Source: Blastocatellia bacterium (GTDB lineage Bacteria > Acidobacteriota > Blastocatellia > Chloracidobacteriales > JADJPF01). From it: a stretch of DNA of 63,045 nucleotides. Location of the stretch: positions 1 to 63,045 of the forward strand of contig JANWYG010000016.1 of assembly GCA_025057015.1 (NCBI GenBank). Direction: 5' to 3'. The position numbers were made by a program, and so were the translations under genes. This document shows, piece by piece, positions 1-63,045 of this stretch; the stretch's first letter is position 1; each line of letters begins with the position of its first letter. The notes beneath the pieces are model-generated. The model did no database searches. It saw only the letters and a list, made by a program, of their open reading frames with translations, and had not been told where the DNA came from.

Positions 1-837
1 CAGATACTACGCGCCGTGCAACGCGCCCGCGACGCCACGCAGCAGGTCATCCACGCCGCCCAAGCCCTCAAAACCAGCCTGATGCGACGCCTGTTCGCCT
101 TTGGAATCCCAACCACAGAGGGCACAGAGAGGGATCAGAGCCGCCCTGCTGCGCCTTCTGTGGCAAGCGAACTTCAGGAAACCGAACTCGGTCCCTTGCC
201 CGCGCACTGGAAGGTGGTGCGCTTGGGGGAGGTGGTAGTGTTCGAGCGAGGCATATCGTGGTCAAAGCGAGAAGAGTCCAAGTTAGGAGTAGGGATAGTG
301 GGAATACCGAACATCCGAGATGGTAAGGTGGACTTGTCGCCGCGGGCATTCATCTCTAAGCGTGTCTCTCCAGATAAGATGCTCCACGAGGGCGACATTC
401 TGCTGGTAGGCTCAAGCGGGAGTATCGATAATGTGGGGCGTGTTGGTGTAGTGGAAGAGGCTCCTACGGTTCCCACAACCTATGCTTCCTTCACTGTCCG
501 CGCACGGGCAATCGCAGATGCTGTGGATCAGCAGTTCTTGGCGTACTTGTTGAGCAGTGAAAGAGTGCCTTTCTCTCAGTTTGCTAAGCGTGCAGCGGAT
601 GGCAAATATAACCTGCAAGTGCAGCAACTTAGAGAGTATGCTCTAGCTCTCCCCCCGCTGGAGGAGCAACGGGCGATTGCCTCGATTCTCAGGGCGGTGG
701 ACGCCAAGATAGCGGCGGAGCGGGCGCGGCGCGACGCGCTGGAGACGCTGTTCAAAACCCTGCTGCACGAGTTGATGACGGGCAAGCGGCGTGCAGTTCT
801 CGCCCCAGAGCACCCAGAGGGCGCGGAGACAGTGTAA
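1..837 (+). CDS. hsdS: Type I restriction-modification specificity subunit HsdS, 3' part (5' end outside window)
   Basis: The frame is open from base 1, so the gene begins upstream of the window. The visible start (about residues 1-32) is the helical spacer that ends the first half of HsdS. A second target-recognition domain begins at the typical ELGPLPAHWKVVRLGEV signature near base 190. The terminal conserved helix contains LPPLEEQRAIASIL followed by an Arg/Ala-rich coiled coil and LLHELMTGKRR. HsdS chooses the DNA site for the type I methylase/nuclease complex. The linker between the two halves (about 107-165) encodes TTEGTER, which is a translated piece of the CACAGAG repeat that surrounds this locus. 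hsdM is not visible and may lie to the left. Identity is secure; function is doubtful because the partner hsdR is broken. Confidence 0.93.
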   Translation, partial: QILRAVQRARDATQQVIHAAQALKTSLMRRLFAFGIPTTEGTERDQSRPAAPSVASELQETELGPLPAHWKVVRLGEVVVFERGISWSKREESKLGVGIVGIPNIRDGKVDLSPRAFISKRVSPDKMLHEGDILLVGSSGSIDNVGRVGVVEEAPTVPTTYASFTVRARAIADAVDQQFLAYLLSSERVPFSQFAKRAADGKYNLQVQQLREYALALPPLEEQRAIASILRAVDAKIAAERARRDALETLFKTLLHELMTGKRRAVLAPEHPEGAETV

Positions 838-872
838 GTAGGAACCGCAGCAGACGCAGAGAAGAAGGAACA

Positions 873-962
873 ACCACAGAGGGCACAGAGGACACGGAGA
901 AGGAGAGCACAGACAAACAAAAAACAAACTCTTTCTCTGTGCCTCTCTGTGCCCTCTGTGGT
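873..962. repeat. Inverted pair of CACAGAG repeats between hsdS and the GxxExxY gene
   Basis: An 18-base arm reading ACCACAGAGGGCACAGAG at 873-890 faces its exact reverse complement at 945-962, with a purine/A-rich centre between them. The same core recurs at 112-130 inside hsdS and throughout 1368-1780. The transcript could form a long hairpin between hsdS and the next gene. Confidence 0.85.
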
Positions 963-978
963 TCAAAAGGAGAACACC

Positions 979-1359
979 ATGGAGCTTTCGGAACTTAACG
1001 GTCTAACCGAGCAGATTATCGGCGCAGCGATTGAAGTACATCGTGCGCTCGGACCAGGGCTGCTGGAGTCGGCGTATGAGGCGTGCCTATGCTACGAATT
1101 GCAGAAACGGGGACTGCACGCCGAATCTCAGAAACCGCTGCCGTTGGTCTACAAAGAGGTGCATCTGGAAGTTGGCTACCGAGTCGACCTGCTGGTGGAG
1201 GGAGCGGTGATTGTGGAAGTCAAAGCCGCGGAGCAGCTCCACCCAATCCACGAAGCACAAATCCTCTCGTACCTCAAACTCTCTGGCTGCCGCGTGGGAC
1301 TGCTGATCAACTTCAATGTGGAGCGTCTCAAGCAGGGAATCAAGCGGATTGTATTGTGA
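979..1359 (+). CDS. GxxExxY family protein (PD-(D/E)xK-like fold)
   Basis: This 126-residue protein belongs to the GxxExxY family. The name-giving motif is G27-L-L-E30-S-A-Y33, and the nuclease-like core is D70 followed by E80-V-K82. The family resembles PD-(D/E)xK nucleases, but its biochemical role is not settled. I place the start at the ATG at 979 because AAGGAG lies just upstream at 968-973. A longer frame from 949 would only translate the preceding repeat arm. It sits between hsdS and hsdR, as accessory proteins often do in type I loci. The sequence shows no disruption, unlike its neighbours. Substrate and role are unknown. Confidence 0.85.
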   Translation: MELSELNGLTEQIIGAAIEVHRALGPGLLESAYEACLCYELQKRGLHAESQKPLPLVYKEVHLEVGYRVDLLVEGAVIVEVKAAEQLHPIHEAQILSYLKLSGCRVGLLINFNVERLKQGIKRIVL

Positions 1360-1367
1360 GTAATTTT

Positions 1368-1780
1368 ACCACAGAGGGCGCAGAGGGGCACAGAGGAAAA
1401 AGGAGGTGGATTCGTACTTTTACCACAGAGGGCGCAGAGAGGCACAGAGGAAAAAGGAGGTGGATTCGTACTTTTACCACAGAGGGCACAGAGAACACAG
1501 AGAGAAAAAGAGGAAAAAACCCCTCTCCTCCGTGCCCTCTGTGCTCTCTGTGGTGGTAAAGCACGAATCCACCTCTTTCTCTCTCCGTGCCTCTCTGTGC
1601 CCTCTGTGGTGGTAAAGTACGAACTCCACCTCTTTTTTTCTCTCTGTGTCTTTCTGTGCCCTCTATGGTGGTGAAGCACGAATCTACCTCTTTTTTCTCT
1701 CTGTGTCTTTCTGTGCCCTCTGTGGTAAAGCAGGAATCTACCTCTTTTTTCTCTCCGTGCCTCTCTGTGCCCTCTGTGGT
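1368..1780. repeat. Array of 54-59 bp CACAGAG repeats: three direct units, then five inverted units
   Basis: Forward units begin at 1368, 1422 and 1476 (54-base period), each opening ACCACAGAGGGC and continuing through a purine-rich stretch to GGTGGATTCGTACTTTT. From about 1531 the same unit appears in reverse complement, with arms ending CTCTGTGGT (one variant CTCTATGGT) at about 1554, 1610, 1669, 1726 and 1780 (spacing 54-59). The whole block is therefore an imperfect giant inverted repeat between the GxxExxY gene and hsdR. Every frame through it is open by chance and yields low-complexity peptides; these are not genes. Confidence 0.9.
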
Positions 1781-1793
1781 AAAATACAAACCA

Positions 1794-4689
1794 ATGTCAA
1801 TTGCATCGGAACGCGTGACCGTACAGAACCCTATCCTGCGCTACGCCCATGAGGTGGGCTGGCACTATCTTGCGCCTGAAGACGCGCTCGCCCTGCGCGG
1901 GGGCGAGGAGCAGTCTATCCTGCGCCGTGTGTTTGTTGAGAAACTGCAGCCGCTCAACCCGAACGCCGTCGACAGCGTGCAGACGGCAGAGGAGGTGCTG
2001 GAGCGACTGATTCGCATCCCCGCTAATATCGAGGGCAACCTGCAGGCGTGGGAATACCTGCGCGGGTTAAAGACGGTGTTTGTGCATGCCGAGCGGCGCG
2101 AGCGCAACCTGCGCCTGCTGGATTTAGAAAACCCCACCGCGAACGCCCTGCATGTAACGGATGAGTTTCGCTTTCGCAGTGGCGCCGTGCGCATTCGCGC
2201 CGATGTGGTGTTCTGCGTCAACGGCATCCCCGTGCTGCTGATAGAAACCAAAGCCGCCTCACGGATGGAGGGCGTCGCCGAAGCCTTAGACCAAGTGCGC
2301 CGCTACCACGAGCAAGCCCCCGACCTGATGGTGCATGCGCAACTCGCCGCGCTGACGCACATGGTGCAGTTCTTCTACGGACCCACTTGGGCGCTGTCGC
2401 GCAAGACGCTGCTGAACTGGCGCGACGAGTGCGCAGGAAGCGACTTCGAGACGCTGGTCAAGAGTTTCATCGCGCCCTCACGCCTGCTGCGCGTGCTGAC
2501 CGAGTACATCATTTTCCCACGGCGGGATGGCGAGTTGACCAAAGTGGTGCTGCGCCCCCATCAAATCCGCGCCGCCGAGCGCGTGGTGGGGCGCGTGCGC
2601 GACCCGCAAAAGAGACGAGGACTGGTGTGGCATACCCAAGGCTCAGGCAAAACCTACACGATGATTACCGTCGCCCGCCTGCTGCTGGAAGACCCTCGCC
2701 TGCAAAACCCCACCGTGCTGATGATTGTCGACCGCAACGAGCTGCAGCAGCAACTGTTCCAGAACTTGGAGTCTGTGGGCTTTGGGCATGTGGAGGTGGC
2801 GCGCTCCAAAAAGCACCTGTACGACCTGCTGCGGCGCGACACGCGCGGGCTGATTGTCTCGATGATCCACAAGTTCGACGATATGCCTGCGGACTTGAAC
2901 CCCCGCGCCAACATCATCGTGTTGATTGACGAGGCGCACCGCACCACAGGGGGCGATTTGGGCAACTACCTGATGGGCGCACTGCCCAATGCAACCTATC
3001 TGGGCTTTACCGGCACGCCGATTGACAAAACGGCCTACGGCAGGGGCACCTTCAAAGTCTTTGGCACCGACGACCCGCAAGGGTACTTGGACAAATACTC
3101 CATCGCCGAGTCCATCGAGGACGGCACGACCGTGCCGCTGTATTACAGCCTCGCGCCCAACGAACTGCGGGTGGACCGCGCCACGCTGGAGCGTGAGTTT
3201 CTGGACCTGGTGGAAGCCGAGGGCGTGAGCGACATCGAGGACTTGAACCGCGTGCTGGACAAGGCGGTCACGCTCAAGAACATGCTCAAAAATAGAGAGC
3301 GAGTCCAGCGGGTTGCCCAATACGTGGCGCACCATTTCACCGAGACGGTGGAACCCATGGGTTACAAGGCGTTCCTCGTGGGCGTGGACCGCGAGGCGTG
3401 CTGCCTGCTCAAAGAGGCGTTAGATCAATACCTGCCACCTGAATACTCACAGGTTGTCATCAGCCCAGCGCACAATGACCCGCCGGAGATCGCTCGCTAC
3501 CATCTCGCCGAAGAGGAAGAGAAACGCCTTCGCAAGGCGTTCCTCAAGCCGCAGGAGCTGCCCAAAATCCTGATCGTCACGGAGAAACTGCTGACCGGCT
3601 ACGACGCGCCGGTGCTCTACTGCATGTATCTGGACAAGCCCATGCGCGACCATGTGCTGCTGCAGGCCATCGCCCGCGTCAACCGTCCCTACGAGGACGA
3701 AAACGGCAAGCACAAGCCGGGCGGGTTTGTGCTGGATTTTGTAGGCATCTTCGAGAACTTAGAGAAGGCGCTGGCGTTCGACTCGCGGGATGTGTCGGGC
3801 GTCATCGAAGGGGCGGACGTGCTCAAGGAGCGATTCGTCCAAAAGATGCAGCGCGGGCGAACCGAGTATCTTCCCCTCTTGGCTGGCAAACCTGCAAACA
3901 AAGCCGCCGACGCCGCCTTGCAGGCGTTCATGGATGAAGAGAAGCGGCAGGAGTTCTATCAATTCTTCAGGGAATTGGAAGACCTGTATGAAATCCTCTC
4001 GCCGGACCCTTGCCTGCGCGAGTTTATGGATGATTACCGCGATTGGCAGACCTGTATGCGCTGCTGCGAGCCGCCTTTGACGCGGGGGCATCCCTCAACT
4101 GCGACCTGGCCCGCAAGACCGCCTATCTGGTGCAGGAGCATACACAGGGCGGAGTGATTCGTGAATCCGTCGCGGTGTACGAGATCACGCCGCAGACGCT
4201 GGAGCAGATCGCCCAGAGTAACCAGCCGGAGACGGTCAAGGTCTTCAACCTGCTCAAGAGCATCGCACAAGAAAGTGCAGGATGAGGCTGACGCAGCGCC
4301 CTACTTGATCCCCATCGGGAGAGAGCCGAGCACGTTGCAGAAACCTTCAAGAAGCGGCAGATCTCCATGCAGGAAGCGTTGTGGCAGCTGGAGGAACTCA
4401 TCCGTCAGGTCAACGAGGCACATCAACGGCAGACAGAGAACGGCGTTTCGATGGAGGTGTTCACGCTGGACTGGTTGCTGAGCAAGCCAATTTGCCCGAG
4501 ATGCCCGCGAGCGTATCGTTACCGCGGTGGAAGCGACACTTACAGAAGAATCAGCACTGGCGCACCCATGCGGCGCAGGCATGGGCAGTGCGGCGGGCGC
4601 TTTATGCGCAGTTGGGAAAGGTCGGCTTGAAGAACGTGCCGGACCTCGTGGAACAGATCATGAACGTGCTGCGGAGGTATTGTTCGTGA
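1794..4689 (+). pseudogene. hsdR: Type I restriction enzyme R subunit HsdR, frameshifted in its 3' fifth
   Basis: The N-terminal 750 codons are intact. The PD-(D/E)xK nuclease has D137 and E151-T-K153, the helicase Walker A lysine is K286 (QGSGKT), DEAH is 379-382, then FTGTP and finally QAIARVNR. After FMDDYRD (about 4043) the family sequence continues only by changing frame: LADLYALLR at 4043, VQDEADAAP near 4285, AETFKKRQISMQEALW near 4335, QANLP near 4483, DARERIVTAVEATL near 4503, HWRTHAAQAW near 4556, ending at TGA 4687-4689. That is about six shifts in 520 bases. The first is explained by loss of one T at 4043. The start at 1794 follows the repeat array directly and lacks a clear ribosome-binding site. 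Either a real pseudogene or a local sequencing problem; other genes in the window read cleanly. Confidence 0.88.
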
Positions 4690-4991
4690 GAAAAGAAACG
4701 CTGGCTTTGCCGCCGCCATTGGACGAGTCGCTGCCGGTAGCGGTTTTCAAGTCCGAGGTCTACGCCTGGGGGCAACGGATAGGCGTGGAGCTAAAGGAGG
4801 TCTACTTGCGCCCAATGCGACGCAAATGGGCAAGTTGCTCGCGCAAAGGGCGCTTGACTTTTGATACCGACCTGCTGCGCCAGTTCGCAGAGTTTCGCCG
4901 TGAGGTTATTGTACATGAACTGCTGCGTTTAAAGGTGCGGAGCCACGGTAAGTTATTCAAAACACTACTCAAAACTTACCTGGTAAGGTAA
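4686..4991 (+). CDS. YgjP-like (DUF45) metallopeptidase-fold protein with degenerate zinc motif
   Basis: About 101 residues, starting at a GTG that overlaps the hsdR stop (GTGA, 4686-4689), so it was translationally coupled to hsdR. The family hallmark RPMRRKWASCS and the downstream VIVHELLRLKV and HGKLFKTLLK are clear. Family members normally carry HELLH, a zinc-binding HExxH. Here the second histidine is Arg (codon CGT, one transition from CAT), and the usual PNH after it reads RSH. The protein is also short at its N-terminus compared with free-standing YgjP proteins. YgjP-like proteins are common partners of type I loci, but their role there is unclear. Probably inactive as a metallopeptidase. 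Confidence 0.75.
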   Translation: MRKETLALPPPLDESLPVAVFKSEVYAWGQRIGVELKEVYLRPMRRKWASCSRKGRLTFDTDLLRQFAEFRREVIVHELLRLKVRSHGKLFKTLLKTYLVR

Positions 4992-5235
4992 AGGCTTTCT
5001 AGTCCTAAGCAGCGTAATAGTCGGCGTTATCGGCGAGCGCTCATCGTCATTTGCGACGACACCGACCTTGCCAAACTCGTGCGTGCATAAGCACATCGCA
5101 TGCGGAAACGTGCTGCCCGAGCTGGAAAACTGCCAAAAGCTTACTAGTCCTAGTCTGGCTCAGGCGAAGCTTTGCCTGCTTGATACGCTTCCGTCAAGGA
5201 TGTGAAATCGGATAGTGACTGCTTGAGAAGAGCTG

Positions 5236-5263
5236 AAGGCAAAAGGAAAAATCCTTTTGCCTT
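5236..5263. terminator. Terminator-like hairpin 3' of ccsA
   Basis: A perfect 12-base stem, AAGGCAAAAGGA at 5236-5247 with its complement at 5252-5263 and an AAAA loop. It lies seven bases past the end of the minus-strand ccsA gene and separates it from the GC-rich left block. There is no strong U-tract on either side, so it may be only a 3' stabilising hairpin. Confidence 0.6.
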
Positions 5264-5269
5264 AGTAGT

Positions 5270-6898
5270 TTAGGCGTATGAGTGTAACCCGGGCAGCAGG
5301 TAACTTACGCCGAGGTAAGTAAAGAGCATGAAGGCAAAGCCTAGTATGGCGAAATATGCTGATCTTCTACCTTTCCAGCCGTGGCTAAAGCGCGTGTGCA
5401 AGAAGGCTGCGTAGGCTATCCAGGTAATTAATCCCCAGGTTTCTTTTGGATCCCAGCTCCAGTAGCTGCCCCAAGACTCGTTCGCCCATACTGCGCCTAG
5501 TATCAACATGAGTGTAAAGCCGGGGAAGCAAACGGAGACGAGTTTATAGTTGAGGTCGTCGAGGACTTCAAGCGGAGGCAAGTTTTCTATGATGGACTTG
5601 CCGCGCAGCTGAAATAGCCAGAAGAAGAGACCGCCTGCGATGATAGTGAAGAATGCCGCACTGACTACGGGATTAGAGCCGAAGCTTACTTTCATTCTTG
5701 GTGACATTTCGGCTAGCATTCGGCGGGCGGTTTCTATTTGTCCTTGTGCAGCGTGGCTATGAGGGTCGTCTTGTTCGGACATTAGTTGGGCTAGCTTAGG
5801 CAACTGAGTTTGAGGTACGAGTGAACTAAAGTCTTTTGTGCGTTTCATTTCGAAGTAGAGTATACCCGTAGCTAGTATCTGCAGCGTTATAGCGAGGCTG
5901 AAGACGGCATTTGCGGTCTTGCGCAGTTGGTCATTTTCTCCGAAGAACATGTCTTTAACATAGAGTGCAGCAGCTACTATAGAAAGCAGCACTATTGCTT
6001 GTGCGAAGCGTCCTACGATAGCGAAGTTAGCTGTAAGGAAATCGCCTCGTGCGGCAGAAAATCTTACAGGGCCTTCACCCATAGGCGAAGAGACGACTAT
6101 GTTCATGCCGAAGCTACCTTCGATTAAGGAAAAGTTTCCGAAGAGTGCTGCAAGTAGCAGGTAGGTAGTCACGGTGAAGACCGAGATCACGAGCGCTATT
6201 CGCTCGATTCGCATGTTGTCTTTGAGCAAGTAGAGCACTGCTACGGCGAATGTTACGGCGCAGATGCCATAGCTTATTGCTGCTACGCCGACGTGTATAG
6301 GCCGCCAGTAACTACGTAGAATAGGCTGCAGCGTAGTTATAGTATTGCCGAGGAAGACTGCTAGGGTGAGGAAAAGTGCGCCTAGGGGCATAGTTACTGC
6401 GCCTAGAAATTCGTACTTCTTTCTCGTACCTACTAGCATTGAAGTAAGCCCCAGGAAGGTAGTAAGGCCGAGGGTTATATCGTACAAGTTTGAGAGTGGG
6501 AAGGTATGGTTGACCTTTTCTGTCCAGGACAACGTTTGCCACAGGGTAGCCATATCGCCTTGTGTTTTCAGGTGCTCGACGTATTCTATCCAGCGCACGC
6601 CCCAAGCGGCTAGGTTGAACGTAAAACCGAGGCCCATAGCAAACATCGCCATTTTGCGCATTAATGGTTCACGGCCTATAAGGTACATTCCAAACAGCAG
6701 AGAGGAAGCGATATAGCTTATGAGTGCCAGGTTTGTCAGGCTACCCTCTCGTAGGATGTTCAGCGTAGAGCCTTGGTATCTTGCAAGTATAAGGGCTATG
6801 GCTGCTACTATGGCGACTATTGTTGGCAAAGTCTGCCATAGCGCTATTGGGCTTTGGATTGGTGCTGATAGGGTTATTTTTTCTACTTTAGTGGACAT
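5270..6898 (-). CDS. ccsA: Cytochrome c assembly protein, CcsA/ResC family
   Basis: A 542-residue multi-spanning membrane protein of the haem-handling family that delivers haem to apocytochromes c outside the membrane. The diagnostic WWD motif is WGSYWSWDPKETW at about residues 476-488, followed by a loop histidine (HTRFSH) and final membrane spans. A conserved His lies in an earlier span (IHVGVAAISYG). At this length it carries extra N-terminal membrane segments compared with the shortest CcsA proteins. No ResB/CcsB partner is visible in the window. The start has a strong ribosome-binding site (AAGAGGAGC just before ATG). It follows ubiB by 67 bases on the same strand. The cytochrome c domain at 35563-36936 is a plausible client. 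Confidence 0.93.
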   Translation of the reverse strand: MSTKVEKITLSAPIQSPIALWQTLPTIVAIVAAIALILARYQGSTLNILREGSLTNLALISYIASSLLFGMYLIGREPLMRKMAMFAMGLGFTFNLAAWGVRWIEYVEHLKTQGDMATLWQTLSWTEKVNHTFPLSNLYDITLGLTTFLGLTSMLVGTRKKYEFLGAVTMPLGALFLTLAVFLGNTITTLQPILRSYWRPIHVGVAAISYGICAVTFAVAVLYLLKDNMRIERIALVISVFTVTTYLLLAALFGNFSLIEGSFGMNIVVSSPMGEGPVRFSAARGDFLTANFAIVGRFAQAIVLLSIVAAALYVKDMFFGENDQLRKTANAVFSLAITLQILATGILYFEMKRTKDFSSLVPQTQLPKLAQLMSEQDDPHSHAAQGQIETARRMLAEMSPRMKVSFGSNPVVSAAFFTIIAGGLFFWLFQLRGKSIIENLPPLEVLDDLNYKLVSVCFPGFTLMLILGAVWANESWGSYWSWDPKETWGLITWIAYAAFLHTRFSHGWKGRRSAYFAILGFAFMLFTYLGVSYLLPGLHSYA

Positions 6899-6965
6899 AT
6901 TGCTCCTCTTCGAGATTCTTGAAATTAATTATACAGCAGGCAAAGAGCGTGCAACTACAAAGTAG

Positions 6966-8561
6966 CTAAGTTCTAGCATTGGGAGAGAGGTAGAACTTAA
7001 TGGCCATTTTGGCTAGTTTCCAGACTTTATTCCATGAGATGCGGCCATCTTCTCCTCGTGTTAGGCGAGCAAGGAGCTTATCGCGCAGGTGACGTCCTTC
7101 TCGCTTGAGCATGAATTCTTTTGCGTAGGGTTTTATCGTGTCGAAGAAGCTAAACGAAGGATCTACGAGCAGGCCTAAGCCTTCGATCGTAGTTAGTGCT
7201 CGCGTGACGAAGGTTATGTCGGCTGGGAAGGTGAACGGGAGTTTATAGATAGTTTCCGAGATAGCATCTATTAGTTGGCGGAATTTTATCTGTCCGAGCT
7301 TGATACCTATATAGTGCGAGAAGATCTCTTCTATTGCTGGGCGAAACTCTTGTGGGTCGGCGCCTTCTTTGAGGAACTTCAGGGCTATGAGGTCGTCGAC
7401 AAGTCCATGTACGTCACGTTCGACGATATGGAAGAAGCAATCTACTAACAGGCTCTGAGTTTCTGTCGGTAGCTGGCCTACCATGCCAAAGTCGAAGAAA
7501 GCTAGCCGACCGTCTCGCATCACTCGTAAGTTGCCTGGGTGCGGGTCAGCGTGAAAGAAACCGTCTTCTAGTAGTTGTTTTAGGTAGGCTTTAGAGCAGA
7601 GTTTAACTATTTGCATTGGATCGAAGCCGGCATTTTGTAGTGCTTGTGGATCGTTTACTTTGAAGCCGTCGATATATTCTTCGACGAGGACGCGCTGCGA
7701 GCAATATTCGTGATAGACCTTGGGCACATATATTTGAGGCCAGTCGGCAAAGTTTTTTCTAAAAGTTTCGGCATTTTCTGCCTCTTGCAGGTAGTCCATT
7801 TCTTTAAACAGCATTGAGGCGAATTCTTGCAAGATAGGTTGCCATTCGATACCAGCAAGCCATTTTGGACGGCTTCTTTCGATACGTTCTAGTGTCAGGC
7901 GTATCACTGCTAAGTCAGCATTTACGATGTTTTCTAATCCCGGACGTTGCACTTTGACAGCAACTCTTTCGCCGTTTTTGAGCCGAGCTTCGTAGACTTG
8001 ACCGAGGCTTGCGGCGGCGACCGGAGATTCTGAAATAACAGAGAACACCTCTTCTAAACTGCGGCCTAGCTCTTCTGCGATAATCTTATAGGCTATGCGT
8101 GTTGGAAAAGGCTTTACTTGGTCTTGCAGCAGGGAAAGCTGTTGTAGGTACTCGTTAGGTAGCAGATCTGGGCGAGTTGAGAGCGTCTGACCTATCTTGA
8201 TGAAAGTTGTACCGAGCCTCATCAATCGCTCGGTAAGTTCTTTGCCGCGAGCTTCTCTGAGGGCTGCTGGTTTGCTGCGTAGAGCCGAAAGTAAGGCTAG
8301 CTTGTGCAAAAGGCGAGGTAGCAGTCCTTCGAGATCTTCTATTTTCTGGCTGGCTATACGGTCTAGGTACAGTTTTAGTCCGAAGCTGAGGACCGAATAA
8401 TAGATGAGTGCAGCGCGAGATAGACCTTTCAGGCCGTAATCGGAGAGCTTGCTTTCAGCTAGGTAAGTGGCTTTGTAGGGCTGTATGCAAGCCTTCTCAG
8501 TACCGGCTGGTAGGAGCTGCTGGTTTTGTTTCTTCTGCGGGCCTAATTCAAACATACTCAA
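6966..8561 (-). CDS. ABC1/UbiB/AarF family atypical kinase
   Basis: This 531-residue protein has the UbiB-family kinase-like core. It contains the Ala-rich nucleotide loop AAASLGQVY, the lysine strand VAVKVQRPG, and the catalytic HADPHPGNL followed by FFDFGMVG. Family members support ubiquinone or other quinone/isoprenoid lipid handling as ATPases or kinases. C-terminal hydrophobic segments are weaker than in E. coli UbiB. The first 14 bases overlap the end of ribF, so the two are translationally coupled, and ccsA follows. The respiratory neighbours fit a quinone role, but the substrate cannot be told from sequence, so I do not assign ubiB itself. Confidence 0.9.
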   Translation of the reverse strand: MSMFELGPQKKQNQQLLPAGTEKACIQPYKATYLAESKLSDYGLKGLSRAALIYYSVLSFGLKLYLDRIASQKIEDLEGLLPRLLHKLALLSALRSKPAALREARGKELTERLMRLGTTFIKIGQTLSTRPDLLPNEYLQQLSLLQDQVKPFPTRIAYKIIAEELGRSLEEVFSVISESPVAAASLGQVYEARLKNGERVAVKVQRPGLENIVNADLAVIRLTLERIERSRPKWLAGIEWQPILQEFASMLFKEMDYLQEAENAETFRKNFADWPQIYVPKVYHEYCSQRVLVEEYIDGFKVNDPQALQNAGFDPMQIVKLCSKAYLKQLLEDGFFHADPHPGNLRVMRDGRLAFFDFGMVGQLPTETQSLLVDCFFHIVERDVHGLVDDLIALKFLKEGADPQEFRPAIEEIFSHYIGIKLGQIKFRQLIDAISETIYKLPFTFPADITFVTRALTTIEGLGLLVDPSFSFFDTIKPYAKEFMLKREGRHLRDKLLARLTRGEDGRISWNKVWKLAKMAIKFYLSPNART

Positions 8562-9504
8562 GGCTATTTCTTACGCCTTGTCGCTCGAAATATCTTATTG
8601 ATAGCTTCGTATCTAGCGCTATGCGATCTCGCAGTTGTGCAATTGAGGCGAACCGTTGCTCGTTTCGAATTCGATGCAGGAAGCGCAGACGCAGTTTCTG
8701 ACCGTAGATATCTCGGTCGAAGTCTAGAATATGCGTTTCTACTGTACACACTGGCTCGTCGGTTACTGTAGGCCTGATGCCGACGTTAGTGACGCTTCTA
8801 TGCCAGCGACCGTCTACCAGTACTAGCGTTATATATACGCCGTTAGCTGGAACGATGGCGTTGATGGGGTGGAGGTTAGCTGTAGGGAAGTTGAGTTCTC
8901 GTCCGAGCTTACGTCCGTTGCAGACGATACCTTCGATTCCGTAGGGGCGGCCTAGCATCCGTCTAGCTAGGTTTACTTGACCTGTAAGGAGCAGCTCTCG
9001 TATGAGAGCAGAGCTTATGCGGCAGCCGCGCAGCAATACTTCGGGCACCTGATCGGCAAAGAAACCGTACTTTAAGGCGAGCTCTCGCAGCTTGTCTATA
9101 TTACCTTTGCGTCCGTGACCGAAGACAAATCCTTCTCCAAGGTATACTTCACGCGAGGCAAGGCGATCGAGCAGAATCTCTTTTGTGAAGGCTTCTGCCG
9201 TAGTAGCTGCAAACTCTTTGGTGAACTCTATTACTAATACCTGCTCGATACCTAGCTTTTCTAAGCCTTCCATCTTTTGGTCAAAAGTTTGTAGCGGTAT
9301 GGGTGCGTTTGTGGGGTCGAGTACCTGTCTAGGGTAGGGTAAGAAAGTCACCACTGTAGCCGCATAACCGGTAACTTTGGAACGTTCTACTAGGGTTTTC
9401 ATTATCAACTGATGGCCTAAGTGTAAGCCATCGAACACTCCAAAAGTAGTTACTGATGGGCGTCTTAGTAAGTCTGACTGAGCTATACCGTAAACAATCT
9501 TCAT
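8548..9504 (-). CDS. ribF: Bifunctional riboflavin kinase / FAD synthetase RibF
   Basis: A 318-residue protein of typical length. The N-terminal adenylyltransferase domain has TTFGVFDGLHLGHQ (the family usually has GNFDGxHxGH) and FLPYPRQVL. The middle has GEGFVFGHGRKGN. The C-terminal riboflavin kinase domain starts around GRPYGIEGIV, with LGRELNFPTANL and VPANGVY, which bind flavin and ATP. It converts riboflavin to FMN and then FAD. First gene of the ribF-ubiB-ccsA unit. No FMN riboswitch-like sequence is seen in the short upstream gap. Confidence 0.95.
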   Translation of the reverse strand: MKIVYGIAQSDLLRRPSVTTFGVFDGLHLGHQLIMKTLVERSKVTGYAATVVTFLPYPRQVLDPTNAPIPLQTFDQKMEGLEKLGIEQVLVIEFTKEFAATTAEAFTKEILLDRLASREVYLGEGFVFGHGRKGNIDKLRELALKYGFFADQVPEVLLRGCRISSALIRELLLTGQVNLARRMLGRPYGIEGIVCNGRKLGRELNFPTANLHPINAIVPANGVYITLVLVDGRWHRSVTNVGIRPTVTDEPVCTVETHILDFDRDIYGQKLRLRFLHRIRNEQRFASIAQLRDRIALDTKLSIRYFERQGVRNSLEYV

Positions 9505-9517
9505 AGTTTATAGAATC

Positions 9518-9536
9518 ATAAGCTATGGTAGCTTAT
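9518..9536. promoter_or_regulatory. Short inverted repeat between ribF and the PEBP gene
   Basis: ATAAGCTA and TAGCTTAT flank a three-base centre, 14 bases ahead of the ribF start and about 80 ahead of the divergent lipoprotein gene. An operator is possible; nothing else supports it. Confidence 0.3.
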
Positions 9537-9618
9537 TGGAGCAACTGAGGCCTGTAGTAGCTTTGGCGTGGACTTGCTCTCAGCTTTTCTGTTAGGTATG
9601 TTGGATGCGGAGGGATTT

Positions 9619-10176
9619 ATGAGATTGCTGACGTTTCTGCTTATTTGCTTATTGGGGTGTAAGTCTCCTTCTTCATCGCTTAGGGTAGCTGATTCAGAGA
9701 ACTCACAGAAACGGATATCGAAACTGGTTTTGTCTAGTACTGCATTTTCGGAAGGAGCAAATATTCCAGTTAAGTACACTTGTGATGGTGAGGATGTATC
9801 ACCACCGCTTAAATGGAGCGGCATTCCTGAAGGGACGAAGAGTTTGGTATTGATATGCGATGATCCCGATGCGCCGATGGGCACTTGGGTGCATTGGGTT
9901 GTGTACGATATACCGCCGATGCTGACGGAATTAGCAGAAGGCGTAAAGATTCAGACTATTGAAGGTGCAAAGCAAGGAGTGAACGACTTCAACAAAAGTG
10001 ATTATGGAGGCCCTTGCCCTCCGGAGGGTGATCCGCATAGATATTATTTCAAACTTTATGCTTTAGACACCCAGCTTAACTTACAGCCTGGTCTGAGAAA
10101 AGACGCTATTGTCAAGGCTATGCAGGGTCATATATTAGCGGAAGGACAATTGACAGGTAAGTACAGGAGAAAATGA
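9619..10176 (+). CDS. YbhB/YbcL (Raf kinase inhibitor-like, PEBP) lipoprotein
   Basis: About 185 residues from the ATG at 9619, chosen because GGAGGG precedes it and because it opens a good lipoprotein signal (MRLLTFLLICLLGC, Cys at 14). A frame from 9568 would add 17 residues in front of the signal. The mature part is a phosphatidylethanolamine-binding-protein fold, with the family sites CDDPDAP, WVHWVV and GDPHRYYFKLYALD. Bacterial members bind small anionic ligands, and their physiological role is mostly unknown. Convergent with the next gene, with one base between the two stops. Confidence 0.9.
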   Translation: MRLLTFLLICLLGCKSPSSSLRVADSENSQKRISKLVLSSTAFSEGANIPVKYTCDGEDVSPPLKWSGIPEGTKSLVLICDDPDAPMGTWVHWVVYDIPPMLTELAEGVKIQTIEGAKQGVNDFNKSDYGGPCPPEGDPHRYYFKLYALDTQLNLQPGLRKDAIVKAMQGHILAEGQLTGKYRRK

Positions 10177-10177
10177 A

Positions 10178-10819
10178 TCAGAAATATACTCGCAAACTTG
10201 TTCCGACACCGTTAAGTGTGCCAGGACGATTGCCGGTTTCATCTTGACGGACGTAATAGAAGTCTGCCGAGAGTTTAGGATTAAAGCTATACGAGCATCC
10301 AGCTTGAGTACGGTATCTAGCAAAGCCGCGTAAGCGGATATCGTAAAATGATTCGAAAGCGACGAACGGTTCTAATTTATCAAGCTTACGTTTTAGCCAA
10401 AAGCGGTTGCGTATTACGGTTGCATTCGGGCGTGAATAGCGAGCCTCATATTGGTACATGTTGCGGTTTATCAGCGTCCATTTGTTGTCAGTAGTTAAAG
10501 GGAGAGTCAAAGTAGCTATTCCTAGATATCTGCTTTCGTATAGGGGACGTCGGAAAGTAGGATTTGCGTAGCGGTAAAGGTAGCCTCCGCTAAGTGTTAG
10601 ATACTTGTTGATCTTCTTATTTATCAAACCTCCGATACGTGCATCGGTCGTGGTTTGGGCATCTTCTCCAAATCTGCCAAAGATCCAGATGGTAGCCGAT
10701 AGGTTCTTTCTTAGAGATATGATTAGCTGTGTGTCGTTCCATAATTGAAAATCGGTCGTCTGAGCATTAGTTTCGGTTGTTAATATAGCAAGTAGGAATA
10801 GAGGAAGAATTTTGTTCAT
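10178..10819 (-). CDS. DUF2490-like outer-membrane beta-barrel protein
   Basis: 213 residues with an N-terminal signal peptide (hydrophobic LPLFLLAIL, then cleavage near TNAQ). The rest is alternating beta-strand sequence with many Trp, Tyr and Arg: WNDTQLIISL, NRNMYQYEARYS, RNRFWLKRKL, and a final strand ending in VYF, a typical barrel-insertion signature. The strand pattern and the Asn-Arg-Phe-Trp region match the DUF2490 family of small barrels. No function is known. The start is an ATG with a Lys-rich signal N-region. It shares a divergent intergenic region with the methyltransferase to the right. Confidence 0.75.
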   Translation of the reverse strand: MNKILPLFLLAILTTETNAQTTDFQLWNDTQLIISLRKNLSATIWIFGRFGEDAQTTTDARIGGLINKKINKYLTLSGGYLYRYANPTFRRPLYESRYLGIATLTLPLTTDNKWTLINRNMYQYEARYSRPNATVIRNRFWLKRKLDKLEPFVAFESFYDIRLRGFARYRTQAGCSYSFNPKLSADFYYVRQDETGNRPGTLNGVGTSLRVYF

Positions 10820-10999
10820 AAGTGTTTTGGTGATCCGTGCTACACGAAGGTATAAAAGTTTGGGATACTAGTAATCTGTTGGTAGACTACAGATGTCCTT
10901 ATACCTTAAGCAGATAGAGAGCGTCAATCTTAATGACCATTTAGATGAAGCGTGTGGACTGATTTAACAGCTATATTGACTTGTGCAGGGCCTGAGGCG

Positions 11000-11899
11000 A
11001 TGAAGAAGCGCTCAAAAACAAGTTCTTTTGGTACTACATCTCGGATTAGTCATGACTCTTCAGGATATTACAATTCGGGGCTTTACAGAGGGCTTGAGAT
11101 TGCTGAAGAAGTAGCGGTTGAAGAGAATTTTATTCCTACGGAGCTGGAGAACGCTATTATTTTGGGAAGTTCAGAAAATATGAAAGAACTTCCAAGTAAT
11201 TCTGTGCACTTAATGGTGACATCACCGCCTTATAATGTCGCTAAAGAATATGATGAAAATCTAAGTCTCGGTGAATATTTAGAATTGCTAAAAAGTGTTT
11301 TCCGGGAAACTTATCGGGTTCTTGTTTGTGGTGGGAGAGCTTGCGTCAATGTGGCGAACTTGGGCCGCAGGCCGTACATTCCGCTATCTGACTATGTTTC
11401 TCAAATGATGATAGAGATAGGTTATCTGATGCGTGGCGAGATTATCTGGTGCAAGGGGGCGGCTGCTGGTGTATCCATGGCCTGGGGCACTTGGCAATCT
11501 GCGGCTAATCCAGTTCTTCGGGATACCCACGAATACATTTTGGTTTTTTCAAAAGGTTCTTTCTCACGCAGGCCTGTTTCGGGTAAGAAGGATACAATAA
11601 GTAAAAGGCAGTTCATGGAATGGACGAAGTCGGTCTGGCACATGAATCCGGAATCGGCAAAGAAGGTTGGGCATCCGGCGCCATTTCCTGTCGAATTACC
11701 TTATCGGCTGATTCAGTTATATACCTACACGGGTGATATTGTTCTCGATCCGTTTATGGGCAGCGGCTCTACAGCTATAGCTGCGCTCAAATCGGGGAGA
11801 AAGTATGTCGGCTACGATATAAATCCTGAATACGTCCGCTTAGCTGAAGCACGAATCAAACCTTATAAACTTCAGCAGACATTGGGATTTTTTGATTAG
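11000..11899 (+). CDS. Site-specific DNA methyltransferase, beta class (orphan)
   Basis: An amino-methyltransferase (N6-adenine or N4-cytosine). The catalytic motif TSPPYN comes first, and the SAM-binding motif LDPFMGSGST comes near the C-terminus, followed by GRKYVGYDINPEY. This order defines the beta class. TSPPY rather than DPPY is frequent in N4-cytosine enzymes but does not decide the base. The start is uncertain: ATG at 11000 has a weak upstream CAGGG, and GTG at 10952 would add 16 residues. About 60 poorly conserved residues precede the catalytic motif. No endonuclease gene lies alongside, so it is probably an orphan methylase or a leftover of a lost system. The coding sequence is intact. 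Confidence 0.9.
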   Translation: MKKRSKTSSFGTTSRISHDSSGYYNSGLYRGLEIAEEVAVEENFIPTELENAIILGSSENMKELPSNSVHLMVTSPPYNVAKEYDENLSLGEYLELLKSVFRETYRVLVCGGRACVNVANLGRRPYIPLSDYVSQMMIEIGYLMRGEIIWCKGAAAGVSMAWGTWQSAANPVLRDTHEYILVFSKGSFSRRPVSGKKDTISKRQFMEWTKSVWHMNPESAKKVGHPAPFPVELPYRLIQLYTYTGDIVLDPFMGSGSTAIAALKSGRKYVGYDINPEYVRLAEARIKPYKLQQTLGFFD

Positions 11900-11968
11900 G
11901 TCTAATAGGCTGAGCTTTTCTTGCGGGCTAGGCTAGTTATGTGCAGGAGGCTATCTTGTGGCAGCTTT

Positions 11969-12727
11969 TTAAGCTGTCACTTCGAGGCCATCGTAGGCGA
12001 GGGAGACATTTTGAGGTAATTCGCTGTTTACTTCTTCGTGCTTGAGGTCGTGCGAGATATGGGTAATCAGAGTTCGCTTTGGTGCTAGTAGGTTTATATA
12101 TTCCAGACTTTCAGCTAGGCTGAGGTGAGTAGGATGTGGTTTGCGACTTAGCCCATCTATGATAAGCAGGTCTAGACAGCGGAGTGCTTCCAGCGCTTCA
12201 GGTGGTATCACCTTGCAATCGGTTACGTAGGCTGCGTTGTTAAGTCGAAAGGCGGTTACTGGTAACTTACCATGTAGGACTTCAAGTGGGGTAACTTCTA
12301 GACCGAATATGGAGAATTTCCCTTGTAGGGTGTGGGGGACGATCTGCGGCCGGGAGTGTTGCGAATCTTGGTTTTTGAAGATGTAGCCGAAGATTTGGTA
12401 AAGCTCTTGCCAGGTGCGTTCGCTGGCGTAGCAAGGTATAGAGCCGAACTTAAGGTTGATTGGGCGAACATCATCTAAGCCGAAGACGTGGTCTGCATGG
12501 CAGTGGGTTATAAATATGGCGTCGATACGAAAAAGCTTGGCACGTAGCGCTTGTTGTCTAAAGTCTATCGATGGATCGACGAGTATCTTTTTTCCGTTGT
12601 ACTCTATGAGGATCGATGCTCTCAGGCGCTTATCGCGCTCATCTGTAGAAACACATGTAGGGCAATCACAGCCTATTTTGGGCACGCCGACGGAAGTGCC
12701 CGTGCCAAGGAAGGTTATCTTTAGCAT
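11969..12727 (-). CDS. MBL-fold metallo-hydrolase, PhnP-like
   Basis: 252 residues with the metallo-beta-lactamase motif HCHADH (HxHxDH) around residues 75-80, and an N-terminal FLGTGTSVGVP followed by CDCPTC, as in PhnP-type cyclic phosphodiesterases. Further metal ligands are likely the Asp in VTDCK and the His in THISHD. E. coli PhnP opens phosphoribosyl 1,2-cyclic phosphate. No other phosphonate genes are present here, so the substrate is unassigned. The DUF1844 gene lies 23 bases upstream on the same strand, suggesting an operon. Confidence 0.87.
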   Translation of the reverse strand: MLKITFLGTGTSVGVPKIGCDCPTCVSTDERDKRLRASILIEYNGKKILVDPSIDFRQQALRAKLFRIDAIFITHCHADHVFGLDDVRPINLKFGSIPCYASERTWQELYQIFGYIFKNQDSQHSRPQIVPHTLQGKFSIFGLEVTPLEVLHGKLPVTAFRLNNAAYVTDCKVIPPEALEALRCLDLLIIDGLSRKPHPTHLSLAESLEYINLLAPKRTLITHISHDLKHEEVNSELPQNVSLAYDGLEVTA

Positions 12728-12750
12728 TTTAGCACCCTCCAGAAGATTAT

Positions 12751-13215
12751 TTATTGCTTCGCTTTGCCGATAGGATCTGCGGTCGTTTGTTTCTTAGCAC
12801 TTGCTGAAATCTTATTTGCTACGCTGACGTATTCTATACGCAGTCGTGCGAGCATGTCTGCTAGGAATCGTTCTTCTTCTATGCTGAGGTTATCTTTGGT
12901 TTTCTCTTCTAGGGCTGCGAGCATTTCTACGAAGTCACGTGCAGCTTCTAGATTAACTGCTCCGGGTTTGCTTAACTGGCCATCACCGCCGAGGTGAATT
13001 AGCGCGTTCATAGTTAGCATTTCTATTAGGCCGGCGAAATAGCGATTTACTCCTTCTGGACGACGCTTTGTTTTCGGCTGCTCTTGTGTGGTGGGTTGCT
13101 TTTTTGCTTCTTTGGGCTGTGTGGTAGCAGCTTCTTTGTAACCCTCACGTAATGTTCCGTCGGGGTTGAACATTCGTCTATCGTAAACTCTTATTTCGGT
13201 ATCTTGCTCTTTCAT
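12751..13215 (-). CDS. DUF1844 domain protein
   Basis: 154 residues. The N-terminal third is charged and low in complexity (YDRRMFNP, then a Lys/Gln/Pro-rich linker). The C-terminal 90 residues are the DUF1844 helical domain: FAGLIEMLTMNALIHLG, then a segment with AARDFVEMLAALEEKT and EERFLADMLARLRIEYV. The family is small, helical and of unknown function, found in Acidobacteriota, Deltaproteobacteria-type lineages and Planctomycetes. The ATG at 13213-13215 has GGATGAT just upstream. Its tight spacing with the PhnP-like gene suggests co-transcription. Confidence 0.85.
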   Translation of the reverse strand: MKEQDTEIRVYDRRMFNPDGTLREGYKEAATTQPKEAKKQPTTQEQPKTKRRPEGVNRYFAGLIEMLTMNALIHLGGDGQLSKPGAVNLEAARDFVEMLAALEEKTKDNLSIEEERFLADMLARLRIEYVSVANKISASAKKQTTADPIGKAKQ

Positions 13216-13367
13216 AGATCATCCTTTCGCTTAAGGCTATGAAGCAAGATCGTAGCATTAAATGAAGATTGCTGACAACCTATGTTCACAGTAGGAGAGA
13301 AAGCTTTAGCTTGATTTAACTTTGCTTTAAGCTAATGCAGAGCTAGTGGAAAAGAGGGAGGGGTAAC

Positions 13368-14372
13368 GTGATAGAGGCACTTGCTCCGACGCGGATTGAT
13401 CTAGCAGGTGGGACGGTGGACATTTGGCCACTTTATTTGTTTCATCCTGGAGCCCGTACGATAAACTTTGCCGTCGATTTGTTTGCTCGTTGCACTATTG
13501 TTGAGCGTAGTGATGACGTTGTAGTCATAACTTCTAAGGATACTAGTGAAGTAGTTGAGACTACCTTGGAGGGCTTGGAGCAGGAGGGAAGGTTAGAGCT
13601 ACTTGTAAGGTTGCTGAAGTTTTTTCGTCCGGCGGTTGGATTAGAGCTTACGACCGATTGTGCTGCACCTGCTGGATCTGGGCTAGGTGGTTCTTCAGCG
13701 CTGAATGTTGCCGTCTGTAGTGCTCTTAATGCTTTTACTTTGCGGGGTTACTCCGAACAGCAACTGCTTACTATAGCTAAGAATATAGAGACGCAGGTGA
13801 TACGAGTACCGGCAGGTGAGCAGGACTATTATCCAGCGATGTTTGGAGGAGTTTGCTCGATACAGTTAGAGATTACAGGTGTAACGTGCAAACAGCTACT
13901 AATTGACTCTGCGCTGCTGGATAGTAGGTTCGTGCTATGTTACACGGGCAAGCCGCACTTTAGCGGGACGAACAATTGGGAGATTTTTAAAAAGTATATA
14001 GATGGTGACAGCGAGATACGAGCTCATTTTACGCGCATAGTAGATATCAGCTTGAGGATGGAGCAAGCAGTATGTAGTGCTGATATCGATGCTATGGCCA
14101 AGTTACTTGATGAAGAATGGCAGGTACGTAAGAAGCTAGCATCGGGGGTGACTACTCCCATGATAGAGCGGCTTGTTGAGGTAGCGCGGGCCAGTGGAGC
14201 TCTTGGCGCTAAGGTATGCGGTGCTGGTGGAGGGGGCTGCGTAGTATTCATTGCGGCTGAAGGTAGGAAGGCTGAGTTGACGGCGGCGCTGCTGAAGGCT
14301 GGCGGAGAAGTGCTAGACTGCCGCCTTCAGCCAAAGGGAGTGCAGGTTACAAGCCGAGCAGCTTGCGAATAG
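13368..14372 (+). CDS. GHMP-family sugar kinase
   Basis: 334 residues with all three GHMP kinase signatures: N-terminal PTRIDLAGGT, the ATP loop PAGSGLGGSSAL near residue 105, and C-terminal CGAGGGGCVVF. The family phosphorylates sugars, homoserine or mevalonate. Overall it looks most like the sugar-kinase branch that includes D-glycero-D-manno-heptose 7-phosphate kinase, but I cannot decide. A heptose 1-phosphate adenylyltransferase is present elsewhere in the window, which makes heptose plausible. The start is GTG at 13368 with a strong GGGAGGGG upstream. The last 26 bases overlap the convergent thrC. Confidence 0.85.
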   Translation: MIEALAPTRIDLAGGTVDIWPLYLFHPGARTINFAVDLFARCTIVERSDDVVVITSKDTSEVVETTLEGLEQEGRLELLVRLLKFFRPAVGLELTTDCAAPAGSGLGGSSALNVAVCSALNAFTLRGYSEQQLLTIAKNIETQVIRVPAGEQDYYPAMFGGVCSIQLEITGVTCKQLLIDSALLDSRFVLCYTGKPHFSGTNNWEIFKKYIDGDSEIRAHFTRIVDISLRMEQAVCSADIDAMAKLLDEEWQVRKKLASGVTTPMIERLVEVARASGALGAKVCGAGGGGCVVFIAAEGRKAELTAALLKAGGEVLDCRLQPKGVQVTSRAACE

Positions 14373-15675
14373 CGATTTTATCTGCTGCTACCTGCAGAGG
14401 TTTATTTGCGAAACTCGCCTTTATATGTCCTTGAGCACTTATAGTTTCAGTGTGATAGATGGCTTTTTCGTAGAGTTTATCCATATGATAGTTGACCGTG
14501 TAATCTGGGTCTTTCATAAGGCTACCGGTTAGGATTGCAACTACGTTCTCGTCTTTGTCTACGATCGAAGCTTCGACGAGCCGCTTGAGCCCAGCTAGTG
14601 TGACTGCTGAAGCAGGTTCACAGCCGATGCCGTCGCTACCTATGATGGCCTTAGCGTCGGCTATTTCTTGCTCGGTTACGTCTATGCAGCTTCCTTGGCA
14701 CCACTCGATGGCACGTACGGCCTTTTTCCAAGATACAGGGTTGGCTATTTTTATTGCTGTGGCTAGCGTATGTGCGGTACCTATTTTAGGCAGCGTTGTT
14801 AGTTTGGAGTTATACATAATGGCCAGCGGGTTCGCTCCTGCGGCCTGTATTACGTGCAGTTTGGGCAAGCGGTCTATCAATCCAAGGTCATAGCATTCTT
14901 TAAGGCCTTTTCCGATAGCCGAGCTGTTGCCGAGGTTACCACCGGGAACTAGTATATGGTCTGGCGGTTGCCAGTCGAGTTGTTCGAGTAGCTCTATAGC
15001 TATAGCTTTTTGCCCTTCTAGTCTGAACGGATTTACGGAGTTGAGCAAGTAGAGATCAGTCTCTTTGCTCAGTTCCAGTACTAGCTGCATGGCGGCGTCA
15101 AAGTCGCCGTCTATCTGTAAGGTTTTAGCACCATAGTCGAGGCTTTGCGAGAGCTTTCCGAAAGCTATTTGGCCTGCAGGAATAAAAACTGCTGCTAGAA
15201 GGCCTGCTTGGGCTGCGTAGGCGGCCATAGAGGCTGAAGTATTGCCAGTGCTTGCGCAGGCGACCACACGTGCCGAGAGTGCACGGGCTTGGGTTACGCC
15301 TGAGGTCATGCCATTATCTTTGAATGAGCCTGTAGGGTTTAGACCTTGGTGCTTGAATTGCAACTTATGGATGCCGGCGTAGCGAGCGCTGCGTGGAGCT
15401 AGGAAAATCGGCGTGTTGCCTTCGGACATGGTGACTATGTGTTTGGGGTCGTCATAGAAGGCCAGTAGCTCGCGAAAGCGCCAAACGCCGCTACGATCGA
15501 GCGGATGATTTGACAGTCTTCGTTCGCGAAAGGTTCGTTTTAGGTAATCTCGGTCATATGCAAACTCGTAGGTTACATCCAGTAAGTCACCACATCGGGC
15601 ACAGGTGTATAGTTTGTCGTGTACGTCGAAATCAGCGTTGCAGGAAATACACTTTAAATAGGATCGAGCGGGCAT
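14347..15675 (-). CDS. thrC: Threonine synthase
   Basis: 442 residues. It converts O-phosphohomoserine to threonine with pyridoxal phosphate. The N-terminus carries a zinc ribbon (C9, C12, C25, C28) that is common in this subgroup. The PLP lysine lies in NPTGSFKDNGM, and the phosphate-binding glycine loop is VPGGNLGNS. The N-terminal ribbon and single-domain length fit the short, archaeal/plant-like class of ThrC. No T-box or attenuator is evident upstream. Its 3' end overlaps the opposing GHMP kinase gene by 26 bases. Confidence 0.94.
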   Translation of the reverse strand: MPARSYLKCISCNADFDVHDKLYTCARCGDLLDVTYEFAYDRDYLKRTFRERRLSNHPLDRSGVWRFRELLAFYDDPKHIVTMSEGNTPIFLAPRSARYAGIHKLQFKHQGLNPTGSFKDNGMTSGVTQARALSARVVACASTGNTSASMAAYAAQAGLLAAVFIPAGQIAFGKLSQSLDYGAKTLQIDGDFDAAMQLVLELSKETDLYLLNSVNPFRLEGQKAIAIELLEQLDWQPPDHILVPGGNLGNSSAIGKGLKECYDLGLIDRLPKLHVIQAAGANPLAIMYNSKLTTLPKIGTAHTLATAIKIANPVSWKKAVRAIEWCQGSCIDVTEQEIADAKAIIGSDGIGCEPASAVTLAGLKRLVEASIVDKDENVVAILTGSLMKDPDYTVNYHMDKLYEKAIYHTETISAQGHIKASFANKPLQVAADKIAIRKLLGL

Positions 15676-15710
15676 AAGTTTAAACTATAGTTTGTAAATG
15701 GCTAGAGTAG

Positions 15711-15740
15711 GCGACGGATACCTGGCAGGGCATCCGTCGC
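15711..15740 (-). terminator. Hairpin downstream of ftsH
   Basis: GCGACGGAT at 15711-15719 pairs exactly with ATCCGTCGC at 15732-15740 around a 12-base loop, six bases beyond the ftsH stop. The bases that follow on the minus strand are not U-rich, so an intrinsic terminator is likely but imperfect. Confidence 0.55.
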
Positions 15741-15746
15741 AGAACT

Positions 15747-17666
15747 TTAAGCAGTAGCAGGATTGTCGCTCGGCACCGGTGGTAAGATGGGGCTAAGCAC
15801 GGGTTTTTGTTCGCCTTGAGTTTTATCGTCTTTTTGAGTAATTGGGCTAGAAGTTTCTTCTAGAGGTAGGCCAGCGATGACACGCCTAATTTGCACTGCG
15901 TCGAGCGACTCGTGTTCTAGTAGTGCTTCGGCAAGTCTTACGAGAGCTTCTTTGTTTTCCAATATTATCTGCTTGGCGCGGTTGTATTGTTCAGTGATGA
16001 TGCGTTTTACTTCCTGGTCGATCTTTATTGCTGTATCTTCGCTATAGTCGACTCTATGTGAGATATCTCGTCCGAGGAAGATCTGTTCTTCTCTTTTGCC
16101 GAAGGTAATTGGGCCCAGCTGGGACATACCGAACTCGCAGACCATTTTTCTAGCTAGTTCCGTAGCGCGTTCTATATCGTTTGAGGCACCTGTAGTCATA
16201 TGGTTTAGGAAGATCTCCTCAGCTATACGCCCACCCATGAGTATGGCTATTTGTCCTTCTATATACTCTCGGGTATGGGTATAGCGGTCTGCTTCGGGCA
16301 GCTGTTGGGTTACTCCCAGTGCCATGCCGCGTGGGATTATGGACACCTTGTGTACGGGGTCGGCGTTAGGAATCTTGACTCCGACCAGTGCATGTCCGGC
16401 TTCATGGTAGGCAGTGTTGCGCTTTTCTTCATTGCTGATTACTATGGAGCGTCGCTCGCTGCCCATCAGCACCTTATCTTTTGCCAGCTCGAAGTCTGCC
16501 ATGCTGACTACTTTCTTGTTGTATCTTGCGGCATTTAGGGCAGCTTCATTGACTAGGTTGGCAAGATCTGCACCGGTAAAGCCTGGTGTACCGCGGGCTA
16601 TTACGGAGATGTCGACATCGTCTGCCAGCGGTATTTTGCGCGTGTGCACTGCTAGTATTCCTTCACGGCCTTTTACATCCGGGCGGTTGACAACGACTCG
16701 GCGGTCGAAACGTCCGGGTCGCAGCAGTGCTGGGTCTAAGACATCAGGTCGGTTGGTAGAAGCTATCAAAATTACTCCGTCATTTGATTCAAATCCATCC
16801 ATTTCGACGAGCAACTGGTTAAGGGTTTGCTCTCGTTCATCGTGGCCACCTCCTAGGCCGGCGCCGCGATGACGGCCTACGGCATCTATTTCATCGATGA
16901 AGATTATGCAGGGAGCATTCTTTTTACCTTGTTCAAATAGATCGCGAACGCGCGAGGCACCCACGCCTACGAACATTTCTACAAAGTCTGAACCGGAGAT
17001 TGAGAAGAAAGGAACGTTAGCTTCGCCGGCGATGGCTCTGGCGAGAAGTGTTTTTCCTGTACCTGGAGGCCCCATCATCAAGACTCCCTTGGGTATGCGT
17101 CCGCCTAGTTTTTGGAATTTCTGAGGATCTTTGAGGAATTCTATTATCTCCTGTAGCTCTTCTTTGGCTTCTTCTACGCCGGCGACATCTTTAAAAGTCA
17201 CGCGTTTGTTTTGGTTGGAGAGCAGTTTGGCTCGGCTTTTTCCAAAAGAGAGGGCTTTGTTACCGCCGGACTGCATCTGGCGCATCATGAAGATCCAAAA
17301 TCCTATGAAGATTATAAACGGCGCGTAGGTGAGCAATGCAGCAAGCCATGCATTACTTGACGAAGATTTAAACTTTATATTCACGCTCTTATCTTTCATA
17401 AGGGCTACAAGAGCAGCTTGCACTTCTTGGTTAGGTAGGTCAGTTCGAAACTTTTTGCGAGTGCCGTTAAAGTCGCCTTCACCGGAAACACTAGATTCGT
17501 CAAATATTGCTTCTTTAATTTCGCCTTTTTCTACACTTGCTACAAGTTCGGTATAGGATGGTTGTGTTTCTTGGAGACTACCTTGACCGTGAAATATGGT
17601 ATACAGCAGTAGCGCACCGCCTATAATAAATACCCAAAAGAGAATTTGCCTTGCTGTAGAATTCAA
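15747..17666 (-). CDS. ftsH: ATP-dependent zinc metalloprotease FtsH
   Basis: 639 residues, standard for the family. Two membrane spans lie at about 8-27 and 108-127 with a small periplasmic domain between them. The AAA domain has Walker A GPPGTGKT (199-206), Walker [10 protein letters not shown] and second-region homology RPGRFDR. The protease zinc site is HEAGH at 421-425. It degrades misfolded membrane proteins and short-lived regulators at the inner membrane. It follows hpt and tilS in the common tilS-hpt-ftsH order. The Pro/Glu-rich C-terminal tail is not conserved. Confidence 0.97.
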
Positions 17667-17748
17667 AGCTCAAACCTCCGGATCGTTTAATGTTTAACAA
17701 TAGCAAAAAATGCGGCCATGCTGCTAGCTTTGGCGGTAAGTTTTAGGG

Positions 17749-18252
17749 CTACTGTGGCACAGCCAAGTAAGGGTACTGTCTGTACATTCCATGGATTCCA
17801 AGTCCATAGCCGAAAATATGGCTTTCGTTGGTTGAGAAGCAGTAATAATCTGGATGTATATCGATCCTTCTATCAGCAGGTTTATCTATTAATACGCATA
17901 TCTTAAGGGATTTAGGCTTACGGCTGGATATCTGTTTTGTCAAGTAATCAAAGGTAACACCTGTATCTAGGACATCACCTATTAGAAGTATATTGCGACC
18001 CATCATGTCGAACTCTGAGGTGTAATGGATATCTGTATGGCCTCCGACGCTATGAGTTTTGACGTAAATGAAGCCGCAGGTTACTGGTACTGATATGCAA
18101 CGTATTAAATCGGCAAAGAAGACGAATGCATTTTCTAGGATTCCTACTACTGTTAAGTCTTGTCCTTTGTAATCTTGGCTTATCTTAGCTCCGATCTCTT
18201 TAACGCGGTCAGCTATTTGTTCCGCGGTATATATGACCCTAGCTTTTTCCAT
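17749..18252 (-). CDS. hpt: Hypoxanthine phosphoribosyltransferase-like protein, divergent active site
   Basis: 167 residues, correct length for HPRT and in the usual place between tilS and ftsH. The PRPP-binding strand reads LLIGDVLDTG, and VLIDKPADRR and YRQYPYLAV match the family. Several canonical residues differ, however. The first loop has LENAF instead of LK/RGSF, SSYG is replaced by KTHS, the first acid of the ED pair is Gly, and the late Mg-binding Asp (GYGxD) is Gly. From memory, similar sequences occur in other Acidobacteriota, so this may be a lineage variant with altered substrate use rather than a dead enzyme. The ATG has AGGAGG just upstream. Confidence 0.8.
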   Translation of the reverse strand: MEKARVIYTAEQIADRVKEIGAKISQDYKGQDLTVVGILENAFVFFADLIRCISVPVTCGFIYVKTHSVGGHTDIHYTSEFDMMGRNILLIGDVLDTGVTFDYLTKQISSRKPKSLKICVLIDKPADRRIDIHPDYYCFSTNESHIFGYGLGIHGMYRQYPYLAVPQ

Positions 18253-18326
18253 AGTTCCTCCTAATTGCGGGGTATTCTAAGTTTATCAGCTAGTCAGTGA
18301 AAATCAAAAGGCTTTGTAGTCAGAGT

Positions 18327-19682
18327 TTAAGCTAGTTTTGAGGTTGATATTCGTTTTGCAAATAACTTGGCTTGCTTACCTTCTTGAACGTAGTCTGATG
18401 ATAAACCGATGCTAGGGATCCATATGATTGTTCCGTCAGTACGGCAAAAAATTGGCCAAGAGTCTCTGGCTGTCAGAGGTATCTTTGCGTCTATCATAAG
18501 GTCTTTGAGCTTCTTATATTGACGGCCAAGAGGGTGAAATCGCTCGCCGCGGCTTCGGCATCTGACTATGATTTGCTTTTCGGACAAGCGCAGTTCGGCT
18601 ACGTAGTCTGCCTCTGGCAGTTCTATGTCATAAGAGACGAGGAAGTTGCCATAGTGGCTGAGCTCGCCGCGCCTTAGTTGGATTTTATCTGGACTGGATA
18701 CTTTTTTGGTTATTGCTAGCTGCTGGAACTCGCGCGCTATGATTATGTTATCTGGTAAGCACAGTTGTTTGCCGCTTGTGCCTGGTTCGATAAGTTTCAA
18801 AGCTTCGATTATATGCTTGCTGCAGATTGCGTTGAGGTTACCTTTTATCTTTCTTATAGCTTCTCGGATGGCCATCTGTGCTAGGGGAGCCGGAAGCTGT
18901 TGCAGGTCAGGGACATTTAGTCGGCCATCTTCATCTGGACTGGGAAGATTTATGTTGTTAAGTAACTGCTCAACTATGCTGATAGATCTTACTAGGTTTG
19001 TTACGGCTTGGGGGTTTACTGACTTCAAAGCTGGTAGCACTTCCTGCCTTATACGGTTTCTGGAGAAGTTTTTGGAGAGATTGCTCGGATCGAGCCTATA
19101 AGAGTAACCGTGTAGATGAAGGTAATCTTCTATTTTCTTTCTCGGCACTGTGAGTAGTGGGCGCACGATACGCAGATTGTCGTCGAGTATCTTGACTTGT
19201 CGAATGCCTCTTAGTCCTTCAGGACCTGTACCTCTTACGAGTCTAAAGAGTATAGTCTCTGCCTGATCGTCTAAATTATGTCCGGTAGTTATAATTGTAG
19301 AGAGGGTCTTGCGAGAGATTTCTTGTAAAAAGGCATATCTAAGTTGTCTTGCGGCGGCTTCTAGGTTGAGTCGGTTATTCTTTGCATAGAGTTTTGTATC
19401 AGCTTCGGCACGATAGAAATCTAGTTTTAGGTTGGCTGCTAGAGCTGCTACGAAAGCTTCATCTTCGTCTGCTTCTACTCTTAGCCGGTGGTTGAAGTGT
19501 GCTACCTGTATTTTAATTTGCAGATCTTTGCTCAGTTCCAGCAAAGTGTAAAGCATGGCTATGGAGTCGGGGCCGCCTGAGACTGCAGCTGTGACTAATG
19601 CTTCTTCAGGAAAGAGTTTTCTTGCGAGTTCTAAGCTGAGCAGTTGCAAGGCCAATACACCTCGAGTTCTTAGGTTTTGCAT
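18327..19682 (-). CDS. tilS: tRNA(Ile)-lysidine synthetase
   Basis: 451 residues. It adds lysine to C34 of tRNA-Ile(CAU), making it read AUA. The PP-loop SGGPDS is at 35-40. The N-terminal domain continues with AHFNHRLR and GHNLDDQAETILFRL, and the C-terminal TilS domain with RSRGERFHPLG. Length and domain order are normal. First gene of the tilS-hpt-ftsH group, with 74 bases before hpt. It is divergent from the FHA-HD-GYP gene, with about 200 bases between the starts. Confidence 0.95.
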   Translation of the reverse strand: MQNLRTRGVLALQLLSLELARKLFPEEALVTAAVSGGPDSIAMLYTLLELSKDLQIKIQVAHFNHRLRVEADEDEAFVAALAANLKLDFYRAEADTKLYAKNNRLNLEAAARQLRYAFLQEISRKTLSTIITTGHNLDDQAETILFRLVRGTGPEGLRGIRQVKILDDNLRIVRPLLTVPRKKIEDYLHLHGYSYRLDPSNLSKNFSRNRIRQEVLPALKSVNPQAVTNLVRSISIVEQLLNNINLPSPDEDGRLNVPDLQQLPAPLAQMAIREAIRKIKGNLNAICSKHIIEALKLIEPGTSGKQLCLPDNIIIAREFQQLAITKKVSSPDKIQLRRGELSHYGNFLVSYDIELPEADYVAELRLSEKQIIVRCRSRGERFHPLGRQYKKLKDLMIDAKIPLTARDSWPIFCRTDGTIIWIPSIGLSSDYVQEGKQAKLFAKRISTSKLA

Positions 19683-19879
19683 AGAGATAATCTAAAATAC
19701 TGCACTTTTTCATCACTTTGCCTTGAAAAATGTGGTATTCTTCTTTATCTACGGGTTGTCTGTAGGAATTTTAGCAAAGATGCGAAAAAGCGTTGTTTTT
19801 GTGAGTTTCTCGGAAAGTTGGCTCTGGCATCTGAGGGAAAGGTTAGTGTCCTTACAATAAATGAGATAGGGCGATTTTT

Positions 19880-21547
19880 ATGAGCGAAGTTTGGGCTAAG
19901 TTAAGTTACAAGAAAGACGGATCTCAAACGAGTGTGTCTTTAAACAAGACACCCTTTACTATAGGCCGGCTAAGTGAGAATAACCTGGTTTTTGAGGATC
20001 CTTATGTTTCTCGCTATCATGCAGAAATTATTTACGAGGAGAAGAGCAAGGAGTACATTTTCCGGGATAAGAATAGTTCTTCAGGCAGCTATATAAACGG
20101 CAAGAAGCTAGAGAGGGGGGGAGCGAAGATATTACAGCCTGGTGATCGCATTAGCTTAGGTAGAGCTACTGGAGGGCCGGAGCTCACGTTTGAGGTTGGC
20201 AGTAACTTATCAAGTCCGCCTGCGTGGCCAGCATCACAATCAGCGGAGATAACGAACCTAACTGAAGTCGACCATCGTCAAACTCGGTACTTAAATACCT
20301 CTCTACTGCCGAGACAAATGACCGATCACGCTAGCATGGTAAAGCTAGTCGGGCGGCTCAGTGCTCTTTACGATATCACAAATGCGATACTTGCCATAAG
20401 GGACCAGCAGGAGATGCTAGCCAAGCTGCTAGATCTTGTATTTGACGTGTTACCGGCTGAGCGAGGAATGCTCATACTGGCAAGCAAAGAGAATGGCAAG
20501 ACGAAATTTGTTAAGAAAGCTTACAAGCATCGCAGTGGAGCTGTACAGGAGGAAGAGCCTAGTTGGACTATAGTAAACCACGTGTATGAAAAGAATGTGG
20601 CCGTGCTCAGCCTAGATGCCCGAAATGAATTCCAGCAAGAAGGATTAGCCTATCGTCCCGAGAGTATTATTTTCAAGGTCCGATCCGTTATGTGTGCTCC
20701 TATTAGTTCGCCTTCTGGACAGGTGTGGGGAGTTTGCTATGTGGACAATATAGCTAGTAACAAGAGATTTGAGAAGGAGGAGCTGGAGTTTTTACTGGCT
20801 GTGTCTAGGCAGGCGGGAGTAGCGCTGGAGAATTTTTACCTCGTAGATGAGCAAAGGGCGATGCTAGAGAGTTTCATCTCGACGCTAGCGGCTTCTATTG
20901 ACGCTCGGGATGACTTGACGGCGGGTCATTCTGCACGAGTGGCTATGTATTCTAAGAAGATAGCAAGGTATATGGGGTTTTCTCCGGAAGAGCAGAAGCT
21001 AATCTATTATGCTGGGCTGCTACATGATTACGGTAAGATAGGCACTCGTGAGGCAGTACTTTGTAAGCCTGGGAAGTTGACGCCCGAAGAGATGGCACAT
21101 ATGCGGGAGCATGCACGGGATACGCATAGGATACTTTCTAAGATCCGTTTTACAAAAGAGCTGAAGGATATTCCCCAGATAGCCTCTAGTCATCATGAAC
21201 ATATGGATGGAACGGGATATCCGTTTGGTCTTAGAGGGGAACAGATTCCTATAGGTGGCAGGATTATAGCTGTAGCAGACTTTTTTGACGCGTTGACGCA
21301 GAAGCGTCATTACCGCGAGCCTATGCCGATAGAAGATGTTATTAGGTTGATAGAAGATCAGACTGGAAATAAATTTGATGTACAGGTAGTAGCTGCTTTC
21401 AAGCGCTTCGTCTATGAAGAGTACATTCCTGGTCAAAGGCGGCGTGCTGAGAGAGATAGGCAGATGAAAAAGACAATACAGCAACCGGCACTGAAAGAAG
21501 ATGAGCCACCAGCTAGCGAGTTGCCAGCGGCTTCTTCTGCCGGGTAG
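19880..21547 (+). CDS. FHA-GAF-HD-GYP signalling phosphodiesterase
   Basis: 555 residues. The N-terminal FHA domain (about 5-95) has GRLSENNLVFEDPYVSRYHAEI and SSSGSYING, which bind phosphothreonine peptides. A GAF domain follows (about 160-325), then an HD-GYP domain with H382-D383 (LLHDYGKIG), HHEHMDGTG and GYP at 446-448, and downstream VADFFDALT. HD-GYP enzymes hydrolyse cyclic di-GMP or other cyclic dinucleotides. The FHA domain links it to Ser/Thr kinase signalling; no kinase gene is adjacent. All metal ligands I can place are present, so activity is likely. Its 3' end overlaps the convergent maf by 35 bases. Confidence 0.93.
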   Translation: MSEVWAKLSYKKDGSQTSVSLNKTPFTIGRLSENNLVFEDPYVSRYHAEIIYEEKSKEYIFRDKNSSSGSYINGKKLERGGAKILQPGDRISLGRATGGPELTFEVGSNLSSPPAWPASQSAEITNLTEVDHRQTRYLNTSLLPRQMTDHASMVKLVGRLSALYDITNAILAIRDQQEMLAKLLDLVFDVLPAERGMLILASKENGKTKFVKKAYKHRSGAVQEEEPSWTIVNHVYEKNVAVLSLDARNEFQQEGLAYRPESIIFKVRSVMCAPISSPSGQVWGVCYVDNIASNKRFEKEELEFLLAVSRQAGVALENFYLVDEQRAMLESFISTLAASIDARDDLTAGHSARVAMYSKKIARYMGFSPEEQKLIYYAGLLHDYGKIGTREAVLCKPGKLTPEEMAHMREHARDTHRILSKIRFTKELKDIPQIASSHHEHMDGTGYPFGLRGEQIPIGGRIIAVADFFDALTQKRHYREPMPIEDVIRLIEDQTGNKFDVQVVAAFKRFVYEEYIPGQRRRAERDRQMKKTIQQPALKEDEPPASELPAASSAG

Positions 21548-22130
21548 ACTGATCAGCAAACAGTAGCTTTTCTAGACCTAGTTTGGCAAAAAGTAGCTTC
21601 AGCAACGGTACGGGTAACCCTACGACGTTGAAATAATTACCTCTTATTTCCTCTATAAAGAGACTGCCGTAGCCTTGGATTGCGTATGCACCTGCTTTGT
21701 CATATGGTTCGGCTGTGTTTATGTACCACGCTATTTCGCTGTCGTTCAGGTTAGCAAACTTAACTTCAGTCATAGCGTACCCTACTTCGTGGCAACCTCT
21801 GGATGTGTCTACTACAGCGATAGCAGTGTAGACCCGATGCCACTTACCAGAGAGTCTAGTTAACATCATCCGAGCCTCTTCGGTTGAAGAAGGTTTACCT
21901 AGTATCTCTTGATCGAGCGCTACGGTAGTGTCTGCAGCTATGATGATGCCCGTTTTTTTTGCTGCTGCTGTTCGGACTTTTTCTAGGGCTAGCCGTTGTA
22001 CATAAACGTGAGCAGGTTCTCCGTCCTTAGGCGACTCGTCTATGTCAACTGGATAAACGGTGTAATCTAGCCCTAGCATGTCGAGAATCCCTCTGCGTCT
22101 AGGTGATTGTGATGCCAAAACAAGTTTCAT
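21513..22130 (-). CDS. maf: Maf-like nucleoside triphosphate pyrophosphatase
   Basis: 205 residues with LASQSPRRRGIL at the N-terminus, AADTTVALDQEILGKP in the centre and LSGKWHRVYTA. Maf proteins hydrolyse dTTP, UTP or modified pyrimidine/7-methyl-GTP nucleotides, limiting incorporation of non-canonical bases. Last gene of the long rfaE2-to-maf operon; its ATG overlaps the stop of the Fn3 lipoprotein gene (ATGA). The C-terminal tail after LGLEKLLF is unconserved and overlaps the opposing HD-GYP gene. Confidence 0.93.
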   Translation of the reverse strand: MKLVLASQSPRRRGILDMLGLDYTVYPVDIDESPKDGEPAHVYVQRLALEKVRTAAAKKTGIIIAADTTVALDQEILGKPSSTEEARMMLTRLSGKWHRVYTAIAVVDTSRGCHEVGYAMTEVKFANLNDSEIAWYINTAEPYDKAGAYAIQGYGSLFIEEIRGNYFNVVGLPVPLLKLLFAKLGLEKLLFADQSTRQKKPLATR

Positions 22131-23182
22131 AGTGCTTCTACTTCTACTGCCTCGGAAGGTTCGCTTTCGTTGCCTGCAAAGTCTATACTTGTTACATAGT
22201 AGTAGTAAGTGCGACCGACAATTGTGCTGCTATCACGAAACGTGGTAGTAGTAATTGGTTCAGGAGTAAGCCTAAGCCAAGCACTTTTGGGAGCGTCTAT
22301 ACTGTCAGCTCTGTAGACGATGTAGCCTTTGAGATCGGTACCGGCTACTGCTGGCCAGAAAATACTTACGACACCTGATGCTGCTGCCCCAGTAATCTTT
22401 GAAGGATGTTGTGGAGCGAAGGTGTCTTTGGCAAATATTACTACCTCCTGCGAAGCATCACTTTCTACCGTGCCGTCGGCTGTTTGTGATGCGGTGCGGA
22501 CTATGTAACAGTACTCTTTATCAAACTTGAACTTCTTGTCGTGAAAGGTGTTTGACAAGATAAGTTTGTCATTGAGCGGAGTTTCTGGGTAGCGTTCGTC
22601 TTTGACTGTTTTGCGATAGACGTTGTATCCAGCGACATTTGCCGGGGTGCTGCTGTCTATATTTGCTGCTGGTGGCCGCCATTGTAGTATTATACTTTCC
22701 TGGGTTACTGTTGCTGTTACTTTTTCTGGCGGTAGTGCTATGGCAATGGATGGTTCTATCAGTGCATAGTTGGAAAGTGGCAGAGCAGTTCCGTCGTTTT
22801 TGACGTACCGTACTGCATACCGCAACCTTGCTGTAGCAGATAGATCTGGAAAATCAAACAAGCGAATTTCATTTGTCGCTGCAGCTATTTCTTCTATTCC
22901 GATAGAGGCTACTATCCGAGCTTGGTCTAGGAACTCTTCTTCGGGGAGGCGTCTGGGAGCGTCGGGGGACTCATTTCTTCTGAGTAGCTCTGCCCTGGCG
23001 ACTTTGAAGTGCTTTAGGAGAGTAGTAGGGGGTTTTAGAAAAGATATTACGATCTGCGGGCCACGTTGAAAGCAGGTTAAGCTTTCAGCTACAACGGGTT
23101 TGTAGCGAGTAGGTGCTGAAGGATCTGCTACGCGGCCACAACCTGTGGTTATAAGTAGCACAAGCAGATACGATCGCCACAT
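22127..23182 (-). CDS. Fibronectin type III repeat lipoprotein
   Basis: 351 residues. The lipoprotein signal is [15 protein letters not shown], with Cys 15 as the lipid anchor. At least two Fn3-type beta-sandwich repeats are visible in the C-terminal half, with PPAANIDSS...GYNVYRK and FWPAVAGTDLKGYIVYRA, each ending in a YYYYVT or YCYIVRT strand. An upstream region may be a third, degenerate one. No catalytic motif is seen. It is sandwiched between hslU and maf with overlapping starts (TAATG and ATGA), so it is translated with them. A surface or periplasmic adhesion/scaffold role is possible; function unknown. Confidence 0.85.
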   Translation of the reverse strand: MWRSYLLVLLITTGCGRVADPSAPTRYKPVVAESLTCFQRGPQIVISFLKPPTTLLKHFKVARAELLRRNESPDAPRRLPEEEFLDQARIVASIGIEEIAAATNEIRLFDFPDLSATARLRYAVRYVKNDGTALPLSNYALIEPSIAIALPPEKVTATVTQESIILQWRPPAANIDSSTPANVAGYNVYRKTVKDERYPETPLNDKLILSNTFHDKKFKFDKEYCYIVRTASQTADGTVESDASQEVVIFAKDTFAPQHPSKITGAAASGVVSIFWPAVAGTDLKGYIVYRADSIDAPKSAWLRLTPEPITTTTFRDSSTIVGRTYYYYVTSIDFAGNESEPSEAVEVEAL

Positions 23183-24573
23183 TAGAGGATGTACCTGCTC
23201 AAATCTTCGTTTTGTACTATGTCTGCCAGCATCTTCCTCACATATTTTGCGTCGATGACCTGAGTCTTTTCAAGAAGGTCTGATCCTTCGAAAGAGATCT
23301 CGTCAAGAATCTTCTCCATGACGGTATGGAGTCGCCTTGCACCTATGTTCTCAGTGGTCTGATTAACGGAATAAGCAAAGCTAGCTATTTCTTCTATCGC
23401 ACACTCGGTAAACTCGAGGGTTATACCTTCGGTTTCCATCAGTGCTTTGTATTGCCTGATAAGCGAGTTTTTTGGTTCAGTTAGGATGCGTTTAAAGTCT
23501 TCTTTAGTCAGTGGGTCAAGAGTTACTCTGATTGGGAAGCGACCTTGTAGTTCTGGTATCAGGTCGGACGGCTTAGAAACGTGGAACGCTCCTGCTGCTA
23601 TGAAAAGTATATGGTCGGTTCTTACCATTCCATATCTGGTGTTGACCGTGGTGCCCTCGATTATGGGCAGTAAGTCGCGTTGTACACCTTCTCTGGAAAC
23701 GTCCGGACCGTGATTACCCTCGCGTCCGGCTATTTTGTCTATTTCATCGAGGAAGATAATGCCGCTATTTTCAACACGTTCGAGGGCTATCTTAGAGATC
23801 TGCTCCATGTCGATCAGCTTTTGCTCTTCTTCGGAAATGAGGTATTCCATGGCTTCGTCTACGCGCATCTTCCTCTTTTTGGTTCTGTTGCCAGGAAACA
23901 GTCCAGGTAACATTTCCTTCAAGTTGATATCCATTTCTTCTATGCCTTGAGGGGTGATGATTTCTATTCCCGCTGGAAGGCTTCTGTCGCGAGTTTCAAT
24001 CTCTATGATACGACTGTTGAGCCGGCCTTCGCGCAGTTGCTGTCGCAATTTCTCCCGTGTGCGTTGAAACTGTTCGTTCGCTTCGGTTTGCTCTCCGCTT
24101 TCTGAGGAAGCTTTCGTAGGTGGCAGAAGTATATCGAGTATGCGCTCTTCGGCATTGAGCTCCGCTTTATCAGCTATTTCTTCGATCTTTTCAGCTCGTA
24201 CCAAATCTACGGCTATCTCCACTAGGTCTCTTATCATAGACTCAACATCACGACCTACATAGCCGACTTCTGTGAACTTAGAGGCTTCTACTTTGAGGAA
24301 AGGCGACGAAGCTAGCCGCGCTAATCTGCGAGCTATCTCTGTCTTTCCGACACCTGTAGAACCTATCATGATAATGTTCTTCGGTATTATGTCTTGGGCT
24401 AGCTCTTGAGGTAGTTTTTGTCGTCTGATGCGGTTACGTAATGCTATAGCGACAGCACGTTTTGCTGCCTTTTGTCCTACTACGTACTTGTCGAGCTCTG
24501 CTACTATTTGCTTAGGAGTGAGTTCGTCGAGTTTAGCCTGAGGTTCAACTTCTCCTGAAAGATAGATGACCAT
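23182..24573 (-). CDS. hslU: HslU ATPase of the HslVU protease
   Basis: 463 residues. Opens with [17 protein letters not shown]. Walker A is [15 protein letters not shown], and next to it is the pore loop [14 protein letters not shown]. The I-domain insertion lies in the middle, Walker B is IIFLDEIDK, and sensor elements are in [10 protein letters not shown]. The extreme C-terminus (DLSRYIL) is the tail that docks into HslV. It unfolds substrates for the peptidase encoded just upstream. Four bases separate it from hslV, and its stop overlaps the lipoprotein start. Confidence 0.97.
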
Positions 24574-24577
24574 AATT

Positions 24578-25129
24578 TTATGCCTTAGTAGTTTGAATCT
24601 CTTCTATAATGAAGTGGTTATTTGTATAGATGCAAATCTGAGCTGCAATCTTCATAGCTTCTTCGGCAATTGCTCTTGCAGTAAGCGAAGTGTGAGCTGC
24701 AAGTGCACGGGCTGCTGCAAGAGCATACGGGCCTCCAGAACCTATAGCCATAATTCCGTCTTCAGGTTCTATTAGGTCTCCCGTGCCAGAAATAAGTAAA
24801 GAGTTTTTTTCATCTGCTACGAGTAACAGTGCCTCTAGATGGCGCAAGTACTTGTCTGTACGCCAATCTTTGGCCAGTTCTACAGCGGCGCGGTTGAGCT
24901 GTCCGTGGTACTGTTCCAGTTTAGATTCGAAGCGAGCAAACAGTGAGAAAGCGTCTGCTGTAGAGCCTGCAAATCCAGCTAGTATTTTGTCATTGTACAG
25001 CCTGCGCACTTTTCTAGCATTAGACTTCATCACAGTGGAGCCTAGAGTGACTTGTCCGTCAGCAGCCATTACGACGCTGCCTTCGCGCCTTACCGTGATT
25101 ACTGTCGTCGATCTTAGCCTATTTTTCAT
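24578..25129 (-). CDS. hslV: HslV peptidase subunit
   Basis: 183 residues. The catalytic nucleophile is the first Thr of [10 protein letters not shown] at residue 8. It must be exposed by removal of a seven-residue leader, in contrast to E. coli, where only Met is removed. The proteasome-like core shows [31 protein letters not shown] and [14 protein letters not shown]. It forms the HslVU chambered protease with the next gene. Its start overlaps the stop of the S4-domain gene (ATGA). Confidence 0.96.
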
Positions 25130-25395
25130 AGTTCTTCCGTTTGACGTTGGGAATATAGAAGTTCGTAGAGTGTCGATGCAGTAGCTTTAGAGACTTGTCC
25201 AGTAGGTATATTTAAAACTTTGCATGCTAGCTTCTCTCCTCGTCGGCTGATTTCAAGCACATCTCCTGGCCGAAGCTCGCGGCTGGGTTTGGCAAGAATA
25301 CCGTTGACAAACACTTTACCTTCGCGGCACATCTGGGCTGCAATGCTGCGGCGTACTACTAGTCTGCTCAACTTGAGAAAAACGTCGAGCCTCAT
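25126..25395 (-). CDS. Small S4-domain RNA-binding protein (RqcP/Hsp15-like)
   Basis: 89 residues made almost wholly of one S4 RNA-binding domain: [29 protein letters not shown], then LRPGDVLEI. The layout is that of RqcP (YabO) and Hsp15, which bind 50S subunits carrying stalled peptidyl-tRNA. Without RqcH nearby I leave the symbol blank. It is coupled by four-base overlaps to the PPIase gene before it and to hslV after it, a context that fits protein quality control. Confidence 0.85.
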
Positions 25396-26378
25396 TCCTG
25401 CTGTTCCTTGTAGTTTTCTGCTATCTTGATGTAAGCTTTCTCACGCAGGGATTTAAAGTAGTCTTTTAGCTTTTCCTGACCACGTTCTATAGCAAGTTGT
25501 TCTGCAACTTGCTGTTCTACTTCAGCATATGGTATAGTTGACTCTCTCTTGTGCTCTCTTATCCAGATCACCTGATAACCTTTGTCAGTGCGTATGGGAT
25601 CAGATACTTCACCTGGTTGCATCCTTGCTAAGGCTTTCCTCAAGTACTCTATTAGTTCGTTTTCTTTTATATCGGGTAGATGCCCTTTGTTAGTTGATGA
25701 CGGACGTGCAGGATCTGAATACTTTGCGACGAGCTGTTCAAAAGGAATTCCAGAACGTGCTTCGCTTACGGCCTGACGTGCTAGTGCTTCGGCTGCAGCT
25801 TCGGTTTTACCCTCAAAAGAGATAAATATCTCGCTCAATTTATACTCACCGGGAACTTTAAACAGTTCTTTGTGCTGCTCGTACCACTGACGTTTCTCTT
25901 CAGGTTTTAGCCTTTCATAGATTGGACTTATTACTTCACGAAACAGCAGAACACGTCTCTGGAGCTGGCTACGGTAGTTCTTTCTTACTTCTTCTATATC
26001 GATACCTTGAGATTTGAGATATTCCTCAAAATCTTTCAGTGTCCATTGCGGGTTGGTCTGCCGGGCAAGTTCTAGTATAGCGCGATTTATATCAGCTTCC
26101 ACGTCTATGGATAATTCTTGAGCACGCTGATTGATTAGCTTTTCTTCTATGAGCACGTCAAGTAGTACTTTTGAACCGCGAGCATACTCTTCCTCTTGCT
26201 TTTTGAGATCGTCAGGAAACCTAAGTGCTAGTTCTTGACGGTACTCTTGCTGAGCTTTGAGCAGCGCCGAACGTGTGATAATATCATTGTTTACTTTTGC
26301 TACCGTCTCGTCTACAAGTATGGGTTCTTGCGCAACTATGACTGTACTCAAGATCGTCAAGTAGAACAACAACCTCAT
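25392..26378 (-). CDS. SurA-like periplasmic peptidyl-prolyl isomerase
   Basis: 328 residues with a short signal peptide (LLFYLTILSTVIVAQ). A SurA N-terminal chaperone region follows (VDETVAKVNNDIITRS, with helical segments to about 175). Then comes one parvulin/PpiC domain with FEQLVAKYSDPARPS, GHLPDI and YQVIWIREHK. It should act in the periplasm on outer-membrane protein folding. Only one rotamase domain is present, against two in E. coli SurA. It lies 34 bases after mfd and overlaps the S4 gene by four. Confidence 0.9.
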   Translation of the reverse strand: MRLLFYLTILSTVIVAQEPILVDETVAKVNNDIITRSALLKAQQEYRQELALRFPDDLKKQEEEYARGSKVLLDVLIEEKLINQRAQELSIDVEADINRAILELARQTNPQWTLKDFEEYLKSQGIDIEEVRKNYRSQLQRRVLLFREVISPIYERLKPEEKRQWYEQHKELFKVPGEYKLSEIFISFEGKTEAAAEALARQAVSEARSGIPFEQLVAKYSDPARPSSTNKGHLPDIKENELIEYLRKALARMQPGEVSDPIRTDKGYQVIWIREHKRESTIPYAEVEQQVAEQLAIERGQEKLKDYFKSLREKAYIKIAENYKEQQE

Positions 26379-26412
26379 TGGAAGCTCTCCGAGCAGTGGG
26401 AAAGTAATCAGT

Positions 26413-29400
26413 TTATTCTCTTTTTGCTAGTTTGAGCAAGATGTTTTCGATATAGCAGAAAAGCGATTCTGCAACAAGAGGACCTTCGAGATTTATCTTG
26501 AGCACGCTGTTAGGAGAGAAGCTAGCCTGCTTGTTTGTGGAAAGCAGGTCTACGAGCTTATCCGGATCAACTTTGGATTTTTCGGTGAACTTAATCACTA
26601 GCTTACCGCGGTCATAGTCTATGGAAGCTATAGCCAGGCGACTGGCCAGCCGTTTTATACCCGCTAATCTGAAGAGGTTTTCTACGCTTTCTGGTAAACC
26701 ACCGTAACGATCTACTAACTCCTCTCTTATAGCCGCAACTTCTAGCGGAGTACTTGCTGTAGAGATTCGTTTGTAGATGCGCAGTCGCTGACTTATGTCG
26801 GAAATGTAATCCTCAGGTACGCGAATATCTACTCCTAGGTTGAGGTTGGTTACATCGTCTTCTATTTGCTCCCCTCGCAGCTCTTGCACCGTGCGTTCAA
26901 GTAGTTGGCAGTAGAGGTCAAAACCGACGGCTTCGATCTGTCCCGACTGTTCTGCACCTAACAGGTTTCCTGCACCTCTTAACTCCAGATCTAGTGCAGC
27001 TATTCTGAATCCTGAACCCAGATCTGAGAACTCGCGTATAGCTGCAAGCCTCTTCCTAGCGACCGGACTGAGGGTGTTTTCTGAAGGGATAAGCAAGTAA
27101 GCGTAGGCTCGTCTGTTGGATCGGCCTACGCGTCCTCTTAACTGATAGAGTTGAGCTAGTCCGTAAGTGTCGGCTCGGTTGATGAGGATCGTGTTAGCGC
27201 GGGGTATGTCTATGCCGTTTTCTATGATTGTGGTAGTAACAAGCACGTCTAGCTCATGGTCTATGAATCTGAGCATGACTTCTTCGAGTTGCTCTTCGTT
27301 CAGCTGACCGTGTGCTACTCCTATGCGTACGCCTGGCACTAGCCTGTTGATGAGTTCTGCTACGGTGTATATCGTCTCGACGCGGTTGTGTACGAAGAAA
27401 GCTTGTCCGCCGCGTTGCAGTTCTACTTCCAGAGCGGTTTTTATAACAGCTTCTGAGAAAGGCACTACGTAAGTCTGTACGGCTAAACGGTCTGACGGCG
27501 GTGTTTCTATTAGAGACATATCGCGCAGGCCTATAAGCGACATGTTTAGCGTGCGGGGGATTGGCGTAGCAGACATAGTCAGCACGTCAACTCGCTTGCG
27601 CATTTGCTTTAGACGCTCCTTGTGAGCTACGCCAAAACGCTGTTCTTCGTCTATTATCAGTAGGCCAAGATCCTTAAAACATACGTCTTTGGATAGGAGT
27701 CTATGCGTACCTATTAGTATGTCTATCTTTCCTTCGGTGAGCCGTCTAAGCAGTTCTTTTTGTTGCTTTTGAGAGCGAAAACGTGAAAGCAGTTCTATGA
27801 CTACCGGGAAAGAAGCGAAACGTTTTTGAAAAGTCTTGTAGTGCTGATAAGCAAGCACCGTGGTTGGTGCAAGTACGGCTACTTGTTTAGATTCAGTGAC
27901 TACTTTGAAAGCTGCGCGCATGGCTACTTCGGTTTTGCCAAAACCTACGTCGCCGCAAAGTAGCCTATCCATAGGGGTGTCAGATTCGAGATCGCGCTTT
28001 ATGTCTCTCACAGCAGCTTCCTGGTCTGGCGTAAGCTGAAACTCGAACGCATCTTCGAACTCAGCTTGCCAGGCAGTATCAGGCCCAAAAGCAGGTCGGC
28101 TTATGAGCTTGCGCTCTGCGTATAGCTTGAGTAATTCTTCAGCAAGGTCTTTTATTGCTGCCTTTGCTCGGGCTTTTACCTTTTGCCAACTAGTGCCGCC
28201 AAGTCGATCTAAGACAGGTTTGTTACCTTCGGCGCTAGAGTACTTTTGTACGACGTCGAGACGTTCTACTGGCACGAAGAGCTTACCGCCGTCGGCGTAG
28301 CTCAGTACCATAAATTCATGTGTAACTTCGGGACTGACGGCTATCTGCTGTAGGCCTTGGAACTGCCCTATGCCGTGGTCTACGTGTACGACGAAGTCGC
28401 CTGGCTTCAGGTCACGAAAGTCCGACAAGAAGGATGCTAAAACGCTGCGCCTGAGCTTAGGCTGTCGCATGCCTACTTCTGCTGAGACAGTGCCGTATAT
28501 GTCCTCCTCGACTAGCACAAACAGGCCAGCCTCGGTGGCTTCTAATCCGCAGGAAAGATGCCCTATTGTGACTATGTTATAGTCGATATCGGTTACTCTA
28601 GAAGGGTCGGGGCAAAGTTTGAAGCTACAACCGTATTCCCTCAAAACCTCTACTAGGCGTTCGGCTGTTCCCAGACTACGGGCTACTATGAGAATGTGAC
28701 GCTTACGAGCTTCGACTGCTAGAGCTGGTATGTCAGAACGGTACTTTCTAACCGGTCTTACTTGTATCTTGTGCTCAGGCATGTTTCCGTCAAAGGGAAA
28801 TAAGTAAAGTCTATCGAGCTTGGCGAACTCTTCGTCGGTTTTCATAGGCTCGAGGCCTAGCGCTCTAAGCTCGACGCGCTGTCTATGGTGGAGGCGTAGT
28901 CTGAGGCTTTCGGCATCCATGAAAAACATGTCGACTGGGAGTGAAGGTATCCCCCTAGCAATCGAAGCTGTGTATTTTTCTCTTATCTTGCTATAAAACC
29001 GCTCGATAATGTCTTCTGTTTCTGCTGGTTCTTCTATGACTACGAGGTGGTTTTTCAGATAGTCAAAGATAGATGACTTTGCGGGCTCATCGAGCTTTGG
29101 TAGCAAATATTCCCAGCCGTCTGGAAGTTCGGCTGCTGTGAAGAGCCTTTGTATGTAGTCTTCGTACTTGGGTTCTGGGAACAGTGCTTCGAGCTTGGGT
29201 CGGATAAGTTTTAGCTCCTGTCTATGAACGGCAGCGAGTCTCATCGGTAGGATGCGTACTGATTCTAGCCGCGAGATGGAGCGCTGCGTGTCTGGATCAA
29301 ATGTCCTTATAGATTCTATAGAATCACCAAAGAACTCTATCCTGAAAGGTAGAGCTTCTCCGGGCGAGAATACATCCAGTATGCCGCCACGAAGGCTATA

Positions 29401-29940
29401 GGTACCGACTTCAGTGACTGGTTCTTCGCGCACGTAACCTGTTGCAAGAAGCATTTCTACTAGCTCATCGAGCAATACTTCTTCTTTAACAGAAAGTTTT
29501 GTACACAGGTTAAGTGTCGTTCGTGGCGGAGGTAGACGTTCTATGAGAGCTTTTGCAGGTAATAGTAAGAAGTTACCTTCTCCTCTTGCGAGAGAGTCTA
29601 GCGCAAGTACCCTTTGCTGTTCGATATCGCGATGAGGTGAAAGCCCGTCGTATGGGTCGGACTCATGTGCTGGAAACTTAACTACTTTGCTTGTACTACC
29701 AAATGCCGTTAGGAAGAAAGCACAATCTTCAGCTACCTGTTCTAGCTCGGTGTTTGAGCGACAGATTAACATCACCGGCCGTTGTAATTGCTCTAGCGCT
29801 ATGAGGAACAAGGCGCGAGCAGAACTGGTCAGTAGTCCGCTTACACAGATGTTTTTGCCGTTTCTGATGTCGCGTAGCAGCGCGGCAAAGGAAGCGGATT
29901 CTGTAAACGATGAGGCAAAACTGGCTTGTCTAGATTGCAT
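26413..29940 (-). CDS. mfd: Transcription-repair coupling factor Mfd
   Basis: About 1175 residues, normal for Mfd. The N-terminal UvrB-homology region is visible ([36 protein letters not shown]). The RNA-polymerase-interaction domain has [20 protein letters not shown]. The RecG-type translocase has [37 protein letters not shown] and QLRGRVGRS, and the TRCF C-terminal domain is at the end. It removes stalled RNA polymerase and recruits UvrA. I prefer the ATG at 29940, which overlaps the rfaE2 end by 11 bases; a TTG at 29958 would add six residues. Confidence 0.97.
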
Positions 29941-30418
29941 TTTTACAGTATCTAGCAACTATTCTGTCTATTATGTCTGTAGTAGAGAAGCCTCTTAGGT
30001 AAGGCAAGGAGTAAACTTTCCCACCTGAGGACTCAACTTCACTGCGGCCAACTATTTGGTCTAGCTGCCAGTCACCGCCTTTTACGAGTATGTCTGGCAG
30101 GAGAGTCGAGATGAGCCTGTAGGGTGTATCTTCATCGAAGATTGTGAGGTAGTCTATCATTTCCATAGCTGCCAATATCTCAGCTCTTTCGTTCTGGGAA
30201 AGAATCGGTCGCTTAGCACCTTTGAGCTTTCGTACTGAAGCATCGCTGTTTATGCCGACAAATAATAGATCCCCTAATGCTCTGGCTTGTCTAAGGTAGG
30301 CGATATGGCCGCAATGGACTATGTCGAAGCATCCGTTAGTGAAGACTACCTTGAGCCCTTTTGCGGCTGCTTCTTTGCGAGCCTCGATGAACTCCTCGTA
30401 GGATTTTACTTTTGACAT
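29930..30418 (-). CDS. rfaE2: D-glycero-beta-D-manno-heptose 1-phosphate adenylyltransferase
   Basis: About 162 residues from the ATG at 30418. A TTG at 30454 after GGAAAGAG would add 12 and cannot be ruled out. The nucleotidyltransferase signature is [16 protein letters not shown], followed by [32 protein letters not shown], and the terminal [12 protein letters not shown]. It makes ADP-heptose for lipopolysaccharide inner core. This is the stand-alone C-terminal half of E. coli HldE; the kinase half is not fused here. First gene of the long minus-strand operon. Its presence supports a heptose-containing outer membrane. Confidence 0.94.
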
Positions 30419-30500
30419 AGGACTGAATTTAACTACAGATTTTACTGGCGGCAAGTCTCTCTTTCCGCGTTATATCTTTAGTGGAGGGCAGGGAACGAAG

Positions 30501-31163
30501 ATGTATACAGTTCTGCTAGTGATAATTTTTGCCGTTTCGGATGGATGGAATAGTGACGGTAAGTTCGTTTCAGCATATGTTGCTGATGCCGGACTATCTG
30601 CACTCAGAGTGGCTCCTACGCCACAATCTGTTTGCAAGCGTAGACTTGGTATAGGTAGAAAAGTCTACGTAGCTCAGTGTTTTGATACAGCTTATGGAAG
30701 ATACTGTAAGGTGTTACTTACGCGAAGGACAAGGGGCTACATGTTGGCACGCGCGCTTGTGTTTCGCCGGCGCGGGGAGGATGAGAGGTTGCTTAAGATG
30801 GCTCTTAGAGCTACGGGCAAAGACAAATTAGCGCTCTTGTGGCTTTCTAAGAGGCTGTTTTCGCGGTCACCTCTAGCAGGCCGAATAAATGCGCTTTTTG
30901 AGGAAGAGGCAGAAAGGCTTGCCGAAGAACTTAACAAGAAAGTAAGGAAAAACATCAAGCCGCTTGGTGACAACGAAGATGTCTATATACTCAACAGCAG
31001 ACTCCTAGACAGATATTCTCGTATGGGGATATTTTTCCGTCTGGATGCTGCAGGTCAGCTTAGGTACGCAGCAAAGCTAGAGCGGATAGAGAGTCAACGG
31101 AAGCGGGATGGTGAGGTAGATTTCGGCATAAGTGAAGCTACATCAGAAGCTTGTTTGGAATAG
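30501..31163 (+). CDS. Secreted SH3-like domain protein, function unknown
   Basis: 220 residues with a short N-terminal hydrophobic segment (YTVLLVIIFAV), then a region resembling a bacterial SH3 domain: AYVADAGLSALRVAPTPQS, GIGRKVYVAQ, RYCKVLLTRRTRGYMLARAL. The remainder (about 90-220) is charged and mainly helical, with no known motif. GGAGGG precedes the ATG by about ten bases. It is divergent from rfaE2. Bacterial SH3 domains often bind cell wall, so a periplasmic role is plausible; no enzyme activity can be inferred. Confidence 0.7.
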   Translation: MYTVLLVIIFAVSDGWNSDGKFVSAYVADAGLSALRVAPTPQSVCKRRLGIGRKVYVAQCFDTAYGRYCKVLLTRRTRGYMLARALVFRRRGEDERLLKMALRATGKDKLALLWLSKRLFSRSPLAGRINALFEEEAERLAEELNKKVRKNIKPLGDNEDVYILNSRLLDRYSRMGIFFRLDAAGQLRYAAKLERIESQRKRDGEVDFGISEATSEACLE

Positions 31164-31386
31164 CTTGTACGGAGTTTCTGAAGGGCTTTTTTCTGGAAAA
31201 GAGCGAACTAGTAGACCATCATTCCACAGGTGCAGCCTGTTGAGCGAGTGTGGGTTGTTGCTGCTAAGACAGAAGCTGTCGAGCTGGCCATCAATGAGGA
31301 GAGCCTAGCAGTTTTTACTCTTGGTACCGGCTTGTGACGTCGAGTATTGCTTCATCGTTTAGAACACTCCATTCAGGATGTTTGCA

Positions 31387-31908
31387 TCACCTTGCAATTG
31401 CACCGAGCAAGTTAAAAACAAGGTAAAGCAGTGTAAACAGAATGTTCAAAGCTATGCCTGCAATGCCTGTATAAAATCCTATATTTGCATTTGAGGCATT
31501 TCCTGCTGGGGATATTCCCTTTGAGATATTGGCAAGTTCTTGCTTTGCGATCACTACAGCTGCTACACCTAGGCCGATGCCGATACAGGAAATACATATA
31601 CCGGGGAATATAGAGGCTATTCCTAGCACCATCGCTATTTTGCCTTTGTTAGTAGCTGCCTGGCTTTGTAGTGGTAGCGGAGTAAATTGGTGCGCTGCTA
31701 ATGGAGGTTGTTGAGGAGGGAGATCTTGCCATGGTGGTGGTGAAGGTTGAGAAGGACTCGGGTTTTGCCAGGCTGGCTGTTGTGCCCATGGATTTGGAGG
31801 CGGAGGAGATTGAGCTTCGTTGGGCAAGGAAGGAGGTAGTTCTGCACCGCAAGATAGGCAGAATTTAGCATCTTCAGGGTTCTGAGCACCACAGTTAGGG
31901 CAAAACAT
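31387..31908 (-). CDS. Zinc-ribbon, proline-rich, DUF4190-like membrane protein
   Basis: About 173 residues. An N-terminal zinc ribbon (CPNCG...CLSCG, residues 3-20) is followed by a Pro/Gln-rich linker (about 25-85). Two hydrophobic segments follow, IAMVLGIASIFPGICISCIGIGLGVAAVVIA-type and IGFYTGIAGIALNILFTLLYLVF-type, typical of DUF4190. I take the ATG at 31908 with GAGG upstream. Such proteins are small inner-membrane proteins of unknown role. The 220 bases downstream contain no supported gene. Confidence 0.75.
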   Translation of the reverse strand: MFCPNCGAQNPEDAKFCLSCGAELPPSLPNEAQSPPPPNPWAQQPAWQNPSPSQPSPPPWQDLPPQQPPLAAHQFTPLPLQSQAATNKGKIAMVLGIASIFPGICISCIGIGLGVAAVVIAKQELANISKGISPAGNASNANIGFYTGIAGIALNILFTLLYLVFNLLGAIAR

Positions 31909-32054
31909 CAATCTTGACCTCGGCTAAAGAATTTCTAGTTATTAGAGCATACTGAGGGGTAATTTGAAATAGTGATTTCGCTTGATTAGCTTTTGTTTGT
32001 TTTACTGCTTCTGTATGATTATCTTGCTAGCTGCCTTATGAGTTAGGGGTTGAG

Positions 32055-34448
32055 ATGCCGAATCTGCTTATGGATCAGGAGCAAAAGTTTTCAGAATCTG
32101 GTGAGGCACAGATAAAGATTCCAGAAGTACTACCAGTATTACCTCTGCGCGACATAGTGATATTTCCTTTTATGATCGTGCCTTTGTTTGTTCAGCGCGA
32201 GAGATCAATAAGGGCAGTCGATCAGGCATTATCTGAGCAAAGGATGATAATGCTCGTATCGCAACGCGACCTAGACAAAGAAGAGCCGCGCAGGGCTGAT
32301 CTATATGATATTGGCACGGTTGCCGTCATTATGCGGATGTTAAAATTGCCTGATGGGCGAATTAGGATACTTGTGCAGGGTTTATCAAGGGCACGGCTTC
32401 TTGATGTGGAAGAGGGAGGACAGTATCTGCGCGGACATATTGCAGTGCTCAGAGAGGTTGTAGCTGAGCCGTCGCTGGAGCTGGAAGCTCTGATGCGCAG
32501 CGTTAAGGCTTCTTTGGAGAAGACCGTGTCGCTTGGGAAAAACGTATCACCAGAAGTGATGGCGATAGCTGCGAACTTGGAAGATCCTGGACGATTAGCA
32601 GATCTTACGGCTTCTAACTTAGACCTGAAGGTTGAAGATGCGCAAAGCGTGCTCGATCTTGTCGATCAGTATGCTCGTCTTAGGCGAATTAACGATCTGC
32701 TAAATAAAGAGATAAATGTGCTGACAGTGCAGCAGGAGATAAACTCGCAGGCCAAGGGTGAGATTGACCGTTCGCAGCGTGAGTTTTATCTGAGGCAGCA
32801 GCTTAAAGCGATACAGCAAGAGTTGGGAGAAGGCAATGAGCTTGCTGAGGAGATAAATTCTTATAAAGAGAAGATAGCTGAAGCGAAGATGCCTGAAAAG
32901 GTAGAGGAAGAAGCTCTTCGTCAGCTGAAGAAGCTTGAGAGGATGCATCCTGATGCGGCTGAATCGGCGACGTTGCGAAACTACCTCGATGTACTGGTTA
33001 GCTTGCCGTGGTCTAAATCTTCAAAAGACAATCTTGATTTGAAGGAGGCAGAAAGAATTCTAAACGAGGACCACTATGGACTTGAGAAGGTTAAGGAACG
33101 CATACTCGAAATGCTCGCAGTGCGTAAGTTGAAGGAGCGGGCAAAAGGACCGATACTCTGTCTTGTAGGCCCGCCAGGTGTGGGCAAGACTTCTTTGGGA
33201 CGATCTGTAGCGCGAGCTCTTGGCAGGAAATTTGTACGGCTTTCTCTAGGAGGTTTACACGACGAAGCAGAAATTCGCGGTCACCGAAGGACTTATGTAG
33301 GCGCTATGCCAGGGCGAATAATACAGGCAATACAGCAGGCCGGGACCAACAATCCTTTGATTATGCTTGACGAGATAGACAAAGTAGGCAGAGATTTTCG
33401 AGGTGATCCATCTTCTGCCTTGCTTGAAGTGCTTGACCCTGAACAAAACTACAGTTTTCGCGATAACTATCTTGGGGTCCCCTTTGACCTGTCGAATGTG
33501 ATGTTTATGACTACGGCAAACGTGCTTGACACTATACAGCCGGCTCTTCGCGACCGTATGGAAGTTATAAGGCTATCAGGTTATACGGAAATAGAGAAAC
33601 TCGCTATAGTGAGAAGACACATATTAAAGAAACAGATGGAAGAAAGCGGTATCACTGCTAAGCAGCTTTCTATATCAGACTCTGCTATAAAGATGATAAT
33701 AACTCAGTACACCCGCGAAAGTGGACTAAGACAGCTAGAGCGTGAGATAGGTTCTATATGCCGCAAAGTAGCTCGTCGTGTGGCCGAAGGACAAGACAAA
33801 CTCATCAGAGTTACAGCTAAAAACCTAAGCGAGTTTCTAGGTGCACCAAAGATATTGCCAGAAGAAGCTCTGAGAAAAGACCAAGTGGGCATAGCTACTG
33901 GCCTTGCATGGACTCCGGTGGGAGGCGACATACTTTATATAGAAGCTCTGTTGATGAAAGGCAAGGGTAACTTGTTGCTTACCGGACAATTAGGTGAAGT
34001 GATGAAGGAATCTGCCCAAGCAGCGCTTTCGTATGCTAAAGCTCGTGCTAAAGAGCTTGGCATTGCTGAGGATATGTTTGGCAGTTACGATGTCCACATA
34101 CATTTACCTGAGGGAGCTATACCAAAGGACGGTCCTTCGGCTGGTGTAACGTTGCTTACAGCACTAGTGTCGGTCTTTTCTAATAGACCCGTCAAACATA
34201 CTGTGGCTATGACCGGGGAGGTAACGCTTCGTGGAAACGTGCTTCCGGTTGGTGGGATAAAAGAAAAGATACTTGCTGCGCATCGGAATGGCATCCGTAC
34301 GCTAATACTTCCTTCGGCAAACAAAAAGGACATGGAAGAGCTTCCTAAAGAGATTCTGAAAGATGTGAATCTGGTCTTCGTAGATAACGTCAAGCAAGTG
34401 TTAAAGCTAGCACTGGCAGATAAACCAGCAAAGCTTACGCCTACGTAA
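32055..34448 (+). CDS. lon: ATP-dependent protease Lon
   Basis: 797 residues. The N-terminal substrate domain starts LPVLPLRDIVIFPFMIVPLFV. The AAA module has Walker A GPPGVGKTS, LGGLHDEAEIRGHRRTYVGAMPG and LDEIDKVG. The protease domain has the catalytic Ser in KDGPSAG (S695) and the Lys in GGIKEKILAAHR. It degrades misfolded and regulatory proteins in the cytoplasm. AGGGGTTGAG precedes the ATG. It is the only plus-strand gene between the zinc-ribbon gene and LipB-Nudix; I see no CIRCE-type operator upstream. Confidence 0.97.
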   Translation: MPNLLMDQEQKFSESGEAQIKIPEVLPVLPLRDIVIFPFMIVPLFVQRERSIRAVDQALSEQRMIMLVSQRDLDKEEPRRADLYDIGTVAVIMRMLKLPDGRIRILVQGLSRARLLDVEEGGQYLRGHIAVLREVVAEPSLELEALMRSVKASLEKTVSLGKNVSPEVMAIAANLEDPGRLADLTASNLDLKVEDAQSVLDLVDQYARLRRINDLLNKEINVLTVQQEINSQAKGEIDRSQREFYLRQQLKAIQQELGEGNELAEEINSYKEKIAEAKMPEKVEEEALRQLKKLERMHPDAAESATLRNYLDVLVSLPWSKSSKDNLDLKEAERILNEDHYGLEKVKERILEMLAVRKLKERAKGPILCLVGPPGVGKTSLGRSVARALGRKFVRLSLGGLHDEAEIRGHRRTYVGAMPGRIIQAIQQAGTNNPLIMLDEIDKVGRDFRGDPSSALLEVLDPEQNYSFRDNYLGVPFDLSNVMFMTTANVLDTIQPALRDRMEVIRLSGYTEIEKLAIVRRHILKKQMEESGITAKQLSISDSAIKMIITQYTRESGLRQLEREIGSICRKVARRVAEGQDKLIRVTAKNLSEFLGAPKILPEEALRKDQVGIATGLAWTPVGGDILYIEALLMKGKGNLLLTGQLGEVMKESAQAALSYAKARAKELGIAEDMFGSYDVHIHLPEGAIPKDGPSAGVTLLTALVSVFSNRPVKHTVAMTGEVTLRGNVLPVGGIKEKILAAHRNGIRTLILPSANKKDMEELPKEILKDVNLVFVDNVKQVLKLALADKPAKLTPT

Positions 34449-34450
34449 AG

Positions 34451-35545
34451 TTATTGGTGGTTTACTAACCGGCGTACCAATTCAAAGGCATGCTTGTTTC
34501 CTGGCCAGATCAATCGGCAGAAGGCTTCGTCAAAGCTTAACCAAGCATATTCGCAGTGTTCTTTTTCAGAAAGTCTTACGGGACTTTTTTTGGTCTTCAT
34601 GGCGAATGAGTATTCGCGATTGATTTGTGGACGAGGTGGTTTCTTATTCATAAGTGTTGGCTCAAGCAGAAAGCTGTGCACATAGTTCAGATCTTGAACT
34701 TCTCCTTCTAATCCGGTTTCCTCTGCTACTTCTCGAAGAGCTGCCTCAAGAGGAGTTTCGGAATATTTGCGTTTGATACGTCCCGTTACGGGCTGCCAAA
34801 AGTTACCTCGCTGTGGAGTCCTTCTAAGCAATAGATATTGTGGCGTGGGCTGTGTGTCGTCATAGATTACTACCTGTACGGACTCATGTTCGAGCGAAAG
34901 CTCTTGCGCTGGTCGAGCAAAGACTTCACTAAAGTGGTGTATTAACCGCGACTCTGCTTCAGCGATGTCTACCGATCTATGGAGAAGCTTTTGAAGCGAG
35001 GTCACACCTTTGTCTTTTATACCGCAGGGAATGATGAGATTAAAGTACTCTAGATCGGTATTTACATTCAGAGCGAAGCCGTGCATGGTTACCCAGCGGG
35101 AGATGCGTACTCCGATAGCTGCCAGCTTTTCATTTCTCACCCAGACGCCGGTAAATCCTGCCAGTCTATTTGCTGTGATGCCGTAGTCTACTGCGACACG
35201 TATTATCACTTCTTCTAGATCCCGCACGTAACGATGAACGTCGCAGCGGTCTGGAGCAAGGTTGAGTATTGGATAGCCGACTATCTGACCAGGCCCGTGG
35301 TAGGTAACATCGCCGCCTCGACCTGTGTCATGTACTTCTATACCTAAGCGTTCAAGTAAAGCTGGTGTAGCGGTCAGATTTTCTTTTTTGGCGTTGCGCC
35401 CAAACGTGACTACGTGCGGATGTGAAAGTAGAAAGAGTTGATCTGGGACTTGGTCTTGCTTGCGTGCTTCGACGAAGGCGTTTTGCAACCGAACAGAATC
35501 AGTGTAATCTACTAGACCTAATCTTGTAACCTCTATAAGACGCAA
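34451..35545 (-). CDS. lipB: Fused octanoyltransferase LipB and Nudix hydrolase
   Basis: 364 residues in two domains. Residues 1-215 are LipB: SHPHVVTFGR, GRGGDVTYHGPGQ, catalytic K140 in KLAAIGVRI, and C174 in IIPCGIKDKGVTSL. It moves octanoyl groups from acyl-carrier protein to lipoyl domains. Residues 225-364 are a Nudix domain with YLLLRRTPQRGNFWQPVTG and the box ending in REVAEETGL (271-279). The spacing from the first Gly of the box to the first Glu is two longer than the consensus. The E2 protein at the right edge is a likely lipoylation client. The stop lies two bases from the lon stop (convergent). Confidence 0.93.
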   Translation of the reverse strand: MRLIEVTRLGLVDYTDSVRLQNAFVEARKQDQVPDQLFLLSHPHVVTFGRNAKKENLTATPALLERLGIEVHDTGRGGDVTYHGPGQIVGYPILNLAPDRCDVHRYVRDLEEVIIRVAVDYGITANRLAGFTGVWVRNEKLAAIGVRISRWVTMHGFALNVNTDLEYFNLIIPCGIKDKGVTSLQKLLHRSVDIAEAESRLIHHFSEVFARPAQELSLEHESVQVVIYDDTQPTPQYLLLRRTPQRGNFWQPVTGRIKRKYSETPLEAALREVAEETGLEGEVQDLNYVHSFLLEPTLMNKKPPRPQINREYSFAMKTKKSPVRLSEKEHCEYAWLSFDEAFCRLIWPGNKHAFELVRRLVNHQ

Positions 35546-35562
35546 TCGGCTACCTCCTGTGA

Positions 35563-36936
35563 TTAGAGTGAACTGAGATAGTCTACTATTTGCTCTATTT
35601 CTTCGTCAGGTAGGGAGGAGAAATCTGGCATATCTTCGCTGAGGCCGTATGAAGAAGGGTCTCTTAGTAGTTTTGGCAGATCTTTAGGACTGCGTGCGGG
35701 CTTGTGAGTAATTCCTATAAGCTTTGGACCGTTCTTAGTACCTTCTGCATTCTGTCCATGGCATTCTGCACAGTTTATCAGGAAAGAAGCTGGGGGACAC
35801 GTTTGTTGAGTCTTTAAATCTAGGCGCTGCGGCAGGAAGGGCTCGGAAAGAAAAACTCTAGCTTTTTCCTGCTGCGCAAGTAGTTGTTTTGAAGTGGCAA
35901 CATCTTTATAGTCATCTAGTTTAGCTAAGGTGAGAAGCATGGAAAAGCCGCATATGAATACTATAAGAAATGCGCTACCGAGGCGACTTCTACGTTCCAC
36001 TTTTCTGTCAAGGAATGGCAGCAAGGCTAAAACTGTGAATAGTAGCCCTGGTAGTAGCAAAGCAGGAACGATCGCTAGTTGGCCTGGGAAGTACTTGAGC
36101 AGTTGGAATAGAGGTAGAAAGTACCATTCAGGTCTGGGAATGTATGTGGTATCTGAGGGGTCAGCTTTAGGTTCTAATGTGACCGGGACGAGGTGGCTTA
36201 GTGTTGCCAGAAGCAAGAGCAGTAGGAATGCAAATACTGTATTTCGGACAAACTGGCTGGGATAGTATTTATCTACTTTGTCTGTTTGCTTATCAGCTAC
36301 TAGGCTGGCTCTTCGTGAAAGTAATATATGCACTGTTAGCATTGTTATAAACAGGGCTGGTAGTAGCAATACGTGTAGGACAAAAAACCTAGAAAGTGTC
36401 AGCGTTGACATCCTAGGACCGCCTTTAACTATCGTTTCTAGTAGCTCTCCTACTAGTGGCACACTTGAGAGTATGCTCAAGGCTACCTGTGTTCCGAAGT
36501 ATGCCTTTTGATCCCAGGGTAGCAGGTAGCCGGTGAAGAAAGCTCCTTGTAGCAGCACCAATAGTATCAGACCACTTATCCAGACCAGCTCGCGCTTGTT
36601 TTTGTAAGCACTTGTAAGCAACGTTTGACCTAAGTGAAGCAGACTTAGAATTAGCAGTAGGTTAGCTCCATAGAAATGTAAACCACGAACTAAGTATCCT
36701 AGATAGACTTCTTTTTGTATGTACTCGACTGTTGTATGTGCATGGTCGGTGCTTGGCACGTAGTAAAGCAGCAGCAGGAGGCCTGTCAGGAATTGTGTCA
36801 GATAGATTGACTTTAATCCGCTGCTAAAGACGTATGACCAGCTTGCGCCACCAGGAATGTTGCGATCTGCATAAGCTGCCCAAAGTTGCCGCAGAGCAAT
36901 CCGCTCATCGAGCCAGTCTAAGATCTTTTGCATCAT
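35563..36936 (-). CDS. Cytochrome b (b6-type spacing) fused to a C-terminal cytochrome c domain
   Basis: 457 residues. The N-terminal four-helix part has two haem-ligand pairs, H87/H101 and H188/H203. The 14 residues between the second pair are the b6 pattern rather than the 13 of mitochondrial-type cytochrome b. PEWY at 269-272 marks the quinol-oxidation site, so N- and C-terminal cytochrome b regions are in one chain. A membrane-anchored cytochrome c domain follows, with C389-A-E-C-H393 and a likely axial Met 436. This is the core of a quinol-cytochrome c oxidoreductase, with the fused cytochrome c replacing a separate c1. It lies 14 bases after the Rieske gene. Confidence 0.94.
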   Translation of the reverse strand: MMQKILDWLDERIALRQLWAAYADRNIPGGASWSYVFSSGLKSIYLTQFLTGLLLLLYYVPSTDHAHTTVEYIQKEVYLGYLVRGLHFYGANLLLILSLLHLGQTLLTSAYKNKRELVWISGLILLVLLQGAFFTGYLLPWDQKAYFGTQVALSILSSVPLVGELLETIVKGGPRMSTLTLSRFFVLHVLLLPALFITMLTVHILLSRRASLVADKQTDKVDKYYPSQFVRNTVFAFLLLLLLATLSHLVPVTLEPKADPSDTTYIPRPEWYFLPLFQLLKYFPGQLAIVPALLLPGLLFTVLALLPFLDRKVERRSRLGSAFLIVFICGFSMLLTLAKLDDYKDVATSKQLLAQQEKARVFLSEPFLPQRLDLKTQQTCPPASFLINCAECHGQNAEGTKNGPKLIGITHKPARSPKDLPKLLRDPSSYGLSEDMPDFSSLPDEEIEQIVDYLSSL

Positions 36937-36950
36937 TATGAACCTCTCGA

Positions 36951-37457
36951 TTAGACGGGGATCTTTTCAGCGGTATTAAGTTTGAAGTTTTGGTATCTGA
37001 CTTCGAGCCTATCGCCGACAATTCTATAGTCAAGTCTATCGAGGTTACGTGGCGAAGGGCCTGACGTGCGAGTGCCGTCATCTTTCCAGTAGCTGGCGTG
37101 GCAGCGACAGACAAAAGCAGAGGCTTCATAGTCTACGCTACAGCCTTCGTGCGGACAGACTGCAGAGAAGATGTCTATGGTATTTTGCCTTCGTATGACC
37201 CAGACGGCTTGTCTTGTAGTACTTTCAGCCCAGCCATCTATTACAGAGAGTTGTAAGGAGAACTTTACAGGTTGGTTGTTAGGTATTGAACTAAGTTCGG
37301 CAAGCTGTGTCCATTCGTTTTTGGAGTCTAAAGATTTTTTTTGACGTAGAGAAGGGACAATAGCATATAGTCCTGCGAGCAAGCCAGAGGCAGCCGTGCA
37401 AGCTATAGCTGTTAGCCAGCCCAATCCAGCAAGTAGTCTCCTTCGCGATAAATCCAT
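36951..37457 (-). CDS. Rieske 2Fe-2S protein of the cytochrome bc complex
   Basis: About 168 residues from ATG 37457, chosen because AGGAAG sits seven bases upstream and because it opens a twin-arginine signal/anchor (SRRRLLAG, then a hydrophobic helix). The cluster ligands are C-P-H-E-G-C (normally CTHLGC) and C-R-C-H-A-S (normally CPCHGS), giving the two Cys and two His expected. It passes electrons from quinol at the PEWY site of cytochrome b to the cytochrome c domain. First gene of a Rieske-cytochrome bc pair. Export by Tat is expected for a cofactor-loaded protein. Confidence 0.93.
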   Translation of the reverse strand: MDLSRRRLLAGLGWLTAIACTAASGLLAGLYAIVPSLRQKKSLDSKNEWTQLAELSSIPNNQPVKFSLQLSVIDGWAESTTRQAVWVIRRQNTIDIFSAVCPHEGCSVDYEASAFVCRCHASYWKDDGTRTSGPSPRNLDRLDYRIVGDRLEVRYQNFKLNTAEKIPV

Positions 37458-37617
37458 GGTTTGCTTCCTGAATAGATATTCGTCTACTGATTTTCTATTT
37501 ATTGATATCAGAGTCAAGAAGTTGCTGTTGGCTACGTGTTTTGGGAGAAAAGTTTGACTAGGTTGCTTGACAAAGCAACGATCTAGAGAGTAAAGTATAA
37601 GACTGCCCAGCGGTTCT

Positions 37618-37690
<73 letters not shown>

Positions 37691-37743
37691 TTTCTGCATC
37701 GGCGAAGATGGTACTTGCCTTCTTCGCCGTTCTTCTTTCCTAA

Positions 37744-37815
37744 GGCGGTGTAGCCAAGTGGTAAGGCCGAGGTCTGCAAAACCTCTATTCGGCGGTTCGA
37801 ATCCGCCCGCCGCCT
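37744..37815 (+). tRNA. tRNA-Cys (GCA)
   Basis: A 72-base cloverleaf. The acceptor GGCGGTG pairs with CGCCGCC, the anticodon loop CTGCAAA gives GCA, and the discriminator is T as expected for Cys. CCA is not encoded. It lies 54 bases after tRNA-Gly and is probably co-transcribed. Confidence 0.97.
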
Positions 37816-37907
37816 CTTGTCTTCAATTCCTCACAAGCTGAATTGATGTGGTTTATCTTTACTCTCGGCGGGAAAATAAATAATAATAGCTGCATCGAGG
37901 GGGGAAA

Positions 37908-38960
37908 ATGCAGGATTTCTCATGTTGTGAGAGTAAAGAGATAGGGGTGTTAAAGTGCCCAAAATGCAAGCATCTGTTTGGGTATTGCTTTAGTTGTTCC
38001 AGTGTGTTTGACGAACTTAACGAGCCAGATAAGTCAGTTAAGCAAAAGGATCGGCTGATTTGCAGTAAGTGTAAAGATGTGTTGTCTGGCGGAGCTAGCG
38101 TAAAGTATCTAGCTTCGTCGGACGATCTTGTCGAAGCTGGATTTCCACATTTGGTAACTATGAAGTTACTTGTGCGACAGTCTTCCACTGCTGAAGGTAC
38201 AGGTCGGTCAGGCAAAAGTTCGTCGGGACTTCCAAAAGCCTCTCCAGCGGCGGGACCTCTTGTTCTGCCAGTCGCCAGCCCTGCTACGAAGGATGAAGTT
38301 GAAGCGGAGGAGAATAAACTTGAGGAATTAGATTTTAGTATCAGGCGATGTAGTAAGTGTGGTTCTGAGATTGCCATGAATGCCCAAACATGTCCGAATT
38401 GTGGTTATAATCTGGGCACAATTGGACGGCCTAAGTATCCTCTGGTAAAGAAGAAAACCGGGCTGGCGAAGTATTTGCCTGAATCACTTGTTGCACTGAA
38501 AGTACCCCCTCAATATGCGGTCTTGGCGGTAGTGATTTTGTTAGCCTTACTATCTGTCGGTTACTTCCGAGCTACAGGACAGGTCTGCTTAGGTTGTGTT
38601 CAAGTAACTGGTACGTACAAAGTTCAGGTAAAGACTCAGAAGGGAGTTTTTGACATAACAGTAATGCTCACTCAGGTTGCTGCAAATATAGGCGGCCAGG
38701 TGCAGCTCGTCGAGGCCGAGGCTCAGACAAGACAGGATGGTACTTCTAAACCGCCCAAACAGTATATGGGTATCCTTCAAGTAGGGAAAGTGAATGGCGA
38801 TGCGATTAGCTTTCAAACCTATCCTAAGGACGCATATGTTGAGTTTTTAGGAAACTATGATTCTGAAAACGCTCTCATCAAAGGACAGATGAAGTTGGAG
38901 GTATCAGAACTAGGGCTTTCTGAGACGATCTCGATAGTTGCCGGCAAATCGGCTCAGTAG
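37908..38960 (+). CDS. Membrane protein with several zinc ribbons, function unknown
   Basis: 350 residues. Cysteine pairs occur at the N-terminus (CPKCKHLFGYCFSC, then CSKCKD) and near residue 145 (CSKCG...CPNCG), so two or three zinc ribbons are likely. A Ser/Pro/Ala linker separates them. One membrane span (AVLAVVILLALLSVGYF, about 205-221) leads to a C-terminal beta-rich domain of about 120 residues (GTYKVQVKTQ, DITVMLTQV, LGNYDSENALIKGQMKLEV), probably outside the membrane. A strong GAGGGGGGAA precedes the ATG. No enzyme motif is seen. It follows the two tRNAs and precedes the candidate RNA. Confidence 0.75.
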   Translation: MQDFSCCESKEIGVLKCPKCKHLFGYCFSCSSVFDELNEPDKSVKQKDRLICSKCKDVLSGGASVKYLASSDDLVEAGFPHLVTMKLLVRQSSTAEGTGRSGKSSSGLPKASPAAGPLVLPVASPATKDEVEAEENKLEELDFSIRRCSKCGSEIAMNAQTCPNCGYNLGTIGRPKYPLVKKKTGLAKYLPESLVALKVPPQYAVLAVVILLALLSVGYFRATGQVCLGCVQVTGTYKVQVKTQKGVFDITVMLTQVAANIGGQVQLVEAEAQTRQDGTSKPPKQYMGILQVGKVNGDAISFQTYPKDAYVEFLGNYDSENALIKGQMKLEVSELGLSETISIVAGKSAQ

Positions 38961-38994
38961 GGAACTAAAGAAGTGTAATCCTTAAAATAGTAGA

Positions 38995-39293
38995 TAGTCT
39001 GGGGCTCCGTAGTTTAAAGAGACGGTTATTTGCGTTCGTTGAGGAATCGTTCGGAGCTGATAAGTCCGCCATCTGCCTTAGCCTTCTATAAACAGTGTAA
39101 CTGTAGTCCTATTCACATGTGAGTATGGTGAAGACGAGGACAAGATATAGGCTCTGCCAAACCAGATCTTGCAAAAGCCTTTAAAGGTAGGTTGTTTGGC
39201 GTCTATTTGCAAGTGCTTGTTTGCACTCACCTGTAGAAAGGTCTAGGGGATCAGCCTGATGGCAGAGCTCGTAGCAGGTCGAGTTTCTTTTTT
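38995..39293 (+). ncRNA. Candidate structured RNA in the 366-base gap before truA
   Basis: No open frame is supported in 38961-39326, yet paired segments are dense. GGCTCCG (39003-39009) pairs with CGGAGCT (39052-39058, one G-U). GCTCTGCCA (39151-39159) pairs with TGGCAGAGC (39260-39268). Nested inside are CTTGCAAA (39168-39175) with TTTGCAAG (39206-39213) and GTGC/GCAC at 39213-39226. A TAAAAT box at 38983-38988 could be a -10 element, though no -35 is convincing. The element ends in a hairpin plus T-run. I could not match it to tmRNA, RNase P, SRP or 6S RNA. Exact ends and strand are guesses. Confidence 0.35.
39266..39293 (+). terminator. Rho-independent-like terminator
   Basis: A six-pair stem (39266-39271 with 39280-39285) and an eight-base loop are followed by TTTCTTTTTT. 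The left arm shares three bases with the TGGCAGAGC strand of the candidate RNA, so the two helices compete at that junction. It would end the candidate RNA and any read-through from the zinc-ribbon gene. Confidence 0.5.
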
Positions 39294-39326
39294 GAATTTT
39301 AGCAGCATTGGGTTTGATGATGATTT

Positions 39327-40130
39327 TTAGAACCATAAAACTGGTTTGATACCGTTTTGTCTAGAATCTCCTTTGTACAGTACTTGGGTTAAGAAGAGGC
39401 CAGAAGGCGGAGCTGTCCACTCTGCGATACGAGGATCGGTATAGCCTTGCAACAACTGAGAGAACTCTGCGATGGATAAAGTCTTGCGACCTACTGCTAC
39501 TAAAGCTCCGACTAAGCGCCGCACCATTTTCCACAAGAAGTGACTGGCTCCTATTCTGAAGAGGATCAAATCGCCCCAGGTCGAGATTTTTGCCTCTTCA
39601 ACTTTTACCAACGTTGATTCAGTTTGAGTATTTTGTTCGGTGAAAGCACGGAAGTCATGCATACCTGCGATGGCTGTGGCTGCAGCACTCATAGCTTCAA
39701 CATCTAGTTCATCTTTGATCCACCATACGAAATTCTTCGCTAGCGCGGTTCTGCGTCTAGAAAGCTGGTAGAGATAGTATCGGCTGACGGCATCGTGGCG
39801 AGCATGAAAGTTTAAGTCAGCTCTTTCTACCTTCAGCAAGTTTATATCCTTTGGCAAAGAGGCGTTGATTGCTTTAAGCAGAAAGTCAGCTGAAGTTAGC
39901 TTGCCTTGATAGCGCATATGAGCTACTTGTCCTATAGCATGTACGCCTGCATCAGTACGTCCAGCACCGCATATTTCTACTTCGCACTGGAGGATGTTCT
40001 CGGCAGCTTTAATAAGAGTACCTTGGATGGACTTGGCGTTTTTCTGTACTTGCCAGCCAGAATATCTCGTGCCGTCATACTCAATAGTTAGCTTCCAGTT
40101 TAGTCGCACATTGGTTGACCGTGTGGACAC
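39327..40130 (-). CDS. truA: tRNA pseudouridine(38-40) synthase TruA
   Basis: 267 residues. The catalytic aspartate is D60 in GRTDAGVHA. Other family blocks are YDGTRYSGWQVQ at the start, FHARHDAVSRYYLY, and HFLWKMVRRLVGALV near the C-terminus. It modifies the anticodon arm of many tRNAs. The start is a GTG at 40130; no earlier start is available before the divergent permease gene, 40 bases away. The final ten or so residues are not conserved. Confidence 0.95.
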   Translation of the reverse strand: MSTRSTNVRLNWKLTIEYDGTRYSGWQVQKNAKSIQGTLIKAAENILQCEVEICGAGRTDAGVHAIGQVAHMRYQGKLTSADFLLKAINASLPKDINLLKVERADLNFHARHDAVSRYYLYQLSRRRTALAKNFVWWIKDELDVEAMSAAATAIAGMHDFRAFTEQNTQTESTLVKVEEAKISTWGDLILFRIGASHFLWKMVRRLVGALVAVGRKTLSIAEFSQLLQGYTDPRIAEWTAPPSGLFLTQVLYKGDSRQNGIKPVLWF

Positions 40131-40170
40131 TGTTTTCTATCCTTAGCTAGGTTTAATAGTCGAGGATACG

Positions 40171-41274
40171 ATGAACAGTTTAGTAATTGCAAATCTATGC
40201 CACCGTCCGGTGCGGTTGCTTAGTACAGCGTTTGGTGTGTCTATAGGTACGATGCTGGTACTTCTTATGACGGGGCTGGCTGAAGGAATGCTTAATGACA
40301 GAAATGCTCGAGATACGAATACTATGGCGGAGATATTGGTGCGACCACCAGGTAGCTTTTCCGGCGGACTTAGCTCAAATTTACTCTCTATGCCGGTTGA
40401 GTATGCGCGCATGATTACGGCTATGGAAGGTGTTGCTGCTGCTGCACCGATAGGGCAGTATATGCAGACTACGGAAAGTGGCATAGGTTTTCGAGCAATC
40501 GAAGCAGTGGACTACGAAAGTTACGTTGCAGCATCTGGAATAAGCATGGTTGTTGGTAGTCGGCCGCAGACAGACGATGAGGTAATGATTGATGAAGGCT
40601 ATGCGCAACAAAATCAACTTAAGCCAGGTGATACTGTCAGGGTGCTTGACAAAAGTTACCGTATAGCTGGAATTTATGCTCCAGCAGTCGGAGCAAGGAT
40701 AAAACTGACTTTGTCTGAGCTGCAAAAAATAACGTCTGCCGAGGATCGCTGCAGTTTGATAATGGTTCGCTGTAAGACTGGTTATGCGCCACGACAGGTT
40801 GCGGCTCAGATTGCTGATAAAATACCCGATGTTCAAATAATCTTTACTGAAGATATACCAAGGCTGACTGCCGAAAGCTTGCCCATGCTAGACCAGTTTT
40901 TAACTGTAGTAGTGGCTATCTCAGTATTTGTCTCTTCACTAGTGATACTGCTTTCAATGTATACTGCCGTGCTAGAACGAACTAGGGAAATAGGCATTCT
41001 CAAGAGTCTTGGGGCGTCTAACGCGTTTATAGTCTGGACCTTGCAGAAAGAGGCTGTGATTATCAGCTTGTTGGGGGTGGCTATAGGCTGTGCTGTATCT
41101 CTGCTTGCACGGGAGTTGATAGTGATTTTTACCACCCTGAAGGACATACAAATAGGATTAAAGTGGATTTTTTTAACTACATTGCTTGCCATAGTAAGTG
41201 CCTTAGTAGGAGCGCTTTACCCTGCTCTCAAGGCTGCATCTCAGGACCCAGTAGAAGCTCTAAGCTATGAATAA
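40171..41274 (+). CDS. ABC transporter permease, MacB/FtsX type
   Basis: 367 residues with the layout of MacB-type permeases. One N-terminal span (LLSTAFGVSIGTMLVLLMTG) is followed by a large extracytoplasmic MacB-PCD-like domain (about 45-245). A three-span FtsX domain comes last, with ERTREIGILKSLGAS after the second span and the ending YPALKAASQDPVEALSYE. Such proteins use ATP hydrolysis by a partner to drive periplasmic work such as lipoprotein release or efflux. No ATPase or membrane-fusion gene lies on either side, so its partner must be encoded elsewhere. Confidence 0.9.
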   Translation: MNSLVIANLCHRPVRLLSTAFGVSIGTMLVLLMTGLAEGMLNDRNARDTNTMAEILVRPPGSFSGGLSSNLLSMPVEYARMITAMEGVAAAAPIGQYMQTTESGIGFRAIEAVDYESYVAASGISMVVGSRPQTDDEVMIDEGYAQQNQLKPGDTVRVLDKSYRIAGIYAPAVGARIKLTLSELQKITSAEDRCSLIMVRCKTGYAPRQVAAQIADKIPDVQIIFTEDIPRLTAESLPMLDQFLTVVVAISVFVSSLVILLSMYTAVLERTREIGILKSLGASNAFIVWTLQKEAVIISLLGVAIGCAVSLLARELIVIFTTLKDIQIGLKWIFLTTLLAIVSALVGALYPALKAASQDPVEALSYE

Positions 41275-41334
41275 TTTTTATGTATGTATAAATATATTTT
41301 GATTTACATCGTTAATTTCTTTTTGCATAATTTC

Positions 41335-41358
41335 TAGCTCACCTTTTGAGGTGGGCTA
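41335..41358. terminator. Hairpin after the permease gene
   Basis: TAGCTCACC and GGTGGGCTA form a nine-pair stem (one G-U) around TTTTGA, about 60 bases past the permease stop and 52 before the next start. No U-run follows, so it may instead be part of the leader of the small gene at 41410. Confidence 0.45.
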
Positions 41359-41409
41359 TCACTTAATATGCGTCATGCAATAAAACTAATTTAAGGAAGG
41401 GTTAAGAAA

Positions 41410-41634
41410 ATGGAAGTTCCAATCATAGAGGCCAACAGATTTTCCACGTTTGTAAAAAGTAAGCGATCGGAGGACTATCGCGATCTGCTTGCTTGGCAGC
41501 AATGGTTTACTAAGCGTGGGATTCCGTCGGTCATAGCATCCACGTCTTCCGGCTACGCGCTGTATCGCCCTGGTCTAATAGAAGTAGATATCCACGAAAC
41601 AGAAACAACCAGTAAGAATAAAAAAGGGCACTAA
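41410..41634 (+). CDS. Small 74-residue protein, function unknown
   Basis: Supported by a strong ribosome-binding site (AAGGAAGGG, eight bases before ATG) and by hairpins at both ends (41335-41358 and 41643-41671), making a self-contained transcription unit. The protein has no signal peptide or membrane span. It starts MEVPIIEANRF, has a Trp/Arg-rich middle (YRDLLAWQQWFTKRGIP) and a Lys-rich end. I recognise no family. It lies next to the DUF1826/Zur cluster but in the opposite orientation to DUF1826. Confidence 0.6.
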   Translation: MEVPIIEANRFSTFVKSKRSEDYRDLLAWQQWFTKRGIPSVIASTSSGYALYRPGLIEVDIHETETTSKNKKGH

Positions 41635-41642
41635 AACTTTCT

Positions 41643-41671
41643 GATCTATGAAGGATGTACCTTCATAGATC
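41643..41671. terminator. Bidirectional terminator between the small gene and the DUF1826 gene
   Basis: A perfect 12-pair stem, GATCTATGAAGG with its complement, and an ATGTA loop. It lies eight bases after one stop and 12 before the convergent stop. CTCTCTTTACT follows on the plus strand. Confidence 0.7.
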
Positions 41672-41683
41672 GCTCTCTTTACT

Positions 41684-42310
41684 CTATTCTCTTCCGTCTA
41701 TACTCACCACCAAACGATAATAGGGCACAGAACTCCATGTTGGCGAGCGGTGTACCACACCGAGAGTGTCGCTACCGTACCTTGAACCTTTAAGTAGCCC
41801 TACAGCATAAAGCGGCATCCTCTTTATCTGGCTCACGTCTAATATCAGAGGATTTTCTTGATCTTCTAATTGCTGATAGTTACCTAGATAGCGTCTGTCT
41901 ACATGTTCGTCAGGTAACCACTCAGTCCCAGTTCCTATGTAGGTGCATATCATTCTGAGAACCAAAGTGTCCGTATGAAAGCCAGGGCACATCGGCTTGT
42001 CTAAAGACAAGAATCTAATCCTTGCCTGTCGGCACTTCGTCAGCTCGGAGTATATCTTTAGCAAAGCCTTGATATCTTCTGTCAAGTAAAGAGTCGACTG
42101 AGAACCAACGTATCGACTTAACCGTGGCTTGATAAAATCGAGTTCTCTGTCGGGACTTATGCAGATATCTACTGCAGGAAAGACTGCCTTAGGTAGTTGC
42201 TTGACCCACTCCGGGACATCCCGTTGCCAAATGACACAATTAATATCGGCTTTAGCAATCTCTCTTAGCCCTTCCTTTTCTTCTACTACTTTGTAAGAAA
42301 CTGAGTTCAT
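41684..42310 (-). CDS. DUF1826 domain protein
   Basis: 208 residues. The family core is present: CPGFHTDTLVLRMICTYIGTGTEWLPD in the middle (His and Asp may bind metal), LDVSQIKRMPLYAVGLLKG, and GVVHRSP near the end. From general knowledge, DUF1826 genes tend to occur in zinc-limitation regulons with Zur and COG0523 GTPases; the fold recalls 2-oxoglutarate oxygenases, but activity is unproven. GGAGG precedes the ATG by six bases. It is divergent from a Fur/Zur-type regulator, which strengthens the zinc link. Confidence 0.8.
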   Translation of the reverse strand: MNSVSYKVVEEKEGLREIAKADINCVIWQRDVPEWVKQLPKAVFPAVDICISPDRELDFIKPRLSRYVGSQSTLYLTEDIKALLKIYSELTKCRQARIRFLSLDKPMCPGFHTDTLVLRMICTYIGTGTEWLPDEHVDRRYLGNYQQLEDQENPLILDVSQIKRMPLYAVGLLKGSRYGSDTLGVVHRSPTWSSVPYYRLVVSIDGRE

Positions 42311-42332
42311 ATAGATCCTCCGCTAGAGAGTG

Positions 42333-42348
42333 TATCTTATAATAAACA
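42333..42348. promoter_or_regulatory. Candidate Zur/Fur operator
   Basis: TATCTTATAATAAACA contains the palindrome TTAT-A-ATAA. Its reverse complement, TGTTTATTATAAGATA, resembles the A/T-rich TGTTATA-type boxes bound by Zur. It lies 23-38 bases upstream of the DUF1826 start, over its likely -10 region, and about 100 bases before the regulator. Assigned by eye only. Confidence 0.4.
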
Positions 42349-42444
42349 GAGATATTATGGGCTTCTTGTTAGTTACTTGCAATAAGATTTGTATATACAG
42401 CGGGTCGTAAAGGGGAATAGAATATCTCAGGGATAGTTTCTGGA

Positions 42445-42873
42445 ATGGATTTCAGGCAAAAGGCGTTGCTAGTACTAAAAGAACAGGGGTTTAGGATTAC
42501 TAAGCAGCGTAGGATGGTAGTTAATGTGCTTGCTAGTGTCGATTCGGCACTTTCTGCACATGAGATAAAGCAGAGTTTGGATGCTAAAGGCGAGAGGATC
42601 GACCTAGCGAGCATATTCAGAATACTGAACTGCTTGGAGAGTAATGGATTGGTTCATAGATTGGTGTCGCAAGCTAAGGTGGCAAGGTGCAGTCTGCTTA
42701 ATGAAAGCAACGCTTGTCATCATTTTTTCGTATGTGACAGCTGTAGACAGGTTTACGAGCTAACCTGTTCAGAACCTATAACAACACATCTGTCACAGTC
42801 GGGCTTTAGCATCAAGAAGCACAGCTTAGAACTCACCGGTTTATGTAGGGCATGTGGAGCAATAGATGAGTAG
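42445..42873 (+). CDS. Fur-family metal-responsive regulator, probably Zur
   Basis: 142 residues. The N-terminal winged helix has GFRITKQRRMVVNVL and SIFRILNCLESNGLVHRL. The C-terminal dimerisation domain has a His-rich stretch (CHHFFVCDSC) and structural zinc pairs CDSC and CRAC. Fur members sense Fe, Zn, Mn or peroxide. Zur is my preference because of the divergent DUF1826 gene and the operator-like site between them, but the metal cannot be read from sequence. The methyltransferase gene that follows overlaps its end by eight bases. Confidence 0.88.
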   Translation: MDFRQKALLVLKEQGFRITKQRRMVVNVLASVDSALSAHEIKQSLDAKGERIDLASIFRILNCLESNGLVHRLVSQAKVARCSLLNESNACHHFFVCDSCRQVYELTCSEPITTHLSQSGFSIKKHSLELTGLCRACGAIDE

Positions 42874-43645
42874 CAATGATTTACTGAATGTGAGGCCTGT
42901 TTGGGAGAGTACAGCTAGAGACTACTATGCTTTCATTTCTGAACCAGATTCGTATGTCAAGCAGATAGAGTGGCCAGTGATCACGGCAATGATGCCAGCA
43001 GCTAGGAAAGTGCTTGACTTAGGTTGTGGCTGTGGACATTACGCTATTTGTTTGACGAAGGCAGGTGCTAAAGTTACGGCACTGGATATTTCCCCTGCAA
43101 TGTTGGCTATTGCTCGTTCTGAAGCTGCGAAAGATGGTTTGGAGATAGATTTCAGAGAGTTTGATATCCGTAAGAAACTACCTTTTGACGATGCTACCTT
43201 CGATCTGGTGTTAAGCACTACAGTGCTACACTATATAGAGCAACTGTTGCCGTTGTTTACTGAAATAGCAAGAGTGATGATCAAGGGTGGTCGTCTGTTG
43301 CTAAGCGTGCTACATCCTATTAGTACGTCGTTGTTTCCGGTCTTAGAGCAAGACTTTTTGCAAAACGATTCCTGGAATATGAAATACTTCGACAGTAGGT
43401 GCAGGCATTTATTCGCTCCTTGGTCACAGCAAGTACCTGGCAATGCTTGTGCACCGCCTCCGATTAAGTGCTACCATCATACTTTGGAGGATTACTTTTC
43501 GGCGATATTTGCTGCTGGATTTCAACCTGTCGAAGTGCGTGAGCCTCGTCCACAGCCTGTATTAGAGTCTATGAATCCTGCCAGGTTTGTTTACAGCAGC
43601 TCACAGCCGCTTTTCTTGATTATAGCTGCAGAAAAGAAGTTTTAA
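42866..43645 (+). CDS. Class I SAM-dependent methyltransferase
   Basis: 259 residues. SAM-binding motif I is VLDLGCGCGHYAI, followed by VTALDISPAMLAIAR (motif II) and FDLVLSTTVLHYIE. The C-terminal half has HPISTS and HHTLEDYFSAIFAAGF, as in small-molecule methyltransferases of the UbiE-like/type 11 group. The substrate is unknown. An eight-base overlap with the Zur-like gene means they are co-translated and so probably under the same control. A zinc-starvation role is a guess. Confidence 0.85.
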   Translation: MSSNDLLNVRPVWESTARDYYAFISEPDSYVKQIEWPVITAMMPAARKVLDLGCGCGHYAICLTKAGAKVTALDISPAMLAIARSEAAKDGLEIDFREFDIRKKLPFDDATFDLVLSTTVLHYIEQLLPLFTEIARVMIKGGRLLLSVLHPISTSLFPVLEQDFLQNDSWNMKYFDSRCRHLFAPWSQQVPGNACAPPPIKCYHHTLEDYFSAIFAAGFQPVEVREPRPQPVLESMNPARFVYSSSQPLFLIIAAEKKF

Positions 43646-44406
43646 TTTTTGCGCGATAGCCGCAGTTTTAGTGTCCATCTGACAGGCTGCAGACCGTGCC
43701 AAAGAGTTTCTACTTGCTCTTTGAAGGTGACTACAGGATCAGAGCCGTGTTTTTTGATGTAGCATTGAACTGCTGACCAAGTGCGTATGTAGCCTAAGAA
43801 GTGCTCTACGTCCCAGCTGGCTTCCATGACAAATTCCGGTGCAGGTAGTTCCTCAAACGGTAGAGGAATGTCAGCGTATTCTCTTTCGAGTAATCGTCTC
43901 TGCGGTGGCCAGTACTCTTCAAGTTTGTGATAAAACTCGGTTGTTAGCAAATCTATCTGTGGTGATACTTGTAGCAGGTTGTAGCACCAGACGGCAAATA
44001 TACCACCAGGTGCAAGCACGCGTTCTGCTTCTTTGTGAAAAGAGCCATGCTCTAGCCAGTGGTAAGCTTGGGCAACGGTAATGAGATCAACGCTGGAGTC
44101 TACTATCGAGTATTTTGTGCCGTCTAGTAAATGAAGTTCTCCAGAGCTAGCATTGGATACACAGTAGGTGATTCGGGGATGACGCAGAGCTTGTTCCAAC
44201 TGATGAACGGATATGTCAGTAGCTATGACTTTCTCGAACCTATCTGCTAGAGGCAGTGCTGCTTGGCCATTGCCTGTAGCTACATCCCAGGCAAGCGAGT
44301 GTTTAGAGCAAAGGGAAGTTAGATAATCAAATAGCTTTGTTGGGTATGTTGGACGGTAGGTGCAATAAAGTTCAGCTGATTGCGAGAAATAGTCGCTATA
44401 TACCAT
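43642..44406 (-). CDS. Class I SAM-dependent methyltransferase (type 11)
   Basis: 254 residues. Opens YFSQSAELYCTYRPTYP, a signature of this group. Motif I is WDVATGNGQAALPLA, followed by VIATDISVHQLEQA and DLITVAQAYHWLEH, and RVLAPGGIFAVW. The overall pattern matches proteins often annotated as trans-aconitate-type or generic methyltransferases; the substrate is unknown. It is unrelated in detail to the preceding methyltransferase, with which its 3' end overlaps by four bases tail to tail. Confidence 0.85.
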   Translation of the reverse strand: MVYSDYFSQSAELYCTYRPTYPTKLFDYLTSLCSKHSLAWDVATGNGQAALPLADRFEKVIATDISVHQLEQALRHPRITYCVSNASSGELHLLDGTKYSIVDSSVDLITVAQAYHWLEHGSFHKEAERVLAPGGIFAVWCYNLLQVSPQIDLLTTEFYHKLEEYWPPQRRLLEREYADIPLPFEELPAPEFVMEASWDVEHFLGYIRTWSAVQCYIKKHGSDPVVTFKEQVETLWHGLQPVRWTLKLRLSRKN

Positions 44407-44505
44407 TAGCTAAAGTTTATATCTTAAATCAAGTGTTTATGCTAATATCTCTCTTTCAGAAATGCAATCTAGCCGAAGAGCCTTCATTTGTAAGGTTATC
44501 TAGAT

Positions 44506-46815
44506 ATGGAAAAAGGTAGACTGGAAGAGCTTAGAAACGGACTATATTCTACGACTTTTCTCATCGGAAGTTGGAAAAGGAAGAAGGCGTTGGCTCGCTT
44601 GGCAGAAGCTATAGCGGATGTCGATGCTGCTATGCTGCTGGCTGAGGCTATGCAGAAGTCTAGTGACGGATCGATAAAGGCAGGAGCGAAAGAGGCGCTT
44701 TTGCGTCTCAAGGAGCAGAAGACGATAGACCAGCTTTGTGCTCTTTGGGAAAAGAACCGTGCTGAATCGATAGCTCAGCTAATACGTGAAGCGGGTTGGG
44801 TAGCAAGCACGCCGTTGGATTTACAGGTGCTCACTGCCTTGAAAGCGCGAAGAACCGACCTGTTTAGCTCTCCATCAAGGGAAGTATTAAAAGCGTTGTT
44901 TACGTTGCTGTCCGATGTAGATACCGAAATAGCTTCTGAGGCACGCAGGATGCTTGTATCATTGAGGGATGCTCAGGCCCAGCAAATTTTGCTGGAGCAG
45001 CTACTGAGTGATGATCACAAAGAATTATCGAGCATAGTGCGCGAGGCCGGCTATGCTCCTAGCGATAACGGTCAGAAATCTCTCGTATATTTTCTCACCG
45101 AGCAATGGGATCTATTGGAAAAGCACGATCCTGAGCATAGCTATCTCAGAGCTGCATATGGCAAGGCTGATAAGGCTCTAAAAAGCCGTATAGATGCAGT
45201 AGCTGAACGTAGCGGTAAGAAAATACGCTTGCCTCAACAAAGCCAGAAATTAGAACAGCTTGATGATGGCAAACAGAAGGTTAGTAGTAAGCTTACAGCT
45301 GCGGCAGCGGTTACTACTGGTGCTGTACAACCTGCCGCAGCAGCTGCGGTACGTAGAGAACAACGGTTGCTGGAGTTGTCTGAGAAGGATTGGGCTAAGG
45401 TGCTGGAATTGCTTGAGCAGAGCAATCAACGCTTGGGTATATGGCAGCTTGCGCATGACGCGCCTGCGCGCTGGAGCGTGCAAATACTAAACCTGATGAA
45501 AAGGTTGAATTGGAAGCCACGTAGCGAAGAGAAGGCTCAGTATGAAGAGTTGCTTGCACTGGCCGAAAGATGCAACAAAAATGATTTTGAAGCTGTAGCT
45601 ACTCAGGGCATAAAGTTAGAAGGTCATACGGATATGATCAACTGCTTGACTGTGATAGCTAGAGATCTGGTAGCTACAGGTAGTGCTGACTCCACGGTGA
45701 GGCTTTGGAGTATTTCCGAGGCCAAGGAAGTTGCAAAGCTCGAAGGGCATACTGGAGCTATCAACTGTATAGCATACAGCGAGTCCGAAAAGGTCTTGGC
45801 ATCAGGTGGTAGCGACGGTACTGTGAGACTTTGGCGGCTGCCTGAGGGTGAGCTTCTAGGGACGCTGAAGGGACATTCTGATGAAGTTAGCTGTCTTGCT
45901 TTGAGCCCTGACGGCCGGTTGCTTGCAAGCGGTAGCTTAGATAACAGTATAAGGCTTTGGGTGCTGCCTGAAGGACGGGAACTCAAGGAGATAAAGCAGC
46001 ATCAGGGCTCGATTTGGGCGCTTGCCTTTAGTCCTGACGGTCGGTTACTTGCCAGCGGTGGCGGCTTAAATGATCACTGCATCAAGCTTTGGTCAGTTCC
46101 TGACTGCTCGTCAGTCAAAACTCTGGAGGGACACAAAGGCTTGGTGCGTGCTGTTATCTTTTCAAGCGACGCTAAGATGCTACTTTCAGGTAGCAGTGAT
46201 AACTCTATAAAGCTGTGGGAGGTAGCTTCTGGCACAGAGCAAAAGTCTTTCAAGGCACACAAGGGCCTCGTGCACAGTCTCTCCTTCCTGCCTAAGGAAA
46301 GGCTTCTTAGCGCAAGTGTAGACAATACGGCGAGAGTATGGAGTTTGGCTGATGGTAAAGAGCTAAGAAGGATGGATAAGCATAAAGGCAGGATTACTTC
46401 AGTGGCTATAGAACCAACCGCTAAGGCGCTGGCAAGTGCTAGTTGGGATAATACCCTGAAGATTTGGGATCTGGAAAGTGGAGCTGAAATCAGAACTTTA
46501 AATGGGCATACGAACTGGGTGACGGCGGTAGCTCTCAGTCCCGATGCAGAAACGCTGGTAAGTGGAAGCCGTGATAACACGCTACGACTGTGGAAAATGC
46601 GCCCAATACTACTTGTCGGACTTTCTGCAAGCCATGCTACTGACAATGACCTTGCATGGATTCAGAATGCCCTCAGAGATAAGTCTCTGTCAGAAGCTGA
46701 GCAGCGAGTGTATGCCTTCGTGGAGGCTTTGATACGTTGGAAGGCAGTGATAAAAGGTAAGCAAATGCCCAGAACCGTAGACTTAGGCGAATTGAGCATA
46801 CTTCTACCTGAATGA
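44506..46815 (+). CDS. HEAT-like and eight-repeat WD40 protein
   Basis: 769 residues, no signal peptide, so cytoplasmic. Residues 1-230 are short alpha-helical hairpins of HEAT/armadillo type (AKEALLRLKEQKTIDQLCALWEKN-like units). An Ala/Gln-rich linker follows (about 245-285), then a helical stretch. About residues 370-710 hold eight WD40 units, each with a GH-type start and a closing W (LWSI, LWRL, LWVL, LWSV, LWEV, VWSL, IWDL, LWKM). A helical tail of about 60 residues follows. It is a scaffold with no enzyme motif. Its stop overlaps the start of the exported propeller protein (ATGA), so the pair is translated together. Confidence 0.9.
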   Translation: MEKGRLEELRNGLYSTTFLIGSWKRKKALARLAEAIADVDAAMLLAEAMQKSSDGSIKAGAKEALLRLKEQKTIDQLCALWEKNRAESIAQLIREAGWVASTPLDLQVLTALKARRTDLFSSPSREVLKALFTLLSDVDTEIASEARRMLVSLRDAQAQQILLEQLLSDDHKELSSIVREAGYAPSDNGQKSLVYFLTEQWDLLEKHDPEHSYLRAAYGKADKALKSRIDAVAERSGKKIRLPQQSQKLEQLDDGKQKVSSKLTAAAAVTTGAVQPAAAAAVRREQRLLELSEKDWAKVLELLEQSNQRLGIWQLAHDAPARWSVQILNLMKRLNWKPRSEEKAQYEELLALAERCNKNDFEAVATQGIKLEGHTDMINCLTVIARDLVATGSADSTVRLWSISEAKEVAKLEGHTGAINCIAYSESEKVLASGGSDGTVRLWRLPEGELLGTLKGHSDEVSCLALSPDGRLLASGSLDNSIRLWVLPEGRELKEIKQHQGSIWALAFSPDGRLLASGGGLNDHCIKLWSVPDCSSVKTLEGHKGLVRAVIFSSDAKMLLSGSSDNSIKLWEVASGTEQKSFKAHKGLVHSLSFLPKERLLSASVDNTARVWSLADGKELRRMDKHKGRITSVAIEPTAKALASASWDNTLKIWDLESGAEIRTLNGHTNWVTAVALSPDAETLVSGSRDNTLRLWKMRPILLVGLSASHATDNDLAWIQNALRDKSLSEAEQRVYAFVEALIRWKAVIKGKQMPRTVDLGELSILLPE

Positions 46816-49157
46816 AGAGCTTCCTATTGCTACTGCTTGCTTGCGGTGTAGCTGCTGCTCAAGGATTTTATAGATTAACTTCTGAGCAGGGACTTGCTTC
46901 AAATAGTGTCTATTCTATCGTGCGGGATAGATACGGGCTTGTATGGATAGGAACAGACGATGGACTGAGCCTTTATGATGGCAAGGAGTTCACTTCGTAC
47001 GAGCACGTCTACGGCGAGCAGTACACACTTTCGTCAAGTCATATAAGAGTAGTATATGACGATAGAAGCGGTACAATCTGGGCCGGAACCGAACGTAACG
47101 GCCTGAATCGTTTTGACCGGGTAAGCAAGAGATTCTTTAGTTATCAGAAGAAACAGAGGCATGCCGGTAGTATCAGCTCCGATCTCGTCCGAGCGATCTA
47201 TCAAACGAGCGATGGCACACTCTGGATAGGAACTGTTGGCGGTGGAGTAAATCGGTTTGATAGGCACAAAGGTAGATTTGCTGCATACTACTTCATCGAT
47301 CCTAAGACCACGCCCGGCAAGATAGCAAACACTGTAAATTGTCTACTAGAAGATAACTCTGCGCGGCTGTGGATAGGAACAGCTACGGGGCTGTTCCTCT
47401 ACAATAAAGATGAAGATAGAGTGCTTCCTGTCACTGCTGGAGAACAGGTAGCCATTTTGTCGATGCAACTCGATCCCAACGGGCAACTTTGGTTGGGATT
47501 GGCAGGTGCAGGACTGATGAAGTTTGATCCTGATAGTCGTGCCTTTAGTAAACTAAATTCTCTCGGAAATGAGGATATATCGACTACTACATTTACTGCT
47601 CTCTATTTTGCTGCGGATAAGAGGTGGTACGCTACGGCTGATTGCAAGCTGTATATGCAGGTGGGAAGTACGGTTCAAAAGTATGATTTGTCCAAATCCT
47701 CAGCTGATACTATAAGGTGTATCTATGGAGATTCTGAGGGCAGAGTGTGGATAGGAACTGACTGCGGTGTGGTTGTGTATGACCCATATAGGATGCCTTT
47801 TACGCCGCTGCGAGGAGATACTCAGATTGAGCTAAAGAAAGTACGAGCAATACTTGAGGATAGTAACAAAAGGCTTTGGATAGGTACTATGGACGGACAG
47901 CTTGCTTGCTATAGCGAGAGCAACCGTCGATGGGAAGCTCGGTCACTGCCAGTAAGTACAATCTATGCTTTGCTTGAGGACTCTAATGGCGATATCTGGG
48001 TTGGAACCAATTTGGGGGCTTACGTGTTGGATGCCCGTTCGGGAGCAGTTAAGCAGAAGCTGGATGTTTATGCAGGTGAAACAGTGCCTGTTTGGGCTAT
48101 AGCTGAGACGGCTGAAGGTATATGGCTGGGTAGTAACGGCCGAGGGATAGCAGTCTATAATGCTGGTGCTCTCAAGTGGGTTGTATACGATCCAACGAAG
48201 AAGGGGACTCTGTCAAGTAATAACGTAACCTGTATTTATAAAGACAGATCTAATACGATCTGGATAGGTACAGCTGATGGTGGACTGAACAAGTATGATC
48301 CGGCGACGGATACTTTCAAGTCTTATCGCTATGACGCTAGCGGATATTCTCTTTCTAGCGATAGCATCTACTGCATTCTGGAAGATAGTCGAGGTCGTTT
48401 TTGGATTGGAACTTATGGCGATGGACTGAACTTGTTTGATCCGGGAGCCGAAACCTCTGTAGTTTATACTACTCAAGATGGATTGCCTTCAAACACCGTA
48501 GTAGCTCTGGCTGAAGATGCTGCTGGATTTATATGGGCAGCTACTTTGCGTGGCCTAGTTAGGATTGATCCGGTAAGGCGCATCTTCAGCACTTACGATG
48601 CGAAAGATGGATTGCAAAACGATAGGTTCAATATAGGTGCAGTATACAAGACTGCTGATGGTGAGCTGTTGTTTGGTGGAGTTGATGGATATAACCGATT
48701 CGATCCGAAACAAATACCTGCTCGTCCTCTTCCCTCGGTAGTAATCAAAGATGTAGTAGTAGTAAATTCCTACGAAAAGTCGAGGGCACTTCTTGCTCAA
48801 GTGTTTGGCAAGGCACAAGATTTGGTAGTGCTATCTTATTGGGAAAACAGCGTAGCGGTTGAGTTTATCGCAGTTGACTATACTCGCCCAGACAAAGTTA
48901 CTTATGCCTACATGTTGGAAGGAGTAGATACTGATTGGAAGTATACCAAAAACAGATATCTCAGTTATGGAGTGCTTGACGGAGGAAAGTACCTGCTGCG
49001 TATAAGGGCTGCTGGTGCTGATGGTGTATGGGGGAATAGTGTTGAGATTCGATTCAGAGTTACTGCTCCTCCTTGGAAGACATGGTGGGCTTATTGCCTT
49101 TATGTAGCTTTGTTTGTGCTTGCAGTGCGAGCTTTTAAACGTCGCTTGTCCAGTTGA
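46812..49157 (+). CDS. Exported Reg_prop/Y_Y_Y sensor-type protein without a kinase domain
   Basis: 781 residues. A signal peptide (LLLLLACGVAAAQ) leads to about a dozen Reg_prop units with the recurrent (I/L)W(I/V)GT pattern (VWIGTDDGL, LWIGTVGGG, VWIGTDCGV, IWIGTADGG, FWIGTYGDG), forming one or two large propellers. A Y_Y_Y domain follows (about 655-750, YMLEGVDTDWKY), then one membrane span (WWAYCLYVALFVLAVRAF) and only about six residues (KRRLSS). In hybrid two-component sensors a histidine kinase follows at this point; here the chain stops and no kinase remnant lies downstream. It is coupled to the WD40 gene before it. Confidence 0.9.
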   Translation: MKSFLLLLLACGVAAAQGFYRLTSEQGLASNSVYSIVRDRYGLVWIGTDDGLSLYDGKEFTSYEHVYGEQYTLSSSHIRVVYDDRSGTIWAGTERNGLNRFDRVSKRFFSYQKKQRHAGSISSDLVRAIYQTSDGTLWIGTVGGGVNRFDRHKGRFAAYYFIDPKTTPGKIANTVNCLLEDNSARLWIGTATGLFLYNKDEDRVLPVTAGEQVAILSMQLDPNGQLWLGLAGAGLMKFDPDSRAFSKLNSLGNEDISTTTFTALYFAADKRWYATADCKLYMQVGSTVQKYDLSKSSADTIRCIYGDSEGRVWIGTDCGVVVYDPYRMPFTPLRGDTQIELKKVRAILEDSNKRLWIGTMDGQLACYSESNRRWEARSLPVSTIYALLEDSNGDIWVGTNLGAYVLDARSGAVKQKLDVYAGETVPVWAIAETAEGIWLGSNGRGIAVYNAGALKWVVYDPTKKGTLSSNNVTCIYKDRSNTIWIGTADGGLNKYDPATDTFKSYRYDASGYSLSSDSIYCILEDSRGRFWIGTYGDGLNLFDPGAETSVVYTTQDGLPSNTVVALAEDAAGFIWAATLRGLVRIDPVRRIFSTYDAKDGLQNDRFNIGAVYKTADGELLFGGVDGYNRFDPKQIPARPLPSVVIKDVVVVNSYEKSRALLAQVFGKAQDLVVLSYWENSVAVEFIAVDYTRPDKVTYAYMLEGVDTDWKYTKNRYLSYGVLDGGKYLLRIRAAGADGVWGNSVEIRFRVTAPPWKTWWAYCLYVALFVLAVRAFKRRLSS

Positions 49158-49160
49158 GGT

Positions 49161-49631
49161 TTATCGGAAAGATTTCGACATTTTTGTGGTGACAGCGTCG
49201 TAGGTGGGTTTTTCTGCTGCCGGATAAGAGATCTCAAAGGTATAAATTATGTTCTTTTTGCAAAAGGTCTTGCGATAGAAAACCTGATCGTCTTCTATGC
49301 CCGAAATGACGAAGAAATTTTGTCTGAGTAGCTTGTAAGTAACACCTTTACGTGATTTTAGATCTCTGTTGTATAGCTGAGTGAGAGATTCTCCCAGTAC
49401 ATCGTAGCCTGCATAGACTATGGCTTTGGATTTTCCATCAGGCGAGAGGAACGTTTGGCCGTCACCGTTGTCTGACTCACCTTGTGGTATCAACAAGTTG
49501 GCTGGATATTCTATGCTGTAACCGAAACGGTTGTTGTAATAGATTCTGTAGTCATTACTTTGAGCATGAGCTTCTACGGCATAGAGACTGGCTGCTATCA
49601 ACAGCAATGCGAGCTTGCTTTTGGTCTTCAT
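49161..49631 (-). CDS. Small secreted protein, function unknown
   Basis: 156 residues with a clear signal peptide (LALLLIAASLYAVEAHA). The mature part begins with YRIYYNNRFGYSIEYPANLLIPQGE, a segment seen in many small secreted proteins with a PsbP-like flavour, followed by a mixed alpha/beta domain ending TKMSKSF. No catalytic motif. It is separated from the TonB-receptor gene upstream by a strong hairpin and meets the propeller gene tail to tail three bases away. Confidence 0.75.
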   Translation of the reverse strand: MKTKSKLALLLIAASLYAVEAHAQSNDYRIYYNNRFGYSIEYPANLLIPQGESDNGDGQTFLSPDGKSKAIVYAGYDVLGESLTQLYNRDLKSRKGVTYKLLRQNFFVISGIEDDQVFYRKTFCKKNIIYTFEISYPAAEKPTYDAVTTKMSKSFR

Positions 49632-49652
49632 TTAAGTCAGCTAAAGGAGAGG

Positions 49653-49699
49653 CTGCCTTGCTTTCCTCTCTTGGAAGTAACCATGGGAAAGCAAGGCAG
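49653..49699 (-). terminator. Strong hairpin after the TonB-dependent receptor gene
   Basis: CTGCCTTGCTTTCC at 49653-49666 pairs perfectly with 49686-49699 (14 pairs, 19-base loop), seven bases beyond the receptor stop. CCTCTCCTTT follows on the minus strand. A terminator or 3' stabiliser of the receptor mRNA. Confidence 0.65.
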
Positions 49700-49705
49700 G
49701 AAGTT

Positions 49706-52700
49706 TTAGAAGGTAAAGCGCAGAGCGAACTGCATTACGCGAGGAGTACCCTGTATTGCTGTGAAGTTGCCGAAGTTAGGACCTGGCTGGGCGGTTGTAT
49801 TATCTTCACCCATGGCAAGCCCAGCTGCTCCTGTCAGTCGCTGAGTGTTTGTTACGTTAAACACTTCCCAGCGGAACTGGAGCTTGTGATTTTCGTTCCA
49901 AGGCATCTGGAAGAATTTGTTGATGCCCATATCGAGCACGACATAACCTGGATCACGTAGGAAGTTTCTTACACCGGTTTCACCCGCGCGGGCATTGCGG
50001 AAGCTCTGCGAGGCGAAGACGGGATCTTTGAAAAGATTAGCCGGCTTAGCACCACCTCTTGTAGGCGAGCTTTGTATCTTACGTATGGGCGTGCCTGTGC
50101 TTCGAATGTTCCAGTTTGTCGCCCAACCTGTTCCGTCAAAAGGCCCATATACTGGTAGACCAGAATTCCAACGGAAGATTGTGGTTAGTTGCCAGCCACC
50201 AAGCAGAGCGTTGACAACACTGTTTGCGTTACTGAGGAAGCGCTTGCCGCGACCTACGGGTAGGTACCAGATGCCGTTGGCATTAATTATGTGCCGCAGA
50301 TCGAACTCCGAGAACGATCGGTTGTCCTTCGGACGTAATGGATTGAGTATGAAGGCATCAGAGGTGTACTGCGCTTCGCGTTGTAGACCTGAGGCCAGAT
50401 CTAGTGACTTCGAGAAAGTGTAGTTAAAGTCCCAAGAGATGTCGTCGCCTAGGCGTTGACGTACCGAGACGGTCATACCATGGTAGTCAGAAGTGGCTAT
50501 ACTACTCCAGGTAGCTAGAGCACCGTATTGTGGGTTGAAGAAAATAGGCTTGTCTAGCACTAAGTCCATAAGCAGTTGCAGGAAGGTCCAGTCACCTCCG
50601 TTGATGAAGTTATATCCACCTTCGGACTCGCGAGCGAAGACGTAGTAGATAGCTTGCGTATTGGTTAGGCGAAGGAAAGTGTTGTCACGGAACAAGCTAG
50701 CAAACCTGCGGTTGAAGTCGCGGGGCAGAACGTTTTCGAACCAAGCTACCGGAGCAGCATTCTTTACGCTTATGCGAGCATCGCGATAGTCAGCCAGTAC
50801 GCCTGCAGCTTGGTACCAGTCCATACCGCTACGAACATCGACTATGTTGTTGAGTGCCATTACGTCACGTGTAGCAAGCAGATTCCGACCTACACGGCCT
50901 ATGTAAGAGACTTCAGCATAGATGCCTTTCGGCAACTCGCGCCCGTACGTTACGTTAAAACTGTAGTTATACGGTGAGCGTACCGTTTGGTCAATAGAGG
51001 TTTCTATGCGTTGCTGTAGATCAGCAGGCTGCATACGTGGGAAGGAGATCTTTTCGTTCTTCGGTACGCCTGGGAAGTTGCGTACGTTTTGACCTAAAGC
51101 TACGAAAAGTGGAGCGAGCTTTGTGGTGATGTTGAAGGAGTTTGGTGGATTTGTGAACGTTGAGGTAAAGCCCAAAGCGTTGTTTACATCAAACTGGTTG
51201 GCTATCTGTATGCCATAGAAGTCGTTTACTATGGCAAATCCGCCGCGAAGGACTGACTTACCTTCTGAGCCGAACAGTTTGCCCAAAAAGCTGTCCTTAG
51301 AGAAGTTAGGTGTCCAGGCGAGCGACACACGAGGCTGGAAGTTGTTCTTGTCAAATTCATAGCTACCAGGCTTTCCGTTTGCAGGACCTGCTAGATCGAC
51401 CGAGATTAGCTCCTCTAGAGCCTGCCCTTGCGCTGCCGCTGCTTTGCGTCGCTCGAAGTACTCGCCTAGCGGAACTGTCGTAGCTGCTTGTAGGCCGTTG
51501 CGTTCGTAGACAGGTCGACTCAGGCCGTAGCGTAGCCCGTAAGTAAAGGTCAAGTTTGGACGTATCTTCCAGATATCCTGGATGTACATGTCATACTCTT
51601 GTGTAGCAAATTCTCGCTTCACAAGGCTACCGGCCGGCAGCAAGTTTCCATCGCGGCCGTAGATGTAGTTGACATTGTACTGATTGATGCGGCCTATGAG
51701 AGCACTTACGGCTGACTGTAGTGGGAAGCGGAAGCCGCTGTCTATGGTGAAGCCGGCGCTTGTAATAGGCCGCAGAAGTACTGCGCCACTGCCTTCGTAC
51801 CACGAGCGATTGATTATGGCGTCATCGAACGAAAAAGCCGAGCGGCTCGTACGGGTATTAATGAGGCGTATGTTACCGCCAAACTGTACTGTGTGCGTAC
51901 CTTTTATCCACGTCACATCATTCACGAAGTTCTGTACTGGTGTTACGCGGGTGAAGGTGCGTGAATACCGGAAAGGTTGATACACGTCGCGTATGTTGAA
52001 TCTGTTTTGGTTGGAGTCTCCCGGAATGGTGAAAGCATCTCTAGTTAGCCCGTAGCGGAAACTGTTAACTAGTGTGTTGGAGATTGTCCAAGTGTGACCC
52101 AAAGCTCCACCGTATGGATGCGTCCAAATCTTTGGCGACGGAGTATCAGGAAATGCTGGAGCTAGGTTGGTATAATCTACTTGATAGTTAAGCCTTGCGA
52201 AGACTATGTGTTTGCCCTGCGTATCTACGTTCCAGTCGAAGCGTGCAGTGTGTGTATTCTGGCTGACGGGTAACGGAGCATTAAAGCGGAATCCGCCTGT
52301 ATTGAGCCCGTCACCTGCTGCTGCTAGGTCATTTGCAGGATAACGACGTGCAGCTTCTGCCATCAACGCTAGAGTTGCGGGATTAATTCCAGCACGGGAG
52401 AATATCTGTGCTGTTTGGCTGGGGCTTAGTGTAGTGATCCCGCGAGAGCCATTGATGAACTTCAGCTCACCTCGTGCTAGGCTTGCAAGAGGCACTATCT
52501 GTACTATCGTACCTTGTTTTGCTTCACGGAAGCCCTCATAGTTGTAGAAGAAGAACAGCTTATCTTTTTTGATGGGGCCTCCTATTGAACCACCGAAGAC
52601 GTTTCTAAGCAGCGCAGGCCGAGGAAGTCCAGCTCGGTTACTGAAGTAGTCGTTTGCAGTGGTTACTGTGTTACGATGAAAATGATAGAGCGAGCCATGA

Positions 52701-53440
52701 AACTCGTTCGTACCACTTTTGGTAATAAGTGATACCTGCGCTCCTGCTGAACGCCCTTGGCTGGCATTCGGGTTAGTCGTGGTCACGCGAAATTCTGTAA
52801 CCGAGTCTGCTGTAACTCGCAGTACTGGCTGGAAGGCAAATCCACCTATCTGATCGTTTACGTCAACACCATCAAGCGTGATGTTGGCCTGATCGCTTCG
52901 GCTGCCAGTTACGTATCCGTCGGGTGTTACACCGGGCTGAAGGCTTAGGAGCCCCGCTACGTTTCTAGATTCCAACGGTAGCTGCGTTATTTGCTGAGCC
53001 ACAAAGTTGTTTCCCAAACTTGCGTCTTGGGTGTTGATAAGTACTTCGGTGCTAGTAGCGGTAACTTGTACGATCTCCGAAGTTTCGCCTATTTCTAGAG
53101 ATATGTTTACGTCTATGGCAGTATCTACAAGGGCGCGTACGTTGGAAACTTCCCCTTTTTTGAAACCGGCAGCTTCAGCGGTTATTCGGTAATTACCGGG
53201 CAAAACAGCCTTGAAAATGTAGCTACCATCCTCGCCGGTAGTCTGTGTACGGCTAGCGCTTGTTTGAGTGTTAATGAGTGTAACGGTTACTCCTGCCAGT
53301 GCAGCTCCGTTTGGGTCGATGACGGTGCCACGTACGGTAGAAGTTCCCGTCTGAGCAAGCGTGCTTACTGCTGTGGATAGTATGAACAACAATCCAGCAA
53401 GAGTAGGCAGTAGCAGAAGGCTACCCTCGCGAATCTTCAT
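49706..53440 (-). CDS. Oar-like TonB-dependent receptor with carboxypeptidase-regulatory domain
   Basis: 1244 residues. A signal peptide is followed by a carboxypeptidase-regulatory-like beta-sandwich (VRGTVIDPNGAALAGVTVTL, SYIFKAVLPGNYRITAEAAGF, about 35-115). A plug domain comes next (LPLESRNVAGLLSLQPGV, ITLDGVDVNDQ), then a long barrel (GGSIGGPIKKDKLFFFYNYEGFR) ending in MQFALRFTF, a typical outer-membrane insertion signal. The large family is expanded in Acidobacteriota and is thought to import or bind oligomeric substrates; the ligand is unknown. No TonB/ExbBD genes are nearby. It is transcribed alone, with a long leader region (53441-53824). Confidence 0.93.
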   Translation of the reverse strand: MKIREGSLLLLPTLAGLLFILSTAVSTLAQTGTSTVRGTVIDPNGAALAGVTVTLINTQTSASRTQTTGEDGSYIFKAVLPGNYRITAEAAGFKKGEVSNVRALVDTAIDVNISLEIGETSEIVQVTATSTEVLINTQDASLGNNFVAQQITQLPLESRNVAGLLSLQPGVTPDGYVTGSRSDQANITLDGVDVNDQIGGFAFQPVLRVTADSVTEFRVTTTNPNASQGRSAGAQVSLITKSGTNEFHGSLYHFHRNTVTTANDYFSNRAGLPRPALLRNVFGGSIGGPIKKDKLFFFYNYEGFREAKQGTIVQIVPLASLARGELKFINGSRGITTLSPSQTAQIFSRAGINPATLALMAEAARRYPANDLAAAGDGLNTGGFRFNAPLPVSQNTHTARFDWNVDTQGKHIVFARLNYQVDYTNLAPAFPDTPSPKIWTHPYGGALGHTWTISNTLVNSFRYGLTRDAFTIPGDSNQNRFNIRDVYQPFRYSRTFTRVTPVQNFVNDVTWIKGTHTVQFGGNIRLINTRTSRSAFSFDDAIINRSWYEGSGAVLLRPITSAGFTIDSGFRFPLQSAVSALIGRINQYNVNYIYGRDGNLLPAGSLVKREFATQEYDMYIQDIWKIRPNLTFTYGLRYGLSRPVYERNGLQAATTVPLGEYFERRKAAAAQGQALEELISVDLAGPANGKPGSYEFDKNNFQPRVSLAWTPNFSKDSFLGKLFGSEGKSVLRGGFAIVNDFYGIQIANQFDVNNALGFTSTFTNPPNSFNITTKLAPLFVALGQNVRNFPGVPKNEKISFPRMQPADLQQRIETSIDQTVRSPYNYSFNVTYGRELPKGIYAEVSYIGRVGRNLLATRDVMALNNIVDVRSGMDWYQAAGVLADYRDARISVKNAAPVAWFENVLPRDFNRRFASLFRDNTFLRLTNTQAIYYVFARESEGGYNFINGGDWTFLQLLMDLVLDKPIFFNPQYGALATWSSIATSDYHGMTVSVRQRLGDDISWDFNYTFSKSLDLASGLQREAQYTSDAFILNPLRPKDNRSFSEFDLRHIINANGIWYLPVGRGKRFLSNANSVVNALLGGWQLTTIFRWNSGLPVYGPFDGTGWATNWNIRSTGTPIRKIQSSPTRGGAKPANLFKDPVFASQSFRNARAGETGVRNFLRDPGYVVLDMGINKFFQMPWNENHKLQFRWEVFNVTNTQRLTGAAGLAMGEDNTTAQPGPNFGNFTAIQGTPRVMQFALRFTF

Positions 53441-53824
53441 AATTCTCCTCCAGGTTTTAGTCTTGATTCTGATTTTGAGCTCGATCGCGCTGCTTTGCGC
53501 GAACTTAATGTTTCGCGACCAAAGTAATTTAATCTAACTTCTCCTAGGAAGCAAATACGGGGCCTGTGTTACAGAAATTTTCATTTCTTCGGTTTTATAT
53601 AATTGTTCAGAAGTAAGTTATCTTCGAACAAGAACTTAGCTGGACCACGATCTGGGCCTTGTGCTATTGACAGTAGTTTGAGGCTCTCTAGTATAAGCTT
53701 AGCTACTACAGGTTTTCGTATTGGTCTACGATTTTTCGTATTTTCTTTCTGAAGCTGGCCGATCAGATTTACAAACTTCTACCATAGAGCCATGATTGGT
53801 TTGGAGTGCTGATGGAGGAAAGAG
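53441..53824. other. Divergent intergenic region between the TonB receptor and folD
   Basis: 384 bases without a supported gene. It must hold promoters in both directions. A small hairpin (TCGCGC/GCGCGA around TGCTTT, 53485-53502) lies in the likely receptor leader. A strong GGAGG (53815-53819) serves folD. I see no convincing -35/-10 pair. Confidence 0.5.
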
Positions 53825-54763
53825 ATGGCAGTCTTGCTAGATGGCAATCGAATAGCAAGCGAGATTCGCTCTGAGCTTGTTCTAGAAGTTGCAGAATTAG
53901 TAAAGAAAGGAGTGCGGCCAGGGCTTGCTGCAATTCTAGTGGGTGACGATCCTGCGTCAAAGGTCTATGTAGCAAGTAAGACTAAGACCTGTGAAGCTTT
54001 AGGTATCTATTCAGAAACCCACCATTTGTCGGCATTTACTACTGCTTCGGAGCTGCTAGAGTTAATAGCTCGTCTCAACGATAGCGAGGAGATAGATGGT
54101 ATACTTGTTCAGATGCCGCTTCCGCCACAGATAAATGCCGACGAGATATTGCAGGCAGTCTCACCTCAGAAAGACGTTGATGGATTTCACCCTGAAAATG
54201 TAGGTCGTTTGGCGCTAAAGCAGCCTAGATTCATACCTTGTACTCCTGCCGGAATAATGGAGCTGTTAAAGCGTAGTGGTATTGCCGTCAGTGAGAAAAG
54301 GGCTGTGGTGCTAGGCCGTAGCCGTATAGTTGGCTTGCCACTGTCCTTATTGTTGCTACATGCTAACGCTACGGTCACGATCTGTCACTCGCGCACTCCT
54401 GCTTTGGCTGACATTTGCCGACAAGCTGACCTACTAGTGGCTGCCATAGGTAAGCCGGCGTTTGTAACTGAAGAGCTCATAAAGCCTGGTGCCGTCGTCA
54501 TCGATGTAGGTATAAATCGCTTGTCAGATAGGCAACAAGTGATGAAATTCTTTGCAGATGATGACAGACGACTCGACGGATTTGATAAAAGAGGGTTCAC
54601 TTTGATAGGAGATGTCGATCCTAGAGGGGTAGCTGCCGCAAGCGCCTATACTCCTGTACCGGGTGGCGTAGGCCCGCTTACTATAGCTATGCTGATGAAA
54701 AATACAGTTTTGTCAGCACAACGTCGTATTAAGGATAAGTATAGCTTGCTGGCTAGTACTTAG
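53825..54763 (+). CDS. folD: Methylenetetrahydrofolate dehydrogenase/cyclohydrolase FolD
   Basis: 312 residues, slightly longer than E. coli FolD. The catalytic lysine is K52 in YVASKTKTC, with GILVQMPLP, DVDGFHPENVG, CTPAGIMELL, and the nucleotide-binding VLGRSRIVGLPLSLLLL. It interconverts 5,10-methylene- and 10-formyl-tetrahydrofolate, supplying purine synthesis (purF is in this window). GGAGG precedes the ATG. The roughly 25-residue C-terminal extension after MLMKNTV is unconserved. coaE follows after 12 bases. Confidence 0.96.
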   Translation: MAVLLDGNRIASEIRSELVLEVAELVKKGVRPGLAAILVGDDPASKVYVASKTKTCEALGIYSETHHLSAFTTASELLELIARLNDSEEIDGILVQMPLPPQINADEILQAVSPQKDVDGFHPENVGRLALKQPRFIPCTPAGIMELLKRSGIAVSEKRAVVLGRSRIVGLPLSLLLLHANATVTICHSRTPALADICRQADLLVAAIGKPAFVTEELIKPGAVVIDVGINRLSDRQQVMKFFADDDRRLDGFDKRGFTLIGDVDPRGVAAASAYTPVPGGVGPLTIAMLMKNTVLSAQRRIKDKYSLLAST

Positions 54764-54775
54764 TAGGGTGAAGTT

Positions 54776-55405
54776 ATGTTAAAGGTAGGGCTTACTGGGG
54801 GTATAGCGACAGGCAAGACACATGTAGCACGTCGATTGTCTGAGCTTGGTTGCTTGGTCTATGACGCTGACCAGATAGCTCGCAGTGTAGTCAGGCCGGG
54901 TACTACAGGCCTAGCCCAGGTAGTTGAAGAGTTCGGCCAAGAGATCCTTACAACTGAGGGTACCCTCGATAGAGCAAAGCTAGGATCTATCGTCTTTGCA
55001 GATGAAGCTAGGCGCCTCAGGCTCAATCAAATACTCCATCCATTGATTGTAGCTGAACTAGATAAGTTGATTGCTGAAGCTGAATCGCTTTATCCTGGCG
55101 GCATCTGCGTGATTGATGCAGCTTTGATGATCGAAACTGGTAGCTACAAACGTTATGACGCGTTGATAGTTGTCTACTGTAGTAGAGAAGAACAGCTTGC
55201 TCGGTTGATGAAGCGCAATAGCTTAAATAAACAGGAAGCCGAGGCGCGCATAGCAGCTCAAATGCCAGTAGAAGAAAAAATCAAATATGCTGACTATGTC
55301 ATAGATACTAGCGGTAGTTACGAACAGACACGTAAGCTTGTCGACGAGATCTACTTGAAATTACAGCTACGCTGCAGTGCTAAGCCAAATGTTCTTGCAA
55401 CCTAG
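54776..55405 (+). CDS. coaE: Dephospho-CoA kinase
   Basis: 209 residues. P-loop GLTGGIATGKT at 5-15, then DADQIARSVVRPGT, and the lid-like HPLIVAEL region with the C-terminal RMxxQ-type segment (ARIAAQMP). It phosphorylates dephospho-CoA in the last step of CoA synthesis. It is in an operon with folD (12-base gap); the CapA-like gene follows after 41 bases. Confidence 0.95.
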   Translation: MLKVGLTGGIATGKTHVARRLSELGCLVYDADQIARSVVRPGTTGLAQVVEEFGQEILTTEGTLDRAKLGSIVFADEARRLRLNQILHPLIVAELDKLIAEAESLYPGGICVIDAALMIETGSYKRYDALIVVYCSREEQLARLMKRNSLNKQEAEARIAAQMPVEEKIKYADYVIDTSGSYEQTRKLVDEIYLKLQLRCSAKPNVLAT

Positions 55406-55446
55406 GCTTCTATCAATAGAGGTTTAACCATGTAAGGTCTTGCCGT

Positions 55447-56559
55447 ATGAAGCTTAGTCTTAGATATAAGGCCTTTTTGACTCTGACTTTGCTGTTTCTA
55501 CCTCCGTCTTGTGTCGAGCAGAAAGATGATGCATCTTTGTCGAAACTACAATCGAAAGTTATTACTTCAACTGTGAGTTTTATTGCAGTGGGTGACATAA
55601 TGCTTTCTCGCGGTGTTGCGAGAAAAATTGCTGCTGCTAAAAATCCGCTGCTACCATTTAGCAAGTTTGCCGGCCAGTTGAAATCCGCGGACTTTAACTT
55701 TGCGAACCTGGAGTCGCCTTTTTCCGGCAGTGACAGGCTGCCACCAAGCGGTAGTCTCGTCTTTAACGCGCCGGATGAAAATATTGCAGGTCTAATTGAG
55801 TATAACTTCAAGGTTGTGTCAATAGCGAATAATCACATTTTAGACCAAGGACTAAAAGGGCTAATTTATACGCGTGACTTTCTCCAAGAGAAAGGTATAC
55901 TTGCTGTCGGCGCTGGACAGAGTCTCGACGAAGCTTGGCAACCAAGAATATATAAGGTGAAGAACATAAAAATAGGCTTTATCGCAGCGTCATATGCCTC
56001 AATCAACGATGGCGGTGTTTTCAAAAATGATTATGTTGCTCGTATAGAAGACCTAGATAGGCTGAAGAAAGCAGTGCAAGAGCTTGATTTGGAAGCAGAT
56101 CTGATAGTAGTTTCGATGCATGCCGGGAAAGAAGATACCTTCAAAGTAGACGACTCACAACGTTCGTTTGCCCGTTCGGCTATCGAAGCAGGTGCAGATC
56201 TCGTCATAGGTCATCATCCGCATTGGATACAACCTGTTGAAGTCTATAAAGGCAAATTTATCTTCTACTCGCTAGGAAATTTTATCTTCGATCAGCGTAA
56301 TGAAAATAACCGGGAGGGGCTTGCTATTAAAGTTGTAGTTCAGAAAAGAAAGATTGATGAGCCTAATAGCAAATCAGTTACTCGTGTCAAATGTGTGGAA
56401 CTGATTCCGGTGATAATAGAAAACTTCAGCACGCCGCGAGAAGCTTCTTCGGAAGAATCTCGGAAAATACTTGCCAAGATAGGTATAGACAAGAGAATGC
56501 ATTGCTTAAAGAAAGCAGATCCTATGAGCTCTCGGTCAGAATGTTGCTCCGTAAACTGA
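55447..56559 (+). CDS. CapA/PGA_cap family lipoprotein
   Basis: 370 residues. The lipoprotein signal ends LLFLPPSC (Cys 22). The calcineurin-like CapA fold is marked by FIAVGDIMLSRGV, FNFANLESPF, VVSIANNHILDQG, VVSMHAGKED and IGHHPHWIQPVEVYKGKFIFYSLGNFIFDQ, with His and Asp residues suited to bind two metals. CapA-type proteins are named for poly-gamma-glutamate capsule synthesis; most distant members have unknown roles. No other capsule genes are nearby. Confidence 0.9.
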   Translation: MKLSLRYKAFLTLTLLFLPPSCVEQKDDASLSKLQSKVITSTVSFIAVGDIMLSRGVARKIAAAKNPLLPFSKFAGQLKSADFNFANLESPFSGSDRLPPSGSLVFNAPDENIAGLIEYNFKVVSIANNHILDQGLKGLIYTRDFLQEKGILAVGAGQSLDEAWQPRIYKVKNIKIGFIAASYASINDGGVFKNDYVARIEDLDRLKKAVQELDLEADLIVVSMHAGKEDTFKVDDSQRSFARSAIEAGADLVIGHHPHWIQPVEVYKGKFIFYSLGNFIFDQRNENNREGLAIKVVVQKRKIDEPNSKSVTRVKCVELIPVIIENFSTPREASSEESRKILAKIGIDKRMHCLKKADPMSSRSECCSVN

Positions 56560-56810
56560 TGACGCGCTTTTGTACAGCATGTAAAAGGTAGTAGCTTTTA
56601 TTGTTATGTAAGTGTTTCTGTTCAGCTGCTTCAAAAGCATTGTGAAAAGTAGTTGAGGGCGGAACAGAGCCTTTAGTAGTTGTGAAGTGTAGCATTATGA
56701 AGAACTTCGTTGCTGAACAGAGCGGTTTGTTAGGGATGCCAAACCCAGAGCTCGAATCTGCTTACCTTGCGTCTTTCAATTAGCAAAGTCTGTCAAGAGC
56801 TGCTGATAAA

Positions 56811-57503
56811 CTAAGTCTCTTGATTGACCTCAGGCTGTTGATTGACCTTCTGCGTAGCACTAGTTTCTACCTGTTTTCCGCTAGCTGATTCTAAATACTT
56901 TCTGCCTTCCTCCGAGATTTCCCAAATACCTCGCCCAGACCCTGATTTGATTAAGCCCTCCTTAAGCAAATCACTACGACACCACTGGGCAGTCTTTTTC
57001 CATCGCGTCACACGAGGCTGAAACGGTAGCGGCTTGTAATCGTATTCATTGAGTTGGCCGCGCATTTTTTCCTCGACTCTTTGCAGTACATCTTTTGCTG
57101 GCGCGCTGCCACCAAGCTCGACTATGGCTTCTAACAAGGGCATGCGAAATGCTGCTTCAGGAGTACATAACCCTTGCAGCAGTTTTCGCTCTTTTATTGA
57201 AGCTGCTTCAGAAACCAGTTTTTTCTGCTTGGCTTTTTGTCGCAGCTTCTTTTTAGCCTCTTCTACTTTAACCGAAACAAGAGGTTGCTTTTTACCAGAA
57301 GAAAGTCTTATCCATTCCTTTTGTAGATCAGCTATTTTGTTGCGCAGTTCTATCAGACGCGCTGCCTCTTGTCTAAGCTGGTCGACAGTGTCATACTTGC
57401 GTGCCTTAAATGCCTTAGCTCCATCTTCGTTGAGTCTTTCTATGCTTGCTTCTATCTTCCTAATTAGAGTGCCGAAAGCTGTGTTGAGTTCTTGAGCGCT
57501 CAT
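56811..57503 (-). CDS. Coiled-coil protein with Mrr_N-type winged helix, no nuclease domain
   Basis: 230 residues. Residues 1-110 are helical and Lys/Glu/Arg-rich (AKAFKARKYDTVDQLRQEAARLIELRNKI), likely a coiled coil. Residues about 115-210 match the N-terminal domain of Mrr: PLLEAIVELGGSAPAKDVLQ, VEEKMRGQLN, PRVTRWKKTAQWCRSDLLKEGLI, GRGIWEISEEGRKYL. In Mrr this domain positions a PD-(D/E)xK nuclease on DNA. Here the chain ends 20 residues later, so only DNA binding is expected. Divergent from the DNA methyltransferase at 57839. Confidence 0.75.
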   Translation of the reverse strand: MSAQELNTAFGTLIRKIEASIERLNEDGAKAFKARKYDTVDQLRQEAARLIELRNKIADLQKEWIRLSSGKKQPLVSVKVEEAKKKLRQKAKQKKLVSEAASIKERKLLQGLCTPEAAFRMPLLEAIVELGGSAPAKDVLQRVEEKMRGQLNEYDYKPLPFQPRVTRWKKTAQWCRSDLLKEGLIKSGSGRGIWEISEEGRKYLESASGKQVETSATQKVNQQPEVNQET

Positions 57504-57838
57504 GCATACTCCTAAGATTGATAGAATTTCTAAACCTTACTGCCTATATTAAACAAATCGCGTCTAATCAAATAAAATAAATTCAACAATTTTTCTACTT
57601 CATCTCAGTGTTATTTTTTTTCGCTTCTACCTAGTTCAATCTGTCAATAAGTCAACTACTTGCAGTGAAGCTCTTTCCTGTAGTTCGCCTGCTACCTTTG
57701 GTCTCTATAAAACACTTCAAGATCTTCTTGCTAGCTTCTACAGCAATATATTAGCGATTTCTTGATGATTACGCACCCTTTGTATACCATAACCAACTCG
57801 GTTTTAGGAAAAGCTTAACCTGTTGTGATAAAGATGAA
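57504..57838. other. A/T-rich divergent intergenic region
   Basis: 335 bases between the Mrr_N-domain gene and the methyltransferase. No open frame, tRNA or strong hairpin is seen. It is notably A/T-rich around 57540-57625. It probably holds divergent promoters and may bind one of the two flanking DNA-binding proteins. Confidence 0.5.
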
Positions 57839-59437
57839 ATGTCTCAGTTAATGCTTTTTGATTTCGGTCAGAGAAAGCTAGTTGACTTAAAAGAAGCCAG
57901 TACTTGGGCGTCTCGATATCTAAACCGCAAAGTTACAGTATCAAATATCTCGTACTTGCTTCAGTATGGAAGGATAAAAAAATACGATGAACACGGTAGA
58001 ATACTTGTTAGCTTAGAAGAGTTAAAAGAATACTATGATTCTTTTTTTAGGCAGTTAAGATCGAAAGAGCTGTTGGAGCAACCTGTCAATTGGCATCTGT
58101 CTTTTGATCAGTATAAAGAAGAAGAGAGAACAAAGCATGTTCATCGATTGCATCCTTATAAGGGCAAGTTTATCCCACAGTTAGTGGAGTATTTTCTCGA
58201 TTCTCACACTGACGAGTTTAAAAGAGATGTCTACTTTTCTAGTGGTGACATAGTACTGGATCCTTTCTGTGGAAGCGGAACTACTCTTGTCCAAGCTAAC
58301 GAATTAGGAATGCATGCTATCGGAGTAGATGTATCTTCGTTTAATGTCCTACTTTCCGAGGTGAAGGTTGGAAAACATAATTTGGCCTTTATTACGGATA
58401 TGGTTCACAACTTAGCTTCGAAAATTGAAGAGCTGCGAGGTGTTATTAGCGTTTTTGAGGAACATTTGTCTCAAGAACTAGCTATTTTCAACAGTCAATA
58501 CTTTCCATCTCCGGAGTACAAAAGGAAAGTTGCTAGCAAAGAGATCGAGGAGGGCAGATACGCAAAAGACAAGGAAGAAACTTTCCTTTCTATTTATAAC
58601 AAGCTGGTTGATAAATATCAAATTAAATTGCGACAAGATAAAGACAAAACTTTTCTAGATAAATGGTTTTTAGATCCTGTAAGAAAAGAAATAGATATTG
58701 TAGCTAAGGAAATAAAATTGATAACCGATACTGATGCAAGAAAAGTGTTAACCGTTATTTTAAGTAGAACGGTTCGTTCTTGCAGGGCAACAAAGCATTC
58801 GGATCTGGCTACTCTGAAGGAACCAGTTATTACTACATACTACTGCAAAAAGCATGGAAAAATCTGTAAGCCTCTGTTTTCTGCCTCTAAATGGTGGGAT
58901 TTTTATGCTAAAGACACATTAAGCCGGCTTGAGCAGTTTAATAGGCTAAGGACTGAAACTTTTCAGGTTTGTTTGACGGGAGATTCGAGAAGAATAGATA
59001 TTTACAATGAGGTTAAGAAAAAGAACATAAAATTTGCGGAGATACTGCAGAAGGATAAGATAAGAGGTATATTTTCAAGTCCCCCTTATGTTGGGCTTAT
59101 CGATTACCATGAGCAACATGCATATGCATACGAAATATTTGGTTTTGAGCGAAATGATGAGGCGGAAATAGGCTCTCTTTCCAAAGGTCAGGGAGAGAAA
59201 CAGCGAAGGGCATATGTTGAAGATATAGTAAGGGTGCTTATTAACTGCAGGCGATTCCTTCAGAAAGGGTATGATATTTTTTTAGTAGCTAACGATAAAT
59301 TTAATCTCTATCCCGAGATAGCAAAACAAGCTGAGATGCAGATTGTTAATTTGTTTAACAGGCCTGTTCTTAATAGAGTAGAAAAAAACAGAGATAATCT
59401 GTATTCAGAGACGATATTTCATTTAAGGCAAAAGTGA
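57839..59437 (+). CDS. DNA methyltransferase, motif order I ... IV (alpha-like), of a type II system
   Basis: 532 residues. The N-terminal 60 residues look like a MerR/excisionase-type helix-turn-helix (VSNISYLLQYGRIKKYDEHGR). The SAM motif LDPFCGSGTT is at about 139-148 and the catalytic SSPPY at about 413. The 265 residues between them would hold the target-recognition domain, which is the alpha-class order. SSPPY fits N4-cytosine or N6-adenine methylation. The reading frame is intact. Immediately downstream are fragments of a TdeIII-like endonuclease, so this is the surviving half of a type II pair. The ribosome-binding site is poor. Confidence 0.88.
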   Translation: MSQLMLFDFGQRKLVDLKEASTWASRYLNRKVTVSNISYLLQYGRIKKYDEHGRILVSLEELKEYYDSFFRQLRSKELLEQPVNWHLSFDQYKEEERTKHVHRLHPYKGKFIPQLVEYFLDSHTDEFKRDVYFSSGDIVLDPFCGSGTTLVQANELGMHAIGVDVSSFNVLLSEVKVGKHNLAFITDMVHNLASKIEELRGVISVFEEHLSQELAIFNSQYFPSPEYKRKVASKEIEEGRYAKDKEETFLSIYNKLVDKYQIKLRQDKDKTFLDKWFLDPVRKEIDIVAKEIKLITDTDARKVLTVILSRTVRSCRATKHSDLATLKEPVITTYYCKKHGKICKPLFSASKWWDFYAKDTLSRLEQFNRLRTETFQVCLTGDSRRIDIYNEVKKKNIKFAEILQKDKIRGIFSSPPYVGLIDYHEQHAYAYEIFGFERNDEAEIGSLSKGQGEKQRRAYVEDIVRVLINCRRFLQKGYDIFLVANDKFNLYPEIAKQAEMQIVNLFNRPVLNRVEKNRDNLYSETIFHLRQK

Positions 59438-59441
59438 GGGG

Positions 59442-59842
59442 ATGGCTTTTACTGACGGCCAGAGGGAGAAGATCGAAGGCTTATCAAAAAGAGTTTGAGG
59501 CTTAAGCTTCTAACGTATAACCCGGAGACATTATGCCTTTTCATTATCTTTTGCTTGGTAGAGATAGAATGGCATTGTTTTCGTTTATACATTCTTTAAA
59601 TACTACTCTGGGCACATCTATTTTTGAACCTGTAGCTGAAACATCAGGTTTTAGGTTCCCTATTGCTCAAAGGACAGTTTGTAGTGGGAAACATGATAAG
59701 TGAACAAGCTCAGATCGAAATTCAGCATATCTGGGACTTCTTGGGAGGAAGAGGCGCTTATTTAGAGCTACTCCGCTGCTTTGAAAGGGTGGGACTTGAG
59801 TTAACGCCGGAAGTAGACGAGTACTTCTCCAGATTCAGATAA
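59442..59842 (+). pseudogene. Broken TdeIII-family type II restriction endonuclease
   Basis: Three fragments in different frames line up in order with a TdeIII-type endonuclease. They are MAFTDGQREKIEGL at 59442 (stop at 59496), PFHYLLLGRDRMALFSFIHS and TTLGTSIFEPVAE at 59533-59703, and ISEQAQIEIQHI joined directly to WDFLGGRGAY, ending YFSRF at 59842. The first break is explained by one lost T near 59495. Family members, as I remember them, have roughly 130 more residues, including the catalytic Asp/Lys core, between IQHI and WDFLGG; that part is deleted. It starts four bases after the methyltransferase stop, the normal place for the partner gene. No nuclease activity is possible. Confidence 0.82.
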
Positions 59843-59942
59843 GAAGATTACACTAATAAGCTAAAGTGGTATTTAGGCGTTGGAAAGATTTAGACGGGAT
59901 TTGTTGAAGAAGAGAGTGTCTCTTCCTCAACTAGTTACGGTA

Positions 59943-60015
<73 letters not shown>

Positions 60016-60143
60016 ATGAACTCGCCGATTGCGACGAGAGAAGTGTATTATAAGAAGCGGCAAAAATATTGCAAGTGTTTTTTCCGAGTTATGGATGTTG
60101 TCATACTTTAGCAGAGAGGATTTCAAGGCAGATTTGCGTAGTG

Positions 60144-61550
60144 TCATGCTTGATCGGCAGTTACAGCAGTGCGGCTCATTTTTTTGCGGTTTATTTCCAG
60201 GGGGTAAATGCCTGTATAGCAACCTGTACAGTATTGGCGTTTTCCTGTGGCACCGCAGGCTTCTAACAAGCCTTCTAAGCTTAGGTATCCTAAGCTGTCT
60301 GCACCTATAAAGTCTCTTATTTCTTCTACAGAATGGTTTGCAGCTATGAGTTCTTCTCTTGTTGGTGTGTCTACGCCGAAGTAGCAGGGGGCTATCGTAG
60401 GTGGGCAGCTTATGCGCATATGCACTTCCTTCGCCCCTGCTTGTCTTACCATCGACACTATCTTTTGGCTGGTTGTTCCGCGGACTATGGAATCGTCGAT
60501 GAGGACGACACGACGGCCTTCTAGAAGATCGCGCACGGGGTTGAGCTTGATTCGCACGCCAAAGTCGCGAATAGATTGTTTGGGCTCGATGAAAGTTCTT
60601 CCGATATAGTGATTTCGAACTAATCCAAAACGCAGGGCTATACCAGACTCTCTGGAATAGCCGATGGCAGCAGCGACTCCTGAATCAGGTACTGGAACGA
60701 CGATATCTGCTTCTACGGGTTGTTCTAAAGCCAGTCGTCGTCCCATCTTGTGTCTACTTTTGTTGACGCTACGCTCGAAGATGATACTGTCGGGGCGGGC
60801 AAAGTATACGTGTTCGAATACACACATTGCTGACGGCTGTGGTAGAAACGGCAGCGATGAGCTGATGCCAGAATTGTCTATGACTAGCACTTCGCCAGGC
60901 TGTATGTCACGCAGGTATTCAGCACCTATGAGGTCGAAAGCACAAGTTTCTGAGGCTATGACGTATGAGCCGTCAAGTTTACCTAGCGAAAGAGGGCGAA
61001 AACCGCGTGGATCGCGCACGGCTATCAGCGAGTCCTTAGTCATAAACAACATCGAGTAAGCACCTTCTAGTCTAGATAGAGCGTCCACTATTGCTGCGAT
61101 TAGCGAGCTAGCACGGCTACGAGCTATGAGATGTAGCACTACTTCGGTATCTGATGTGGAGGAAAATATTGCTCCTGCGCTTTCAAGAAGCGAGCGTTCT
61201 TCTGTAGCGAAAGGAAAGTTGCCGTTGTGGCAGACGGCAAGTTGACCGCGATGGCAGGTAATGACAAGTGGTTGCGCTTCGCGTAAAGACACCTCACCTG
61301 CTGTTGAGTAGCGCACGTGTCCTATAGCGTGGCGACCTTTGAGTCGCTCGATATGTCTTTCTTTAAAGACCTCGCTTACGTGCCCCATCTCTTTTTCTAC
61401 ATATAGCTTTTGACCGTCGGCAGAAACTATGCCAGCAGATTCTTGGCCACGGTGCTGTAGCGCATAGAGTCCTAGGTAAGTAAGCCTTGCTGCATTGTCA
61501 CTATTCCATATTCCGAATATGCCGCATTCTTCGCGTAGTTTGTCGAACAT
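60144..61550 (-). CDS. purF: Amidophosphoribosyltransferase PurF
   Basis: 468 residues. An eight-residue propeptide precedes the catalytic C9 (ECGIFGIW) of the glutaminase domain; LQHRGQESAG and VCHNGNF follow. The PRPP-binding loop is VVLIDDSIVRGTT. Cysteines in ISCPP and the final QYCTGCYTG, with the propeptide, mark the iron-sulfur (Bacillus-type) subclass. It makes phosphoribosylamine, the first step of purine synthesis. GGAGAG precedes the ATG. Transcribed alone, unlike in organisms with a pur operon. Confidence 0.96.
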   Translation of the reverse strand: MFDKLREECGIFGIWNSDNAARLTYLGLYALQHRGQESAGIVSADGQKLYVEKEMGHVSEVFKERHIERLKGRHAIGHVRYSTAGEVSLREAQPLVITCHRGQLAVCHNGNFPFATEERSLLESAGAIFSSTSDTEVVLHLIARSRASSLIAAIVDALSRLEGAYSMLFMTKDSLIAVRDPRGFRPLSLGKLDGSYVIASETCAFDLIGAEYLRDIQPGEVLVIDNSGISSSLPFLPQPSAMCVFEHVYFARPDSIIFERSVNKSRHKMGRRLALEQPVEADIVVPVPDSGVAAAIGYSRESGIALRFGLVRNHYIGRTFIEPKQSIRDFGVRIKLNPVRDLLEGRRVVLIDDSIVRGTTSQKIVSMVRQAGAKEVHMRISCPPTIAPCYFGVDTPTREELIAANHSVEEIRDFIGADSLGYLSLEGLLEACGATGKRQYCTGCYTGIYPLEINRKKMSRTAVTADQA

Positions 61551-61652
61551 ATGCTCTCCAGGAAAAGCAAAATTATACTACTATCTACTAGGCATCGATA
61601 AACTCTTCTGGCAGCTCGGGATTTTTAAATGGGAGATGGTTTGTAGAGAGTG

Positions 61653-61682
61653 GCCGATCCTGCTGTTTTTAGCAAGATCGGC
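61653..61682. terminator. Terminator hairpin downstream of the E2 gene
   Basis: GCCGATC (61653-61659) pairs with GATCGGC (61676-61682), extended by TGCT/AGCA past one mismatch, with a T-rich loop. It is nine bases past the E2 stop. The T-rich flank (GTTTTTA) lies on the plus-strand side, so its direction is ambiguous. Confidence 0.55.
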
Positions 61683-61691
61683 GTCTTGTTT

Positions 61692-63045
61692 TTAGGATAA
61701 TTCTTCGGCCGAGAAGTTTTCTATTCGCTTCTTGAAAGCTGACATGAACTGATCTGCCACTGCACCGTCGATCAGCCTATGGTCGAAGACGATACTAAAG
61801 TAAGCCTTTTGTCTAATAGCTATGGTATCGTCTGCCATAACGGTTAAACGTTTTTCTATAGTGCCTACACCCATTATTGCCACTTGCGGTTGGTTTATGA
61901 TCGGCGTACCAAAGAGACTGCCAAAGATCCCTGGATTGGTAATAGTGAACGTACCGCCTTGGACTTCTTCGGGTTTAAGTTGTTTGTTACGAGCTCTTGT
62001 GCCTAGATCGTTTACTGCTTTAGCTATGCCTATCAAGTTTTTCTCGTCTGCGTTCTTTATAACTGGCACTATTAGTCCCCAATCAAGGGCTACGGCTACG
62101 CCTATGTTAATGTCCTTCTTGTAGACGATGTTGTCACCATCTATAGAGGCATTCATCATCGGCCAAGAGAGCAAGGTTTCAGCAGCAGCTTTAACTAAGA
62201 ACGGTGTAACGGTGAGTCTGACGCCGTGCCGTTTTAGGAACGTTTCCCGGTACTCTTCTTTGAGCTTCATCACGCGCGTCATGTCTATTTCGAAGATAGA
62301 GGCAACGTGTGCTGAAATATGTTTAGAAGCCACCATTCGCTCAGCGATCTTCTTGCGCATCGGTGACATGGGCTCGATAACGACGTTTTCTCCTGGCTTG
62401 AACGCGGGAATAACCACTGCGGGCGGTGGTATGGGAGCAGGTGTTGTTGTCGGGTAGGGTGGTGCAGGTGTTACGGGTGTTGGTGTAGTAGCAGCTACTC
62501 CAGCTGCGGCGGCTACTTGAGGCGGTGCTGGTTCTGCAGGCGAAACAGCAGCGGCTTGACGGCTGCTCTCTATGTAACTCAAGATGTCATACTTTGTAAC
62601 TCGACCGCTTAGGCCTGTACCGCGTATTTTGGAAATATCGATGTTGTGTTCGCGAGCTATCTTACGTACTAGAGGTGAAGATTTAATTCTGCGTAGCTCT
62701 TCTACACTCGTTGCGGTGGGCTGAGATATAGGCTGAGCGGCTACGCTTGCAGTAGCTACCTTCTCGTCGGTGGTCTTGCTGACCTGGGGTTGAGGAGGTG
62801 GTGGGCTGGTGACTTTTTCTATCGGAGGTGGAGTAGGTAGCGAGCCTGCTGCGCCGATACGAGCTACGACAGTATTGATAGGCACGGTCTGACCTTCGCC
62901 GACAAGTATTTCAAGCAAGACGCCTTCGGCAGGAGAAGGGATTTCGGCATCTACTTTGTCGGTGGAGATCTCAAAAAGTGGCTCGTCGCGCTTTACTGTA
63001 TCGCCTACTTTCTTCAACCATTTGACCAATGTACCTTCTGCTATG
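61692..63045 (-). CDS. Dihydrolipoamide acyltransferase (E2) of a 2-oxoacid dehydrogenase, 5' end outside window
   Basis: About 451 codons are visible, and the frame stays open to the window edge, where IAEGTLVKWLKK is the start of a lipoyl domain. The lipoyl lysine is in FEISTDKVDAE. A Pro/Ala/Thr-rich linker follows, then the peripheral-subunit-binding domain (SSPLVRKIAREHNIDISKIRGTGLSGR), a second Pro-rich linker, and the catalytic domain with PMRKKIAERM and the active-site FDHRLIDGA (HxxxDG). It transfers acyl groups to CoA in the pyruvate, 2-oxoglutarate or branched-chain complex; which one cannot be told without the E1 genes. LipB, encoded at 34451, is needed for its lipoylation. Confidence 0.93.
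   Translation of the reverse strand, partial: IAEGTLVKWLKKVGDTVKRDEPLFEISTDKVDAEIPSPAEGVLLEILVGEGQTVPINTVVARIGAAGSLPTPPPIEKVTSPPPPQPQVSKTTDEKVATASVAAQPISQPTATSVEELRRIKSSPLVRKIAREHNIDISKIRGTGLSGRVTKYDILSYIESSRQAAAVSPAEPAPPQVAAAAGVAATTPTPVTPAPPYPTTTPAPIPPPAVVIPAFKPGENVVIEPMSPMRKKIAERMVASKHISAHVASIFEIDMTRVMKLKEEYRETFLKRHGVRLTVTPFLVKAAAETLLSWPMMNASIDGDNIVYKKDINIGVAVALDWGLIVPVIKNADEKNLIGIAKAVNDLGTRARNKQLKPEEVQGGTFTITNPGIFGSLFGTPIINQPQVAIMGVGTIEKRLTVMADDTIAIRQKAYFSIVFDHRLIDGAVADQFMSAFKKRIENFSAEELS

Follow-up and report, generated by a model that had tools for sequence, protein, structure and literature searches.

A kinase-less Reg_prop/Y_Y_Y sensor gene overlapping a HEAT-WD40 gene in an acidobacterium of the class Blastocatellia

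Results

Organization of the Locus

The window, which comprises a whole contig stretch of 63,045 nucleotides from a Blastocatellia bacterium (genome G000), harbors two co-oriented genes between a divergent methyltransferase gene and a convergent gene for a small exported protein. The features of the region are as follows.

43642..44406, minus strand: divergent methyltransferase gene upstream of gene 1, 46.5% identical to the neighbor of the G001 gene 1 ortholog
44506..46815, plus strand: gene 1 (P0001), cytoplasmic HEAT-WD40 protein, 769 aa
44569..45213, plus strand: HEAT-like helical solenoid, gene 1 residues ~22-236 (HEAT_2 match; helix pairs in the model)
45382..45594, plus strand: conserved helical middle domain, gene 1 residues ~293-363, common to family members without WD40 (alignment, model)
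45610..46596, plus strand: eight-bladed WD40 propeller, gene 1 residues ~369-697 (WD40 match; Foldseek)
46597..46812, plus strand: C-terminal helices plus a short hairpin; family ending VDLGELSILLPE (alignment, model)
46812..46815, plus strand: ATGA, in which the stop of gene 1 and the start of gene 2 overlap (sequence)
46812..49157, plus strand: gene 2 (P0002), exported protein of the Reg_prop/Y_Y_Y sensor type, 781 aa, with no output domain
46812..46862, plus strand: predicted signal peptide, gene 2 residues 1-17, MKSFLLLLLACGVAAAQ (hydropathy, sequence)
46872..48713, plus strand: two Reg_prop propellers, gene 2 residues ~21-634 (~12 W-[IVAL]-G-T blade motifs)
48876..49061, plus strand: Y_Y_Y domain, gene 2 residues 689-750 (Pfam)
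49080..49136, plus strand: single C-terminal membrane span, gene 2 residues ~757-775 (hydropathy peak at 757), with a basic tail of six residues behind it
49161..49631, minus strand: small exported protein, convergent with gene 2 and closing the operon, starting 3 bp past the gene 2 stop

The first-pass annotation had described two open reading frames with the ATG of gene 2 placed inside the stop of gene 1, forming a compact co-oriented operon that ends at a convergent gene, and this layout was confirmed, with no enzyme encoded between the two genes. The protein encoded by the convergent gene had no match in Pfam or NCBIfam, and no Ser/Thr kinase domain was detected anywhere on the contig. Given the ATGA overlap, genes 1 and 2 are likely co-expressed, presumably via translational coupling, which does not in itself demonstrate a joint function.

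Gene 1 Encodes a HEAT-WD40 Protein

Profile searches on the gene 1 product revealed a HEAT_2 match over residues 1-365 (E 6.7e-6; 26.7 bits, just under the curated cut-off of 27.7) and eight stretches of WD40 (Pfam, E 2.4e-86), and hydropathy analysis exhibited neither a signal peptide nor a membrane span. These observations agree with its earlier description as a scaffold-type cytoplasmic protein. An AlphaFold2 model built from six sequences (mean pLDDT 81.6) placed a low-confidence linker between the solenoid (22-236) and the helical domain (293-363). Within the middle domain, the family alignment exhibited five invariant residues (W296, W336, P338, L349, and C356), and the ending of gene 1 corresponds to "GEFDIEIEG" in its relatives. 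In Foldseek searches WD40 propellers dominated, the gene 1 propeller aligning with the eight-bladed Tako8 at a TM-score of 0.94 by target length, and nothing informative was retrieved on the HEAT or middle domain.

Gene 2 Encodes a Sensor without an Output Domain

The gene 2 product is composed of Reg_prop repeats (Pfam, E 1e-65) and a Y_Y_Y domain (E 5.9e-11), and its exported region matched the periplasmic domain of BT4663 (PDB 4a2l/4a2m) with an E-value of 3.7e-93 in phmmer. No HisKA, HATPase, REC, GGDEF, SpoIIE, or Pkinase domain was detected by Pfam. The C-terminus reads ...AVRAFKRRLSS before the stop, so that the protein ends about six residues past its membrane span, as the first-pass annotation had noted; kinase-bearing relatives have their span at the same point. 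The frame is open over its full length, retaining the blade motifs, the Y_Y_Y domain, and the span with no frameshift. Reading the three frames 3' of the stop, together with tblastn using kinase-bearing relatives, revealed no kinase remnant past the span. A single-sequence structure prediction of gene 2 reached a mean pLDDT of 48 and was left unused.

Relatives and Origin of Gene 2

No kinase-less ortholog of gene 2 turned up among the best matches when 58 relatives and 396 genomes from the phylum were searched, a result that applies to the top candidates scored per genome, so that non-orthologous kinase-less proteins could escape it. Most partial matches sit in open frames of ~900-2000 aa. 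Shorter frames in four genomes (G012, G013, G356, and G405) were considered as kinase-less orthologs and rejected, being either fragments at contig edges or accompanied by output sequence. The outputs of the sampled relatives are a Ser/Thr kinase, SpoIIE, or HisKA/HATPase modules, the last frequently combined with receivers. In a tree of the C-terminal half, the branch leading to gene 2 is long (0.79), lies among receptors that carry outputs, and has no resolved sister. The closest paralogs of gene 2 in G000 are ~29-33% identical. The lack of kinase-less orthologs, the output-bearing relatives, and the position in the tree together suggest that gene 2 likely arose in this lineage by loss of the output module from a kinase-bearing ancestor. 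As to whether this was a recent truncation, a possibility that the first-pass annotation had itself raised, the best-matching sampled sensors of the phylum do carry output modules, but neither the downstream region, which has no remnant, nor the long branch lends support to a recent event.

Of the shorter frames opened, only one in G395 (L189:1-2166) lacks a kinase, and it is not an ortholog of gene 2. In this protein Reg_prop, Y_Y_Y, a span, PAS, and a coiled coil follow one another, the frame stops short of a kinase domain, and the next gene is RmuC-like. Other output types were also observed among the receptors: two in G000 (L001 and L005, contig C20) carry a SpoIIE phosphatase output domain, and in G003 a fusion protein (L012:1-3924) joins a Reg_prop/Y_Y_Y receptor to a Ser/Thr protein kinase domain of the eukaryotic type in place of the histidine kinase.

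Conservation of the Gene Pair

Gene 1 orthologs were found in G001, G002, and G003, all from the taxonomic family of the window genome. The proteins of G002 (42% identical) and G003 (43%) are full-length, and that of G001 is interrupted by the contig end within the WD40 region. In G002, the family genome in which the 3' side is fully readable, the ortholog is preceded by a divergent TPR-like gene and followed by a convergent phosphofructokinase-like gene, with no Reg_prop neighbor. G003, from the same genus as G002, has the same upstream neighbor, and its contig continues for 265 bp past the ortholog, a stretch in which no Reg_prop gene starts. The G001 ortholog conserves the methyltransferase of the window upstream, which indicates that the two contexts are orthologous; its contig stops before a counterpart of gene 2 could be reached. 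G000 is the sole sampled genome of its genus. The first-pass annotation had proposed a coupled system, with conserved adjacency as its test, and the contexts in G002 and in the readable part of G003 largely contradict such adjacency; a pair kept together by selection is not supported. At the level of sequence comparison, a new scaffold-only transmembrane system is thus not supported by conservation.

Distribution and Neighborhoods of the Gene 1 Family

Outside the WD40 region, gene 1 shares with proteins of other phyla the HEAT array, an FYFLTEQWDxYE-like motif, the middle domain, and the C-terminal ending. A WD40-free protein at L071 matched gene 1 residues 43-356 (E 1.6e-31), which, together with the invariant columns, places both the HEAT array and the middle domain of the family in gene 1. 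Within the phylum, a profile of the non-WD40 part of the family (A1) detected members in 3 of 396 genomes; in Cyanobacteria the count was 11 of 388. The L071 protein used as a query against 145 cyanobacteria matched its own genome alone. Judged from these searches, the family is patchy.

In eight genomes from three phyla (Cyanobacteria, Desulfobacterota, and Acidobacteriota, the last by one distant acidobacterium), a family member adjoins an AAA+ ATPase (loci L060, L064/L170, L069, L071, L160/L161, L167, L168, and L169). We take this ATPase to be Ycf46-like, Pfam giving AAA alone. A GrpE-like gene is present at every one of these loci except L060, and six of them also harbor an Hsp70-like gene within the stretch read; Pfam searches on representatives confirmed AAA, GrpE, and Hsp70. 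Six cyanobacteria, and the acidobacterial family to which the window belongs, have the family gene on its own, among varied neighbors. Gene 1 is flanked by the methyltransferase and gene 2, and AAA/GrpE/Hsp70 genes are missing from its neighborhood, as they are in the six cyanobacteria and G002. G000 encodes two full-length Ycf46-like AAA proteins (36-37% identical) on other contigs, with no chaperone partners beside them. The best Hsp70 match in G000 is 31% identical and of DnaK-like size, and no partner resembling the cyanobacterial Hsp70-like proteins was found there; gene 1 may therefore fall outside the chaperone link. A defense-system reading was discarded, the PADLOC matches being weak and of WD40 or AAA type alone.

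Reg_prop Receptors beside Ser/Thr Kinase Genes

G000 encodes 12 other Reg_prop/Y_Y_Y receptors, four of which directly adjoin a same-strand Ser/Thr kinase gene (L171:4853-11696, L177:5489-12674, L179:2570-9263, and L180:4823-11055). The kinases carry WD40, PEGA-TPR, TPR, or DUF4388-DnaJ-TPR extensions, and at L171 a kinase-WD40 fusion lies upstream of a Reg_prop hybrid kinase. With ~55 Ser/Thr kinases among an estimated ~2540 genes (58 Pkinase matches were recorded in the genome), the binomial probability of at least 4 of 12 receptors adjoining kinases is ~0.0003-0.001; the arrangement is commoner than expected, a result that is suggestive only because the count was made after the first case had been noticed. 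Because each of the four receptors retains a histidine kinase domain of its own, none can serve directly as a model for gene 2. These neighborhoods nonetheless lend weak, indirect support to the possibility that gene 2 uses a separate kinase in trans.

Discussion

Comparison with Known Systems

The two propellers, the Y_Y_Y domain, and the position of the span make gene 2 similar to hybrid two-component receptors of the BT4663 type (4a2l/4a2m), from which it differs in having no kinase, receiver, or DNA-binding domain and in ending right past the span. PorZ, known from the literature, is likewise kinase-less and similar in architecture, but has a C-terminal secretion domain and is located at the cell surface (PMC5121618). 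Gene 2 matched the PorZ family (NF052228) in NCBIfam with an E-value of 7.5e-40, at 137.1 bits and below the curated cut-off of 260, and resembles it in its two Reg_prop-type propellers and the absence of a kinase. Unlike PorZ, however, its C-terminus consists of Y_Y_Y and an inner-membrane-type span, with no T9SS secretion domain.

Gene 1, in turn, has the HEAT array, the FYFLTEQWDxYE-like motif, the middle domain, the ending, and (where present) the WD40 propeller in common with the HEAT(-WD40) proteins of the Ycf46-like AAA/GrpE-like/Hsp70-like sets, although it lies outside such a set and the AAA genes of its genome are on other contigs. A survey reported that WD40 genes adjoin Ser/Thr kinases in other bacteria (PMC5587647); gene 1 resembles such proteins in that its propeller is of scaffold type and its genome encodes many Ser/Thr kinases, but has a kinase domain neither within itself nor in an adjoining gene. 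In the literature searched on Reg_prop/Y_Y_Y and Ycf46 we found no description of the gene pair, nor of the AAA/HEAT/GrpE/Hsp70 set.

Possible Roles of the Two Proteins

We consider the chances about even that this locus combines two known kinds of protein, a kinase-less sensor of the BT4663 type and a stand-alone HEAT-WD40 adaptor, in a pairing that is specific to the lineage and probably co-expressed. Under this reading, the two propellers and the Y_Y_Y spacer of gene 2 would lie in the periplasm, tethered to the inner membrane by the single span, and would most likely bind a periplasmic ligand, probably a glycan. Gene 2 would then act solely via other proteins, either by Y_Y_Y pairing with full-length Reg_prop receptors, as a putative co-receptor or decoy, or as a tethered binding protein, and gene 1 would probably bridge clients to machinery of the AAA/GrpE/Hsp70 type. 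Two points weigh against a merely local pairing: a true functional pair would equally exhibit the overlap and the tight packing, and the comparison within the closest lineage rests on G001, whose contig ends before the place of gene 2.

Were the two genes instead a two-part signaling unit, gene 2 would sense a periplasmic ligand and its tail or span would contact gene 1, which would recruit a Ser/Thr or histidine kinase encoded elsewhere. The ATGA overlap, the four kinase-adjoining receptors of G000 with one kinase-WD40 fusion among their neighbors, the receptor-kinase fusion of G003, and the WD40 genes near Ser/Thr kinases in other bacteria (PMC5587647) are consistent with such a unit; nevertheless we think it unlikely, as the pairing is absent in G002 and was not seen in G003, the six-residue tail is very short for adaptor binding, the four kinase-linked receptors have histidine kinase domains of their own, and the contig of the window encodes no Ser/Thr kinase. 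A longer chain would constitute a split transmembrane receptor: the kinase-less sensor would signal via the HEAT-WD40 adaptor, its translationally coupled neighbor, and the adaptor would pass the signal to either a Ser/Thr kinase or a Ycf46-like AAA+ machine from another locus. We regard such a receptor as decidedly improbable. Gene 2 could also work alone, as a co-receptor or decoy whose mixed Y_Y_Y dimers damp or tune full-length Reg_prop kinases, gene 1 being an unrelated passenger of the operon. The intact sensor and span with an absent output, the 12 potential partners in G000, and the existence of a second kinase-less receptor in G395 are in line with this, as is the fact that BT4663 and its relatives are dimeric, the Y_Y_Y domain of BT4663 being described as a spacer engaged in dimerization (PMC5121618); yet the low identity of the closest paralogs makes mixed dimers uncertain, and we hold this explanation to be doubtful. 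That gene 2 is a decaying, now functionless remainder of a hybrid kinase, its output half having disappeared through a deletion or a rearrangement, would fit the lack of a kinase-less ortholog and the output modules of the near relatives tested, but it appears very unlikely in view of the full-length frame with its ~12 blade motifs, Y_Y_Y, and span, and of the clean downstream region, where a recent loss would more likely have left kinase remnants.

If the pair does work as a unit, it would represent a receptor without a catalytic domain of its own, with a logic comparable to that of kinase-borrowing receptors. Independently of this, gene 2 shows that a Reg_prop/Y_Y_Y sensor need not carry an output domain, the G395 example retaining PAS and coiled coil only, and in the acidobacterium of the window such sensors appear to adjoin Ser/Thr kinase genes above chance. 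Additionally, gene 1 draws attention to a little-described HEAT(-WD40) family tied to a Ycf46-like AAA/GrpE-like/Hsp70-like gene set in three phyla. In one genome (G581, L160:7437-15801 and L161:3870-9887), several tandem HEAT-WD40 copies or fragments of this family surround a single AAA/GrpE/Hsp70 cluster, which suggests local expansion.
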